The notes under the pieces: generated by a model
What the model was told of the DNA's origin: nothing
What the model saw: only the letters and a program-made list of their open reading frames with translations
Database searches by the model: none
Source of the DNA: Ectocarpus siliculosus
Taxonomy: Eukaryota > Sar > Phaeophyceae > Ectocarpales > Ectocarpaceae
Assembly: GCA_000310025.1 (NCBI GenBank)
Contig: FN649734.1
Span: forward strand, 5,907,681-5,971,680
Direction: 5' to 3'
Length of the DNA stretch: 64,000 bases
Program-made: the position numbers and the translations under genes
Shown: positions 1 through 64,000 of the stretch, one piece after another
Layout of the letters: each line of letters opens with the position of its first letter
How positions within the stretch are numbered: the first letter of the stretch is position 1

Positions 1-129
1 GAGGGGTGAGGTCGACACGTCGAATGTTTCACATGTGTAGTTATTTCTTGCCGCCCTTCCACCGCGTTGACGACGACATACGTAGTACCTCTCACAGCAG
101 TCAGCACTCATCGGTCACGTTCATGCTTC

Positions 130-3100
130 CTAGGCCCTACCATATGCCACACGTGCCGAAGTTTGAGCACAATCGCATATATCAGTGTAATAGGTTTTTC
201 GGAAGGCCTTCCATAAAATCGCCAACTGCTGGACAACTGAGCGCCCGACAGCTCGCCGAAAGCCGTACCCCCCTGCCCTGCAAACATGACCGGCGGTGTC
301 CGAGGTTTCAGCGAAACCCAATTGTTGACTGAAAGTACGAGATACATGCCGATGGGGATCGACGGCCAAGCAAGGAAATTCCTCGAATTTCTTGTGTTGA
401 AGTGTTGTTGGTACTTCTGTTACGCCACTCACCGCTCGTTCCAGTTGTTCGATCTCTTGGGCGATTTCTCGCTCACCGGCCATGATGGGTTGCAACATGA
501 TGGCGCGGCGGACGGGAAGACCATCGTTTCTTCTCAACCTTTCCGCTCTGTCGATTGGATGACGGTTTCATGTAGTACAAGTGTTCGACGTCACGGTTGA
601 TTTTGGAGGGCCAGCTAAAGCGCTTGTCGTTGTACTGCTGTAGCACTCGGTACACGTTCAGGGTCCAGACGTTAAGAAATGTTGAGTCCATTGGATTAAC
701 CTCAAGATTCTTGGCCAATGTACTCCTCGCTCGGCCGGATTGCTTTGAAAAGCAGTTGGTTGTGCTACAAAACTGTTGGATGCGTTCTATTGATGATATG
801 TTTCGTGTACTCCTTTAGACTCGCCCAAGGATCACTTTGAGTGCTCGTCAGACATACCTCACAATGTGTGTGTCTCACGCTATCAACGTGCTCACACTCG
901 TGTTATGCGCTGTGGTAGAGTAGCACAGAAGACTTGGAACAGCGTTAAGTACTCACTGGATATTCCGAAATTCCGCGCACTTCGAACGACTCAAAGGTGG
1001 AATGGCGGTTCGTTTTCCTGTGTGTATGCATGCCCTCCAAACATGGTGTCAGGAAGAGGAGAACAACACCTACTCTCTGCACGTGGTGAAAGCGGCGTGC
1101 CAGTGTAACCGCCCGCATCATTAATTTTGCAGCAGTAGTTCACGACACATCACAGAGGGTATATAACCGAATGCAATAGAAGTCCCCCTCCTCTTGGGCA
1201 AAGGGAAGGTTTGAGGCTGGGTTGGGGCTGACGATGGGGGGGGTCTTCTTCACGCTTGCCTGGTGTAGAACGACCGAGCACGATCTAAATCCCCGTCCTC
1301 TTGCCAGTGTATGCCGAGGTTGACTAACACGTCCGGTTCGAAGGGGTCGAGCTCGAAGGACTTTTCCAGCATGGACAACCCCTCGTCCTGCTGGCCAAGA
1401 GCCAGTAGCGCCACTCCTAGGTTGTTGAGCGCAACACAGTTCTTGGGCGATTCCCTGCGAGATAGCAGTGGAGTCAAAGCGTGTCACGGCACATTTGACG
1501 GAAAGATGACCATTAAAGAGTCTTGAGCGCATCCGACAGACGACACGACGGTTGTCGTGAAGTGCGTAGTTTATGCATTTCATCAATCCGTGGATATTGT
1601 CGTTTAAGATGATTTTTCTCGAGCAAAACGACGCCATGTACGAAGTATACTTTGTGTACAGGGACTAGAGAGGATCATGGAGTGCCACAAGGAATTGTCT
1701 GATGCAAGGTATGCGGAAAGGACATCCACCGAAATCCCTAACACGTCCGCCGCCGCCAGCAGCATTCCCGAGGCCGTATCCTGTCCCTCCGAGGAAGGAT
1801 TTTTGAGGTAGACATATCCAAAGATTCGGATACGCTTCCTAATGGAAGGACTTCAGGAAAATATCAACAACCAACACCAAGAGAAGCAGCAACAACAGCG
1901 AAACCACCGGCAAAAACAGCAACGGAAGACGCAACAGCAGCCAAGACGCCTGCAACTTCGACCCCGAAAACAGTAGCAGCAGCGACAACAGAATAGTTTA
2001 CTCACGCCAAGACCGCCCGATATCCCTCGATGGCACCAGGTATGTCTCCGCTTTCTTGCTTCAACACAGCCAAGTTAGACCTTGCGAAGTCGCGGGTGGT
2101 TCCGTGTTGTCCTCCCTCCATTTCCAAAACCTGTCTTGTTGAAAATGCAGCGCAGACGAATCACATTTCGAGTGGTTTTCTTCTCGAACGGAACGCATAA
2201 GCTTGATTCTCCTTTGTCGTTTACCGATGGCTTCAAGGAACATAATGCCCAACCTTTTTGTGGTGGTGTTTTCGCGAAGATAAGGGTATCATCGCCAAAC
2301 ACGGCCTTTTTTCTACCAGAATGTTCAAAACCGGATCGGAAGAAGGAACGGAGTTGGGTTCGAGAACAACGTTTTCTTGCACCTACGCAGTCTCAACTAG
2401 GCGTACTACACGAACCCCGCACAATCCCCCCCCCGATAGATGTGGGTAGCCAGACTGTGATTGAGCTCAACTCTACGATTGATCTCAACCTGGTAGGGCT
2501 TCATCTCAATGGAACGTCTCATCTCTGTCGGGCGGTTTACCTCTGTGAGTCGGCCTCGTGCCTCTTCGGTTCTTCCTAAGCGGTGCAACGCAACAGCGAC
2601 TTCCAGGGCAACGCTCGCATCCGAAGGGTCAAGAAGAAGCTGGCGCACGCGATGATCAGGACCGTTCAACGCGCATCGAGGTCAACAAGCGTCCCAACGT
2701 TACTGGTAGTGAGCGATGACAATCACGTTGGCGGCAAAACGTCTACCCCTTCGGTGTGTTTTTTCAGCCACTCCAGCGTCACTTCGAACAAGCACGCCAA
2801 GCGTCTACCCATTGCAAAAGGTGCCCGTGTTTGAAGTCACGCCGGTATTGGGTTGAGTCGACAAGATACCGGCGCGTGCAAAAGGTCAGTACTGCTCGCG
2901 AATCGCTGACGATGCTCTTGCCACTGTTGGCAACTTTGAGCACAGGGGTTTCGCTGTACGGTCCACATCAACTCCGACCAATATTCACACCATCGTACGT
3001 TGTAACTCTTGTATTCCGGCTAGGGTTTAGTCTCTCACCGCCCGGTTGAGCCAAACCAAGGCCTCTTCACCCCAACCAGGTTTCCGCTGCTGCCCTTCGT

Positions 3101-5049
3101 CCTCCTGCAAAACAACGTTCCCGTGACGATCGTTGTCTTCATTGTAGAATGTGCCGCTTCTGCCATCGATACTCTCATCGGGACGAGTTGCTTCTCTCGC
3201 GTCGACCCGAATTCGCTCCATGTGTGGATCGAGATCCCAGTTGCTCTTCAAAACCACCACCAGGTCCAGCATCGATCGCAGGTTGTCAGGGCGGTTGGAT
3301 AGATCCCTGATAGTTGTTGGTCAAGCGTGAGACGCCGGCAAGATTCGGAGGATTCACGAGTTAACCACCGACAACCCGCGAAAGGTACTACCAGCTACAT
3401 ACAGTACACAAGGGTTTCACCCTAACCTACCACCCAAATCGCTGGGATCTCCAGGCAACACCAAGGGCAGCTCTCTCACAGTTTGAGTAGGTATTCGGCC
3501 TCCCATCGCTTCAACCACTCATCGTGGTTGTTCTCGGACATTTCATCGGCAAGGTCCTCGGCGTGGCTATCAGACACGAGTCGATGCCTTCGCGAGGAGT
3601 CGTTTCGTCGGATGATGTCCACGAGTGTGACGGCGAGGTTGAACGACGCCTGCGTAGAAGAACACAAGTCGAGCACGGCCGCACGCGACAGTTGCAAGTC
3701 AACGCCATTAACTTAAGTCAACAAACGGGGATCAATCTGGACCTGAGGTGTCAAAAGGAGTTTCGATGGGTACAATAGTACCAAGGGGGTCGGCTGTTTG
3801 CCTCCCCAATATCTAATCTCGTCCAACAACACCGTCATTCTCTGCTTCATACAGACATAATCTCAAACAGTTGCAACTTTCCGTCGTTATAAAACGAACT
3901 TGGACACCGAGCACACGAACTTTTTCATGTCTCGCCCAGACGCCCAGATATGTCCTCAGCGCTATACCAGCAGCAGGAATTTCATGACGGACTACAACGT
4001 TCAAGAGCGTTTGGGTGTAGTGGTCTGAACCTGATGATCCCGCACGCCTGTCGCTTCTTGTTCTTCCACGACCATCCTCAACGCCGCCTCCGCTTCCTCC
4101 AAGTCTCCCTTTGCCCGAAGGATTTCTCCCAAGTTGCTCCTCATTAATAATTCGCTTTTCTTACTGTTCGCCACTGAAATAGCCGATCTCACGAGCTGAT
4201 CAGCTTCACAGAGCAAAGCTAGAGAGTGCGAGATGGGAAAAGGGTGGGTATCGAGCGACAGGGAAAGAAACGGAGAGATTGAAGCCTTCAGCGCAAGAAA
4301 TGTGAGATCAAATACTGTTTCGAAACGAAGCCATAATCTTGTCCGGAACTGGTGGGTTGCGTCTCGTCATGCGACAGCTTGTTGCCACGATTGGGTCGAA
4401 GAGTGTCTGTCATATCCATCGTGTGTCTGTAATATCCATGGTATGCGGGTTTTACCCCGCGCAGCACCTATACCAAGTGCCTAGTCTTTCGCGGAACTCT
4501 GCCGTTTGAGTTCTGTGAGAGGCAACAGCAAGGGGAGCTGCCACCATAAGGTGATCTTGCATGCCTTGTGAGTCGCCGTCCCCTTCCGAAGCACCGCGTA
4601 GGATCATCCCTTGGCTATATAGCGACAGACCTAGCAGGTGTAGTCCGTCCGGGTCTTTGGGCATGACCTGCGTACACAAAAAACGGAAGAAACTTGAATT
4701 TGAAACATGTATGCCACCGCGAAGACTGCGTACTCTGGTCGGTACCTTCGACGCTACCATAAGGCGCGCATGCCTCAACCATACGTTAATCTCCGCCCAC
4801 TGCACAACTCACCTCTAGCAGCCGCGAGTACGTCCTCGCCGCACCTGCGTGCTCCCCCCTCAGGTGCAACTCGAGACCTTCTTTGAGCATGGACATCCGG
4901 TATTGGGCAGTACTAGGCTCAGGGTCGGCATTGACAGAACCAGGTATCGGCACGCTCGCTGCATCGGCGCCGAAGACCCCTCCGATCAACAACAACGCCA
5001 GGATCCACAATGCTCCTAGCCCAATGATCAGCAGTCGAGAGATGACCAT
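130..5049 (-). CDS. multi-exon TPR-repeat protein with N-terminal signal/anchor
   Basis: I joined exons on the minus strand by splice sites and TPR content. Approximate exons: 5049-4813, 4667-4475, 4218-4048, 3649-3480, 3306-3039, ~2690-2542, ~2090-2006, 1455-1260, ~746-556 and ~537-130. The start at 5049 opens MVISRLLIIGLGALWILALL, a signal peptide or membrane anchor, so the rest probably faces the secretory lumen or outside. Exon 1 ends at a GTGAGT donor. TPR helices are clear in the exons at 4.1 kb (SNLGEILRAKGDLEEAEAAL), 2.6 kb (ALEVAVALHRLGRTEEARGR), 2.05 kb (NLAVLKQESGDIPGAIEGY) and 1.4 kb (ALNNLGVALLALGQQDEG, then a second repeat). Two donors, at 1259 (AG|GCAAGC) and 4047, look like GC-AG introns. 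The 3' exons (130-746) carry a non-TPR region I do not recognise, and a frame change near 540-570 is unresolved. TPRs usually mediate protein binding; no enzymatic role is claimed. The gene's 3' end may lie outside the window. Confidence 0.6.
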
Positions 5050-5650
5050 CGCTATTTCGACAGATTGTAACAGGAAGGGTTCCGCCGGTTCCACAGTGAC
5101 GGTTTTGTTTCGGCGGCTGTCCAGCACTTGATTCTGACGACCGTGACACGCGAAGACAGTAGTACGGGTAAACGTCGAGAAGAGATGAAGAATGGGAAAA
5201 ATGGAGAATGAAATCATTGAAGCCGATGTTTGTGCGCCTGTGGATAGGAATGAGGCGAGCGGGCAATCTATCGTTAACATACTGTGGAGGATGTTTTCAT
5301 TTTTATACTAAGGCAATGAATCTCGAACCCGATCAGAGAAAGAAAGGAAGTCCACGGGTATGAGGTCAGGCGAACTTGTTTGCCATGACTGCGGCAAACG
5401 ATGCTGCTGCAAACGATGTTTCAACCACCCGGTAGTAGGACGCGCTTTGAAATACCAAGCTTATGCGGTATTCTCGAAGGCTACATGCTTGTTTTCAGCG
5501 GAACAACCACCGCTTCATGCCATGCGGTCAATTTGCGCGGGAGGTAGGAGTTAGGTCGTATGGACATGCGTCGTTCGTGCGAGTAGACCGCACGATGTCA
5601 TCTGTGATTTCCGGTCCGCTCAACTCCGTTGTCAAACAATCATAGTGACG
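5050..5650. other. upstream spacer of the TPR gene
   Basis: This holds the 5' flank of the TPR gene. No coding exon, RNA gene or clear core promoter motif was recognised. Confidence 0.3.
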
Positions 5651-6010
5651 TATTAAAAAATCGACGTGCGCGCACGAGATTCTAATAAACAAGGCGAGAC
5701 TTCCCATCGGGGGTTAGGTACTTGCCTCCAGGGGGGGAGGGAAGAGGATATGGCTAGTGCTGTCATGGTTGTGTCGTTGCATCTCAACGTCCGGTAGTGC
5801 CGGCTTTTCGTACAAACTGCAGATCTCACGTCATATGTGTTTTGTTTTTTTTCTTCGTGACGGTTCACATTTGCACGTTTGTGTGCTTTCAGGCTAGCGG
5901 GGTTTTTGCCCCGATTCTACAGTTGCAACCCGCTACGTTTGATCGCTCGCTCCATTGTACTTGTACCCCGTTGCTCATGTGTGTGGAAACGTTTGCGCAT
6001 TGCGCAGGAA
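5650..6010 (+). repeat. dispersed repeat copy A1 (related to 34.0-34.4 kb)
   Basis: The order of short blocks matches 34,020-34,400: a CATCGGGGGTTAG / CTGCGGGAGTTAG block, a TTGCCTCC(A/C)GGGGG block, CGTCCGGTAGTGCCGGCTT / CGTTCGGCAGTGCCGGCTT, then CCCGCTACGTTTGATC / TCCGCTGCGTTTGATC. A shorter partial match lies at 26,070-26,130 (CAAGGTTCCCCTTCGGGA ... CCCCCGGGGGTGACGCA). It is a diverged interspersed repeat with no coding capacity seen. Confidence 0.55.
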
Positions 6011-6317
6011 TCAAAAGTGTCCCTGTTTTTTGCAAAGAGGTTTAGTGTTTCCTGCGAAGTCTCTTGGTTCGGAATGCTTTGCCGACAAATGTAGTCAGTC
6101 TCCGCGAAGTTTGGCGTCTATTGCAGGTGCCACGGATGCCTAGCGCACCTCGGGCATTCGCGGTAAGATACTTGACGAGCCCCGAGCTTGTCCTGAGAAG
6201 GAAGCCTGAGAAATGAAACGTCGCCGCGTGAGGCAGACGCGCCGAATAAAGATTGAAATGACACGTACTGTATACGACACAAGACAAGACACCCCGGGGA
6301 TAGCATATCTTCGTTCA

Positions 6318-6361
6318 TCGCACGTATCACCGGGGGTTGATCGCACGTATCACCGGGGGTT
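6318..6361 (+). repeat. two-copy tandem repeat, about 23 bp
   Basis: The block TCGCACGTATCACCGGGGGT occurs twice back to back. Surrounding sequence from 6,090 to 6,690 has no supported gene. Confidence 0.8.
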
Positions 6362-6689
6362 GTATTCTATTGGGGGTCGCGGGAGCAAAGAAGGGTGTGT
6401 GGGAACCAGCGGGTGTGGTACCACTGCCGTACACCTGCAGGAACCGAGACTACGAGAAACTGAAGTTGTGTGGGTCCATTACCGCCGCCTGCAAAGCACA
6501 ACCTGCCGTGCCTGCGGCCATACATGCAGGGGGCATAGTATTGAGGGGGTGTAACACTCTACATGAAAGAACAACCGCACTGCTGCCGCCCTGTGAGCGT
6601 GTGTGGACTGGACGGATGATAGCACTGACACCACTGCCTGCAGTATACTTCCTGCCCAATCGTATGGATTACAGGGGGGGGGGGGGGGG

Positions 6690-7098
6690 GGGGAACCCAA
6701 ATCCTGCCTTCCCTAATCCTTTTAACCTTTACCCCCCCTCCCCACAAAACCCGGAAGGAAAACCCCCGGGTTTCCCCGGAACAGGGTCTCCCATCACCAA
6801 ACCCGAAACCCCCTGAAGTTTTTTTGGAATCCCCAAAAAGGGGAACCTCCTCCCCCTAAAGGTGTTCCGCATCTTTTTTTTTTTTTCTTTCCTAAAGAAA
6901 AAAACCCCCTATAAATTTATTTTTTTTTTGGGGCCTTTCCTTTCCAAAAAAATTTTAAACCCTTTTTAAATCCCCCCAAAAAACCTTCCCCTTTTAACCC
7001 CACCTTGTGCCATTCTCCCCCCTTTCCCCGGAGTGATTTTTTTCCCCCCCCCCCACAATTTTTTCCTCCCCCCCCTTTTTGTTTCCCCCCAAAAAAAA
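6690..7098 (+). other. low-quality sequence duplicating the right flank of the gap
   Basis: The run is full of inflated homopolymers and lines up base for base, at a nearly constant offset of 446-447, with clean sequence on the other side of the gap. Examples: CCATCACCAAA (6791) against ACATCACCAAG (7238), AAAGGTGTTCCGCATCTT against AAGGGTGTTCGGCATCTT, and GGAGTGA (7030) against GGAGTGA (7476). It reads like the tail of a failing Sanger read. Apparent ORFs and domains here should not be trusted. Confidence 0.85.
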
Positions 7099-7198
7099 NN
7101 NNNNNNNNNNNNNNNNNNNNNNNNNNNNNNNNNNNNNNNNNNNNNNNNNNNNNNNNNNNNNNNNNNNNNNNNNNNNNNNNNNNNNNNNNNNNNNNNNN
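7099..7198. other. assembly gap of 100 N
   Basis: Exactly 100 N, the usual placeholder for a gap of unknown size. Both flanks represent the same locus, so the true gap may be zero or negative. Confidence 0.95.
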
Positions 7199-10100
7199 GG
7201 GACGGAGCACGCCGGGTTCTCACCGGACCAGGCTCTCACATCACCAAGCGCGAAGCGCCGTGAGGTATTTGGCGAGTCGCATGAAGGGTGAGCTGCATCC
7301 TGCTAAGGGTGTTCGGCATCTTGTGCTTACTTCCTTGCGTACGGATGACAGCTACGTATGACTTAATTTATTTTCTGGTGCTTTCACTTCCAGAGACAGT
7401 TGTAAGCACTGTGTAACTGCCTCGAGGAAGCTTGACCATTTTAACACAACGTGGTGCGATCATCCCCCGTTGCGCGGAGTGAGGTTTCTCGACCCCGCAC
7501 AACATGATCTACTCGACCACCATTATGGTTACCGCCAAAAAAACAAACCGAGGTAAAAAAAAAAACGGTAACCTGGTTGCCGAGTTCACGAAGTGAATTG
7601 GCTTGTTTTACAACGTCGTTGCCAAGCGACGAAAACCCAATCCCGATGGCAAACACCGAGTGGGGGGGGGGTGATGGCAAAGGGGAGGTGATAATCACAT
7701 GACCCCGGCGACGGAAGCCGACAGCGCTCTGTCGGCAACAGTGAAATAAAGTACGAATTGCCATGAAAGAAGGTACGAGTTGCCATGTAGTGAAAAACCA
7801 TTTATCCATCACTGCCACCACCTTGCACAAAAGTGAAAACGCCAAGAAGGCGGGGGAGACATAAACAACAATTCGATGATTTGCATCGAATTCGGGATGG
7901 TTCACCCGCACTCAGAGGATTTGATGCTCATGTTCCCTACTGGGTCATCTTGTATGTGCTTTTCGCCGTCACCAGGGCGATGGTAACATCGGCCCTGGTT
8001 ACATGCTCCTTGTGGGGGGGGGTGATGTCTTACGTAACCCGGGTATTATAGTATGTCGGCTCCGTGCTTGAGATTATGAGTACCGGGCGCTCTATTCTGC
8101 TGGGGGTGTCTCATCTTGTGTAGTTGTGGTCTTGGATCTGGTTGGTTATGAGAACAGTCCTCGAAATCTCGAGCGTTGTCTACATGTGCTGCTGTTCGTT
8201 GTTTCGTTTATTGCACAATCTAGACAATAATTGGAGCTCGCGGATTTTCATGTACAGTAGATGTCCCTGTTTAAGGCCTCCATGATCAAAGGGAAAACGC
8301 TGGCCTTATATCGGGCACCTGGAACTATTCAGAGTATGAGACAACATGAATTTTCCATCTGTGCCAAGAGATTTCATCGGCCTTCAACAGGGCCACCGGC
8401 CTTGAATAAACTCTACACTACACTGCATAGTCTCATTCATGGGGGCTCAGTTGAGGACAAACTACAGTATAAGATGTTGCATTCGATACGCTTTTGCTGA
8501 CTCGGTCGTAGATGGACTCACCTTGCGACCACGGCCCATAATGCTCACGCACGGATCTGCGCACCGCTCCCTGGCGACAAACTCGACACGTTTTGATCTG
8601 GATCCGAGCGTCCGCCGTCGCCGCTGATGCTATTGCGAGGAACCACCAGCGAAATAGAACGCGCCACAAAAGGGAGACAATTAGTCCAGATGTAGATGCT
8701 TCAGGTTTCTGACTTTGAAGTGCTTAGTACGGCTGAAGCAGATGCATGAGCAGTTTCCGTGAGCGTTCTTTGGCTCTAGGTCATCCCGGCTGCTGCTTTA
8801 GAGCGCTCCCTAACCCCGCACCCGTCGCGTTGGCAGAAAGATACAGGGTATCCTCCGACCTTGCTGTCCGCCGCCCTTGATTGAGGCCTGGAGACCGGCG
8901 ATGCTACGGTAGAACGTCCCCCCGCTCCCTGGTGCTCTCCTGTACGGAGCTCCGGTACTAGTCTCGACAGGTACACAGATGGGCCGGCATGTCGTAGAGC
9001 AGCAGGAGATGGAGGGGAGCTCAACACCCATTTGCGTATTCGATGTTACGCCGCTGATGGTTCCGCCGCCTTTATTCCCGAACAGTTACGAGAACCACCC
9101 AGCGATGGCCGCCCCTGGCCGTTCTCTGTAGACTATGTACGCAGCAGTGTCGGCACAACACACCGTCGGCACACGCTTGTGGAGCACGAGCAAACCCATT
9201 CCTTCTTTTGAATCCAAAGCTTGGAGTCTTGCTTTTCCTCACGGGCGAGGCTAGAGCACTCTAACAATAGGAAGGCCTTGCAAACTGGAGCTCTCGAAGA
9301 TTTGCAGGATCAACAGGATTCACACCAGATACAAAATGTCAACAGCGGTAAGTTGCATACGAGCAGATCGCCCTGCGTGAGAATGATGCCCAAACGGCGA
9401 CACTTTTGACACGCCGGCGCGCCCCGCTACTCGGGAGAATGCTCTACAACCAGGGGGTAGGCGCGAGGCACCCGACACGTACTCCGGAGAAAACAACTCT
9501 CCAGGCCCGAAAGCTGCTGTTGAACTACAGTACCAGCGGTACTGCTGTAATGTACAGCACTCTGGACGCTGCTATCCTCACACACTACAGTACTTACGTG
9601 GTTTGCAGTGGCACATGGGGGCACCTCTTACTATCTCTGCGGTGCTCTCTTAGAATCCATCGGCATTCAGATTGCTCTGCATGTCAGCAGAGGTCCGCCC
9701 CCCTGCGGGGCTTTGCCTGCAACACGTTCAGGTCTGTCAACTCTGTAGTTTAGCCATGCTGCTTGTAGGCCTCTAGATCTCGGCGGAGCAATAGGTCAAG
9801 ATCGTTGCATATGGTCTATTTCCATGCCCGTGAATAGGCTTTGGGCTTCCCATGGGGACAGGCTCATCATCCATGAGACACACGACATGTGTTGTACAAC
9901 TTTGTCAGGTGTGTGTCAGAGTCCATATACGTTCGGGTTCTCCCCCTGAACTTCAATCAAAGTTCTTGCATCAGTCATAATGATCGTTACCCAAGTATAG
10001 GGCTGCTGTCCGGTCTCGAACAAGGTGATGATCGGGCAAATTGTAGTTCGAGAGCCAGGGTGGAAACCCTACGTCCACACTTGTAGGACAGCACCCAAGT

Positions 10101-10900
10101 ATTTCCGCTGCCATTGTCACACCAGAACGATGATGACACGACTGATGGTTGACATGGTGCAGGCACACGGATCCGTCGCAGGAAGACTGCTGTTGTATAC
10201 CCGATTTTTGACGCTTTGTTGAAGGCTTGTGGGTGTTCGCTGGATTCTTGGAGCCACAAACACGTCAGCTGTGTAAAAGCTTGGGAACTGTGTTAAGAGC
10301 TTGGGAACCATCACAAATGGCTACCTGGCAACTACGTGTAGCTGTGGGCTGGTTTGCCTGATTTATTGCCATTTTGCATCACTGTCGTGCTCTCATGATG
10401 AACCCACTTTGGAGCAATGTCCCACACTACTGGGGTTAAGGTTAGTAACGCCTAGCCGTTTAATGCCCGATCCAAAGCGGGTAATCTACGTGTTTAGGAG
10501 TACACTGGCTCCGGGAATGGCACGCATTGGCCGCCCACTGTAGGGGAGACTCCTCTGGAGGGATCACTTGAATGACAAGGTTTAGGATATTCTCATTTCA
10601 GAGAGAGTGTCAGTATGGGCTCGATGCTGAGAATGTGTCTCACATCAACGTGCTTCAGCAACAGCAGTCCCAAAGAATCAAAATCAAATTATTGCCAAAA
10701 CTCAACCAGCACTAAAGGCGGTTTTAGTCACCCGCTTCGATTCTCTCAATGAGAATTGCCGTGTGACCGCAAAACAAACACCTACTTCTGCAGTCCAAAC
10801 CGCTGTTTGTTGAACCGTTTGCCAAGATGAAACTTCTACATATCTATCAGACACGCAACCGGATGCAAAAAAACTCAAAGCCCCGTTCTCTGTCCCCTCC
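7199..10900. other. spacer with only weak coding signals
   Basis: No gene could be supported. The best hints are on the minus strand: an open stretch 9031-8810 rich in Ser, Gly and Cys, and a stretch ending in a good donor (CGCAAG|GTGAGT, near 8525). These could be exons of an unrecognised gene, but no domain or consistent splice chain was found. The rest is AT/GC-mixed non-coding sequence with short palindromic CAGTAC/GTACTG clusters near 9,525-9,600. Confidence 0.25.
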
Positions 10901-10989
10901 CGGGTCGGATGTCGACTACAATATGCAATTACTTTGTTGCTGTGGTACTAACTCACGCCTTCCTTGTTCTGGGCATTGATACCCTCCAG

Positions 10990-13900
10990 GACAAGCCTGG
11001 AAGTGCAAAGGGCGGCGGCAGGCAGAAGGGGAGGGGGTGGACGCTCAATGACTTCGAAATTGGGAGGCGCCTTGGCCAAGGGAAATTCGGGAAGGTGTAC
11101 ATGGCGAGGGAGAGGCGCTCAGGCTACGTCGTCGCAATGAAGGCCTGTGCACATATTCTAACTATTTGCTTGAACAAGCCTGTTTCTGTTCGGCGTGGGT
11201 CGAAATGTAGAGAACCATAGGGTGGCGTAGTCTAGGTGTACATTCGACGGTGTGAACTGGCCCGATCTATCTTCACTGTTATTTGGGCCAGGTTGAACAT
11301 TGCTCGCGGCGCATGCACGAGTCAATCTCACTTGGGACTATGCTGCTTCAACCGTCGTATGCTATCAATCATCCCTTGGACTTATCACAGCTTCTGCAGG
11401 AGAAGAAGCGTATGCACGAACTAGTTTCATTCGGGAATGGGTGTATCTGCCTGATGCCCCTCGTCTGCTGTGTGATATCTACCCATCACCTTTTTTTCAT
11501 ATATTGCAGGTTCTGCAAAAGAAGCAGCTGTCCAAGTCCGGCGTGGAGCACCAGCTGCGACGGGAGATCGAGATTCAATCGCACCTCCGACACCGCAACA
11601 TCCTTCGTATGTGAGTGTCAGGGTAGCACGTGGTGGCATTGAACCAAGCCAAAATATGTCCTTTCTGCGTGTTGTATCACGGTAACGTCGCGCTGCAAGT
11701 GATGCCCACGACCAGAATATCCGAAGAAACGGGCAGCAGGAAGATTTGTTGATTATTTCCCTGTCTCACTCTCTTGCGCTGTCGCAGTCGTCAACATGGC
11801 GGTGGATTGACCTTTCGTGGGCACAGGTTGGCTATTTTCTCGTGGTCACGTCAGGTTTCCTACGTGAAACGCGGTTGCTGTTGCCTGTTGTATCCCACCC
11901 GCCAGCTCTTGTGTATTTGAGCTCACGATTGAATGCTACCGCGGGAATATTGTCGGCCTTTCCAGGCTGGATTACATGTTTAGATTGTGCACTAATTAGT
12001 GAGCTCTATCTTGGCTGTTACATCGACTTCGATGGAAACTTCAGGTTGGCGTTCTTCTACGATCACAAGAGGATCTATCTTGTCCTAGAGCTGGCCAGCG
12101 GCGGAGAGCTGTACAAGTCGTTGGTTGACGTGGGCCATTTCAGGTAAGGACAAACGATTTTTGTTTTTTTTTTGTGTTTATTCACCTACTGTTTCCTTCG
12201 GCGGCTTGGATACAAGACACTCTCGCTCATAGCACTACGCCGATCGTTCTGCGCCAATTTTCGTTGCTGTTTCTCTCGTCGTTGCTCTATTGAGGAAACC
12301 GGAAGACGCTGTTGGTGGTGTACATTGGCATTTTCCAGGGGTGTTCACGGTGCGTTTGGTTTATTCTGTGCGGTGCAGTGGGGTATTTTGCGGTGCTGTG
12401 CTGTACCGCACCGTACCGCACCGCACTAGCACGGTTCGAGACAAGAAACCTGGACCGCCCGGCGCCGTGGGGGTTCAGAACGAACCGCTGCGGTTTGTCC
12501 TACTCTGTCGCCAAAACCGCGATGAATAACGCATAGAAGCCATGATTTTTTCATGTAGAGGCACACCAGGAGAGGCAAAGGCTGCATGTGTCCAAACTGC
12601 TAGCGTGGGAGAGCAAAAGGGGGTGCCTAGGTCGGCTCTGACCTGAGTGTAGCAGGGACGGATATGGGGTTCGGAACATGAGCCGCCTGGTGCTGCCAGA
12701 ACAAATTGTATAGCTAGATTTCCTACAGCAGTGAAGGTACATGAAGATGTAGCTCCTGCCGTTGATGCGTGCTGAAGGAACTTTCGGCTAACGAAACAAT
12801 AGCTCTTCTTGTGTTTGGGGAGTTCTTGCCACCAGACCGCGGGGTTTGTGATTGGTTGCCTCCATATTAAGCACAATGTGCACACAATTCTACTCTTGAT
12901 GGATGGACCACAGGATAGCTAGACCTCACGCATTCCAAGAATTTGTTGGTACTTCGTCCATTTGCGGTAGAAAACCGTAACATTTTTGCGGTTTTTTTCG
13001 ACGGGGTATCGCCACCAGGACCGCGGTTCGCGCTGTTTTTGTCACGGAGCAGAAAATACATCGCCGTGAAAACACCGAGCGGCGAGGAAACCGCCCCGCC
13101 CTGCCACGTAAATTTCCAAGTTCAAGAAACCGCACGGCATCGCACGGTGAAATATCGGGGCGACCAACACCGCACCGTACCGGACCGTGACCATGTCAAA
13201 AATAAAAGTATTCGCACCGTGGGGCGGTTCTACACCGAGGACATCCCCGGAAATTTTAAGCATGTTGACTCAACACAGTCATCATGGCAAGACCACGCCT
13301 TTATGTCGCAGTTCTCTGAAGTTAACCACTCCACATGTTTCGTTTGTGACGGCCAGTTGCTGGGGCATTGTAGGGAGAGTATGGTTGGACGCTGATTGTT
13401 TTCACCGTTATATCTCGATATATGTTGCCTTGCCTTTGCCGGTGTCGGTGCTCGCTGTAACACGATCGTGGATGTTATCCTCCACGCGCCTGTATATGAA
13501 ATTCTTCACCCTCGCCTTTGCAACAGTAAGAAGAAAAATACGATGCATTTGATTGCCGCAAACGCCACGAGTATTATTCGATTCCTCCATTCAGCATCCT
13601 GCGCTTGAGCTGAAGGACACCAACAACAGATCGTCACAACAACAATGCAACACCCATAGGACTACTGTAGTTTATGGGGTGTCCATTGAGCCGTCGGCGC
13701 GCTGCCCTACGGGAAGGGCTTCTCCACTACAATATTAATATTCTCACCGACGTTTCTCTGTTTTTCTTCAAATTTTTAGCGAGCGGCGGGCGGCTGTGTA
13801 CGTGAAGGAAGTGGCCGATGCTCTGAGCTACTGCCACTCAAAACACGTGATCCACCGCGATCTCAAACCCGAGAACCTTCTGGTCGGTCACAACGGAGAG

Positions 13901-16294
13901 GTCAGAACAATTGCAGTCGACAAGGTCCCAGCTTTTTGTGCTTTTTAGTTGCGGTCGGCTTGGCGTTCAGTTGGTCGAAACGCTCTCCACGAAATAACTG
14001 TGCTCCGTTTTGGTAGTAACCCGCAAAGCTCAACTCCGATAAGATGTTAGTCAGGACGAACAACGTTTTTGTTAAGTTCCGGTGAGCGCCTTGGAATAAG
14101 CTGTCAATAAGGCGTCGTCCCGTCAGGTGTTGTTCTTGTTGATGATGTGATCACACCTCGGACCGCTTGGCCGTCACTTTCCTCCTCCGTATTGGTGAAA
14201 CCACGATTTCACGGTAATAGCTTCTATGCGTGGCCAACATATGGGTGCGACAGACCACCCGAAGTTCTTGTTTTTGGAACAGATTGTGATCCCGGAGTGC
14301 ACCTCGCCCAGCGGGAGTGGTGGTGTTGATGTCATTGTGCAACAGACACCTTGCGACATGTTCTCCCAATTATTCTTGCGTGCGTCCTCAATAATACTGG
14401 GCGAGCTGGCCTTCTCTTTTCCCGCGGTATCCATTGCCATCGCTACCACTTTAAAAAAAACAATGTGCACACTCAGCTGAAGATCGCGGACTTCGGGTGG
14501 TCGGTGCACGCCCCGTCCAATAGGCGCCAGACGTTCTGCGGCACCCTCGACTACCTGCCCCCGGAGATGGTGGAGGGGAAGGTGCGCCGTTGCCCAACAA
14601 TAGTCTAATTACTACGTGCCGTGCCAATCGTGTGCCCATTAAAAGCACATGCAATAGCCGAGAGCAGAAGCAAAGCCTTCATTTAGCACTTTCGGTTATA
14701 ATTTTGCTGTTTTGGCGCACCGGTGAAAGCCCCCGGAGGAAGAAGAGCTGTGGGTGGTAGGAACGGCAAGGAAACCCATCGTTATGACTTTGACGGGCTG
14801 CACTCGAGCATTCTCGGTGCTCAGTTCTAATGTCCTTCGTCGATTGCGATACTACCTTGATCCACTCGTGATACCGTGTTCTTTCCCACAACAGGTAGAG
14901 TAGATCTCCCTGTGTTGAGAGACGGGCTGAGGGCAATAATCTGTTCGTGTTGGGCGGCGCGCCGGGCTTGGGAGCGGGGACACGCTTGCATTGCTTAGTT
15001 GGCCGTTAATCACCCACCCCCCCCCGAGAAGGTATCTATCTGCCTCGCTTGTATATTGATCTTCTTCGTTTGTACGTTGTGACCAACATCTGTCTCGAAG
15101 TAACCGCTCGATCTGTGTGGCTTGGACTGTAGGACCACAACGAGTCCGTGGATATCTGGGCCCTGGGCGTGCTCATGTACGAGCTTCTCGTCGGCACCCC
15201 GCCGTTTGATTCCCAGGGCCACAGCGCCACCTACAGGCGGATCATCAGCGTCGACCTCCAATACCCTGCTGTGAGAAATTTTCAAACACCCAAGACTTCC
15301 TAAACTCAAAATAAAGAGACCTAGATTAGTCCGTTGAATTCACGTACGGCTACTCCCACCGTCACGAACTATCCACTTGCTTTTGCGCCTAGAGGCGGGA
15401 GTCTCATCAACGTCGGCGTTCGTACGAAATACTCGCCGTCGATATGGCGAGATTTTGCATATTTTCGTTCAAGACGACGACATTGGTATCTTCTGGAATA
15501 CGGCAACAGCATCTTCGAGTTCGGCCTTCGGTATATTGTCATATAATATGTAAATCTGCTGGCTACGCGTCCGGATGTTGAAACTGTGTGTCGAAAGAAC
15601 CTGCCGCTTGCGGTAGACATATAGTAAGTCAAGTTGAGCATCTACAAGGTGAGCGTCTATTTCCTTTGGAGAGTTGCGTACACTTTCTTTTCATACGGTT
15701 TCGAAGTAATTGGTTCACGCGGGTTGAGCAAGTTTGTTTTAACAGCGGTTGTGGCATCTCAATGAATTTTTTCGCGTGCCTTGTTTACGGCGTGGAGTTG
15801 ATGACGAAGCGTTTCGATACTCGTGCAGCAGGGCTATCTCCATCCACGTGAACGTTTTTTACAACAGCTACATTGGCCAGGCGTTAGCATGTCGCCCACC
15901 CAGCATTCTTCTGGGTATGAGGTTAATCTCTCATTCTGTCCACATCCTTTCGACAAAAATCGTAAGCGGCGATGCAATACTGCGGGAAAAACGTGCCATA
16001 CGCTAGATGAAGCACTCATAGCATTGATCACTGTGACCTCAAGGATTTCTCGGCGACGCGCTGTCAAAGTAAAGCTGCGTGCATTGTCGGCATGCCTACG
16101 GCAGTCAGCCTAGCCTGATCAAGGCAATCGCATCCGTTTTTTCTCTCTCCTTGTTCCTCGGGCGGCCCGCACAGCACGTGTCTTCGGAAGCCCGAGATTT
16201 GATTGGCCGACTCATCCGCAAGAAAGCGTCCGCCCGTCTCCCGCTAGAGATGGTGCCACAGCACCCCTGGATCATCAAGTGGACATCTGCATAA
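10990..16294 (+). CDS. Aurora-family serine/threonine protein kinase
   Basis: Seven exons join in frame: 10990-11142, 11510-11610, 12045-12143, 13780-13900, 14477-14581, 15133-15270, 16175-16294, giving about 278 residues that end at TAA. Kinase landmarks in order: glycine loop [14 protein letters not shown] lysine, helix C Glu in [17 protein letters not shown], hinge [15 protein letters not shown], catalytic [14 protein letters not shown], activation segment [16 protein letters not shown], then [19 protein letters not shown] and the final HPWI. DFGWS with [11 protein letters not shown] is diagnostic of Aurora kinases, which phosphorylate chromosomal and spindle proteins in mitosis; the Thr of RRQTF matches the autophosphorylated Thr. 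A splice acceptor just before 10990 implies an upstream first exon not identified; alternatively translation starts at ATG 10909. The first intron would begin GC rather than GT (AAG|GCCTGT). Which Aurora paralogue it is cannot be told. Confidence 0.93.
12340..13245. mobile_element. candidate foldback/MITE insertion inside an Aurora intron
   Basis: The intron between kinase exons 3 and 4 is the longest (about 1.6 kb) and has CGGTGCGGT-rich ends in opposite orientation. The left arm near 12,340-12,440 contains TTCACGGTGCG and TGCGGTGCAGTGGGG, with ACCGCACCGTACCGCACCGC. The right arm near 13,130-13,245 contains CGCACGGTGAAAT, CACCGCACCGTACCGGACCG and GCACCGTGGGGCGG. No transposase is visible. 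Exact ends and a target duplication were not resolved. Confidence 0.45.
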
Positions 16295-17759
16295 GAGTCG
16301 CCCTTTGGAGCTAAAACCCTCGCCAAGTTTATTTTCTCTCGTTCGAGATCATGTACTTTGAACTGGTCACTTCAACGTGATCACATCACGGCGTATGGGA
16401 CACATGTAGTGCCTCAGCAGTAACATCCGAGGAGTGTGGAGATTGCATTCAAATTTTCGCGCCCTCAGGAACATGAAATCAATTGGAAGCGATTCGAATC
16501 GAGTTTGGCATGGAAGTATGAAGGGCCGGCCAAGTTCAGGCATTCTTCAGGCACTCTTTCGGAAGGTCGTTAGAAAATGGTTGCCTTCCGACAAGAATCC
16601 CATACATATGTGATTTTTCATGGCTGAGTAGTCACGTATCTGTCCTGAGACGGGTGCTGTCAACCAGTAGTCGGGATAAAATTTGAAGAATATTATTGAT
16701 GTTTGGAAAGACGGCGAAATCAGCGGGAGTGGGTAACACGTTGTCGGTACGCAGGGATCGGGCGGCGAGACGGTCACCCAACACGAACACTATGGGGTGG
16801 TTCCTGATTTGTCGTCGTTCTCCGTGGTCTCCTGTGGTATGTGGGTTCAAATGCATGCCGGGGAGGTGGCAGTGCAGATATTGAGGATTGATGGTGGCGT
16901 GGGGCGGGAATGGGATGCAGCCTAGTGTGCGTGCTTGTGAAGTTGAGCGAGAAAACATTCCGTAGTCCGTGCGATGCTTGTCGCGGAGCGCTTCATCACG
17001 TAAAGTCAGCCAGTCCACGGAAAACAAGCATACATTTTGTTGGTTCATGGATGCTGATCAAGGTTGAGGCATTACGCTCCATTGACCCAAAAGATGCAAC
17101 ACAGGCGCTACACCTGTAGCCACAGCCGTAGCCCGCTAAATGAACAGGCGTTTTCGAATGGCTGGTGCAACGTTGTCGCGAATGCGTCTGTTTGAAGAAA
17201 CCCTCACGTAGGCACGAGGCAACATACAGGAGTGGCGCCGTTTGGTCACCTGAACGTACGTGCGCACGTACACGTATATTCATGGTGAAGCCTTGATGCT
17301 CTCTATGGTCGGAGCATGGAAAATCCTACGTTGCTTCCCGTGGACCATTCATGGGCGATCCACAAGGATCCCATCGATCGCTATGATATATTGGGTAGGG
17401 CCGTCATGCAACAGAGAGAGCATGATTGGCGATCCGTGGATCCACCAGGGGCCCACAAGACGGTATGGGTGTAAATTGACACACGATTCATTTGTTCCTA
17501 CTTTGTTGATCTCATTATTCACGATTACCGTGCTCCATCTGTTGCGTCACAAACCACAGCGAAAAGACAAACCCGATTACACCAACCAAATTCCCATATC
17601 GCTCTATATCATGGTCCTGATATGGACCTGCCGCCTATCGGTGCCTCTACCACGCTCTCATTCCTCTACTAACGCCCCACACCCCTGGTTTCCTCACACC
17701 CTAGTTGCCACAGACCTACCATGGACTACCGCGCTAGGTATAAGCGAAGACCGTACTCA
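16295..17759. other. spacer 3' of the Aurora gene
   Basis: No gene supported. A 138-codon minus-strand ORF (17048-16632) starts with ATG and has even composition, but matches nothing I recognise and could be chance or part of a repeat. Confidence 0.25.
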
Positions 17760-18320
17760 CAAATTAACCCTGCAAAGCAGAAAAACAGAACAAACTCGAA
17801 CACTGCGGTTAGGAACCTTGGCAACACACTTGAACTAACGTTCGAGGTACCTCGGCACTCCAGCACTGCAGATGGCGAAGGGACCACTCCGTATCGCTGT
17901 GAAACACGTCCTCCCTATCGGTCGGTGGGTTTAGCTGCCACCAACAATTCATCGTGTCACCGAGTGTTCACAAAGCGGCAAAGGCGTACAGCAGGCTACA
18001 ATAATAGCAGTTGACATCTACCGTGCTTGGTATTTAGCAAGTAGCGCACCTTGGGTCGCCCTTGATTCTTCACATACCGAATACAAGTCAACGCATATGA
18101 AAAAGGCGGAGGTTTAGACATTGGTGTGCGTGTGTGTGTTGCTTTTCTGGCCGCTTCGGCTGCGTATAGACGGTGACGATGGTGATGAAAACCCACAGCC
18201 CCAAGAAAACCGCCACCGGGGTGGTACGATTGTCCAGATAAACTGCTGAATCCGATATCACTACACGACCTTTGAAGATCGGCATGACAGGGACCGGTAC
18301 CTCTAAACAAGTTTCATGGC
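17760..18320 (+). repeat. segmental repeat, copy 1 (partner at 21.24-21.83 kb)
   Basis: Blocks occur in the same order as at 21,240-21,830: GCAAAGCAGAAAA(A)CAG, a CTCCAGCACT block, ATACAAGTCAACGCATATGA against ACACAAGTCAACGAATACGA, a GTGTGCGTGTGTGTG run, and TTGAAGATCGGCATGAC. The partner copy runs straight into the EsV-1-7 gene; this copy does not have that gene next to it. Confidence 0.6.
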
Positions 18321-19784
18321 ACGCCTGAGATTAATCATATCAGATTTGCGTTGCTGCTTTGCTCGCCTCCGGTAGTACTCGACAAACCCTGGTTCTCACC
18401 ACCGACGGCTGCACTACTACCAAGACCACACCCTGACAGCAAAATTTATTCGGCTGTCTGTGACGTCTCGTTCAGGGAGGGGTGCTACAGAACACACACG
18501 ACACATGGGAGAGGGGGAAAGGGAGAGAGAAGCGACCCTTCGTTTCTACAATCTAATCTCATAATTAAACATTCTGCCCTCCGGCCGCCGCATCACTCTT
18601 AATTTTATTCATTGTGCGTCTCCGCTCTCGAACAATTAATGAGAACAAACAACATTTCCTGTTAACAACACTACTCCGTTATTTTCACTACAACACCTCT
18701 TCTTCGTTCCTCTCATTTCAAAACTCAACCCGCACACACTTGCCATCGCCATACAACCTACGAGCTTAGCGGCGACCGCGAAGCGGTACGCCGCGAAGCG
18801 TCCTCACTCCTTACAAATACCCTGCATAAAACCCCAAAGTGAACTACCGTATACATACACAGAAACATGGTGCCCCGAAAGAGCTTTTCTCTGTTGGGAA
18901 CCGATAAAGAGACGTCGGTAGGCAATGTGGAACGTGTTGGGGTACGGTGCTGTAGACGGTGTAGTGAACGGGAGTACCATGCCATACCCCCTCAAAGCCA
19001 CCTATCGTGCAAGCTCGATACAGAGGGGGGGGCAGTATAGTGCAGGGGTGTGTCCAGAGATTTTACCTGCACCTTTAAGCAGGCACCTGCACTACTCCGA
19101 AGAGAGCCTCAATAGTGCAGGTTCGGCACTTTTGAGGTTTCGAATATCCCTCAATAGTGCAGGTTGAGGAGATGTTTGACTTCATGGTGTGGCGCTCACT
19201 CTTTGCGGGGCTCACTGGGTACGAAATGGATCGAATTGCAGTAGTACTGGGCTACTGGGCCCTGTCCTAGCGTGGGCAGGCTGTCTCGCGACGCGTTATG
19301 GTTCCCCCCTGTCGCACACACAGAGATGTTGTAGAAAAATTGCTTGCATGTTCCACCGTCATTTTCTTCCTGCCTCAGCACTCGTGCTGTACTGCACACC
19401 TTGAACTGCTGTCGCGCGAACCAACCCTTCTACGTTGATACGTAGTTAACGAAGCTAAATCTCAGTCCCTTCGATGTTGCAAGAAAAAATAGACAAAAAA
19501 AGAAAACAGAGCCACGACGGGAAGCGCACTGCAAGAAAAAAAATAATAATAACACTTACTTTCTACAGTTGACTCCCCGCCCGCACTACGCGAAAACCCC
19601 TCATGTCTGGCTGGCGCACCCGCTTAGAGGAATGCGCTGCTATCATCGCCAGATCACCGTCCGCGCAAGGCATGGTGCGGCGTAGAGGTCGTCGGGTCTG
19701 CAGCAGCACGTGTACCCTCGTTTCTTTGTTGCTTTTGTTCGCTGTCCGCGTGTGTGTGTGTGTTTTTTTTTGTTGTTAGCATCG
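18321..19784. other. spacer with short CCTGCACTATT-type motifs
   Basis: No gene seen. At 19,060-19,170 the motif CCTCAATAGTGCAGGT and its reverse complement recur; the same motif and the phrase GTGTCCAGAGATTTTACCTGCAC recur at 21,005-21,145. Confidence 0.4.
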
Positions 19785-20145
19785 ACTGCGCTAACCGGCT
19801 GATCAATGAAAAGACGTCAGTCTTAGTGCGGTTGAAAACACAAAAACACTTCTATCTGCCATGAACTGGGACCCCGTGAGGGGGCAGCATGGGGGAGGCT
19901 AAATTATCCTTCGGGTCAAAGACAGAAACAGCAGCAACAGAAAAACTGGACGCGTCTACGAAGGCTATTACCTTGTACTCTAGTTCGTTTAGGAGTACTT
20001 TCACCATTACTCTAGCCTCCTTGTTTTCGCTACCATCATTCTGATCCTCATTTTGACAAGAATCTCTGGGCAGTTGTTCCCTAACCCTACGTTATTTGTT
20101 TTGGGGAAGGCCATCTGGCTCAAACCCTTTGCTCTCTTCCACTCC
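19785..20145 (+). repeat. direct repeat, copy 1 (partner at 20.61-20.97 kb)
   Basis: It shares ordered blocks with 20,607-20,965: TTAGCATCGACTGCGCTAA, CCCCGTGAGGGGGCAGCATG, ACCTTGTACTCTAGTTCGTT and GGCCATCTGGCTC / GGTCATCTGGCTC. The copies are about 820 bp apart and clearly diverged. Confidence 0.65.
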
Positions 20146-20547
20146 TCCATGTTTTCCTCCTCCATCGTCGTCTTCGTCCTCCGTTCTTCCCTTTGCCTTT
20201 ACTTCGTCTCCGTCACTCCTAAAAGAATTACCCTCATTGCTATCGTTGTCGCAGAGATCCCAACCGATTGGCCCTGGTGGAAGTCGGTCGATCAGTAGCC
20301 CATGACGTTTTAACACATCGCGAGGTCGCAGAAAATGTAGCCCATGACGTTTTAACACATCGCGAGGTCGCAGAAAATGAGCTAGCTCGAAGGTATACCG
20401 TCTCCGAATTCTGTTAGTATGAAAAGCTTTCAGGCGAACTAGGGCTCTTTCGTCGTCAAAATTCCCCCGGCAAAAAGCTTCGTGCGCCAAGTGGTTGGCG
20501 ATAGCAACGATGAGTCGATTGGTGCCTTTGCCAAGACCACCATTCAT
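20092..20547 (-). CDS. hypothetical protein with a 14-residue tandem duplication
   Basis: ORF of 151 codons starting at ATG 20547. The first half is basic and helix-prone (NRLIVAIANHLAHEAFCRGN, then RRRYTFELAHFLRPRDVLKR). A 42-bp tandem duplication at about 20,300-20,385 repeats HFLRPRDVLKRHGL in frame. The second half is acidic and Gly-rich (EDEDDDGGGKHGG). It partly overlaps direct-repeat copy 1, so it may be a remnant of a repeated gene family or of a mobile element. I do not recognise the family. The in-frame duplication and sensible composition favour former coding use; splice structure and expression are unknown. Confidence 0.35.
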   Translation of the reverse strand: MNGGLGKGTNRLIVAIANHLAHEAFCRGNFDDERALVRLKAFHTNRIRRRYTFELAHFLRPRDVLKRHGLHFLRPRDVLKRHGLLIDRLPPGPIGWDLCDNDSNEGNSFRSDGDEVKAKGRTEDEDDDGGGKHGGVEESKGFEPDGLPQNK

Positions 20548-20606
20548 TCGTTGAATAAGTAGAGTAAGGAGGGTAGATCTAGACGGGTTGTGTGTGCCTT
20601 TATTCT

Positions 20607-20965
20607 TAGCATCGACCGCGCTAAGCGGCTGAGCAATGAAAATACGTCAGTCTCAGTGCGGGCAAAAACACAAGACGGGGGAACCCCGTGAGGGGGCAGC
20701 ATGGGGGAGACTAAGCTATGCTCCGAATGAAAGACAGAAACGGTAGCAACAGAAGAAAGCTGCACGCGTCTACCAAGGCTGCGACCTTGTACTCTAGTTC
20801 GTTTTGGAGTGTTTTCACCATCATCCTCCTCCTTGCTTCACCACCATCATCATTCTCATCATCATTTGCACAGCATTTTTTTTCGGCAGTTCTTCTCTGT
20901 GGCCCTGCGTCGTTTCTTGTGGTGAAGGTCATCTGGCTCGAAGCTCTTGCTCCCTTCCACGATTG
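20607..20965 (+). repeat. direct repeat, copy 2
   Basis: Partner of 19,785-20,145; see the blocks given there. On the minus strand both copies translate to a related acidic peptide containing NELEYKV and VDA, suggesting they derive from the 3' part of a duplicated coding unit. Confidence 0.6.
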
Positions 20966-21004
20966 CCTCCTTGATTGATGTGTTGGTCTTCGTGTGTGTG
21001 TGTG

Positions 21005-21145
21005 TCCAACCTGCACTATTGCGGGGCACCGCGATGCCCAACCTGCACTATAGCGGGACCGCCTTCAATAGTGCAGGACCTCCACTATTGAGGGCGCTGT
21101 CTGTGTCCAGAGATTTTACCTGCACTATACCGGGCCCCCTTTGTA
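21005..21145. repeat. cluster of CCTGCACTAT / ATAGTGCAGG inverted motifs
   Basis: At least five copies of the AACCTGCACTATxGCGGG or CAATAGTGCAGG motif in both orientations, like the cluster at 19,050-19,170. Function unknown. Confidence 0.55.
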
Positions 21146-21239
21146 CCAACATTCCCGCGATGGTATCACACCCTGATTCGACACACCTTCGTGTTGTCAC
21201 CCACCCACCACATGACCCCCGTGACAGGGGAAAGCCGGA

Positions 21240-21830
21240 GACTATACTCTCAAAGAATCCCTGCAAAGCAGAAAACAGAAACAAAACTAGGGGGACATAG
21301 TTCTTGGGAACCTCTTGCCAACCCCTAGACTCCTTGTCGGGGTACCTTCAGTCCTCCAGCACTCTACCACTCCAGATCGCGATAGTACCACCCCTTATTT
21401 CCGTCACGCGTCCTCCTTTTCTGCCGGCGCGTCATCCTTATGCTAACATTTTTTGGTGTCACCAAGTTCTCGACACGGCGGAAGTTCCACGGCAGTGCTA
21501 GGGCATCTCAGCAGTGCTTCGCATATTGCATGTGGGGCACCTTGAGTTGCCCTCAGTTCCCCGTATCTCGTACACAAGTCAACGAATACGAAAACGGCGG
21601 AAATTGCTGTGTGCGCGTGTGTGTGGTTTTTTTCGCTACCTGGACGCATCTCCTACACAAATGTCTACATGGTGACAGAGGTCATGAAAAATCACAGCGA
21701 AAAGAAAACCAAGACCAGTGTGGGACGCTTGTGCTACTACAAATCGTTTTTCCGGCATTCCCAACGACCATTGAAGATCGGCATGACCGACCGTCCATGG
21801 CAAGAGGGCTTTAACCACGCTTCTTGACGT
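21240..21830 (+). repeat. segmental repeat, copy 2, abutting the EsV-1-7 gene
   Basis: Partner of 17,760-18,320. It ends at the 3' end of the EsV-1-7 ORF, so it may be the gene's 3' flank duplicated elsewhere. Confidence 0.6.
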
Positions 21831-22437
21831 AGTATACATGGACCATTCCTGGCTTGGAGTGCCTTGAGCAGAATTCACGCGCTTTGCCGCCGGCTGCACC
21901 GTGTGACGGATGCTTGATGCACCCTGGATGGCCGCACCTTGGGCTGGCGACATCGACCATGCCCTGCTTCCTGTGCCTTGAGCAGTATTCACGCGTTTTG
22001 CTGCCGGCCGTACCATATGACGGACTCTTGATGCACCCTGGATGGCCGCACCTCTTGCTGGCCACATCGACCATTCCTGGCTTCGAGTGGCTCACGCAGA
22101 ACTCGGCCTTCTTGCTGCCGGCTGTCCCATACGACGGCTGCTTGACGCAACCTGGGTGGCCGCACCTCCTGCTGGCGATATCAACCATTCCTGGCTTGGA
22201 GTGCTTTGAGCAGAACTCCCGTATTTTGCTGCCGGCTGTACCGTATGACGGCAATTTGATGCACCCTGGGTGGTCGCACCTCTTGCGGATGAGATTGACC
22301 ATGCCCTGTTTCGAGTGCTTTGCGCAAAACTCTAGCACTTTGCTGCCCGCTTTTCCGTACCATGCCCGTCTTGTGCAGCAGGCTTCCTGGCAGAACGGTT
22401 TTCCCTGCCGATTACGTCTGGCGGGTGTGCTTGTTGA
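21811..22437 (-). CDS. EsV-1-7 domain protein
   Basis: The exon reads from 22437 to the TAA at 21811. It has five tandem repeats fitting C-X4-C-X16-C-X2-H-X12 (e.g. RCGHPGCIKSPSYGTAGSK then EYCSRH), preceded by a more diverged unit starting FCQEACC. Repeat unit length is about 36 residues with a conserved PSYGTAGSK core. This cysteine/histidine pattern is the EsV-1-7 motif of a brown-algal family that includes the Ectocarpus developmental regulator IMMEDIATE UPRIGHT and is named after a viral protein; the Cys/His set suggests metal binding. The start of the exon is set by a good acceptor (TTTTCTGCAG) at 22,438-22,447. The upstream exon with the start codon is not certain: ATG 22654 opens a short frame but no donor was fixed. 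The repeats are very alike, implying recent internal duplication or conversion. Confidence 0.88.
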   Translation of the reverse strand, partial: STSTPARRNRQGKPFCQEACCTRRAWYGKAGSKVLEFCAKHSKQGMVNLIRKRCDHPGCIKLPSYGTAGSKIREFCSKHSKPGMVDIASRRCGHPGCVKQPSYGTAGSKKAEFCVSHSKPGMVDVASKRCGHPGCIKSPSYGTAGSKTREYCSRHRKQGMVDVASPRCGHPGCIKHPSHGAAGGKAREFCSRHSKPGMVHVYYVKKRG

Positions 22438-22659
22438 CTGCAGAAAAGTACGAGGTTCAAAACATGGCGAAGCAGCCCAGTCCCAGTGTTAATCGGTACT
22501 GTTCTCGGCAAATGTGCGAGAAAAATGGCATAGTAGCGAGGACGGATCAAATCATCACACAACGTTGTCCCTGCCAGGCTTCTAGATTGTTTAGGTGTGC
22601 TGTGCAATCCTGTGCCTTTTCGCCCAAGGTAAATTCAGCAGTCGTTACTGTCATGTAAA

Positions 22660-25600
22660 GGGCGTCCTTCGTCAAGTCAATGCTCTCCAGTTCCCAAGCT
22701 GTACTTGACTAAGTGGTCGCCTCTTACGCAAGAACGGTAGCGACAGAAACTCTGACGGGCCGTATTTAACTTTTCAGCCCCTTTCTGTGTGTTGAGCGGT
22801 CGGCGATTCACGCGGGTTTTCCGTCCATCACAATATATAGCTTTGCTTCCGACGTACGTCCTGTGTTTCTAAATCCGCCGAGAGTGTGGGCTTGATTGAG
22901 TAGTGCGGGACCTACTTCACTCTCTTCAACTGCATTCTGTCAATTCCCTCGGAACAACGCTCATTCCCTTTCGCACGGATAGTCGTGGGTGAACTCGAAA
23001 GAAACCGCAAAGATGGGCGCAACGAGACGCGGGGTTGTTTCGCGTTTCTGAGCACACTAAGGGTAGTAATTTACCTAAGTCTTGGATGGGCCACCTTCGT
23101 ACGTATGTTCGAACACGTCCTCATTGTAGTGTCATGGCGGACGCTCACCATACGAAGCGAATTTCTCGAATGAAACAGGGATGTGTCAACACTCTGCCGC
23201 TGGCCTCCAGTATATGTTGGTGACTTCTACGCGACGAGCAGCAACAAGCCTATACACTGTCTGGATGTACCTCCCATGCCTGTACTCACACATTCCAAGA
23301 CAAACTCTTGACTAGAACTCAAGGAAAACAACATCAACATGTCCCGGTGTAGACTCGCTAGAGTTGCTAGCGTGGATCACTCCCCCTCAGTATCGTGGTA
23401 TATCAGTACTGGATACCTTACCCGGGTGCTCGATACCCCCAGATGTGCGTTTTTGATAGGTTGCTCAGTCGATCCTCTCCAACCTACCCCGCCACCACAA
23501 AAGTAGACAAAGTCGGAGTCAAGTGACTGGCAAACCTAAGCAAAGCGTGCATGGGCCAACGCACGAGATCATCATCTCATGTATTGATGAAAAAACACGA
23601 GCAAATCGAACGCGGCACAAAACTGACCGTCTTCTCCTGAGCTGCCGTCGCTCCACTGCCCCCGCATTGTTCCCGTGTTCCTGCCACGGAGGCCTTCCGT
23701 TGGCGCTTGGATGATTCCATTGTGGGGCTGACAGTCAATCACGAATTTCGTACAGGCGAGACGTAGCAAAACAGGAGGGGGACAGAACGACGCGTGATCA
23801 AATTTCCAACTTCAGTTTAGTTTTTGACGGCACAGGTCCGAACATTGGGCACGGTCTTCTCTCCATTCCGTTCGCTTGGAAACCTGTAAATGGACTGACC
23901 GCGTACGTGATGGCTTTACAGGAGTAGCTCAAAATATTGGTACGCTCAGGTTGGCGAATGAGTCACAACAAACACGCCAGGGTTGAACGTGACTTACCAC
24001 CCCATGTATGCTGAACTAACCAAACGGAAGAAAAAAAAAAGAGACGGTTGAGATTTGCGCTGATAGCGTTCCAGTCTAGCAAGGATAAGACACTATATCC
24101 ATAGTTGTAGCCTGCTGGGTGCGTTGGGCTTGATGGGCTCGGAGAAGAAGATGGAGACTCTCATGGAGCGGACACCGGAGAATGTCCAGAGGCCGGGGGC
24201 GACACCAGCACATTCTCTACCAGGGCTACAACAAATGAGTCGGCCAAACCGTGCACCTGAACGGGCTTGCCACCGAAAACCCGCCATCTCACGCGACGGA
24301 CGAACCGCCGTACCAGAGTCGCCCTCAGAAAGGAGTCAACCACACATCTTCTCGATCGACCAAGGTCGTCATTGAGACAAAAAAGTGGGGCTGCTGAAGG
24401 CGGAGGCTATGGAGGATCTGGCATTCACATGCATGCCGTGGGGCACTCGCAACGGTCGTTACCATTACCAGCAAGCTCCTCCAGTGAGTCGTCAGATATC
24501 GCAGCGTTTCACACATTGGCGTAAAAGATGTCGTACGCTGAATCTCTTCGGAAACCCGGCAGTCAGAGCATGGAAGCGACTGTTCACCATGTTAGATTCT
24601 GTTGGTGACGGACGCTGTCGCCATGCAGGAAGACAAGTGACTTCATCAACGGCCGGTGTCGGAGGGAAAACGCCAGGGGGGAGAGAACCCGGGCCGCGGC
24701 CAGAGCCAGTTCAGCACGAGGTCTGAGAGATGCTAGCACCGCTTGGAGGCTGTAGATGGCTCTGCACGCGCCCGCCGATCCCGCGAAATTCCAAAGCAGA
24801 AACGCTCCTCTCGACAGGACAGCGTGCGAAACGTCGGGGGTCATGGAACGCATTGGCTCTCCCAGGAGTAGACGTTGTTGACCATCGTGGCACAAGAACC
24901 AAGAGGGGGCTAGCAGACGACGGGTTGTAAACCAAGGGGCGACGAAGTTCATGGTGTAGCCGGATAAGTGATCTGTGGACCAGGTCCAGTGGAAAATGGA
25001 AAAAGCTTGTGCGGAGGACCCTATGATAAAAGCGTCAGTGAGTGTGTGTGGTTTTGTGGTATCGACCGCGAAAAGTGGGTGGTCAAATGAAATAAAAAAC
25101 GTCGGCCTTGATGTTTGGAGAAAGACGCGGACACTCCGTGGAGTCATCGGGCTCCCCCGGTAGTTGGTGTGGGGTGCGTGTGTGTATGTCGTCCCATCGT
25201 CCTGGACGTCACTAGTCCGAGGAAATGCAAGAGATAATTCGTGATTTTCTTGGATTTGTTTTGTTTCCCAATCGTGTCTACTTCTTTCTTCCTAGGACTA
25301 AGTCTACCCCATCTTCGTCTTGTCCGCCCCTGAAAAATGGCCTTGGCTTTATCAACAGTCTTGATCTGACCTCACCTCCGTCTATGCGATATCCTCTCGG
25401 GCGAGTAAGTATACAAGTGTACTACTACCTACGCACAGCAAATCATCGTAGGCCTGTCCATCTTGAAAAACCGTCTCCACACCCAAACATCTGGGCTTAG
25501 GCGGGACGCTTGTCTGATCGGCGGTAAACCTCAAAGAGAGGTCCCCGGCATAGCAGGTGCGCTTGGAGAGAAGGAAAGAGCCTAAATATGTCCTACAGAA

Positions 25601-26150
25601 CGGCATGCTCTGTTTCGTGTTTGCCTTCGTACTGAATAGGACGTATGGCCTTGCACCCTACACAGTTCCGAGCCCTTCTCACAACAATATGGGGGGTGGG
25701 TGGCCAGGCTGGCGAGGACAAGTACTTACCAGGAGCTTCCTGGCTTCAGATGATTGCGAGCACACGTGTCTTTCAGGTGTATTATCGCGCAATGGCAGGT
25801 TCAATCGAACGGTAGGGGCAAGCGACTCTTGTGTCATATTGTGGACGCTATCCCTTGACACTGTCTGCACTTGATTTTCGATATTGTTTGTGCCAAAATA
25901 TCGGTCCAGTCATATCTCCACGAACTTGTGTCAATCGGCTGGAGGGGTGGAGAGAAGCGACTGTGGGAGTGTGTGCCAAAAACCAATCACCAGGGGCGTC
26001 GGGTGTAGGCGTGTGCCTATGATTACTTCATTCCCATTCATCGAACCAATCAGCTCCTCCACAAATTTAAACGCTACAAGGTTCCCCTTCGGGACGTGGG
26101 TGTCAGCCCCCCCGGGGGTGACGCAGGACCACATGCGCATTGCTCAAAGG
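22660..26150. other. long spacer without a supported gene
   Basis: Several open stretches exist on both strands (longest 187 codons on the minus strand, 25147-24584), but none has a recognisable domain or a coherent exon chain. The 24,161-24,343 minus-strand stretch has somewhat protein-like composition and might be a gene fragment. A partial copy of the 5.65 kb repeat lies at 26,070-26,130. Confidence 0.3.
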
Positions 26151-26159
26151 GCTGCATGT

Positions 26160-26620
26160 CATGGACTATGTCTTAATGTTCGGTACTGCTCGCCCCCGTA
26201 CAAAACATGGCATGTGTCATGGGACGAAGGAGGTGGAAAGGGTTGGCCAACGAAGGTAATTCTTATGACAATGTTGTACAACTGTTGGGCAGCTGCAATC
26301 TCGACATGAGCAACACAGGCAGTTGGAACAGACATGAGATGGAGATATTCCGGGACACTTTGGTAGGGTTGTTCAGGTTGACCAGCTCTTTGAATGTTCT
26401 CCGAATTGATTCCAGCAAAGATGGAGTCGTAAAAAGTGTTTTGTCCAGAGCCTGGGGATATGGAGGTTGTCGTTGATGTGGTCGATGAGTTGCGTCCTGA
26501 CCAGTTGGTGCATGTTGGGGTCGTTGAAAACTCGACGGGCGATACATCTTTGTAGGCATGCTCCATCACCGATATTATTGACAATTTTCCAAGATCCTTG
26601 GTTGTTGTTGTTCTCATTGT
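26160..26620 (-). pseudogene. OTU-like cysteine protease domain remnant
   Basis: The frame near 26,610-26,490 reads IVNNIGDGACLQRCIARRVF then MHQLVRTQLIDHIND, matching the OTU start (DGxC with the nucleophile Cys, followed by the helix with VR..L..hI). After a frame change, 26,330-26,170 reads PEYLHLMSVP, HVEIAAAQQLYNIVI and LYGGEQYRTL, matching the OTU C-terminal half; the expected catalytic His of the H-Y/W motif appears as Gln (EQYRTL). It follows an Asn/Gly-rich linker. OTU domains normally cut ubiquitin chains. Here the frameshift and the His loss make it inactive. Confidence 0.7.
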
Positions 26621-26839
26621 TGGCGTTATTGCCGTTGTTGTTGCCCGCACCACCGCTGTCGCCATCATTGGGCGATGTGTTGTTGCCATTGTTGCATCCT
26701 TCACCTTGGCCATGGTGATGAGGTAGTCTTCACCTTGGCCATGGTGATGAGGTAGTTCAATGTCAAAAGTAGGCGGAGGTTGACCGTGGCTGCAACAATG
26801 AACTCAGAGAAGACGACGTTGTGCACGTGGGAGATGTCC

Positions 26840-27890
26840 GCTGACGAGATTATCCATGTTCAACGAGGCACAGGATATTGTCCCTTCAGGTTGAACGGCT
26901 AACGGCAACGTACAACTGACCGTGGAAAAAGACCGATCCCCTGAGGTCGAGGCCGACTTTCTTTAAAGTTTTTCCTTAAGATTTGTTGATGGTCATAGCG
27001 GAACACAATCTGACAGAGAATTGGTAACGGTGAAAGGTAATACCACGCGTTCCCACTTTGACGTCCAAGCAGATGTGTGGTATTTTAGCGATGGGAGATT
27101 CATCGGATAGAACTTCAACGTCGATAACGTGTCTTGAAATTCCTCGAATAACTCCCTGTTCGCCATTGACGAGAACGCAATCAAAGCTAATGTTCCTGAT
27201 GAAGAAGATCAATGCTCCAACTTTGAGGTTGAGTTTGTGCGGTGGTGTGCCGCGGACGTTCCGAACGGTAGATCGGGAGCAACTTGACGCCAATCCCCGC
27301 TGAAAAGAATGGTTTTCCCTCCGAAACAAGTCATTTTGACATAGGTCCTGAAGAGTGGAGTTGAGTGCTTCTGGGGCAAACTTTGAAGACACTAAAATTT
27401 CATCCCAACTAATTAATGACGATTTTTTAGGACGTCGGCACCTTCGGACTCAGCTGGGACGTTGCAAACGCTGCCTTCGATGGCATCGTCTCCGAAAGGG
27501 AGTTTAAAGGTACTGTGGGTCGTAAGACCGCCAGGTAGGATAAGGGCAGCTACTCCTGTTGATTTAGCGCACAGGACTAGTTTTGCACAGGCGCGCAGGT
27601 GGGCTGCAATTGCGCATTCTGTGAACGTTTTTCCCGTCCCGGCCGGAGCATCTATCATTTATACACCACCTTTGTTTTCCATGACACTGGTCGTGACCGT
27701 GTCGAAAATGTTTCGTTGTTCTCGAGTTAGTTATGGTGTCATTTGAGCACAAAGTTCTTCTTGCTCTGATGTGGAAAATGCACCGACGAGACGATCGAAT
27801 TCGGTGTTGTCATGTTTTACACTTGGAAGGCCAAACTGATTTGTGGACCGGCCGTGTTTGTTGAGCATGAGGTCAATGCTCTAAAGGGAG
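26840..27890 (-). pseudogene. Pif1-like DNA helicase remnant
   Basis: Reading minus-strand frames together gives a lead-in LTREQRNIFDTV, Walker A DAPAGTGKTF near 27,625-27,655, Walker B-type SWDEIL near 27,395, motif III FSGDWRQVAPD near 27,270-27,300, the 2B/motif V region LKVGALIFFIRNI and NGEQGVIRGI, and the C-terminal VGLDLRGSVFFHGQLYVAVSR near 26,880-26,955. Defects: at least one frameshift near 27,410, a change of frame and missing residues between motif III and LKVG (the segment holding motif IV is deleted), and stops replacing coding positions, including TAA just after TINKS and a TGA after VAVSRST. The whole Pif1 fold is therefore broken; no function is expected. Confidence 0.8.
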
Positions 27891-30800
27891 AAAGTTTGGC
27901 GAGGCATTGATGAATGGCGGCGTAGATTGATAGAGGGAGAGGGTGGAGGCTACTCTGGCGGTGAAAGCTAGCTGTTAGTTTGATGTGGGGGGGATGAACA
28001 GGTGGACGTTCGTGCACGCGGCAGTACAGCCTCAGGGCAGCATGCAGTAGACTAAAAAAGAGTATGATGGGAAGAGCCAGCAGTTCGAGCAGACGGATTT
28101 TTGTATGGCACGGCAGATTTGGATATTTGGATTGTGCAGATTTTGGCTTTCGATGTTTTAAATAAATCGGACTTGCCCATATGGTATAGGCACATGAGCT
28201 GATGCACATAGTCCTACACATGATGACCAGCCCCGAGAAGGAGTACTGATGCAGATGCATACGTACGTCGCGTAGTAAGTTGTTGATGCCGCTGTTGGAT
28301 CCGCGTCATGAACTACAGCCATTCGCAAACAAACGGGAAGTTTTCTTGATTCTGGTGTAGTTTACATACATGCCATGGCCCGCAGCCATTCGGAAAAAAT
28401 CGGAGATCGAAAGATCAATTTTCAACCATCTATGTAGATGTGAAAATGCACCATATTACATGTACTCCACTACTACAGCGCATGGACACACACAGCAGTG
28501 GAAGACGGCTACAGCAGTGGAAGACGGCTGCTGGGACGCTGTTTGATAAGGTAATCGTACTGGTAAATCGTGATTGTACGCGGGCTGTGCTGTCTGGCAG
28601 CCATTCCGAGAAAACGAATTATGGAAAGTATTCGAAAACTCTGTGGCCGGTTCTCGTTGTATACGTAATCAGTCAACCATCAACGATATTATTCGGAGAT
28701 ATTATTCTTTTTAACTGTGATCCAATCGCAAACCGGAGGTGAAAGGTCAAATCAGAGTGGCTGCCACATGTAATAGCCAGCCCCGAGAAGAAGGAGTACT
28801 GATGATACAGATGTGCGCTAGAAACGTTGTACTGCTGTCTGTCTGTGTTATCCGTGAGAAGCGTACTGCTGGCCCGCATCAAATTCGGAGAAAATCGGAC
28901 ATTGTCAAGAAAAAGGTCCGACAGAGAGGTTTCGAATTGGTTCGGTAGGCTTTGTCGTCGCGGAACGCGTCCCCTGGGTATACAGCCAGTTTTCGAAACT
29001 TTGAGCGCCACGGTGGCCTGCCGAGATCCGGGCACGAGCGTTAATGTACCGACGAGCCTCATGCGTGCCTCTGAGAGGGAATCGAGAGAAAAGACTCGTT
29101 GCCGCGAGAGAAAGAAATGCCGAGGCACGAAAAGTGACCAAGTATTTTATGTTCATATTCATAGAGAGATACCTAGCCCGCGAGTTGCATGTGGCACATA
29201 GACAGTACTATACACAATAGAGCATGGGCACCAACAAGCACATTCGACAACCACAGAGGGGTACTGGTATTGTACATCAGCGACAGACTTCGGTTGCGTA
29301 CCCGTATTCGGTTGCGTTCCGAGTAGCGACGAAACCTTGCCAACACACGGGGTCGAAACTCTTGGGTGGAACTTCGGGCGAAACGAACTGCAAAATGGTT
29401 AGGAAAAAAGTCAAGAGGGAAATTGGAAATCATTAACCGGTGTAGCAATCTTTATTTCTTCGGCAAAAAAAAAGAGAAGGGGGAGAGAGTGCGGGAGAGA
29501 GACAGAAGTGCAGAAAAGAGACAGCAGTGTCATTCTGTGGAGGCAACACCTATCTACACCTACAGACCATGATGGCAGCCCGCGGCAGCGTGGTGGCTAC
29601 AGACAGAGACATAGAAGGGTTGATGGGTGGTCGCGGTGCGGCCGGTAGGGCAGGGTAGCCTTTTTTACCTTGAACCGATCAGTCGTCAAGTTGCCTCAAC
29701 TACTCTATTTTTAGTGTTGAAATGATCATATGCAAATGATCTATGAGAGGGCTTCTGGACCCATAGCAGCTATTTGTACTTCTCTGTCCCCCCGCAACGT
29801 GAGTCCTGCCGGCTCACTGGAGCCCTGTGTTTTGCCCACAAGCACACAAGCACACGACTACACATCTACTGTACCTTTGCACATGAATAGCCCCCTAGGT
29901 TCAAGAGAGGATATGTGTGGAGCTATGATGATAGTGGATGTGTCGCTATCTTGTTGGACTCGTCTATACCATTGCCGTGTGGTGTATATAGCTGCTGGCA
30001 CGGTGACTACAATAGTACTGGGTCTTGGGAGTGTACGATTATCAAATTTGGAGATGCAGCATACCAGGATGCCCTCTGGCTTGGCTGGGCTTGAAATATC
30101 CTTTTTGCTGCCCTCCATTCTTTGCATCAGTGGCTTCCTAGATTCGGGCGATGGCATGCATGTGGAGCTATGACGTGTGTTCCTTTTTATTACTTCAAAT
30201 CAGCGCTCACAGCTCTTGCGCCATCTACTCCAACCCGTGGTCACACAGGAGGGTTTCTCTCCCTGAGGGCCCCTGCCCACGCATCCCGCGGTACTTTGCC
30301 TTCAATTTTTTATGCGAGAAGAGTGCAGCACGCTCTTCCCTCTGTGTGCACACAAGCTAGCGCTTGGCACCCAGGCCAGAAACGGAAGCGAGAGAAAAAC
30401 TCACTTTGCAAGAAAAGCTCGCCTACACCTGGATTCGAACTCCTGGCCCTGACCACAAGAAAGTTTTGCTAGGACACAAACTCGAGTTCCAGGGCGACTG
30501 GCACAATGTGTCTGTGAAATGATATATAGAGAGATTCATTGCATTCGTATTTAGCGCATTGTGCTGTATTCGAACTTGTTACCTGCGAGGGACCTTCATT
30601 GTACCCGCTGGCACTGAAGTCTTTCATTGGCCACCAGTTAGCACGGTCTATGCCAACAATAAAGACACACCTACCTGAGGACTTGCCAACACTTGGCGTG
30701 AAGGGATACAGGGCGGCAAATCCATGGCATGCCACCACACCAGCATATCCAAGCCAAGTGATCTATCAACGATCTGTCAGTACGACTGAAGGCAAGACCC

Positions 30801-31925
30801 AAAAGGTTAAGGATGACAAGTACATGCTGTTGATGCCCGCATCGAGAACCGCGTTTGTCGGACTACTGTTCACCTTTCCGCGTACTTGGGCTGCTGGCTG
30901 CCGGATGCCCGGACGCTGTTCCGGCCGGGCGGTTCGGCCGTATCCCCGAGCTTGCGCTTGCCTCGCCTTGCCTGCTGTGATTAATCCGGCAACAGCAAAT
31001 AATGGGTCCTTTGACAACGCAAGCACCATCGCTAAATGACAACCTTGGGCAAAAGACAAATTCAACCCATTTCCAACATCAGGCACAATGCTGGACTCTT
31101 CAAACTATCTGACCACGAAAGGAGGATATTCTCACACTGTTTATTGGTGCGGAAGGGGCAAAGAAGATGTAGCCATGGGTACGACGACGACTCCCGCGTA
31201 GAACCCACAATGTACCCAAACAACTGAACGGGCCTTGTTCCATGGAGCGCATTGGCTTGTACAGGATAAATTTGCCCTGGCACGTGCTTGCACAAACTTG
31301 GTCATCGGTGTGCCGACAAGAGCAGCAATTTTCAACGCAAGTTCAAAAAAACAATGATGCTGCAAAGCTCATCGAGCGTCAGCAGTGGAACAAATTGTGG
31401 GCGCTAATTAGCAGTTCGGTGCGACGGGTGTCGGGAATGGTCTGCCCGTTATGGATGCTAGCCTACCTGCTCTTCGTGTTGCTCCTCCACCTCCTCGCCG
31501 TCCTCCTCGCCGCCCTCCTCGCCGCCCTCCTCGCCGTGCTCCTCTCCGCCACCTATCTCGAGAATGGCCTGTTCATGTCCAACAAACATGGACACCACAT
31601 TGCGTTCATGAAACAAGACCAAAACACAAATCCCCACAATTCGACGAGCTGGCAGTGACGGGCAGGACGAGTTTGAAGATTATGGGGCATACCGCAAACG
31701 CAGCTCTTGCTAAACCACTTTCGCGGCTGTGTGCTGCCTCCATCCAGAATGAAGGATCACACGGCCTGGATCTGAATGCCGTGGACTACAACGTACGTGG
31801 TGACAAATTAGCCGACACTCGTAACGTCCAAAACATTAAGCACAATTTTGACTTTCTGGCGGTCATCAACCAGTGTGCGTGGTGGCACTTCCTGCGCCTA
31901 CAGGACATCAACGGGCACATAGGTA
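27891..31925. other. spacer with diverged internal repeats
   Basis: No gene supported. The phrase CCAGCCCCGAGAAG(AA)GGAGTACTGATG occurs at about 28,228 and 28,777, and an ATTCGGAGAAAATCGGA-like phrase at about 28,390 and 28,880, indicating a diverged direct duplication of roughly 500 bp spacing. A purine-rich stretch lies at 29,465-29,525. Confidence 0.35.
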
Positions 31926-32024
31926 CATACATATATACATACATGCATACATACATACATACATACAACATACATACATACATACAACATACATACATAC
32001 ATACATACATACATACATACATAG
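31926..32024 (+). repeat. TACA tetranucleotide microsatellite
   Basis: Nearly uninterrupted (TACA)n with a few TATA and AACA variants. The ORFs predicted over it are artefacts of the repeat. Confidence 0.95.
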
Positions 32025-33078
32025 TCCGTACCACGAACATCCGATGCAACTGCTCGTTTGTCTAATATAGCGACATCGTGGAGGCGTTGACCAGGTATCC
32101 AGATTGACGGCACAACAAGCCACGTTCTAACCTTATCCCAAATAAACAACCCTCCACGACATTATCTACCCTGGGATACCTACCGCGACCATTTGCCTCT
32201 CCTGACGGGTGCTGCCCACCTCTGAAACCACAACACCGTTGTGCAATGACTCGTGCTTTTCTCCCGTTTTGTCGGTGCCGTGTGGCGTGCATTGATCCTC
32301 CTCTTCGTCTTCGGACATGTCTGACTCGCTCCTCTGCTTGGCGAACGCACGTGAGGCACGAACGGGATTCACACGAGGGCACAGAGCGTGATTCTAGCAG
32401 CAGGTGGGTGGGGATTCTACATGTTGTGTGACCTGATTCCCCGTCCCATTCGCAAGTGGCAGGTGCGGGGGAACAATCCAACTTTCCGAGACGATGCCGA
32501 ATAGCTCATTCTCACGCAGTGGCACGCAACGGCTCACCTTCACTGCCACGACAATACTGTCAATCTCGGGTTCCAAACCAGCGGATGACAACGAGCCTGC
32601 GTGCGACATGTCACGGATTGCAACAACCGAGGCACGGGTGGTTTCCTTGGTAGTAGTGGTTTCGCAGTAGGTGAAACGACACAAACACCTGGCAGCATAG
32701 AGTACGGGCTGCCATTCACCACACCAACGCCGCCCTTCCTATCCTCTCGTTGGCTTCCCGGTCCTGTTCTTACCTGTGTTGTTGCTGCCCTTGTTGTCGC
32801 CGCTTCGAATTGTCCTGAACGAGGTGATCGAAACAACAGGAACACTCAGGTGGACACAAGGGCAAACCAAAGGGTGATAACGAGCTGGGCGCGCAGTGAT
32901 CTCTCTCAAGTGGCCTTAACGCACCGGACAAGCCTATGCATGTGATAGGTCAAATTTCCCGTAACCATCACACAACACACATTCCAACGAGTGGTATACA
33001 GGAGGCTCGAAGCGTGCAGCAGAAGAGCAGTATTACAGTACAGCACGAACACACCACACGTTCAGCAATGTAAACGGG

Positions 33079-33498
33079 TCAACAACGTGCACACCTGCCG
33101 CTCACGACCGACGGCTTCACCTCTACCCCTAAGGCTGCTGCTGCTGCAGCTGTGGCCCCCGCTGCCGCTCCGACGGCCGCCGTTGCCTCTGCTGATTTTG
33201 CCGCAGCCGCTGCTGTTGCTGGGTGGTCCGCCGATACCGCCGCCGCCGCCGCCGCCGTTGTGACCGCCGCCGTTGTGACCGCCGCCGCCTCTGCTGCCTC
33301 CGCCGCCTTCCAAAGACTACGTACCGCCGTCTTCGCCACGCTGGCTGCTTGATACACCCGTGCCGTGGCTTGAGATAGAGGAATAGTGCCAACACCGGTC
33401 AGACGAGCCACGACCTCTTCATCGACGGTTCGAAGGCTGGCAAACGCGAGTCTTAACCTCTCCGAAGTGTCAGTCAATCGTTCTCTTGCCGACGCCAT
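33079..33498 (-). CDS. hypothetical Ala-rich protein or first exon
   Basis: ATG 33498 opens MASARERLTDTSERLRLAFA followed by a helix-prone, non-repetitive 60-residue segment that looks like real protein (ATARVYQAASVAKTAVRSLW). A GCC/GCT trinucleotide tract at 33,130-33,310 then codes for poly-Ala, and the frame stops at 33079. The coding exon may stop earlier, at a GTACGT donor near 33,330 just before the tract. The family is not recognised. The tract could equally be an intronic microsatellite. Confidence 0.35.
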   Translation of the reverse strand: MASARERLTDTSERLRLAFASLRTVDEEVVARLTGVGTIPLSQATARVYQAASVAKTAVRSLWKAAEAAEAAAVTTAAVTTAAAAAAVSADHPATAAAAAKSAEATAAVGAAAGATAAAAAALGVEVKPSVVSGRCARC

Positions 33499-33499
33499 A

Positions 33500-34019
33500 T
33501 CGCGTCAATCTTCCTGTTGTTTATGCGATGGCAGGCATGGGAGGAGCGGGGTGAGAGGGACAAAAGCTTGCTTCGAAAAGATGAGCGCGTTGCCACCACA
33601 TACGAGGTCGTGCAACATGGTGCCCTGGACAAGAGAGGAAGGCCTTAGACAGCAGACCACAAGGTTTGCCATAGGGTTAGTGAGAAAGTATTCATGCAAG
33701 GGGAGGCCACATAATCCTTCGAAAATGCCTCAAGGCACGCCTGCGTCCGCCTCGGTTTCCCACGCAGTACAGTATGCCGAATCTGCTGCAAGAACCTGGA
33801 GCGAGAATTGGTACACTGAAGGGCGATCGGCACACGGGGTCCGCACCAGGCCCGGAATGCGTGCATCAGATGACGAACGCCTGAGGACTTTGATTCTGTT
33901 GTCGGTGGCTGTAAAAGTCGATTCGCCTACTGCTCCAGTCAAACCATATGCGGTCTCTGCGATCTCCGGGCGCCTCGATCTCACCTATGGGATGCGTAAG
34001 TGTTGATCAAATGCCGAGG
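33500..34019. other. spacer
   Basis: The 206-codon plus-strand frame here overlaps the start of the Ala-rich ORF and has no recognisable domain. Nothing else was seen. Confidence 0.25.
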
Positions 34020-34400
34020 AGAAGTCGTTGGCAAACGATACCATACAACATACAAGGTTCCCCTGCGGGAGTTAGTTGATTTGCCTCCCGGGGGCGACGC
34101 AAGAGGACGTGGCCAATCAATGTCATCGCGGTCGCATGGTTGGTCGTCATGACGTACGTTCGGCAGTGCCGGCTTGCGTGCAACCTGCATATATAGTAAT
34201 TTGCCTGGAATTTGCATCATGTGCCGGGTATGTTGTGTTCTCCCGCCGCGACTTTTCGCTTGTGCACGAGCGTGTGTCCTTGCTGCGGGTCCTACTGCTG
34301 TAATCCGCTGCGTTTGATCACTTACTCTTGTTGTGTGATTGTGTTTCCCATGGTCTGTGGGACTTTTTCACGCAAACACCAACAACGGATCAAACAGAGC
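34020..34400 (+). repeat. dispersed repeat copy A2
   Basis: Same block order as 5,650-6,010 (see that entry), including the CGGCAGTGCCGGCTT and CCGCTGCGTTTGATC blocks. Confidence 0.55.
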
Positions 34401-34856
34401 TTTTAAGTTACCCCACACGGTGGTCATCACTCTGGGTCGCATAGGTTTGTCGTGTTCCGCCTTTTGGTACCAGCTCTACCTTGGCTGCGAGTCTACCTAC
34501 CTATATTGTGTAGGCGAGGCGGGGATGACAGTATCAAACACTAGTTGATGAAGCAACTATTGAGTCGAGTCAGTTGTAGAGTTGTTCGCCTCTCCCTTGA
34601 TTCTACTGCCATTTCACCAAAAGTGTCGACCATCCCTCACAACACAACGAAATTGCCAAACCCCGGTGGCCGCAGCAGGCAAGGGGTCCAATCAGCGGCA
34701 TTTTCGATTTTCGATTCTCGACCGGGAAGTTCCTGGGCAAGAACGCCCCCCCTACCCTACATGCCTGGTGGTTGCCTTGCTGCGGCGCTGCGGAGCATGA
34801 AATCGATCGTATGTTCGGCCTACACATAAGGCATAGGAAAGCTCGGTCTAGGGGAT

Positions 34857-35040
34857 GTTGTTGTTGTCTTCACGTTAAAAACCGTTCCGATCTCTCTCTA
34901 CCCAGTAGCTTCGTATGTCCGTACTGATCCAACACTCGACGAGGTCGATTCCCGTGGTTACAGGTTAACTTGCCCTAAAAAGGTACACTCAAGTAAACTG
35001 GCCCCGAGGGGTCCGCAAGTCAATAGAAATCAACGACAGA
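34857..35040 (-). repeat. dispersed repeat copy B1
   Basis: The reverse complement matches 57,475-57,665: TTGATTTCTATTGACTTGCG, a GGCCAG block, CGTACCTTTTTAGGG-like, TGTGACCACGGGAATCGACC and GAACGGTTTTTAA-like blocks, then a GTT/AAC run. A further copy is at 38,215-38,390. Confidence 0.7.
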
Positions 35041-37090
35041 TATTCTGGAGTCCTCCACTCCTCTGCGCGCTATGCGAGGTATCAACTGAGACTACATTGT
35101 AGGAGTCATTACATATCCGGGCCGGAGAGCAAGAGGTACACCCCCTTGGTTCAATCTTGGTACTTCACAACGCAAGCCGAGACGAGGTCTTCTGGCACAG
35201 AAAAAGAGAGAGAAAAAAAAAAAAAGAGGTTGCAGACAAGTGATTTTGACGCTGGCTCTATTTCCATACGTGAATCCCAATAAGAAGAACGAAAACAACC
35301 TTCCCGCCAAAAATATCTGTTCCATTCTACTGTCATCAGTAGAGGACACCATGAAGAGGCGTCGTGCGTCCTGGCACGTTCAGGTTTGCTACGGGAGCTG
35401 AAATATCGAAAGTCGCAGCCGCCTCTGAAAAAAGTCCGAAATCTGCGCGGGAACCAAGCGGATCCAACATTTGTCACAGCTCACCTACAACGCAGCTTCG
35501 ACACAGCAAAACCACAGCCAGGAAACTCTGCCCCCCCCATCATTTCACCGATCCTGGGACCGCACACTCCCTCTCGTGAGGCAGTGCAGCAGTGGTCCGA
35601 GATAGTGGCACGTAACGGGAAGAGCAACATAGAAGTACGTACGTACGTATGCCACGTTGCACGGTGCCACTAAATCGGGACCACGATTGTATGTACTGGA
35701 CTGTACGAGACAAACGAGGTCTAACTTTACTGCAACCCCACACGTCCGGATGTTTGCACAGGATCGCCACTCACCAACAAAAGGGAGAGGAATAGCTAGC
35801 AGTGGGAGGGCCCTGAAGGCTCGTCCTCGATCTGCTGGCAGAAATTTCCAGATTACCACGCTATGTACAGCGAGGGTGTTGAGGAGATGGCTTGTTGGAT
35901 GTGAAGAGGATTGCTCGCGCACTTATGGCGCCGCGAATGCCAAGCCAATCAAACGATGCGAGAGGTAATGTTTACTTTCACGGCGGCTGCTGTCAACGGG
36001 TGAGCTCCTCTGGCAACTTGCCCTCTTCGCCTGGGCTGTGGGCTATGGGGAATCACAGAGAGGCCGAGAGCAAGCGTCTTTTTGTAGCACGCCTTGTCTC
36101 ATTTCTCGGGTGTAGGGGCTGGAATGTTGAACCTCGGCCAATCACAATCAGTGCCTGTTGCGTCGTGCTGAATTGCGAGAGAATGCCCGACTTCGGTTGG
36201 CGCAAATTGTTTAGCCGTGTGTGTACAGTAGTTCACACCATAGGACTCGATTTCCCCTGCCGCGAGCAATCATGATGATGCACTGAAAATTAAGACTGAT
36301 AGACAGGAAGAATTTGATCGGAGGTGTTTGTCTGCCGAGGTGCCAAATTCTCCGCCGATCCCTGCTGGAATGGACCAGTTCGCCAATTGGAAGAGCTTCA
36401 AGGCCTCGGTTGTAGCCAGACCCCGGCCGAGAGGAGTGCTCACAATAAGAAGGGGTGGAAGTATACACAGGGACTAGAGCTTTAAGGTACACCAAGATTG
36501 CTGGACAGGAGTGCGGCTTTCCGCGTGCCCATGGCATACCTCGAGGATTGCGCACACGAGTGCCACAACGCCGGCAGAGATGTAGCGGTCAGATACGAAA
36601 CTCTCTCTCTATCTAAGGCAACGATGGACCGACCGATAGCGTTACCTTGTCAAAAACAGCACACCGACCGACCGTCAGCACTTACGATCATGAACGGCAT
36701 CGTAAGCATTGTAATCATGCAGTATTATTCATCTGCCGGTATCGCTGGACACTGAAGAATAATGAGGCGGTGCAGGTCACCAGCATGGGCTGTGCATCAT
36801 CATACACGGGGACGCCTGCGCAACCGACCCACTACGTACAGTACTACATGTTCACCATGAGCGGGCTTCGGCCATGAAACGTAGTGGCGATTTCGTCTTC
36901 ATAATAGAGATCCTGGTAATCAACACGCACGACCAACGCACAATCATAAGTTGAAGTCACAGGCACTTTTCCTTACAGTAGTGCCTTATCGGACCTGATA
37001 ACAAGACGCGGGACCAGGCCGGGCAGGAATTGGTGAGTGTGATAAAACAACAGGATCACCCCCCTACCGGCAGCTACTGTAGGAAATAAG
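35041..37090. other. spacer
   Basis: Short ORFs only, with no domains and no exon chain. Nothing specific was seen apart from simple A/G runs near 35,205-35,230. Confidence 0.3.
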
Positions 37091-37107
37091 AGAATTGAAT
37101 CAGAAGC

Positions 37108-37696
37108 TCAGTTAATTTGCCGGGCGTCCACTGCTGCCCAGGCCAGGGCGAGGAGAGCCAACGCTGCAAAGAGGCCGACACAACCGAAGCTCACGTAACC
37201 GACGTACAGCAATGCATGTGTCACTGGTCCCAGAGCTACGTGTAAGTCGGACCCGAGTATCAAGCCCATCGCACGACGCTTTCGTTCTGCCAAGAGGTGC
37301 AATGCACGGGCTGCTGCACTGCCCAGGCTACTGGAGTCCTATGTATGCCAGGAAAAACAGCCGACGTCCTTTGCAAAAATGACCCTCCAACGGCACGGTC
37401 ACCTACTACGTGACCTCTCAGGTTCCAGATGGCAACAATTGCCCACACGAGCAATCCAGATGCCCAAAAGAACGATTGAGGGTGTGATGGAGACCGATCA
37501 CCTCGATCGTGATTCCGAAAACGACCGACCGAGCGCCCACCGGCACCACGCGAGACGCGTTTTGTAAGACCAGTTGGAAAAATTTCCGCAGAAGATAATC
37601 TCCAGTTTTTGCACAGAGCAAACATGCGGCTGGGACTTGTCTATGCGAGCGCATTACGCAGTCTCCCTCCAAACGCCTTCTCGCAATCAAGCCCAA
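37108..37696 (-). CDS. possible exons of a small membrane protein
   Basis: The last frame (about 37,310-37,108) ends in a clear hydrophobic segment, LLYVGYVSFGCVGLFAALAL, close to a short hydrophilic tail and a TGA/TAA-type stop. An upstream open frame (37,696-37,418) is basic with a hydrophobic patch (SVVFGITIEVIGL). An acceptor-like TGGGCAGTGCAG precedes the last exon. The family is not recognised and the joining is uncertain. Confidence 0.3.
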
Positions 37697-38214
37697 ATAT
37701 CCATAGCTATATTCAAGACCAACCAGGCGACATGGCGTGTGCTATAACCAATTCTCCCCGATAGTAAGTGGTGGTGCTCGATGCCAAATCGGTTGGTAGA
37801 AAACACCGTGGAGCAGCCACATGTACCCGTTTGCACCCTCAGATCTCATGTACTATCTGTTGTCGTTCAGTCGAACGCTGATGCTGCTGTGATCCACGCA
37901 AGTTTTGAATCTGGGTCCAAATCTGGAAATATGTCTGGGTCCAAACCCTCCAAATCCACTTCTAGACCCTTCGAAGGACCCTTTTGTTGTCATGCCTTGA
38001 TTCCTGACTTTGCTTGCTTTTTGTTTTTGCATGGCATCGTGTGCCCAGCACGGGCGATGTGCTCTCCCTCTCGTTTTTGTTGGTTCCGACGGGCCGTCCT
38101 GTTTTTCTATTCCTTTTTTCCTGGGTTCGCTCGGCTCCAGGTTAGTGTTGATGGTCTGCTGCCGCGTTCGAGGATTGTTTTGGTTCCAACATTTTTTTTC
38201 CTTTCTTGGATTTC

Positions 38215-38390
38215 CACAGTATAGAAAAGTGTACCCTTTTCGGGGTAGCTAGGTTAGCCTGTGAGCACGAAAGGCGTCCGCGTCAGCTGGACCGGTACGG
38301 ATGTTTGAAGGTACTCCTCCAGACCAAAGACCGGAACGGTAAATAACCAGAAGAGAGCAAGAAGAATAAGAACAACAACACGAGCCGCCA
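38215..38390 (+). repeat. dispersed repeat copy B2
   Basis: It shares TTAGCCTGTGA(G/C)CACG, GCGTCA, GTACGGA, GAAGGTA and CGGAACGG blocks in order with 57,535-57,640. Confidence 0.6.
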
Positions 38391-41300
38391 CAGACGAAAT
38401 CCCCGGAACTGCTGATCGTTCAAGGCAGCCAGTGGTGTGGGTTACGGTTATGCACCAGCAGATTAGCAGATTGGGCCTGTGACGGTGCGTACAGCGGTGG
38501 ATCGTGAATGGTATGGATCCAGATGTTGGGGCATTCTGAGTCGCTGCAACCTTCGACATCAGTTCTGGGAGTGCCGATGCGCGTGTTGCTGCTCCATGAT
38601 TCCTCTGCTGATGATTTGGACTGAAGCATCAATGGATTGACAGGCCACGATCAGTTCCGCTGTTGAACCAGCTTTTAACAAATACTTAACTGAATAAACG
38701 TGTAAAAAGCACTTTGCTGAATACACATGGGGAGACCGGCCGTTTTTCTCTACTAATGAGTGCCCGATAGACGTGGAGAGACCGAACGTCCACTCTTTTT
38801 CGTTTCTCGGACGGTCGATGGCTTTCCCGTATGGGCTACCTCTCCTTCTGAGAAAAACGTATGTGTCCGAGCAGGATGCACGGGTCTCTCTACAATATCA
38901 TACTCATCCCCGAAAATGCAAAGTGGAAGCTGAGACCCGCTAGGATCGTGCCTTGCCCGAGTATCGGACATGCCCGAAGACACGTTGATGATTTTAGCCT
39001 GCCCCGGGTGCACGGCTATTGCCATGAGATCCCCCGCAATGCCAGGGCGACGGGTGAGACTACGGTACATGTAAACACGTGTCGTATACACCTCTCCCCA
39101 CTCTCAACACATTTTCTACGCAATGTGAACAAGGGCACGAGGAAAAGCTTGTTTTAACGTTTGAACCGACTTCAATCAGGTCATTGGACTCCAATAACCC
39201 ACCTTTCGAGTATGCTCAAGCGGTATGATGGGCAGGTTAGTCTCAACACCGTACGTCAAAGTTCCCTCGTCGACTATGCGGGGATATTCGTCCGGACTAC
39301 TTTCTAGTCATTTCTCGAGAGATACCTCTCTTTGCTATGCGAGTACTTGATCTTGATTGTCCTCTTTCGAGCACGTTTGTATGCATATGGCATCGTTGTA
39401 GTACCATCATGGCGTCTGTCTCCTCTCCATGACAGAGGGGTTTTCACATCGGCTCGGATAGACGTACGGCGAAGGCTCTCGGGGGCGAGTGTACCCTGTG
39501 TTCCTGTTCATTCTTGATTGTTTCGTTTCTCTTCTTACTAGACGTGTTTCCTTCTCCTGGGGAGTACGAATGAGCGACGTATGCGACAAATACCCACTTC
39601 TACCGTGCCATCTTCGGCAAGCCTTTCTTGCCGCCGGAAACTGGATTGGAATCCCTATAGCCTATTTCTCTTTTTCGTGTGAACAGAATGATAGAACCGG
39701 AGACCGCGTCGGGGCCCATTTCCAACGCCTTCTTTCGGATATCTAGACCGTCGTTGAACATCAGGTCGAACACAACGAGACCACCTTCTTCGCTAGGTCA
39801 CTCAAACCTCTTGGTCGCCTACTCTTTGTGCGCTAGATCTCCTATGGAAAATAAACCCCGCCAGAAACCATTGTGTAATCGACATCCTCCTCTTCCTTGT
39901 ATGGTGTGCGGCATGGGTATGCAGGCGTTGATGTGACCGAAGAAATGGCCTCATGCCTTCGTGTTTAAGACCGAGGCGTTTGGAGGTTTCAAGCCTCGGT
40001 ACTGGAGTTCCACCAACATGGCAAAAACGGTTGAAATCAACCTTTGGAAGACCGCCTCCAGCAATCTTTGGTGAGTCAAGCTGGTATGAGTTCAAATAGC
40101 TATAATCGGATTCCGGGAGGCCTGATCCATGTTTCAAAAAGCCTTCTGGTCCCGCGAGACGGAGACCAGTACCCTTTGCGGGAAAGATGATCCGCCGCCG
40201 CGTCTACTTTCGTCTGCAAGGCGGAACGGTTATTGTCCGTCGTTGTTGACTGAAGTCCAACATCCACCGTCCTCTCCCAGCAAACCTGAGAAATCTACTC
40301 GCTTCCCCGAACATAGTTTTTTTTTTCCTGAGCCGGCAGCGGTGACCCCCCCTGAACCTGACAGGTAGCTTCCCTGGACAGTGGGAGGCGTTTCGCGGGA
40401 ACGAGGCCTCCGATTGTTGTTGGGAATGCAGGGATCTTCTGCCAGAGACGAGATGTATTTATCTGGAGCCTTCTGTGTTTCTTCTCGTGTGGACTTGCGT
40501 CAGTATCTATCGTGCAGATGTAAGGCTGTTCAATTTATTTCTTCGGGAACAGAATCGCGTCTTGAGTGCGTCTAAGAAAACCTCTCGCGTTGACATCCTG
40601 CATGTGCAGAGCGGGAATTCCTTGCTTGAGCTCAATCAAGAATGAGGTTCAATTCAACCGTTTGATTTTCGCCCCCACCTTCAATCGCACATGGCCTCGG
40701 CACTTGACGGGCGGTTCGTGAGACAACCGTAGTTTTTTGTCGATGGCATGACTATTACTGCCAGGGACGTGCCCTGAGGCATGCTGTTTCCGTTTGCCGC
40801 GAATTAGTTGAAGGCCTGGTGCCGCCCCGAGACGCTGTTGGCGCGGCCTCATTTGTCTTCTGGCAAGGTCGACAACAGTAGACTACAGCAGTAGGCAACA
40901 AGTGCTTCGCGAATTCGAGGTCAACGCAAGATAACTTGGTATGTCTACCATCGGGCAGAACGTGGCAAGTGGTCTCTTGACAGAGGGTACAACCGGCGTT
41001 TATATCCTTCATGAACGAGTACGTTTGAACGAAAAACATCTAAAAAATCACCGCGTTCTGCGTATATACATGTGGACCATCCAATGATATTGATGAAGTT
41101 TCTTCCTGGCCGACAATTACTTGAGATACTGATATGCTGTTTGTCGTCGATCCCCAGGTTGTGACCAGCACCTCTCTTTTGAAACAGCGCCCACAGTCTT
41201 CGTTGCAACGGATGTATGTGTAGACTATCTGTTTTCATGTCTTAGCGTTCGTTGCACACGTTGTAAGAGGCCTGCCACCGAAACAGAACGGTTCTTGAGA

Positions 41301-41990
41301 GATAGGCCGCAATATCCCTCTGCTCGCGAGTCATCGGAAACTACAGTATATTACCATGTTTATTTGCAGTCTACACAGCTACCGCTTCGCTTTGTTTCGT
41401 CAATGCAGCGAAAGATGCCACAAAAATGTCGAGCATGCACACAAAAAAAACTTGCTACAAGCCTACAGTGTAGATTATTGAACTGAAGATGGACATGAAT
41501 CAGATACATACCGGTGGCATCACTTGGAGAGAAAGTAGAATCCCCACCGTGGGAATCACACACGTGGAAGTCACGCACGGCACATCACATCGATCAGCAG
41601 CCCGTGGATGGTGTCTCTTTTCGCCATGTCGTTCCTTGTTCGCCCGGTGTCGGGTAGCGGGTGCCTACCGTCAGAGGCTGTGGGCAGAAGGTTGATCAAG
41701 ACCTTTGTTTATTAACGAGTGAACCGCAGGGTAAGAAACGCTGCACACCAGAAGGGGGTACGCCCTTCCAAGAAACATTCACCAACATGATATGTACACA
41801 AAACCCCGTAGATCTCCAAGATCCGTATCATCTACTTCTATGTAGCGCCGAGTACACCCAACACCCGGTGCCTTCGCCTCTCTCTGTTCTGTCCTAAAGA
41901 TAGGCCGAGGTGCAACAACGAATGGATTCCATGAAAGGCATATTGAGATGGCATTGCGTGCGATTGTTATCATTTTGTCCGCGTGTTGCT
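38391..41990. other. long spacer
   Basis: No gene, RNA or mobile element recognised. ORFs are short and lack domains. Confidence 0.3.
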
Positions 41991-41994
41991 TTTT

Positions 41995-42260
41995 CGCCCC
42001 CCGGCGTGCGATTTCTCCGACCAGTGCAACGCATTATTAGGGAACCTTTGCATTCCGGGACCTTTTCGCAAATAGTGCAAGGGGAACCTCTGCATTAGGG
42101 AACCTGACCCCCACCAACGTTGGGGGAACGCTGCATTAGGGAACCTCAACCTGAAGTTGGCAGGGGAACCACACCCACGCCAACAGTGCAAGGGGAACCT
42201 CTGCATTTGGGAGCCTCACCCCCACCAACGTTGCTGGAGGAACGCTGCATTGCTGTTGCT
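41995..42260. repeat. minisatellite with GGGAACCTCTGCATT motifs
   Basis: Degenerate units built from GGGAACCT, GCATTAGG, GTGCAAGGGGAACCTCTGCA and CCCCCACCAACGTTG recur at least six times. The final units sit about 260 bp left of the gypsy insertion. Confidence 0.7.
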
Positions 42261-42516
42261 GTTGTGGAGAAAAGGACACGCACGCGCTGTGTGTAGCTCT
42301 TGATGTTGATCGATGAAAATTCTCGCACGGTGGTCAAGTGCCGCCCTCTCCGTAAAAACTGTGTGCGAGGGCAAGTTGGTGAGGGGCAGGGATATATCCC
42401 AGCCCCACTTACGGTTGGTTCTTGTACACTAAATGTAATGAACGAGCGGTCCCGTTTCCAGCTCTGGGGTGAGGTTCCCTACAATAATGCAGCGGAAGTT
42501 GAATACGAAATCGTAT

Positions 42517-42812
42517 TTTAAAGGAGGTGAAGCCGTGGGCGGTAGCTTGCTCCTAGAGATAGATGAAGGTAGGTTCTGTCGTTGACACACTTGTCCACGA
42601 CCACGTTGAGATGGGAAAGTTGCTTGTTATTGCTGAGAGACGATCAGCAAGGGTCTGAGGTGAAGTGGGGATCCAACTTCACCTCAGGGGGTACGCAGAC
42701 GAGACAAATCCTAAGAGGGTAGGTGTCTGAAGGGTATACCTCCTGGGACCGACCCACATCCTATCAACAACAAAATATACCCTATTTAAGCTAGCAGCCA
42801 CACTCCTTAGCA
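42517..42812 (-). repeat. 3' LTR of the gypsy element
   Basis: It matches 56,543-56,838 with about three internal differences (GGTAGGTGTCTG/GGTAGATGTCTG, CAACAACAAAAT/CAACAATAAAAT, CACTCCTTA/CCCCTTA). The outer end reads TTTAAAGG where the other LTR reads TGCGAAGG, so the terminal TG has been lost or altered here. Confidence 0.9.
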
Positions 42813-44215
42813 CTAGCCCACCCTGAATATCATATATGCAGATTCTATAATCAAATCAATGCTCAAATCCTAAAGGCTACAATAAAGATGTTAGCTGACG
42901 GTTGATGCTCATGAATCGAAGATATGACTCTTCACAAAACATCCAAAAGAAGGGTGAGTTGTAGAAATATCCCGAATCAACCCCCACACCATCATTGAGA
43001 CGAAAGAAGGATCGGACGGTCACGAGACGACACATCGACATCTCAATGACAACGCTCATACCAATGAAGGGATAAAGCCAAAAATATATATGTAGTGCTG
43101 CAGAGCACGCTATCCCCGACAGACGACGACGAGGGAAATAAAATCAGAACCGAAACGCCACACACCACTCTTTACGCGCATCCGCGCGTATGACAAACGG
43201 GAGGAATGAGGGTGACTACCCGAGAGAGTCCCAAAATACGGCAACAAAACTTAAAACCCAAGCAAATTTCCGAACGAATACGGCCTTTGATACTGGACGC
43301 GACGTAAAGGGAAAAAATCAACGCAATCTAGGAAAGCGTCAAGGAAGGGCAGGAGAAATGAACGACAGGCAAACACACTGAGAACTATTGCCAGCGTGTC
43401 AAGGAACCCAAACCGTATAGAGAGGCGGCCACGGCAAGACGCCTGAGAAGCGATCTGACGAACCTCGCCCTGGCGCGCTGGCGATGCACAACACAGAAAA
43501 ACAGAAACACCGAAAAGCCGCAGAGATACACACAACAACGCAACGACTCAAGGGCTCGACGATGATGAAGGCGTCGCCTGCATGTAGCGATGACGGAGAC
43601 GAAGTAGAACGAAGAGTGGATGACGACGAAAGTCCACGGGAGAAGACGACGCAACGGGATGGTAGTCCGAAGTAATAGGCCTAGACGACACTTCTGCGGC
43701 ACGGTGGAGCTAAAGGATAAAAAAATTAGTTGGCCAAAGACGAACCAAGGGAACACGGGGAACTCGGTGTCCACCTGGTCAGAGGCAAGCTACACCGACG
43801 GAACTTGGGGAACTCTTTTTCCAAGTGTTCAGAGGTAAACAACACCGACGAAACTTGGGGAACTCTTTTTCCAAGTATTCAGAGGGAAACAACACCGACG
43901 AAACTTGGGGAACTCCTTTTCCAAGTGTTCAGAGATAAACCACACAGAGGAAACTTCGGAGGAAGCCCTTCAGAAAGACCAAATACGAACAGAACTGAAA
44001 ACCGAGAGAGAACTTGCATCCAGGTCGCGGCAATTCACTGATTCAGACGAATGCATGCAACAAGGAAGAAGAATCATTCGACACCGCGTGTCTTGAGACG
44101 GTGTTGGCCCTGCACCCAAACACAAAATAAACCAACAAGGAAATAGACAAAAAAAAAAAAAAAAAAAAAACAAACAGAACCCAAGATAGACCAACTCGTA
44201 CATGAAACTACGACG
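42813..44215 (-). other. 3' untranslated part of the gypsy element
   Basis: No conserved coding region. It contains a 50-bp tandem repeat (43,745-43,965) and a run of about 20 A on the plus strand (44,151-44,170), T in element sense. No convincing polypurine tract was found beside the LTR; the best candidate is CAGGGTGGG (minus sense) near 42,815-42,825. Confidence 0.6.
43745..43965 (+). repeat. 50-bp tandem repeat in the gypsy 3' region
   Basis: AACTTGGGGAACTC starts at 43802, 43852 and 43902, a strict 50-bp period, with a diverged unit before (43,750). Each unit also has CCAAGTNTTCAGAG and ACACCGACG. Confidence 0.92.
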
Positions 44216-45520
44216 CTAAGAAGAAATGTTGGGAACAGCCGACGGTAAGGAGTCAGTGATGAGAGGAGTGCGACCCCGGGCGTCGCCCAGAGGGCGCGAG
44301 CGATGTTTTTCTGAACACCACGATCCACAGACGGCGTCCACGGCGGTGGAGTAGAGGTGCGCAGGCACAGGGAGAACGCTGGGACCCGGGTCATCCAGAA
44401 ATCGAACGATGTACGAGCCGTCCTGATGGGCACCAATACGTCCGGTCCACCACAATCCATCGCGGGCCTTGTACCATAGCCGCGCTCCCACCGGAAGGGG
44501 CGAAATGCTGAAGCGACGGAGCCAAGTCGCGTGAAGCACAAGATCAGCCCCAGGAGGCAAATAGCGTTCTCCACGATTCCGGGCTAGCTCTCGTTGTGCC
44601 GCGCGTGTCCGAGCCACTCGATACGTACGGTTTCCCTGCTTGCTTTGGCAGACCTCTCGAGACCAGTACAAGAGGATGTGTCGACGGAATTGATCGAGGT
44701 CGGACTCCCGTTCCCAGGAAGGAGTAGTCAGGCCTAGCCAATGTGTCTGGTACAGGACAGCGAGAACGCCGCTACGGCCCCGCACCAGTTGATGTCCCGA
44801 AATGTAGTCGACCTCGAGGCGCCCGACAGGCACCGACACATCATCTGCGGTGACGTGAAACGGTGGACATTTATCGCCGAAAGAGTGCAGGACATAACGC
44901 GAAAGCTCAGCGGGCAGAGATTGTGGCAGGTCGTCCGTCTCGTATGGATTGCGACAGGGCTTGCAACGAAGGACAGACACGCGACATCGAGCTGCTGGGC
45001 CGGAAAGATCGGAAGGCAGGTCCAGGTAGAGGAGTTTACGCGCCAACGGGCTTCCATCTGGGGTGGCGTCGGCCGAAGCGGGACCCACCGCAAGAACTTT
45101 GTCAGGCCCCGTCCAGGAAAGCGCGAATTTGGCCTTGAGCACCTGTTGATCCGTGTCCTTCCGCACACCCTGTCGAATTGTAGCAGCCGTGTTGTAGGCC
45201 CAAGCCCACCCGCCAACAGTAAATTGCGGGAGCTTGTGGATGGCGTCCAGCAGGGATGAATTACGGCGTTCGACTCGCGAAATCTTCAGGGCGTTGTACT
45301 CACGGACCAGGTCGTAGGCCCGGCGCTGGCGATCGACAGCCAAGTTGCAATACTCGAGTTGGTCGCGGGCCAAGCTTTGATGACCACCTACCGTGGGATG
45401 ATCGAAAACCGAAAGCGGAAGCCGCGGAATGCGTCCTATGTGGATCTCGTTCGGCGCCAATCCAGTCGACTGGTTCACGGAATTGTTGTAGGCAAACTCA
45501 ACGTGCGGGAGATGTACATC
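44216..45520 (-). CDS. integrase C-terminus with chromodomain-like and Tudor-like segments
   Basis: Continues the integrase frame after the TAG at 45521-45523. It starts with the end of the catalytic core (VEFAYNNSVNQSTGLAPNEI), then the integrase C-terminal barrel region (AKFALSWTGPDKVL). A chromodomain-like segment lies at about 44,830-44,665: GRLEVDYISGHQLVRGR, then LYQTHWLGL and SWERESDLD, the layout of a chromodomain with a W-G/L-L / W-E core. At about 44,492-44,350, VGARLWYKARDGLWWTGRIG then SYIVRFLDD resembles a Tudor/agenet-type barrel. Chromovirus chromodomains steer integration to marked chromatin; the Tudor-like addition could do likewise, which is inference. The ORF ends at 44216. 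Confidence 0.8.
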   Translation of the reverse strand, partial: DVHLPHVEFAYNNSVNQSTGLAPNEIHIGRIPRLPLSVFDHPTVGGHQSLARDQLEYCNLAVDRQRRAYDLVREYNALKISRVERRNSSLLDAIHKLPQFTVGGWAWAYNTAATIRQGVRKDTDQQVLKAKFALSWTGPDKVLAVGPASADATPDGSPLARKLLYLDLPSDLSGPAARCRVSVLRCKPCRNPYETDDLPQSLPAELSRYVLHSFGDKCPPFHVTADDVSVPVGRLEVDYISGHQLVRGRSGVLAVLYQTHWLGLTTPSWERESDLDQFRRHILLYWSREVCQSKQGNRTYRVARTRAAQRELARNRGERYLPPGADLVLHATWLRRFSISPLPVGARLWYKARDGLWWTGRIGAHQDGSYIVRFLDDPGPSVLPVPAHLYSTAVDAVCGSWCSEKHRSRPLGDARGRTPLITDSLPSAVPNISS

Positions 45521-47260
45521 CTAATCGTTTTGCTGTTCGTTGACGACTACCGCAAGCATCTGAGCCATCGTGTGATTGACGCGCTCCGTGCCGCCGTTAG
45601 GTTGCGGGTGGTAGGAGCTGGTGGTGACCTTCTTAAATTTCATCACCTCGTAGATCGCCATGGAGAGCTTCGAGCAGAAATGCAGTCCATTGTCCGACAA
45701 TAAGGTAGTCGGACATCCCCACTTGGTCATGTACTGGTTGACGAAGATGTGAGCCGTCCCTTTCGCCGTAAATTCCGCCGCTGTAACCGCGAACATGTCG
45801 GCTCTCCGGCTGAAACGGTCTGTGAACAACAAAATGTAGGAGTTGCCCTTGGCAGTCACGGGCAGGGGTCCGAAGAAGTCGACGCCGACAACCGTACCAG
45901 GCCCCTGTGGGAATGGCATAGCGATGACGGGCCACCGAGCGGTTTGACGCGAAGTCTTGCGAGCTTGACACACCAAACACGCTCGAAGCCACCAGCGCAC
46001 GGAACGATCCAGACCAATCCACCAGTAGAAACGCTCAAGCAGACGTTGTGTACGATGAACACCGAGATGGATGGACGCGGCGGTATGGCAGGCATGAAGG
46101 ACCCACGAACGCATCAGCATGGGCACGTATACACGGGGCACACCAGTATCCGGTAGACGAGTGGTCCTGCCGCCAGAGCGCCCGATCGGCGAAGGCGCCG
46201 ATTTATGTACGAGGAGGGTGACCTTATCATCGGTCGTGTGCAGTCTGGTTTTCGCCGCCAACGCAAGTACATCGTCCAACCTAGGGGAGCGGAGCGGGGC
46301 ACTAAGGGAGAGCAAGTCAGAAGGGGGTGGGGAGGGAGAGCCGCGAGACAGAAAACGCATAGCCACCGCGCATTCGCTCTCCCGCTGTTGCTCCCTAGCC
46401 CAATCCACCGTGCTGAAGCTCTGAACACAAGCTCGCAAGTGTGAGGGGTCCAAGTCAGTCGGCGCCAACCTAGAGTCAGGCGATCCCACGGAAGAGGCTG
46501 TAGAACGAGGAGCTTCAGCGACTGGGGAAGTTGCAGACAGCGGTGTCGCCCGCGAAGGAGGCATCGGGAGGGGCGAAGTCCCCGGCGAAACCTGCATAGA
46601 GGGCAAAACCGAGGATGCAGGGCGCTCCGATGCCGGCGGAGGCACCGGTGGCGCAGAGGCAGTCGACGAAAACGCCGACGTTGGCGTCTCGGATGGCGGC
46701 AGGAGGCGCGCGCCGGTTCGGATGGTCTTGTTTGTCGAGCGGAACCTGCTAGGACGACGGGCAGTTGACGATGCCCGAGGGACGATGGTAGCCCGCGGCT
46801 GGCGTCCGAAATAAGTGGGACCGGCGACGGTGCCTCCGGAAGCAGCGGTGGTCTTGGCCCGAGTCCGTGAAGAAATGAGCGGTCCCCGCTCCGGAAGCGG
46901 AGACAGGACGTGCACATATCTAGTCGCCACAGACGCGGCAGGAGATATCCCGCGGGACGTAGCTGGAGCCAAAGAGGAAACAGGCACCGGAGACCCGGGA
47001 ACATGCGAGACCACGAAGACTCCCGAAGACCTCCGAGAATCCTTGTAAGCAATCGGCGAGTCTGTTCTAACATCCAGCCGGGTCGGGTGATGACGGCGAA
47101 AATCCCCAAAATCGGAGGGCTGTAACGCTGGGGGTGAAAAGACTCCCGCCAAGCAGGGAGGGCGGAGCCCACCCAAACCTGACCTCCGGCGTAGACGACG
47201 AGTGATAGTTGAGTCCACAAGCCCGAATGAGGAAGACACCCGCTTGATCGACACCATCAA
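45521..47260 (-). CDS. integrase (zinc finger and D,D35E core), truncated by a TAG
   Basis: A long Pro/Ser/Ala-rich lead is followed by the HHCC zinc region (HACHTAASIHLGVHRTQR ... CLVCQARK) and the catalytic core: first Asp in VGVDFFGP (codon at 45,878-45,880), second in LSDNGLHF (45,692-45,694), Glu in GTERVNH (45,584-45,586), giving the canonical 35-residue spacing. Integrase inserts the cDNA into chromosomes. The frame ends at TAG 45523-45521 and continues in the same frame in the next ORF, so one nonsense codon splits the protein. It sits in a different frame from RT; a +1 step within 47,260-47,067 would join them. Confidence 0.92.
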   Translation of the reverse strand: MMVSIKRVSSSFGLVDSTITRRLRRRSGLGGLRPPCLAGVFSPPALQPSDFGDFRRHHPTRLDVRTDSPIAYKDSRRSSGVFVVSHVPGSPVPVSSLAPATSRGISPAASVATRYVHVLSPLPERGPLISSRTRAKTTAASGGTVAGPTYFGRQPRATIVPRASSTARRPSRFRSTNKTIRTGARLLPPSETPTSAFSSTASAPPVPPPASERPASSVLPSMQVSPGTSPLPMPPSRATPLSATSPVAEAPRSTASSVGSPDSRLAPTDLDPSHLRACVQSFSTVDWAREQQRESECAVAMRFLSRGSPSPPPSDLLSLSAPLRSPRLDDVLALAAKTRLHTTDDKVTLLVHKSAPSPIGRSGGRTTRLPDTGVPRVYVPMLMRSWVLHACHTAASIHLGVHRTQRLLERFYWWIGLDRSVRWWLRACLVCQARKTSRQTARWPVIAMPFPQGPGTVVGVDFFGPLPVTAKGNSYILLFTDRFSRRADMFAVTAAEFTAKGTAHIFVNQYMTKWGCPTTLLSDNGLHFCSKLSMAIYEVMKFKKVTTSSYHPQPNGGTERVNHTMAQMLAVVVNEQQND

Positions 47261-49022
47261 TGCAATCGGGGCCGGTTGTGTCCGTGTCTTGTGCTGGTAA
47301 AGGCAGGCGCGAAAGGAAATCCGCGTTGCCGTTTGCCGAACCTTTCCGATATTTCAGGGTGTAGGTGAAGTTGGACAAGAATTCGAGCCATCGTTGCACC
47401 CTGGCGTTGTGTTCTCCAACCTTGCCAATGCTCTCTAAGGCTTTGTGGTCTGAATAGATGATGAACTTGGTTGACCACAAGTAACCCCGAAGGCGCTTAA
47501 TGGCCCAAACAATGCCACCAGCTTCCAGATCCAGAACGGTCCAGTTCCGCTCCGCCGGAAGAGTAGCGCGGCTGATGTACACAATGGGTCTTACCGAGCC
47601 ATCGAGTTGTTCCTGTTCCAGGGAGGCTCCAAAGCCGTCGATGCACGCGTCGGAGCACAAACGGAGAGGGCGGCTGTTGTCCTCGACCGCAGCCCAATCC
47701 GGGAAGACCAAAATCGGGGGACGCGCGAGTTCGCTCAACAACGTTTTGACAACCTTGACCATGCTCGGGGTGTACTTGAAGGGGACGCCTTGTTTGAGAA
47801 GAGAGTTGAGAGGCCGCACCTTGGTGGCGAGATTCTGAAGGAATTTCCGGTAGTAGCTGAGGCCACCGAGAAGGCCCCTAAGCTGCTTAACATTCGTCGG
47901 CGGCGGCATGTGCGTGAGCGCCCGAACCTTGACGCCATCAGGGCTAACACCGGCCGGGGAGATGGTGTGACCGAGGAAATTGGCGTGGGTGGCGCCGACA
48001 CGAGCCTTCCCCGGAGACAGCTTGAGGTTGTACTGGCGCAGCCGTTTGAAAAACTCTATCATGTTGAGCACGTGTCCCAGAGGTTCCTCATCGAAACAGA
48101 TAACATCATCCAGATATGCAAGCACACGCTCCAGACCGTGCACCACTCTGTTGATGACCTTGACGAACCAAGACGGGCTCGCGTTGGCTCCTTGCGGCAT
48201 CCGAAGCCATTCGAACAATTGCGTGGGAGTGCAAAAGGCGGTGAGCGGGACAGTGTCTTCGTCACAAACGATCTGGTGGAAGGCCGAGTTGAGGTCGAAG
48301 ATGGAGAACACTTTCCCGGTGTACAGAGAATCCAAGATACCGTCCACCCGAGGGAGAGGTTGTCCATCCAAGTCCACCAGGGCGTTGAGACGCTTGTAGT
48401 TGACGGTGATGCGAACCGACCCGTCTTTCTTGGGGATGACGACCAGAGGAGAAGCCCAGGGAGAAGTGGAATGCTGGATGAGCCCTGCCGCCAAATACTG
48501 GTCCAACACGGCATCCATTTTCTTCTGCATTAACGGGTTAATACGATACGGGCGTGATGCGACGGGCTTCGTCCCGGCGGGGACAGAAAGAGTGAATGGC
48601 ATGACGGTGCAGGAACCAAAATCGGTTTTCGAAGTAGAGAGCACGTCGGAATACTCAACAAGGGCGTCAGCCAAACGATCAATGGCCGCCGGCGTCCATC
48701 CCGGGTTGTGTAGATCGAAAGCGAGGTCGTGCATATGTGCGGGCAGCCTAGCCCACAAGCGCGGAAAGCTGGAGCGCTGTGCCTCGGAGAAACGGTCAAG
48801 TAGTTCTTGTGGAGGCGGCTTCGGAGGAGGCGGGGCGGAGGCTGGGTCCGGAGAGCGGCGAGTCCCGAACTTGGGGCCAACGGCGTTGACCCGATGTGGT
48901 GTGTGGAGGACGTGGGGCCGGTAGGAATCGAAGATGGTGCCGTCTTCAGGGTTTCTACCGGCACTCGTAATAGCGGCGCAGCAGACACTCCAAGAACGTC
49001 TCCCTGCTCCAATTCGGCACAA
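47067..49022 (-). CDS. reverse transcriptase and RNase H
   Basis: The RT domain covers about 48,560-47,800: ASPLVVIPKKDGSVRITVNY, FSIFDLNSAFHQI (catalytic Asp), RMPQGANASP, then YLDD at 48,106-48,117 holding the metal-binding Asp pair. The connection has FLGHTISPAGV. RNase H follows (about 47,690-47,400) with CSDACIDGFGASL, RNWTVLDLEAGGIVWAI and IIYSDHKALESI, giving the D-E-D set. These copy the element RNA and remove it. The frame is -1 relative to the protease ORF, with overlap 49,022-48,530; I see no standard X-XXY-YYZ slip site around 48,930-48,970, so the shift may be an indel or another recoding signal. No stop interrupts the RT/RNase H itself. Confidence 0.95.
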   Translation of the reverse strand: MCRIGAGRRSWSVCCAAITSAGRNPEDGTIFDSYRPHVLHTPHRVNAVGPKFGTRRSPDPASAPPPPKPPPQELLDRFSEAQRSSFPRLWARLPAHMHDLAFDLHNPGWTPAAIDRLADALVEYSDVLSTSKTDFGSCTVMPFTLSVPAGTKPVASRPYRINPLMQKKMDAVLDQYLAAGLIQHSTSPWASPLVVIPKKDGSVRITVNYKRLNALVDLDGQPLPRVDGILDSLYTGKVFSIFDLNSAFHQIVCDEDTVPLTAFCTPTQLFEWLRMPQGANASPSWFVKVINRVVHGLERVLAYLDDVICFDEEPLGHVLNMIEFFKRLRQYNLKLSPGKARVGATHANFLGHTISPAGVSPDGVKVRALTHMPPPTNVKQLRGLLGGLSYYRKFLQNLATKVRPLNSLLKQGVPFKYTPSMVKVVKTLLSELARPPILVFPDWAAVEDNSRPLRLCSDACIDGFGASLEQEQLDGSVRPIVYISRATLPAERNWTVLDLEAGGIVWAIKRLRGYLWSTKFIIYSDHKALESIGKVGEHNARVQRWLEFLSNFTYTLKYRKGSANGNADFLSRLPLPAQDTDTTGPDCIDGVDQAGVFLIRACGLNYHSSSTPEVRFGWAPPSLLGGSLFTPSVTALRFWGFSPSSPDPAGC

Positions 49023-50212
49023 CCTGCAAGGGGAATACGCTGGAGACCATTGGAAACAAATGCATCGGGGGACGAAAGCGCACCCACTGCGGGTCGGAAC
49101 GATACGAGATACTCGCCGATCAGCGCAGGCATGCCAGAAGAACGGACGAGGTCCACCTCAACCAGAGCAGGCTCCGATCCCAAGGAAATGCCCGAGCTCC
49201 CTGCATATTTTAGGTGAAACGAAGAGGCAGGAGCGTCGTCGTGTGTAGCGTAAACACAAGCGCCAGCGGTGAAACATGGAGAGAGCGTGAGCTCGCCCAT
49301 AACCCGGCCGTCGGGTCCAGGGTGGGGGAGGGTGGTGAACACGCGAGAGTTGAACCGCACCCAGCTATCACGACCCAGAAGCACGGCGTGCCCCATGGCG
49401 GCATCTGGAACAACGCAGGCCCAGACCGCCAAAGAAGCGGTAGTTCGAGCTCCATAGAGAAAGTTAACGGTGAGACGAACTGACCGAGTGGTCATAAGGG
49501 CGGGTCCATCACCAAACCCACCCAAGCGACGAGAGGGCGAAACACGAACGCTGCCAGCTGTCAAGGCTCCAGCGGCGATCATGGCGGTGACCACGGAGTC
49601 GGACACAAAAGACGCAGGAGACCCAGAGTCCAGCAGTGCCACTCGCGCGAGTTGAGAAGTGGCTGTAGGTCCTCCATGCAGCAGAACCCGGGTGGTGTAA
49701 GAGTCCGAGTCCAACAGGAGCGTGTCGCCGACCAGATCGGGCCCGTGTTCCAGAAGAGAAGGTTGGTCTGCACAAGCGGAGGTCGAGGCCACCAGATGAA
49801 CACCAGGAGCATGGTCCCCCGGAGCGTCCAAATGGAGACAAGCTGGGTCTTCACCCCGGTCCTCCCGTGACGACGAACCGGCCGCAGTAGCAACCTCGTG
49901 GATGCGTCTACGGCCATGGGGAAGAGGCTGCGAAATGGGGGGGGTGGGAGAAGTGGAGGCGGGGAGAGCTTCGCCAGACAGGGGATGATCACGCAAAAGG
50001 CGCCGAACTTCCATCAAAGCTTTTCCCAACAAGTTTTTACCGCTAGACGCCCACTTGGATGAAACGCTAGCCTCCGGAAAGCATGCAGACATGCCGATAC
50101 CCCAAACACGATCAAAGGGGCTGGCTTCCGCAAGGAGGCGGGTACCCGTCTCCAGTAAATGTTGTTTCATGTCGTGGTTTTGAGCGAATTTGGCATACGA
50201 CCCCGTAAGCAC
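48530..50212 (-). CDS. NADAR C-terminal half plus aspartic protease
   Basis: The first residues, EEIVLTGSYAKFAQN, HLLETG, EASPFDRVWGIGMS and NLLGKALMEVRRLL (down to about 49,990), are the C-terminal half of a NADAR domain whose N-terminal half ends the preceding ORF. A low-complexity linker follows. Then comes the retropepsin: VALLDSGSPASFV with the catalytic DSG at 49,622-49,630, and downstream hydrophobic strands (GHAVLLGRDSWVRFN). The protease would cut the polyprotein. Same frame as Gag; separated from the previous ORF only by TGA at 50222-50224. Confidence 0.85.
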   Translation of the reverse strand: MLTGSYAKFAQNHDMKQHLLETGTRLLAEASPFDRVWGIGMSACFPEASVSSKWASSGKNLLGKALMEVRRLLRDHPLSGEALPASTSPTPPISQPLPHGRRRIHEVATAAGSSSREDRGEDPACLHLDAPGDHAPGVHLVASTSACADQPSLLEHGPDLVGDTLLLDSDSYTTRVLLHGGPTATSQLARVALLDSGSPASFVSDSVVTAMIAAGALTAGSVRVSPSRRLGGFGDGPALMTTRSVRLTVNFLYGARTTASLAVWACVVPDAAMGHAVLLGRDSWVRFNSRVFTTLPHPGPDGRVMGELTLSPCFTAGACVYATHDDAPASSFHLKYAGSSGISLGSEPALVEVDLVRSSGMPALIGEYLVSFRPAVGALSSPDAFVSNGLQRIPLAGCAELEQGDVLGVSAAPLLRVPVETLKTAPSSIPTGPTSSTHHIGSTPLAPSSGLAALRTQPPPRLLRSRLHKNYLTVSPRHSAPAFRACGLGCPHICTTSLSIYTTRDGRRRPLIVWLTPLLSIPTCSLLRKPILVPAPSCHSLFLSPPGRSPSHHARIVLTR

Positions 50213-50221
50213 GATCTCTTC

Positions 50222-51346
50222 TCAACGACGCTCCCATTCAGCATAGTCAAAAGGACGTACGTTACGACCCAAGTACTTGTGTGTCTTAGGATCGGTTGCA
50301 GCCATGATTTTGTCATACGACGTCATATCCCCAAACAACTTCGCTTTTTCAGACATCATAAATTGCTCACCACATGAATAACGTACCCCCAGTACGTCAA
50401 AAGCCGAGGGAGTCCATTGCGAGAACACAGACGGAGGTTTCCAGAAGAGGAGGACGTCATCCGAAGCGTACTCGCATTTGTCATCAAACGGCGGGGCCGG
50501 TGCAGGGCGGAGGGGCAAAGAGCGGGCACCAGGCACAGGCGGGATTGGGCCAAGCGGACGGGTCCTCATCTCCGACGGGGAGGACCCAGAAAGCGAGGGA
50601 GGAGCGGGCGAAGTCGCTCCGGTCCATGATCCGGAGGGTGGCCTACGGGCGGCGGCTCCGGCGAGGTCAATGTTAGCAGAGGCCATTCGGCTATGAGAGA
50701 CCTGTTCGTTAGGAGAAGTCTTTCCTGCGGCAGACGGATGTTTGTGAATGGACGCAGGGCGCTCTGGACTACTCCCCCGTGACAAAGGAACCGAACCTTC
50801 CACAGAACGGTGGGCACTACCATCCGATCCCGATGGCAGTGGTGCAGTCAGCACGTTGTGGGCAGCAGAGGAAGACGCATTCGTATCAGGTGCTGTCACA
50901 CGGGGGCAGCGGACGGTCGAAGACAACGAAAGCTGCGAAAGAGAAGGAGAATCGACGGGGTCCCCGACGAGTGTAGAAGAAGGCTCGTGTGCTATCCGAG
51001 AAGAGGCCCGGCTGACAACACCAGGAGAGTCTTGGCGAACAGTAGTAGACGAGGTTCTTGTTCCTTCTGTAACCCGAGACGGCGAGGTGAGCAGGGGTGA
51101 ACCGCTCGACGTCTTACCTCCCTGTCGCCCACACCACAAAGGTGGTGCCGGAGTGGGTTTGTCACGTCCAATATCAGCAGACGATGAGGTGGGTGACGAG
51201 GAGGCGGGCCGAGAAACTAGATGTGATTTGTGGGCGCGGGGAGTATCCAAAGAAGTAGGCTGTACACGCACATCTTGGGAGACTCCAAAAGGGTGCACGG
51301 TGGTTGCTGTCGACGGTAGTACCGGCTGAACTCCGCCATCGACATG
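50222..51346 (-). CDS. linker ORF ending in the N-terminal half of a NADAR domain
   Basis: The frame is open directly after the TGA that ends Gag (51347). About 270 residues are Ser/Pro/Thr-rich and probably disordered. The last 85 residues are a NADAR (YbiA/DUF1768) start: LLFWKPPSVFSQWTPSAF, GVRYSCGEQFMMSEKAKLFG, IMAATDPKTHKYLGRNVRPF and DYAEWERR. The conserved Glu-Gln in CGEQ and the KA-LFGD stretch are present. NADAR enzymes act on N-glycosidic bonds of ADP-ribose-type and riboflavin-pathway compounds. TGA (50222-50224) then cuts the domain in the middle of a helix; the same frame resumes with EEIV, so one codon change separates this from an uninterrupted domain. Confidence 0.85.
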   Translation of the reverse strand, partial: HVDGGVQPVLPSTATTVHPFGVSQDVRVQPTSLDTPRAHKSHLVSRPASSSPTSSSADIGRDKPTPAPPLWCGRQGGKTSSGSPLLTSPSRVTEGTRTSSTTVRQDSPGVVSRASSRIAHEPSSTLVGDPVDSPSLSQLSLSSTVRCPRVTAPDTNASSSAAHNVLTAPLPSGSDGSAHRSVEGSVPLSRGSSPERPASIHKHPSAAGKTSPNEQVSHSRMASANIDLAGAAARRPPSGSWTGATSPAPPSLSGSSPSEMRTRPLGPIPPVPGARSLPLRPAPAPPFDDKCEYASDDVLLFWKPPSVFSQWTPSAFDVLGVRYSCGEQFMMSEKAKLFGDMTSYDKIMAATDPKTHKYLGRNVRPFDYAEWERR

Positions 51347-52483
51347 TCATTTCTTACCCTTCCAGCCCCTCTTAGCCGAAGTGGAAGTCTCCGACGAGGA
51401 TTCCGTGTGTGAGGACTGTTTCATGTCCGATGTGTCAGATGAACGGCGGGCGCGTCCCGAGGAGTGAGCACGGGGTGGGTTGCGTCCTGTAGGGCGTCTA
51501 TACGAGGTCATGCGCTTTTTCCATCGACTCCAAAGTGTGGGATCTTTTTCCATGCAGAGCTTGATGTCATTGTTAAGCAGGTCTGTGGCGTTAATGGACC
51601 CACGAGTACAAGATTTGAAGGAGTGGTCTTCCCCTAAGCAGTTGAGGCACTTGCCCTTGTACAGCCGAAGCGCGTTGCGGCGGTCTTCAGCCGAGACCAA
51701 GGGGGTGAACAATGGCGGATCATTCTTGGTTAGAGCCATCTCACTAGCGACATTGTACACCTCTTGGAAGTGTCCTTGCAACGGCCAATTGCTGTAGTGC
51801 AACAGAAAAGGGTCCCGATCATCATTAGGTAGAGGGTCAACACTCATCACCGCAGCCGAAGAACCTCGGCTCCACGAAGGGGTCACCGACGAACGCAACG
51901 CCGAAGAAGCTACAGCACGCGAAACAGCAGACGAACTCCTAGCATTCGTGGAAGACACCGAAAAAAAATCGTCCCCATGTACCGCCGGCGTGTGCGCGAA
52001 TGCACGCTTGTCCAACACATCCCACATATCGTCCAAGCACAAAGCATGTCGCCCAAAAGGGGCTTCCATGGAGAGCTGCTCATCCTTGTACACCTGTCCA
52101 GACACTACGGGAAACTGCTTCAACATGGAGTCTCGAACAGCTATCTGCACTTGCGCATCCGAAGGCTTGAACACGTGGTGAGAAACCATGACGGTCATGG
52201 CCAGAGCCTTATAGCGACGAATGTATTCTCCGTAAGTCTCGCCGGTGGACACGCCAAAACTACGAAGACGATCAATCCCCGAGCTCTTGTCTTGAGTGTC
52301 CCAGGCAGCCGCCAATTTCTGGATGAAGAACGCGTACGTCGAGGGCCCGGCCGGTTCCTTGCGCAGATGGTTTTCTACCTGTTGGAAAGTGGCATCAAGA
52401 AATTCCGTGGCACGGTTGGTGGTTTGACCTTCAACGACAGCAGCACGAACACGTTTGCGCAACAACGGAAGCCATCCTGCGAC
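51347..52483 (-). CDS. Gag: capsid-like region and CCHC zinc knuckle
   Basis: The capsid-like helical part (VENHLRKEP, FIQKLAAAW, GETYGEYIRRYKALAMTV, QIAVRDSMLKQFP) resembles Ty3/gypsy Gag. Near 51,655-51,610 a zinc knuckle CLNCLGEDHSFKSC fits C-X2-C-X4-H-X4-C and would bind RNA. A basic Lys/Arg/Ser tail follows to the TGA at 51347. The frame is the same as the upstream RS-rich ORF, separated by TGA 52484-52486, and also the same as the NADAR/protease ORFs. Confidence 0.85.
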   Translation of the reverse strand, partial: VAGWLPLLRKRVRAAVVEGQTTNRATEFLDATFQQVENHLRKEPAGPSTYAFFIQKLAAAWDTQDKSSGIDRLRSFGVSTGETYGEYIRRYKALAMTVMVSHHVFKPSDAQVQIAVRDSMLKQFPVVSGQVYKDEQLSMEAPFGRHALCLDDMWDVLDKRAFAHTPAVHGDDFFSVSSTNARSSSAVSRAVASSALRSSVTPSWSRGSSAAVMSVDPLPNDDRDPFLLHYSNWPLQGHFQEVYNVASEMALTKNDPPLFTPLVSAEDRRNALRLYKGKCLNCLGEDHSFKSCTRGSINATDLLNNDIKLCMEKDPTLWSRWKKRMTSYRRPTGRNPPRAHSSGRARRSSDTSDMKQSSHTESSSETSTSAKRGWKGKK

Positions 52484-54124
52484 TCAGGTTGAGGAAGTGA
52501 AAGTCTGCTTGCGTTTGACGTCGCTTTTGTTGAGGATCTCGGTGACCACGCCCTTGCAGCTAGACGCGAAACGAGCAAATTCATCGGGATCAAAACCAAG
52601 GGGCAAGCGTGTGACACTATCAAGTTGTTCCGGCTTCAGTTTGTCCATCTTGTCTTGAATGCGAATGGTGTCGGCCTCCGCTGCAGCGGCGTCCGCGGCG
52701 TCCAAAGCCTCCTGCCGCGCTCTCGCCCCCGTGGAAGACAAAGGCAAGCTAGCATCATCCGGAGGCAACGGCGATGTCGCGTGGGCCGGTGACGCGATGA
52801 CGTGGCCGGTCGCCGAGCGAGGATCGATCAGGATAGACGTACGCGGGAGGAGGGGGGGCACCACCAAAGGCTGTTGTGGCAGAGCTGGGGCGGTCGACGC
52901 TGATGGCACCACCAAAGGCTGTTGCGGCAGAGCTGGGGCGGTCGGCGCTGATGACGATGACACTGCCGTGGCCCTGGCAGCCGCCTCTTCATGACCCTCG
53001 TGCCCTGGACGAACTCCCGAGGAACTCGAAGCGTGGTCTTGCAGTGGTGCCAAATGCGCTCGTGACGAAAAAGGTGGGGCAGAAAATGGTATGCTAGGGG
53101 CGTTCGAGGGCACAGAAGGTGGTACATTCGAGTCGGCAGCAGCATCCACAAGTTGGCCAGGCGTTTGCGCGCGCAGGAGAGTGAGCACTTGTTCCAACAG
53201 CATTTCAGTACGGGAAGCCGAAGTCGAGGCGTGTGATGCAGCATTGCGCGGTGAACCAACCCGTTCGTCCAAAGGCAAGGAAGATGTGGGCTGATCTACC
53301 ACGGTGTGTGTAGGGGCATGGCTTTTAACCGCGGCGGAATGTTCACGAAGTTGCATGTTGGCAAGTTTGAACGCCAAGGTAGACACGGACGGCTGTCCTA
53401 CAACAGCGGGGGGGCGCAAAACCAGTGGCGAAGAACAGAGGGAACCGTCTTCTGAAGCATTCTTGTGTTCCCCCAACAGCCCAGAACTACGAAAATCACG
53501 CCGATCATACTGCACTTGCCTGTGACCCCGACCTGACTTCCTTCTCCCTTTGCCACCTCGACCGCTGTCCGAGCTGGTCGCCCTGCTGTTGCCCCCGCTC
53601 CTCGTCTGGCTCCGGCTGCGGCTACGCCTACTCGAAGGCGTGTTGCTCCCGCGACGGTCGCTGCTCCGGCTGCGATCACGCCGAGAAGAAGGCGCGTGAC
53701 GTTGCTGGCGGTCTGTGCTCCGGCTCCTGCTCCGACTCTGGCGGTGTCGACGCTTCGACGAAGATCTGGGAGGTTGGGTTCCCGCGTACCCCCGCTCACC
53801 ATCTTCGACACCCCGCCCTCGCGAAGTGCGCTCGGTCGTCCCGCTCTTGGCTGTGGGAGCTTGATCACCCCAACGGTTCCTCCGGTTGGTGGAGGCAAGA
53901 GCCGCCGACCGACTGTAATCCTTGGTCCCTCCGGAAGCATGGACACGGCTTGCAGAATCCTGCTGAGGGAGCTGCAGATCATGCTGGAAGTCTTCGTTGG
54001 TTGCAGTACGAGCAAGAGGCAATCTAATTCCCCCATTGTGTACCACCACCGCTGTTCCCTGGGGACCCTCGGTGAAAGAAGCCCTACGGAGAGCAGACAC
54101 TAGCTGAAACACACTCTGTTGCAA
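52484..54124 (-). CDS. RS-rich N-terminal Gag region
   Basis: The segment at about 53,750-53,530 is built of RS/SR dipeptides (RQSRSRSRSTDR, SSRRSRSRSQTRSGG), then a basic Gly/Arg stretch. After it come Ala/Pro/Ser repeats, including two copies of a unit with ALPQQPLVVPSA (52,920-52,860), and a helical segment (RIQDKMDKLKPEQLDSVTRL, FARFASSCKGVVTEIL) that leads into the capsid ORF. RS domains are usual in splicing factors and nuclear proteins, not in Gag, where they could bind RNA or act in nuclear import; that is inference. It ends in TGA, followed in frame by the capsid ORF. Confidence 0.7.
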   Translation of the reverse strand: MQQSVFQLVSALRRASFTEGPQGTAVVVHNGGIRLPLARTATNEDFQHDLQLPQQDSASRVHASGGTKDYSRSAALASTNRRNRWGDQAPTAKSGTTERTSRGRGVEDGERGYAGTQPPRSSSKRRHRQSRSRSRSTDRQQRHAPSSRRDRSRSSDRRGSNTPSSRRSRSRSQTRSGGNSRATSSDSGRGGKGRRKSGRGHRQVQYDRRDFRSSGLLGEHKNASEDGSLCSSPLVLRPPAVVGQPSVSTLAFKLANMQLREHSAAVKSHAPTHTVVDQPTSSLPLDERVGSPRNAASHASTSASRTEMLLEQVLTLLRAQTPGQLVDAAADSNVPPSVPSNAPSIPFSAPPFSSRAHLAPLQDHASSSSGVRPGHEGHEEAAARATAVSSSSAPTAPALPQQPLVVPSASTAPALPQQPLVVPPLLPRTSILIDPRSATGHVIASPAHATSPLPPDDASLPLSSTGARARQEALDAADAAAAEADTIRIQDKMDKLKPEQLDSVTRLPLGFDPDEFARFASSCKGVVTEILNKSDVKRKQTFTSST

Positions 54125-54199
54125 GGACGGTTCAAGCTGGTCGAGGGGCTCGATACAAGGTGTGCAAAGCCAAGTCCAGTATAAGATTCGGGATAGCGG

Positions 54200-55105
54200 T
54201 CACGCACAATTTGTTGAAGGCCAGCCCACGCAAAAAAGGCACCAGTTCGGGTCGGCATCATGGAAGGTGATCACTTGTGTAGGCGTGTAAAGGGGGCGGG
54301 ACAGGAATGCTGTGTCCTTCGCGTGAAACCTGTACTCCGCGGCTTCATCGTCCGACGCGCCGTCGGCCTCCCCGGCCGGCCCATCCAGCGTCACAGAAAA
54401 CTGGGGAGCAGCAGCCACTTCCGGTCCCGGGGCCGCCTGGGACGTGAGAGGGGGAATGACACGACGATGGGCGGGGGGCGAAGGCAAAGTTGAAGCTTGC
54501 GGGCGTTGCTCCAGGTCCTCCAGCCGTGATCGGAGCGCCCCCTCCTTCGCCCTAGCCGCTCGAACATACTCCTCTCGCGCCGCCAGTTCCGCTTTCTTCT
54601 GCGCAGCAGCCCGAGCAGCCTCGCGCTCCTCCTTCTGCTTCCTCGCAGCCTCCGCCAGAGCAGCCTCACGCTCGTCCTCCTGCTTCCTTGCAGCATCCGC
54701 CAGAGCAGCCTCACGCTCCTCCAGCAGCTTCCGCTCTTCCGCCGCCGCTACCTTGCTGGCCAGACCTCGGCACCACATCTCGGTCAATTCTTGATAAGCG
54801 ATGAACTCATCTTGCGGCAAGTTCATCACTGTGGCTTCCTGAGGGAGCGAGAAAGGACGAACGCAAATGGGGGAACCGGGGGACAAACGAGCTGCCCTGA
54901 CAACTTCGCGCAGGGAGATCGGTCCATCGTTGTAGGCCTGCTCCAGGCCCGCCGGATCCGCCGTGGCGATGTTGTCCCTCAGGTCATCAACTGTGGACGC
55001 GCCGGGTGCGGACGCGCTCTCGTCGCTCGTCCCGGCCACTGCAAACAAGCTCCGCGGTGGATGGCTCGTCCTCAGCCTCGTAGTCGAGGATTTCCTCATT
55101 TCCAT
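54200..55105 (-). CDS. unassigned gypsy 5' ORF with E/A-rich coiled coil
   Basis: 301 codons; the middle (about 54,770-54,480) is a long coiled coil of repeated EEREAALADAARKQ-type units, then a Pro/Ala-rich stretch and DADPNW at the C-terminus. After about 54,260 the more protein-like frame is +1 (FFAWAGLQQIVRDRYPESYTG), so a frameshift probably breaks the native protein, which may have continued into the RS-rich Gag ORF. Function unknown. The coiled coil could drive self-assembly. Confidence 0.55.
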   Translation of the reverse strand: MEMRKSSTTRLRTSHPPRSLFAVAGTSDESASAPGASTVDDLRDNIATADPAGLEQAYNDGPISLREVVRAARLSPGSPICVRPFSLPQEATVMNLPQDEFIAYQELTEMWCRGLASKVAAAEERKLLEEREAALADAARKQEDEREAALAEAARKQKEEREAARAAAQKKAELAAREEYVRAARAKEGALRSRLEDLEQRPQASTLPSPPAHRRVIPPLTSQAAPGPEVAAAPQFSVTLDGPAGEADGASDDEAAEYRFHAKDTAFLSRPLYTPTQVITFHDADPNWCLFCVGWPSTNCA

Positions 55106-55592
55106 CTATCAGTTCCACATGGCCGCGCGACATGTTGTTCTCTTCTTTCAAAAGGATAGGGCCAGAGGAAGGGTAGCTACTATCGATTTTAAAAAGTGCA
55201 GTACGGCCAGAAACAGCAGATGTGTCACCCCCAACCTCTGCTGCGGCATCAGAACCGATTGCAGCAGAAACAGTAAAGCTGGGCGCAATCGCGGTAGAGG
55301 CAAGCCGAGGTCCATGTGAAAAACGGAGATACCCACAGGATAGCATACGCCCGGTGACAAAAGCTTGATGCACACGAGGTTGAAGCGGATCCAACCAAGC
55401 AGAAAAGGCGTCCAAAAGCACACCATGCCACGCATAGACAGCAGTGGAAGCTAGCACAAAGGGACCCGTATTATACGGAGACACGAGATTGTCCGACCAA
55501 AACACACGCAGAGCAGCACGGCGTTCCTCCGCAACTGGAGCCGAAGTGCGAGCAAAGACCGCTGTGGGTTTGCGCTGTTGAAAGGTTTCCAA
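54987..55592 (-). CDS. unassigned gypsy 5' ORF (second)
   Basis: 201 codons with even composition (RVFWSDNLVSPYNTGPFVLA, YAWHGVLLDAFSAWLDPLQP). It overlaps the coiled-coil ORF at its 3' end, where the acidic stretch EEILDYEAEDEPSTAELV would run into AGTSDESASAPGAS of the next ORF after a +1 step. Probably one original protein broken by indels. No family recognised. Confidence 0.5.
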   Translation of the reverse strand: METFQQRKPTAVFARTSAPVAEERRAALRVFWSDNLVSPYNTGPFVLASTAVYAWHGVLLDAFSAWLDPLQPRVHQAFVTGRMLSCGYLRFSHGPRLASTAIAPSFTVSAAIGSDAAAEVGGDTSAVSGRTALFKIDSSYPSSGPILLKEENNMSRGHVELIDGNEEILDYEAEDEPSTAELVCSGRDERRERVRTRRVHS

Positions 55593-56299
55593 TCCAGCAT
55601 CATAAAATTGCGTTCAACGCTGAACCACAATTCAAATGCCTTGAGGGTGAATGACTCTCCGAAAAAAAATTCCATGTGATCGCGAAAAATGGAGGGAAGG
55701 CTGGTGGGGCGGCTGGCACCCAATTTGTGTGCACACAACGCTCTCCACGTCGAAACAAGCGGAGTCAAATCGGAGAGCACCACAGGGAAACCCGCGGACA
55801 TCGGCCGGTACGCCGGCATGAATGCAGTAGAGGTGGTAGCGGACGCGGGAAGCATGCTATCATCTCGAGTCCCACTACACAAAGGCAGCAACTCCGGTTG
55901 CTGCATGCAAAGCGTGTCCGCCACCGAAATAACTTCATGGACCGCCGATGCAGACAAAATAGCTCGGGAGGGGCGGCGAACGTAGGAAAAATCACCTACA
56001 ACATCGCGATGACCGCCGAGGCGCGTATCCTTCGCAACGTCCCAGTCCCGCGGACGCTTAGCAAACGCATCGCAAGCCAGCATCTCTACAGGAGAAGAAG
56101 CAGAGAAGGCTAAGTCTAGATTCTCGTGGGTGGTGAGACCAAATAACCAACAACCCAGTGATTGTGAAGAAAGCGTGACAACAACACACAGCAGTGTGGA
56201 GGCCGCGTCCAGCACCCGCTTACCGTGTAAAGCCGCTGACGCCAAGTTTAAAGGAGGTGACGGCAGGAGCGAAGGTGTACCGATTCTGGTAAAAGTCAA
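55451..56299 (-). CDS. unassigned gypsy 5' ORF (first)
   Basis: 282 codons; the part at about 56,050-55,600 looks like a globular protein (DFSYVRRPSRAILSASAVHE, TSLPSIFRDHMEFFFGESFT, KAFELWFSVERNFMMLDW). Its useful frame stops near 55,600, where the next ORF takes over in another frame. It lies 0.24 kb downstream of the PBS, so it is the first coding unit of the element. Family unknown. Confidence 0.5.
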   Translation of the reverse strand: MTFTRIGTPSLLPSPPLNLASAALHGKRVLDAASTLLCVVVTLSSQSLGCWLFGLTTHENLDLAFSASSPVEMLACDAFAKRPRDWDVAKDTRLGGHRDVVGDFSYVRRPSRAILSASAVHEVISVADTLCMQQPELLPLCSGTRDDSMLPASATTSTAFMPAYRPMSAGFPVVLSDLTPLVSTWRALCAHKLGASRPTSLPSIFRDHMEFFFGESFTLKAFELWFSVERNFMMLDWKPFNSANPQRSLLALRLQLRRNAVLLCVCFGRTISCLRIIRVPLC

Positions 56300-56522
56300 T
56301 CGACGGATACCCTGCGAATCGGGTCCTCCTTAACACTCTCCACCCACAGAATTTACCCTCAACTGGGAACCTCTTGTGGCCAGGACGGGTAATTCGATGG
56401 AAGTGTCACAAGGTTCTTTATAGGATCGATTCCAAGAGGTGTTCTCAGGACTGACACACATTGTGTCCATGGGAAAATGTCCATGTCAGGAGAAAAAACG
56501 TGCACCCAAGGAGATTCGAACC

Positions 56523-56540
56523 AGTATCCAGCTGACGCCA
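56523..56540 (-). other. candidate primer binding site
   Basis: In element sense, TGGCGTCAGCTGGATACT starts two bases after the 5' LTR end (...CGCA-TA-TGG). TGG complements the CCA end of a tRNA. The tRNA was not identified. Confidence 0.6.
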
Positions 56541-56542
56541 TA

Positions 56543-56838
56543 TGCGAAGGAGGTGAAGCCGTGGGCGGTAGCTTGCTCCTAGAGATAGATGAAGGTAGGT
56601 TCTGTCGTTGACACACTTGTCCACGACCACGTTGAGATGGGAAAGTTGCTTGTTATTGCTGAGAGACGATCAGCAAGGGTCTGAGGTGAAGTGGGGATCC
56701 AACTTCACCTCAGGGGGTACGCAGACGAGACAAATCCTAAGAGGGTAGATGTCTGAAGGGTATACCTCCTGGGACCGACCCACATCCTATCAACAATAAA
56801 ATATACCCTATTTAAGCTAGCAGCCACACCCCTTAACA
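56543..56838 (-). repeat. 5' LTR of the gypsy element
   Basis: On the plus strand it begins TGCGAAGG and ends TTAACA, giving the TG...CA termini. It contains GTGAAGTGG...CACCTCAGG-type inverted bases (TTCACCTCAG / CTGAGGTGAA near 56,680-56,712), able to form a hairpin. Position of a promoter in it was not resolved. Confidence 0.92.
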
Positions 56839-56842
56839 GTAT

Positions 56843-57685
56843 CCCCCATTTGGGTGGGGCTCCCCTGCCAGTATATCAGGTTGAAGTTCCCTAGTGCTGT
56901 GGCTGTTGAATACGAAATCTGAAGTATCTCCGACCCAGGTGCGGAAATAAAATCATCGGTTGGTATTTCGTAGCGCTTTTTCAAGGCAACCCGGTGCCAT
57001 CTCCCCGACTCCGGTGGCGGTGCGGAAATATTGCAATTTCATTGATTTCGTAGCTCTTTCAAGGTACCCCGGTGCGATCTCTCCGACCGGTGCGATGCAA
57101 AGAAATACACACAGCAGCAGCGGGCTTACTATACAACTGCTGTATGCAATAATGGCCTAGACTATGGTGCTCGGCGGTGTTGTTTGCACGCACCCCCCAC
57201 GGTGCCATCTCTCCGCCGCTTACGATAGTGTATCTACAACCCTCCAGGTACTCGAGGTATACTGTACGTGTGTAGTGTCCATGTTTGTTTACCGTTGGTT
57301 GTTGCTGGCTGGCAGATCATCTCGGTTAGCAACAACAACGTACATTTGTTTACAGGGTTATAGGCGCCGTTGTACTGTATGTAGGAGCTTTAGCTTTCCA
57401 CGCATCGCTCTTTTTCTTTTTCGTTTTCGTTTTTCGTTTTCTTTTCTCTTTTCTTCACATCCGTTCAACGTTGTTGATTTCTATTGACTTGCGGATCCCT
57501 TGGGGCCAGTTTGTTTGAGCGTACCTTTTTAGGGTAAGTTAGCCTGTGACCACGGGAATCGACCGCGTCATGTGCTCGATCAGTACGGACGTATGAAGGT
57601 ATAGTCCACTGGGAAGAGAGAAATCGGAACGGTTTTTAATGTGAAGACAACCACAACAACAACAACAACAATGTGTTAGCGAGTC
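56843..57685. repeat. spacer with CCGGTGCxATCTCTCCGAC repeats and repeat copy B3
   Basis: The motif CCCGGTGC(C/G)ATCTC(T/C)CCGAC recurs at about 56,990, 57,070 and 57,200, with TTTCGTAGC between copies. The same motif recurs at 63,905-64,000. At 57,475-57,665 lies repeat copy B3 (partners at 34,857 and 38,215), ending in an (AAC)n run. Confidence 0.6.
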
Positions 57686-57693
57686 GTCATGGG
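57686..57693. other. 8-bp target site duplication, left
   Basis: GTCATGGG, repeated exactly at 63384-63391. Confidence 0.93.
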
Positions 57694-58398
57694 TTGGCCC
57701 GGCCTTCTAAGTCGCGTCTTAGAAAACGTCTAACTCCGTTTCCACGGGAGAGGCACGTCTATCCCCCAATATGGCGACTAGGCACGTCGTACAGTCGTCT
57801 AACGCAATGGGGGATGCGACTGGGTTACTGTTAAGGAGCTGTCTCGACGACTTAACAGGACGTTAGACGCAGGGAAGGAGTAGCTCGCTCTCTTCCGCCT
57901 TCCGCCCTCCATCTCTTCTCTCTCCAACCCTCTCTCCCCTCCGTTCTCCGTAGAAGTACCTCCTACCAAAATGGAAGGAAGGATGTTTGCATGTTTGCAC
58001 TCAAATTTTGAAAAATTTGCCCGCCGAAAATGTTCCGCGCTCCGGCCAAGGCCCTCACGCCTTGACTCACGCCTCACGCCAACGCCGCCTCACACACTCC
58101 ACACTCCACACTCCACACCTACTTTACGGCCCCCCGAGTCCCGAGTCCCGAGCCCCGTTATGTCTTTGACCCCACCAGCATCGGCTACAACGCCAATGGC
58201 GGCGGTGTCGCTTACTACCACGACACACAACGCGTCCGTCGGAACGGCCTCAAAACGGCCTCCACCCCCGTGTCCTTGGTCGGGACCAGCACATCTCCAG
58301 TCGTTGCTCCTGCTGCAGAGGAGGCTGCTGCTGGAGCTGCTGGTGCTGCTGCTCACCCAGTGCCTCCGGGAGGCACACAAGCACCAACATCTGGAGCG

Positions 58399-61300
58399 AT
58401 GGACAAGTTTGTGCAGCCATATGTTCCAGGGAGTAATGAGGCTGCGCACATCTTCGTCTTGGCGAACAAGCCTGCAGCCGCTGCCGCCGGTCGCCAGCGG
58501 AGGAGTGTTGCTGCGGCTCCGGCCACGGGAGCAAGTGACAACAGCACAGGCAAGCGATCTCGAGGGGTGAACGGACTTTCGTCCTCCAACCCGAAAACTA
58601 TTTCGGCAAGCTCACGCTGCAGGACTTTTCCGGGTGAGGGCCTCGTCGTTTCCGCGGGCGCCCTCTATTGCGAACCGTGCGCCAAGCGCCTGGGGACTTG
58701 CCTCTCCACGATCAGGGCCCATTGTGGACTCCTGAAGGACGGTAGTCACAAGGCGGAACCCAACCAGCACATGCAGAAGCTGGAGGTGCACTTGGCCGCA
58801 GAGTTCGAGGCGCCTAACAGGAAGACTCGCTTCACGCAGTACTGCAACAAGAGGCGGGCCGTATACGGGAAGACCGTCGATCCCGAGGTCAACGACAAGC
58901 GCTGCAAGGTGATCAGAATATTTTTTTTCAATCGTCGACATTCTCTTTATTTTGGAACAGCACAGAACGAGGTGAATTTTGCTCTGCATATCTTGATGTA
59001 CTTCGCGACTAACCTTGTTTAGACCATGTTATCCTATATAAGTGAACAACGACCAAATTTCTTCATTGGTCAGCCATTATTGTGCGTACGCCAACAGCAG
59101 CAGCAGAGTAGTAGAGTGGACTTGCTGCAGTATTTCCCTTCAAGTCGTTTGCATACGGCTGTGTGAATTTTCCATACAAGTCGAGCCAGCAGCAGATAAG
59201 GGGGTTACTCTTTGGCCGGGCACACGGTTACGTAATGTGATGATGATTCCTGAATTCTCCTTCGCTCGGGTTGTTTTTTCAATAAGAAGATTGGTTTGAA
59301 GTAGGCACCTGCTGTCCCCTATTGTTTTGCTCTGGTTCTACCGTAATAGTTCCGCTTCTGGATCTGGTGCTTGCTCGGCCGCCTCACCTCCCATGTGCCT
59401 CACCCCCCACCTGTGCTTCTGTTATATTCCAGCTAATCACTCAAGTCATGGGTGCCGGAATATCACTCTCCAAGCTTGACCCTCTCCGGAGCATGTTCAC
59501 CAGCCTCGGAGCAGACATGGTGGGGTCATCGAAGTCGAAGGAGTACATCGGCTTCATCAACGAGGAGCAGATTCGCTCCATTCGTCAGGACATCCTTGGC
59601 AAGGACATCGGTATTGCCATCGATGGGACGCCTTTCAACGGCACGGTAAGGGAGGTCCACTTGCCGCATGCTACGAATCTGTGCACTTCCGTCGTGAGAC
59701 TATTTTTTTTGCGCTGCTACACTCGTTGTGCCTCTTGGTCGTTCGGTTGTCTTTTGCGCACCCCCTCCGTCGATTTCCATTGTGCTTTTCGGATCATTCG
59801 CTTTATTTAATTCCTTGTGGCATCTGATGTTTGCGGGATTTCTTACTCGCTGTTGACCGTGAGCAAGACTGAGCTGTATGCAAGCCTATACACCCTCAAC
59901 ACTACGTTTCTTGCATCACTCTTCGGCGTCGAACCTCGTCCCCTTTTCCAGGAGACGTTCGGCGTGGTTGTTCGCGCCGTGGGAAAAGACCTCGCAGTCA
60001 TAAAGCGCCTCGTCTCCCTTCGCATGCTGGAGAGCGCCATGAACAACCGCAACATTGCCGCTGAGGTGATCGACGTCGTCAGAGACAGGCTGGATATCTC
60101 CGATCGGGTAAGTTCATTGGGCAGCCGTCAAAGTTATGCATGTTGTTTGAGTGGGGAGATGAAAGCGTGTGTTGGCAACGCTTCGGGTGGTGACTGATAC
60201 CCTCGCCCCCTTGTTGGTTTCGAAATCGTGAATGGTGTTCGCCCACCGCACTCATACTAATGCGCGAATGCGAACTCGTTCTCCCTCCCGGCCCCTCCTC
60301 CCCTGTTTGCGCCCAAACAGAACCTCGTGAAGAGTTTTCAGTTCGATGGCTGCGCCGCCAACCGCAAGGCTATGAGGGACGTGTTGCCCGGCTTCTTCTC
60401 GCAGGCCGTCTACATCGCATGCTGCAGCCACCTCATGGACAACTCGGGTAAGTTTGTGTTTCCGTTCGCAGATAGTCGCGGGCCCCGTTTGTGTTGCGCG
60501 GGTTGTGGGCCATGGAGCTCTTGCTTCCTGTTGCTAGAGCAGCCGTCAGCAAATATTTCTCTCTTTTCCATCGGTTGGGACGTGTGGTCTTACCTCGTTA
60601 TCTGCCTTCTCGAGATAGCACAACCTCTTGTACTGCAAGCTGTGATCGTGCACATTGTCTCCTACCGTTTACAGAACACAAGAGAGTTTCTGAATCGCTG
60701 ACAATTCTAAACATGAACATAACCGCCATTTAATTCGGTTGTCTCCATATTTTCTTCATCGTGTCTCTTTCATTTTGGCAGGGAAGCAGATCGATGCGCC
60801 AAGGGCCAGTGATTTTATGCTCAAGACCAGCAGCGTGTTCAGCTACAGCTTCCACGCGAAGCGCGAGCTCGTGAACAGGGCAGGGAAGACGTGGCCGAGG
60901 TTTGTCAACCACCGGTGGGGTTCCAAGGCTGAGGTGTTCGAGTTCCTGAGCACCCAGCTGCCGGCCATCGAGGACTTCATCCGCACCTTCCGCAACTCCG
61001 ACGGGAGGCGCAACAAGACATGCCAGGCGCTGCAGGTACAGCGCTTATGGAGTATGCTGATTGGAACCTTCGACTACGCCAGAGTTTTGTCTGCCATAAT
61101 ATCTTGCCTTGCCTCTCCTGTGTGCTTGACGTTCAGCGTCAACACTCAATGTGCTCCCTTTTGAAATGCGGTGCTAAACACCGTTGCTTCTCGGTTTCAC
61201 GCGGCAGGACAAATACCTGGACAACGTCCACGAGCGCAGGTTTCTGCTCCTGGAGCTTGCCATGTACAGGGACGTCTTGTTGACGTTCAAGACAGCATGC

Positions 61301-62416
61301 TTGGCATTGGAGGGGGACGATGCCCTGGTGTTCAAGGTGAGGAACACGATTGTGTGGTTATGGAACTTGGGCGTGTATCTTGGTGCTGTTGATGCTCACC
61401 ATTTAGATTTTCTTGTGTTTCCGAGGTGTACTTCAACATGCAGAGAGACCTCGACATCGTTGTGAGACAGTTCAACGTAAGCGCAGGCAACGGTGCTGCC
61501 ATCATGTCTTCGCTGGCTGTGCCCAATTCGAAAAAGGTTCTTGACAATTGCATGCGGGCAACGGCATGCACCTGCTTCCTTGTTTGGCACACAACATCTC
61601 ACAGCCAACGCTTGCAATTCCTTGTCGCACATTGTTGTTTGTCGACAGGCGTACGACATCATCCAGAAAGTGGTGACAACCCTGCGGCTGGACGACCTGA
61701 ACGCCTACGTGTCCCTCCCCAACGTCGAAGCTCTGCTCCGAGGAAACCACGAGGGCACACCGGATGAGGCCACGTTAGCCTCTTTGCGCTCACACGTCAC
61801 GGGCTGCCTCAAGGACATCCGCAGCTACTCAAGCAGCCAGTTCGGCGACGGCATGGAGGTCAAGTTCCGCCGCGAGCTTGACCTCTTCAAGGCCGCGCGG
61901 ATCATCAACCACGTGCACGTCCGCCAGCAACCTCTCGACGACATCGACCCCGAAGTGTTGAGCATCTTTCCTTTCATCAGTTCGGGCGACATCACCAACC
62001 TCCGCGCGGAGATGCCCGAGTACATGAACGCCGTCACCCGCGTGAGGTCGACGTACCCGGTGCGGAGTTTCTGGGTGGACAACGCGTCAACTCTTCCCGC
62101 GTGGTACGCTGTCGTGGAGAAGCTGTGGTTGGTGCAGCCTTCGTCAGCTATGATGGAACGTGTTTTCTCCGTCCTCAACAACGTGTTCGGAAAGCAGCAG
62201 CTATCTTGTCTGAACGACCTCGTGGAGACGACGGTCATGGTGCGGTTCAACGAGACTGACCGCACCAAGGGGTCGGCTGCCCAAGCTGCAGCCTTGGACG
62301 ACGAGGAAGAACACGAGGGAGGGCCTGCCCAAGCTGCAGCCTTGGAGGACGAGGACGACGAGGATGAGGGCGACGAGGACGAGGACGAGGAAGACACCGG
62401 GAGCGGACAGGACTAA
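58399..62416 (+). CDS. hAT transposase
   Basis: Eight exons: 58399-58908, 59433-59645, 59952-60107, 60321-60447, 60782-61035, 61208-61336, 61426-61476, 61649-62416. All introns are GT-AG and frames join to about 735 residues ending in TAA. Start ATG 58399 is the first in frame; the frame is open further upstream (to a YVFDPTSIGYN stretch near 58,160), so an earlier exon is possible. Features: a Cys-rich putative DNA-binding region (YCEPCAKRLGTC ... RAHC), then the RNase H-like core with Asp in IGIAIDGTPF and FQFDGCAANRKAM, the CxxH of ACCSHLMDN, and the hAT dimerisation region AWYAVVEKLWLVQPSSAMME with RVFSVLNN. The C-terminus is an acidic tail with a repeated AQAAALDDE/AQAAALEDE unit. It would excise and reinsert the element. 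Confidence 0.92.
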
Positions 62417-63079
62417 AAGAAACACACAACAAGTCGTGTGTGTAGTTGTTTGACGTCACACCGACCGTCACAGGCCTTGGACATGACGCATTTTTCCTTG
62501 ATGGTAGTCGGACGAAACATCGCGCTCTTACTGTTGGGTGTGGTGTGTGGTGTTCTCTTGGAGATCGTGCGTTTGATGTAGCAATTAGTTTTAAAATTGG
62601 TTGCAGATTTGCAGCGAAGGGGCTCAACCAGAGTACCATATTATTGATGTTTTTCTTGCTTGCGTTGCAAATGGCAAATGGCATGCGTGCGCCTTGCTGG
62701 CACCCCCGGGTACCCACGTTACAGTAGAAAGTAGATATCTTGCAACGGCTCTGTGAACCAACGAACGCGTCTACTACTCTGTTGACTCAAGATAGAAATG
62801 AGCAAAAATAAACGTAAAACCTGGATCGTTTTTGGTACAGTAGTGTCGTACCAAGGGTATATATACCAAGATAACCAGAGGGTCTCTAGGAGTCTCACCT
62901 GCTTCAAATTTCTTCGATTACCCCCTGATGATATACCAACCAAGCCATTGCAACGTGCAGTGGCGCGCTCTAGGTGGTGCATGGAATGGGGCGCAAAACC
63001 GATTTGGTCGGCATCAAGCACAACAACACCGCTTTGTGCTTTGTAGGACCTTGTGGCCTTGTTCTGTCGAACTGAGATG

Positions 63080-63300
63080 CATTTAAGCCGCGCTAAGACG
63101 CAGTTTCGACGCGCAAAGACGTATTTTAGACGCGCTTAGACGTATTTTAGACGCGCTTAAGCGAACACAAGACGTCCCAAGACGAATACAAGACGTGCTA
63201 AGACGAATACAAGACGTGCTAAGACGAATACAAGACGTGCTAAGACGAACCAGAGATGCGTTTAGACGTGTAAGATGCACTAAGACGAACCGAAAATTTT
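63080..63300 (+). repeat. subterminal repeats of the hAT element
   Basis: GACGTATTTTAGACGCGCTT occurs twice, and a 21-bp unit (ACAAGACGTGCTAAGACGAAT) three times in tandem around 63,185-63,250. The left subterminal region (57,715-57,870) has CGTCTTAG, CGTCTAAC and related motifs in the opposite sense. Such arrays are usually transposase binding sites in hAT elements. Confidence 0.8.
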
Positions 63301-63383
63301 TTCGCCTGCGGCGGGCTAAGTACTCGCTCGTCTTAACAGTCCGACTAAGTCGGCGCTGCGCGCGACTTAGAAGGCCGGGCCAA

Positions 63384-63391
63384 GTCATGGG
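63384..63391. other. 8-bp target site duplication, right
   Basis: GTCATGGG, identical to 57686-57693. Confidence 0.93.
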
Positions 63392-63570
63392 GTCTGAGTC
63401 CGAGTTTGGCTATAAGATACAGCATGGCGTGACAAGGATAACAACACACGATGGTGGTTTCCATCTTCTGGGGTGTTCCGGTGCACACACACTACGGTTT
63501 CAGGAGTTCAGTTGTTGATCCCCGCTTTCGTTTCGCCGGTCTTCCTCTATAACTGCTGTATGAAAACGAC

Positions 63571-63601
<31 letters not shown>
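63571..63601 (+). repeat. CAG/GCA trinucleotide repeat, about 10 units
   Basis: Uninterrupted GCA run; the same AACTGCTGTATG phrase and CAGCAG string occur near 57,108-57,145. Confidence 0.95.
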
Positions 63602-63602
<1 letters not shown>

Positions 63603-63904
63603 GAAGTAGACACACACTATAACACTCAAGTTGCCACACGCACTGCATTAGACCTACTGCTGTAGTAAAGGTTGGCTTGCAGTTGTGCTTGGTTGAGTGT
63701 ACAGGGTTGGCAACTTCGTATGTGTACCAACAAATAAGACACATCTGACCACCCGAGTGCGACTGATTGGATCTTTTTGTATGCTTCGATGACACCGTCT
63801 CCAATCTCCAAGGTAAAAAAGAAGATAGCGAACATGCCTCTTTTTCCGATAGCGCACGAAAGAGCTAAATCTTGGACTCGTGGGTGGGTGAGATCGCGAT
63901 CTCA

Positions 63905-64000
63905 CCGACCCCGGTGTAAAAGTTCATGCATGTCGGGTTCTTGGTTTTATTTGCGCACCCCGGTGCCACCTCTCCGACCGGTGCCATCCCCCCGACCGGT
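63905..64000 (+). repeat. CCGGTG-type repeat at the window end
   Basis: CCCCGGTGCCACCTCTCCGA followed by a second CCGGTGCCATCCCCCCGACC unit; the same family as 56,990-57,210. It runs off the end of the window. Confidence 0.7.

Follow-up and report, generated by a model that had tools for sequence, protein, structure and literature searches.

A lineage of Ty3/gypsy retroelements that carries a NADAR domain is already known from Ectocarpus, having been reported in 2025 with Gypsy-12_Ec32 as an example (PMC12477816). That report suggests that NADAR processes RNA intermediates; its blastp searches outside Ectocarpus returned almost only bacterial matches, and horizontal transfer was suggested. 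Its main text makes no mention of readthrough, a stop codon or a frameshift. The P. nicotianae NADAR (8bau) hydrolyses guanine-ADPr, and Glu as against Asp or His at its position 125 serves as a subfamily criterion (PMC11543638). Positive-strand RNA viruses, too, have NADAR domains in their polyproteins. Macromolecular adducts are favoured for the NADARs of eukaryotic RNA viruses by PMC9503650, whose text makes no mention of retroelements, retrotransposons, Metaviridae or Ortervirales. Two further systems bear on the gag-pol junction. MLV has a UAG with a downstream pseudoknot, and its readthrough is established (PMC5009743). Tca2 has a UGA with a potential pseudoknot, and the junction alone was insufficient for readthrough in S. 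cerevisiae (PMC2194720).

Here we analyse an element of this kind in a window of 64,000 nucleotides from Ectocarpus siliculosus. A sequence-only reading of the window knew of no description of NADAR as a standard component of Ty3/gypsy polyproteins, a remark that the 2025 report makes outdated. What we add is measured constraint on the domain, conservation of its active site, stand-alone brown-algal genes as its best-scoring non-element relatives, and, where gag meets pol, a UGA-C followed by a candidate pseudoknot.

Results

A broken Ty3/gypsy copy with NADAR in Pol

The element spans ~14.3 kb on the minus strand, in the order Gag CCHC knuckle, stop, low-complexity linker, NADAR, D[ST]G motif, RT, RNase H and integrase (Table 1). 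RT, RNase H and integrase were placed by Pfam, and the knuckle and protease by motif only; Pfam searches of the Gag end and of the post-NADAR region returned no match. The protease motif lies ~270 aa downstream of NADAR. The element thus has the Ty3/gypsy order of protease (by motif), RT, RNase H and integrase (with rve under its cut-off) and is flanked by LTRs. Gag is closed by the TGA at 51347-51349 in the same frame as NADAR. We find the window copy to be broken because a TGA interrupts NADAR, RT lies in a different frame from NADAR, and the integrase frame is closed by a stop at 45521-45523. Its insertion is fairly young, since the LTRs align without gaps at 98% identity; three of their six differences over 299 nt cluster at one edge and perhaps lie outside the LTR. 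Inspection of the element flanks by eye revealed no clear target-site duplication. Two other features were seen: a Tudor-like stretch, recognized by eye downstream of the weak chromodomain-like match within 44216-45478 (minus strand), and tandem repeats with 50-nt spacing at 43744-43943, in the stretch that separates Pol from the 3' LTR.

Table 1 Features of the NADAR element, in window positions and in element order.
Feature	Position	Strand	Evidence
5' LTR	56547..56845	-	Repeat of 299 nt with 98% identity to the 3' LTR; ends approximate
End of Gag with CCHC knuckle CLNCLGEDHSFKSC	51347..52465	-	ORF and motif; knuckle motif also in family copies
Gag stop TGA-C with candidate stem and pseudoknot	51298..51349	-	Window letters; other copies
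Low-complexity linker, first part of Pol	50447..51346	-	ORF list; conservation along Pol
NADAR (YbiA-type) domain	49991..50446	-	PF08719 match; in-frame TGA at 50222-50224
Post-NADAR region with D-S-G protease motif (ALLDSGSPASF)	48530..49990	-	Motif, also in family copies
RT and RNase H	47067..49022	-	PF00078 3.3e-26; PF17917 2.4e-28
Integrase H2C2 and core	45521..47260	-	PF17921 1.3e-13; rve 29.7 bits, below its cut-off of 32.6
Integrase C-terminal part	44216..45478	-	Weak chromodomain-like PF00385, 12.1 bits, cut-off 25.1
3' LTR	42521..42819	-	Repeat pair with 56547..56845; exact ends approximate

The sequence-only reading had recognized the block order of NADAR across two ORFs in one frame, and profile search confirmed it. 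With X at the single stop, the joined frame (C9:5957671-5958126) matched positions 2-163 of the 163 in PF08719 with 159.9 bits, against a cut-off of 35.1, which places it in the NADAR superfamily. The stop separates the two ORFs; scored singly, the halves that flank it reached 61.5 and 85.4 bits, and the ORF coordinates put both in the same frame. The reading had placed the domain between Gag and protease; that order holds, with the refinement that the gag stop precedes NADAR, which belongs to Pol.

NADAR elements are numerous in the genome

We searched the 189-Mb genome (492 contigs) for NADAR and scored 150 of 230 candidates. All 150 exceeded the PF08719 cut-off, so the genome holds at least 150 matches, and by count from the resulting table at least 129 of these contain no stop. 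Around at least 24 of the 129 runs an open frame of 2000 aa or more. Two such frames are implausibly long: 10887 aa at C3:3913787-3914242 and 6365 aa at C489:435177-435536, perhaps masked stretches read as open. A second search used the RT-RNase H of the window copy, and scoring 109 of 603 candidates yielded 111 rows, which count rows and not elements because two broken elements are each represented by two rows. NADAR lies upstream on the same strand in 97 of the 111 listed, at a distance of 608-2634 nt (median 1564) from RT; the other 14 have no upstream match and may adjoin unscored or decayed NADARs. The profile match and the many further copies exclude both outcomes that the reading had named as refuting it, a lack of any significant match and a domain confined to this one copy.

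Ectocarpus sp. CCAP 1310/34 and environmental assemblies likewise hold proteins that combine NADAR with RT. One of them, P0123 (2170 aa), carries NADAR, RT, RNase H and the integrase zinc-binding domain above their cut-offs, and rve just under. Public assemblies also hold proteins that join NADAR with an ADP-ribosylglycohydrolase (PF03747; P0130-P0134), with PF01661 in addition in P0130 and PF10021 in P0131-P0134.

NADAR is constrained almost as strongly as RT

For codon work, copies were drawn from the 108 NADAR rows that match from profile position 1 or 2 through the last. We fetched 59 (ranks 1-40, ranks 101-108 and 11 of ranks 81-100, where three rows were left out for carrying a stop) and added the window copy, itself among the 108; the resulting 60 are biased to high Pfam scores. 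Six were dropped for stops or frameshifts (L009, L020, L052, L055, L056 and the window copy). A threshold of 85% identity divided the 54 usable copies into six families, A to F, with 11, 12, 13, 2, 11 and 5 members, and the window copy belongs by sequence to family A.

Family representatives share 53-78% amino-acid identity, with dN of 0.17-0.48 and dS at least 2.46 or saturated; because of this saturation, dN/dS between families can only be bounded. Within families, pooled pN/pS was 0.17-0.49. We then compared four copies, one each from families A, B, C and E, along the length of Pol. Mean pairwise identity was 0.56-0.62 in NADAR and 0.56-0.73 in RT, against 0.11-0.30 in the linker before NADAR, 0.23 over the 50 residues after it and 0.42-0.55 in the protease region. 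Over these pairs, pN/pS was 0.28-0.39 for NADAR and 0.24-0.37 for RT, against 0.66-0.86 in the linker upstream of NADAR. Together, these data establish NADAR as a true, selected Pol domain of a brown-algal Ty3/gypsy lineage under constraint close to that on RT, in answer to the selection test that the reading had proposed. Chance insertion or artefact was considered and is ruled out by copy number, by the position of NADAR upstream of RT and by constraint on the domain beside decayed linkers.

Most active-site residues and a predicted fold match YbiA-type NADARs

Residue numbers below are those of 8bau, transferred by alignment with a derived offset (PMC11543638). The catalytic Glu and Lys are present in nearly all of the 54 copies (E43 in 52, K50 in 50), and departures at either site are confined to single copies. 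Also conserved are K75 (52/54), G78 (54/54), R79 (54/54), V81 (52/54), W89 (52/54), R93 (53/54), D130 (52/54) and W133 (54/54). Y84 is replaced by F in 53 copies, and D86, a ligand contact in 8bau, is not conserved. Position 125 is Glu in all 54, which assigns the domain to the YbiA subfamily and separates it from the DarT1-associated antitoxins of the BC4488 type, which have Asp there.

A structure prediction, another check that the reading had proposed, agrees. The domain modelled is that of a relative, P0001 (301 residues, from Ectocarpus sp. CCAP 1310/34), with 93% identity over NADAR. In its AlphaFold model the block means of pLDDT across the domain are 95-99, apart from one of 88 at the domain end. 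The best PDB match is 8bau (E 8.8e-12, TM 0.79 on target), followed by YbiA 2b3w (E 5.4e-7), and these two were the sole PDB matches with E at or below 0.001, consistent with a YbiA-like fold. The element NADAR is thus probably an enzyme, judging by the residues it keeps.

A UGA-C and a candidate pseudoknot mark the gag-pol junction

Gag and Pol lie in one frame in families A-E, with a single UGA-C between them, 292-444 codons upstream of NADAR; the window copy has this arrangement too. No UGA-C was found at the junction in the one family F copy examined. With L055 and L056 left out, 26 of 45 copies from families A-E have the UGA-C at the corresponding position; L028 has an unrelated TGA, and the remaining 18 have no TGA at that offset.

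Downstream of the UGA-C, a stem, together with pairings between its loop and the sequence further on (each 7 bp long in one family B copy), forms a candidate pseudoknot in five families, found in the window copy and in L022, L027, L011, L037 and L033. The spacer measures 8 nt in families A-D, and 6 or 9 nt in the best fit for E. We scored 11 sequences with a search designed post hoc, after inspecting sequences by eye. All 11 contained a candidate, and shuffled sequences reached its score in 1-17 of 300 cases. Positions elsewhere in the same locus reached it at 0-3 of 186 in families B-E and 13-16 of 186 in family A, where the pseudoknot does not stand out. The UGA-C and candidate pseudoknot suggest a possible readthrough signal, by which NADAR would be made through stop-codon readthrough and packaged with RT.

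Stand-alone brown-algal genes are the best-scoring relatives outside the elements

Among named relatives outside the elements, the top scores belong to four stand-alone proteins, from Ectocarpus sp. 13 AM-2016, E. fasciculatus, Pylaiella and Scytosiphon (179-197 bits, 52-59% identity), each with a Cys-rich N-terminus. Since these genes score best outside the elements, acquisition directly from bacteria is not favoured, yet unnamed environmental proteins, of which many may be bacterial, score as high as 173 bits with identities of up to 56% (named bacteria ~140 bits), and a deeper bacterial source, as suggested in PMC12477816, is possible. The window's own genome carries a split stand-alone gene at C24:2125206-2127066 (minus strand), detected as two matches to the orthologue-like protein P0004, whose N-terminus is Cys-rich, at 81% over residues 1-103 and 92% over residues 178-241; the middle is not among the matches listed. 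The separation of the matches suggests that this host gene, which is among the closest non-element relatives of Pol NADAR, contains introns. A 391-aa Ectocarpus DUF1768 protein, Esi0017_0056, was tested in Arabidopsis (PMC7922944) and may be a host gene or an element copy.

The deeper branches of the trees are weak. In a careful tree of 52 chosen rows, host genes nest inside element-labelled rows (branch 94/89). A quick tree of 80 chosen rows, with labels covering the six families and one Ectocarpus protein, sets host and element rows on opposite sides of one branch. Capture from the host and domestication by it are therefore both possible, as a topology with the elements in one clade without host genes was not rejected (p-AU 0.40). 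That the stand-alone genes are domesticated element NADARs, and not the source of the element domain, is a genuine possibility that we place a little short of even. The nesting in the 52-row tree argues for it; the separate element clade that survives testing argues against it, as do the 89/75 of the branch uniting host genes and elements and the labels themselves. Among the ten public rows labelled as elements, RT was seen in P0123 and P0125 only, and a protease-like motif in P0127; the others, including P0143 and P0152, which lie nearest the host genes, were labelled by resemblance.

Discussion

The capture of NADAR by a Ty3/gypsy lineage, proposed by the sequence-only reading from a single interrupted copy, gains support from many copies in six families, from constraint and from an active site that is mostly kept. 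As to function, the most likely role is that of an ADP-ribose hydrolase of the guanine type carried in the particle. Ribosomes would read through the gag stop, and NADAR would be made only then, as the UGA-C and candidate pseudoknot hint; it would consequently enter particles beside RT in low, Pol-like amounts. There it may hydrolyse ADP-ribose from guanine bases, as the P. nicotianae relative does, and so clear adducts from element RNA or new cDNA, whether these stem from host defence or from stress metabolism. We give this account as a whole, from selected Pol domain to adduct removal in the particle, about even chances. By likeness to the P. nicotianae enzyme, ADP-ribose removal that counters host defence is plausible. 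A more specific version, in which the packaged eraser reverses host ADP-ribosylation of element RNA or cDNA laid down by an otherwise unknown brown-algal anti-transposon defence and was in turn domesticated by the algae as a gene of the cell, seems to us quite improbable. PARP-type transferases are represented in the genome by four short, exon-size matches, weak at 26-33 bits against a cut-off of 26.7.

Other readings differ in what the domain does, if anything. NADAR might act on small metabolites in place of ADP-ribosylated nucleic acid, its substrates being ADPr derivatives or RNA-repair or riboflavin-pathway intermediates, as for E. coli YbiA, and its benefit metabolic or counter-signalling. 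The YbiA fold and the retained YbiA-type glutamate fit this, and PMC9503650 favours soluble ADPr derivatives for viral, above all phage, NADARs; however, a Pol domain that is confined to particles in low amount would be a poor site for a bulk metabolic enzyme, and the closest solved relative acts on guanine-ADPr. We regard the metabolite reading as unlikely, if the most serious of these competitors. The domain could instead be non-enzymatic, for example an RNA- or ADPr-binding module or a structural part of Gag-Pol. Pol proteins are known to capture binding modules. Chromatin readers are described in PMC12477816, and one 8bau ligand contact has drifted, all of which would suit such a role; the near-invariance of E43, K50 and E125 speaks against it and leaves it, in our estimate, a poor prospect. 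Least credible of all is a passenger captured by chance, whose apparent conservation reflects the youth of the copies. Many copies within families are indeed near identical, and the window LTRs differ by ~2%; yet the family representatives have diverged far in amino-acid sequence with synonymous sites saturated, and the linkers beside NADAR, unlike NADAR itself, are no longer similar.

A retroelement that keeps a selected ADP-ribosyl hydrolase would imply that ADP-ribosylation, or an ADPr-type metabolite, obstructs brown-algal retrotransposition. Such an obstacle would tie the NAD/ADPr conflict of phages and RNA viruses to the control of transposable elements, and the stand-alone host gene closest to element NADAR offers a second handle on the question.

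The families described here are, on comparison by description, possibly those of the published lineage with Gypsy-12_Ec32, and where the blastp search in PMC12477816 found almost only bacteria, stand-alone brown-algal genes score best outside elements in our searches. The junction resembles those of Tca2 (UGA) and MLV (UAG) in having a stop between gag and pol followed by a pseudoknot, here a candidate; readthrough is established in MLV and failed from the Tca2 junction alone in S. cerevisiae. Element NADAR shares its fold and most active-site residues with the P. nicotianae enzyme, which differs in being a stand-alone protein with inserted residues near its end and in its D86 and Y84. NADAR-bearing RNA viruses use an RdRp and the Ectocarpus element is an LTR retroelement, but both keep an ADPr-handling domain inside a replication polyprotein (PMC9503650).
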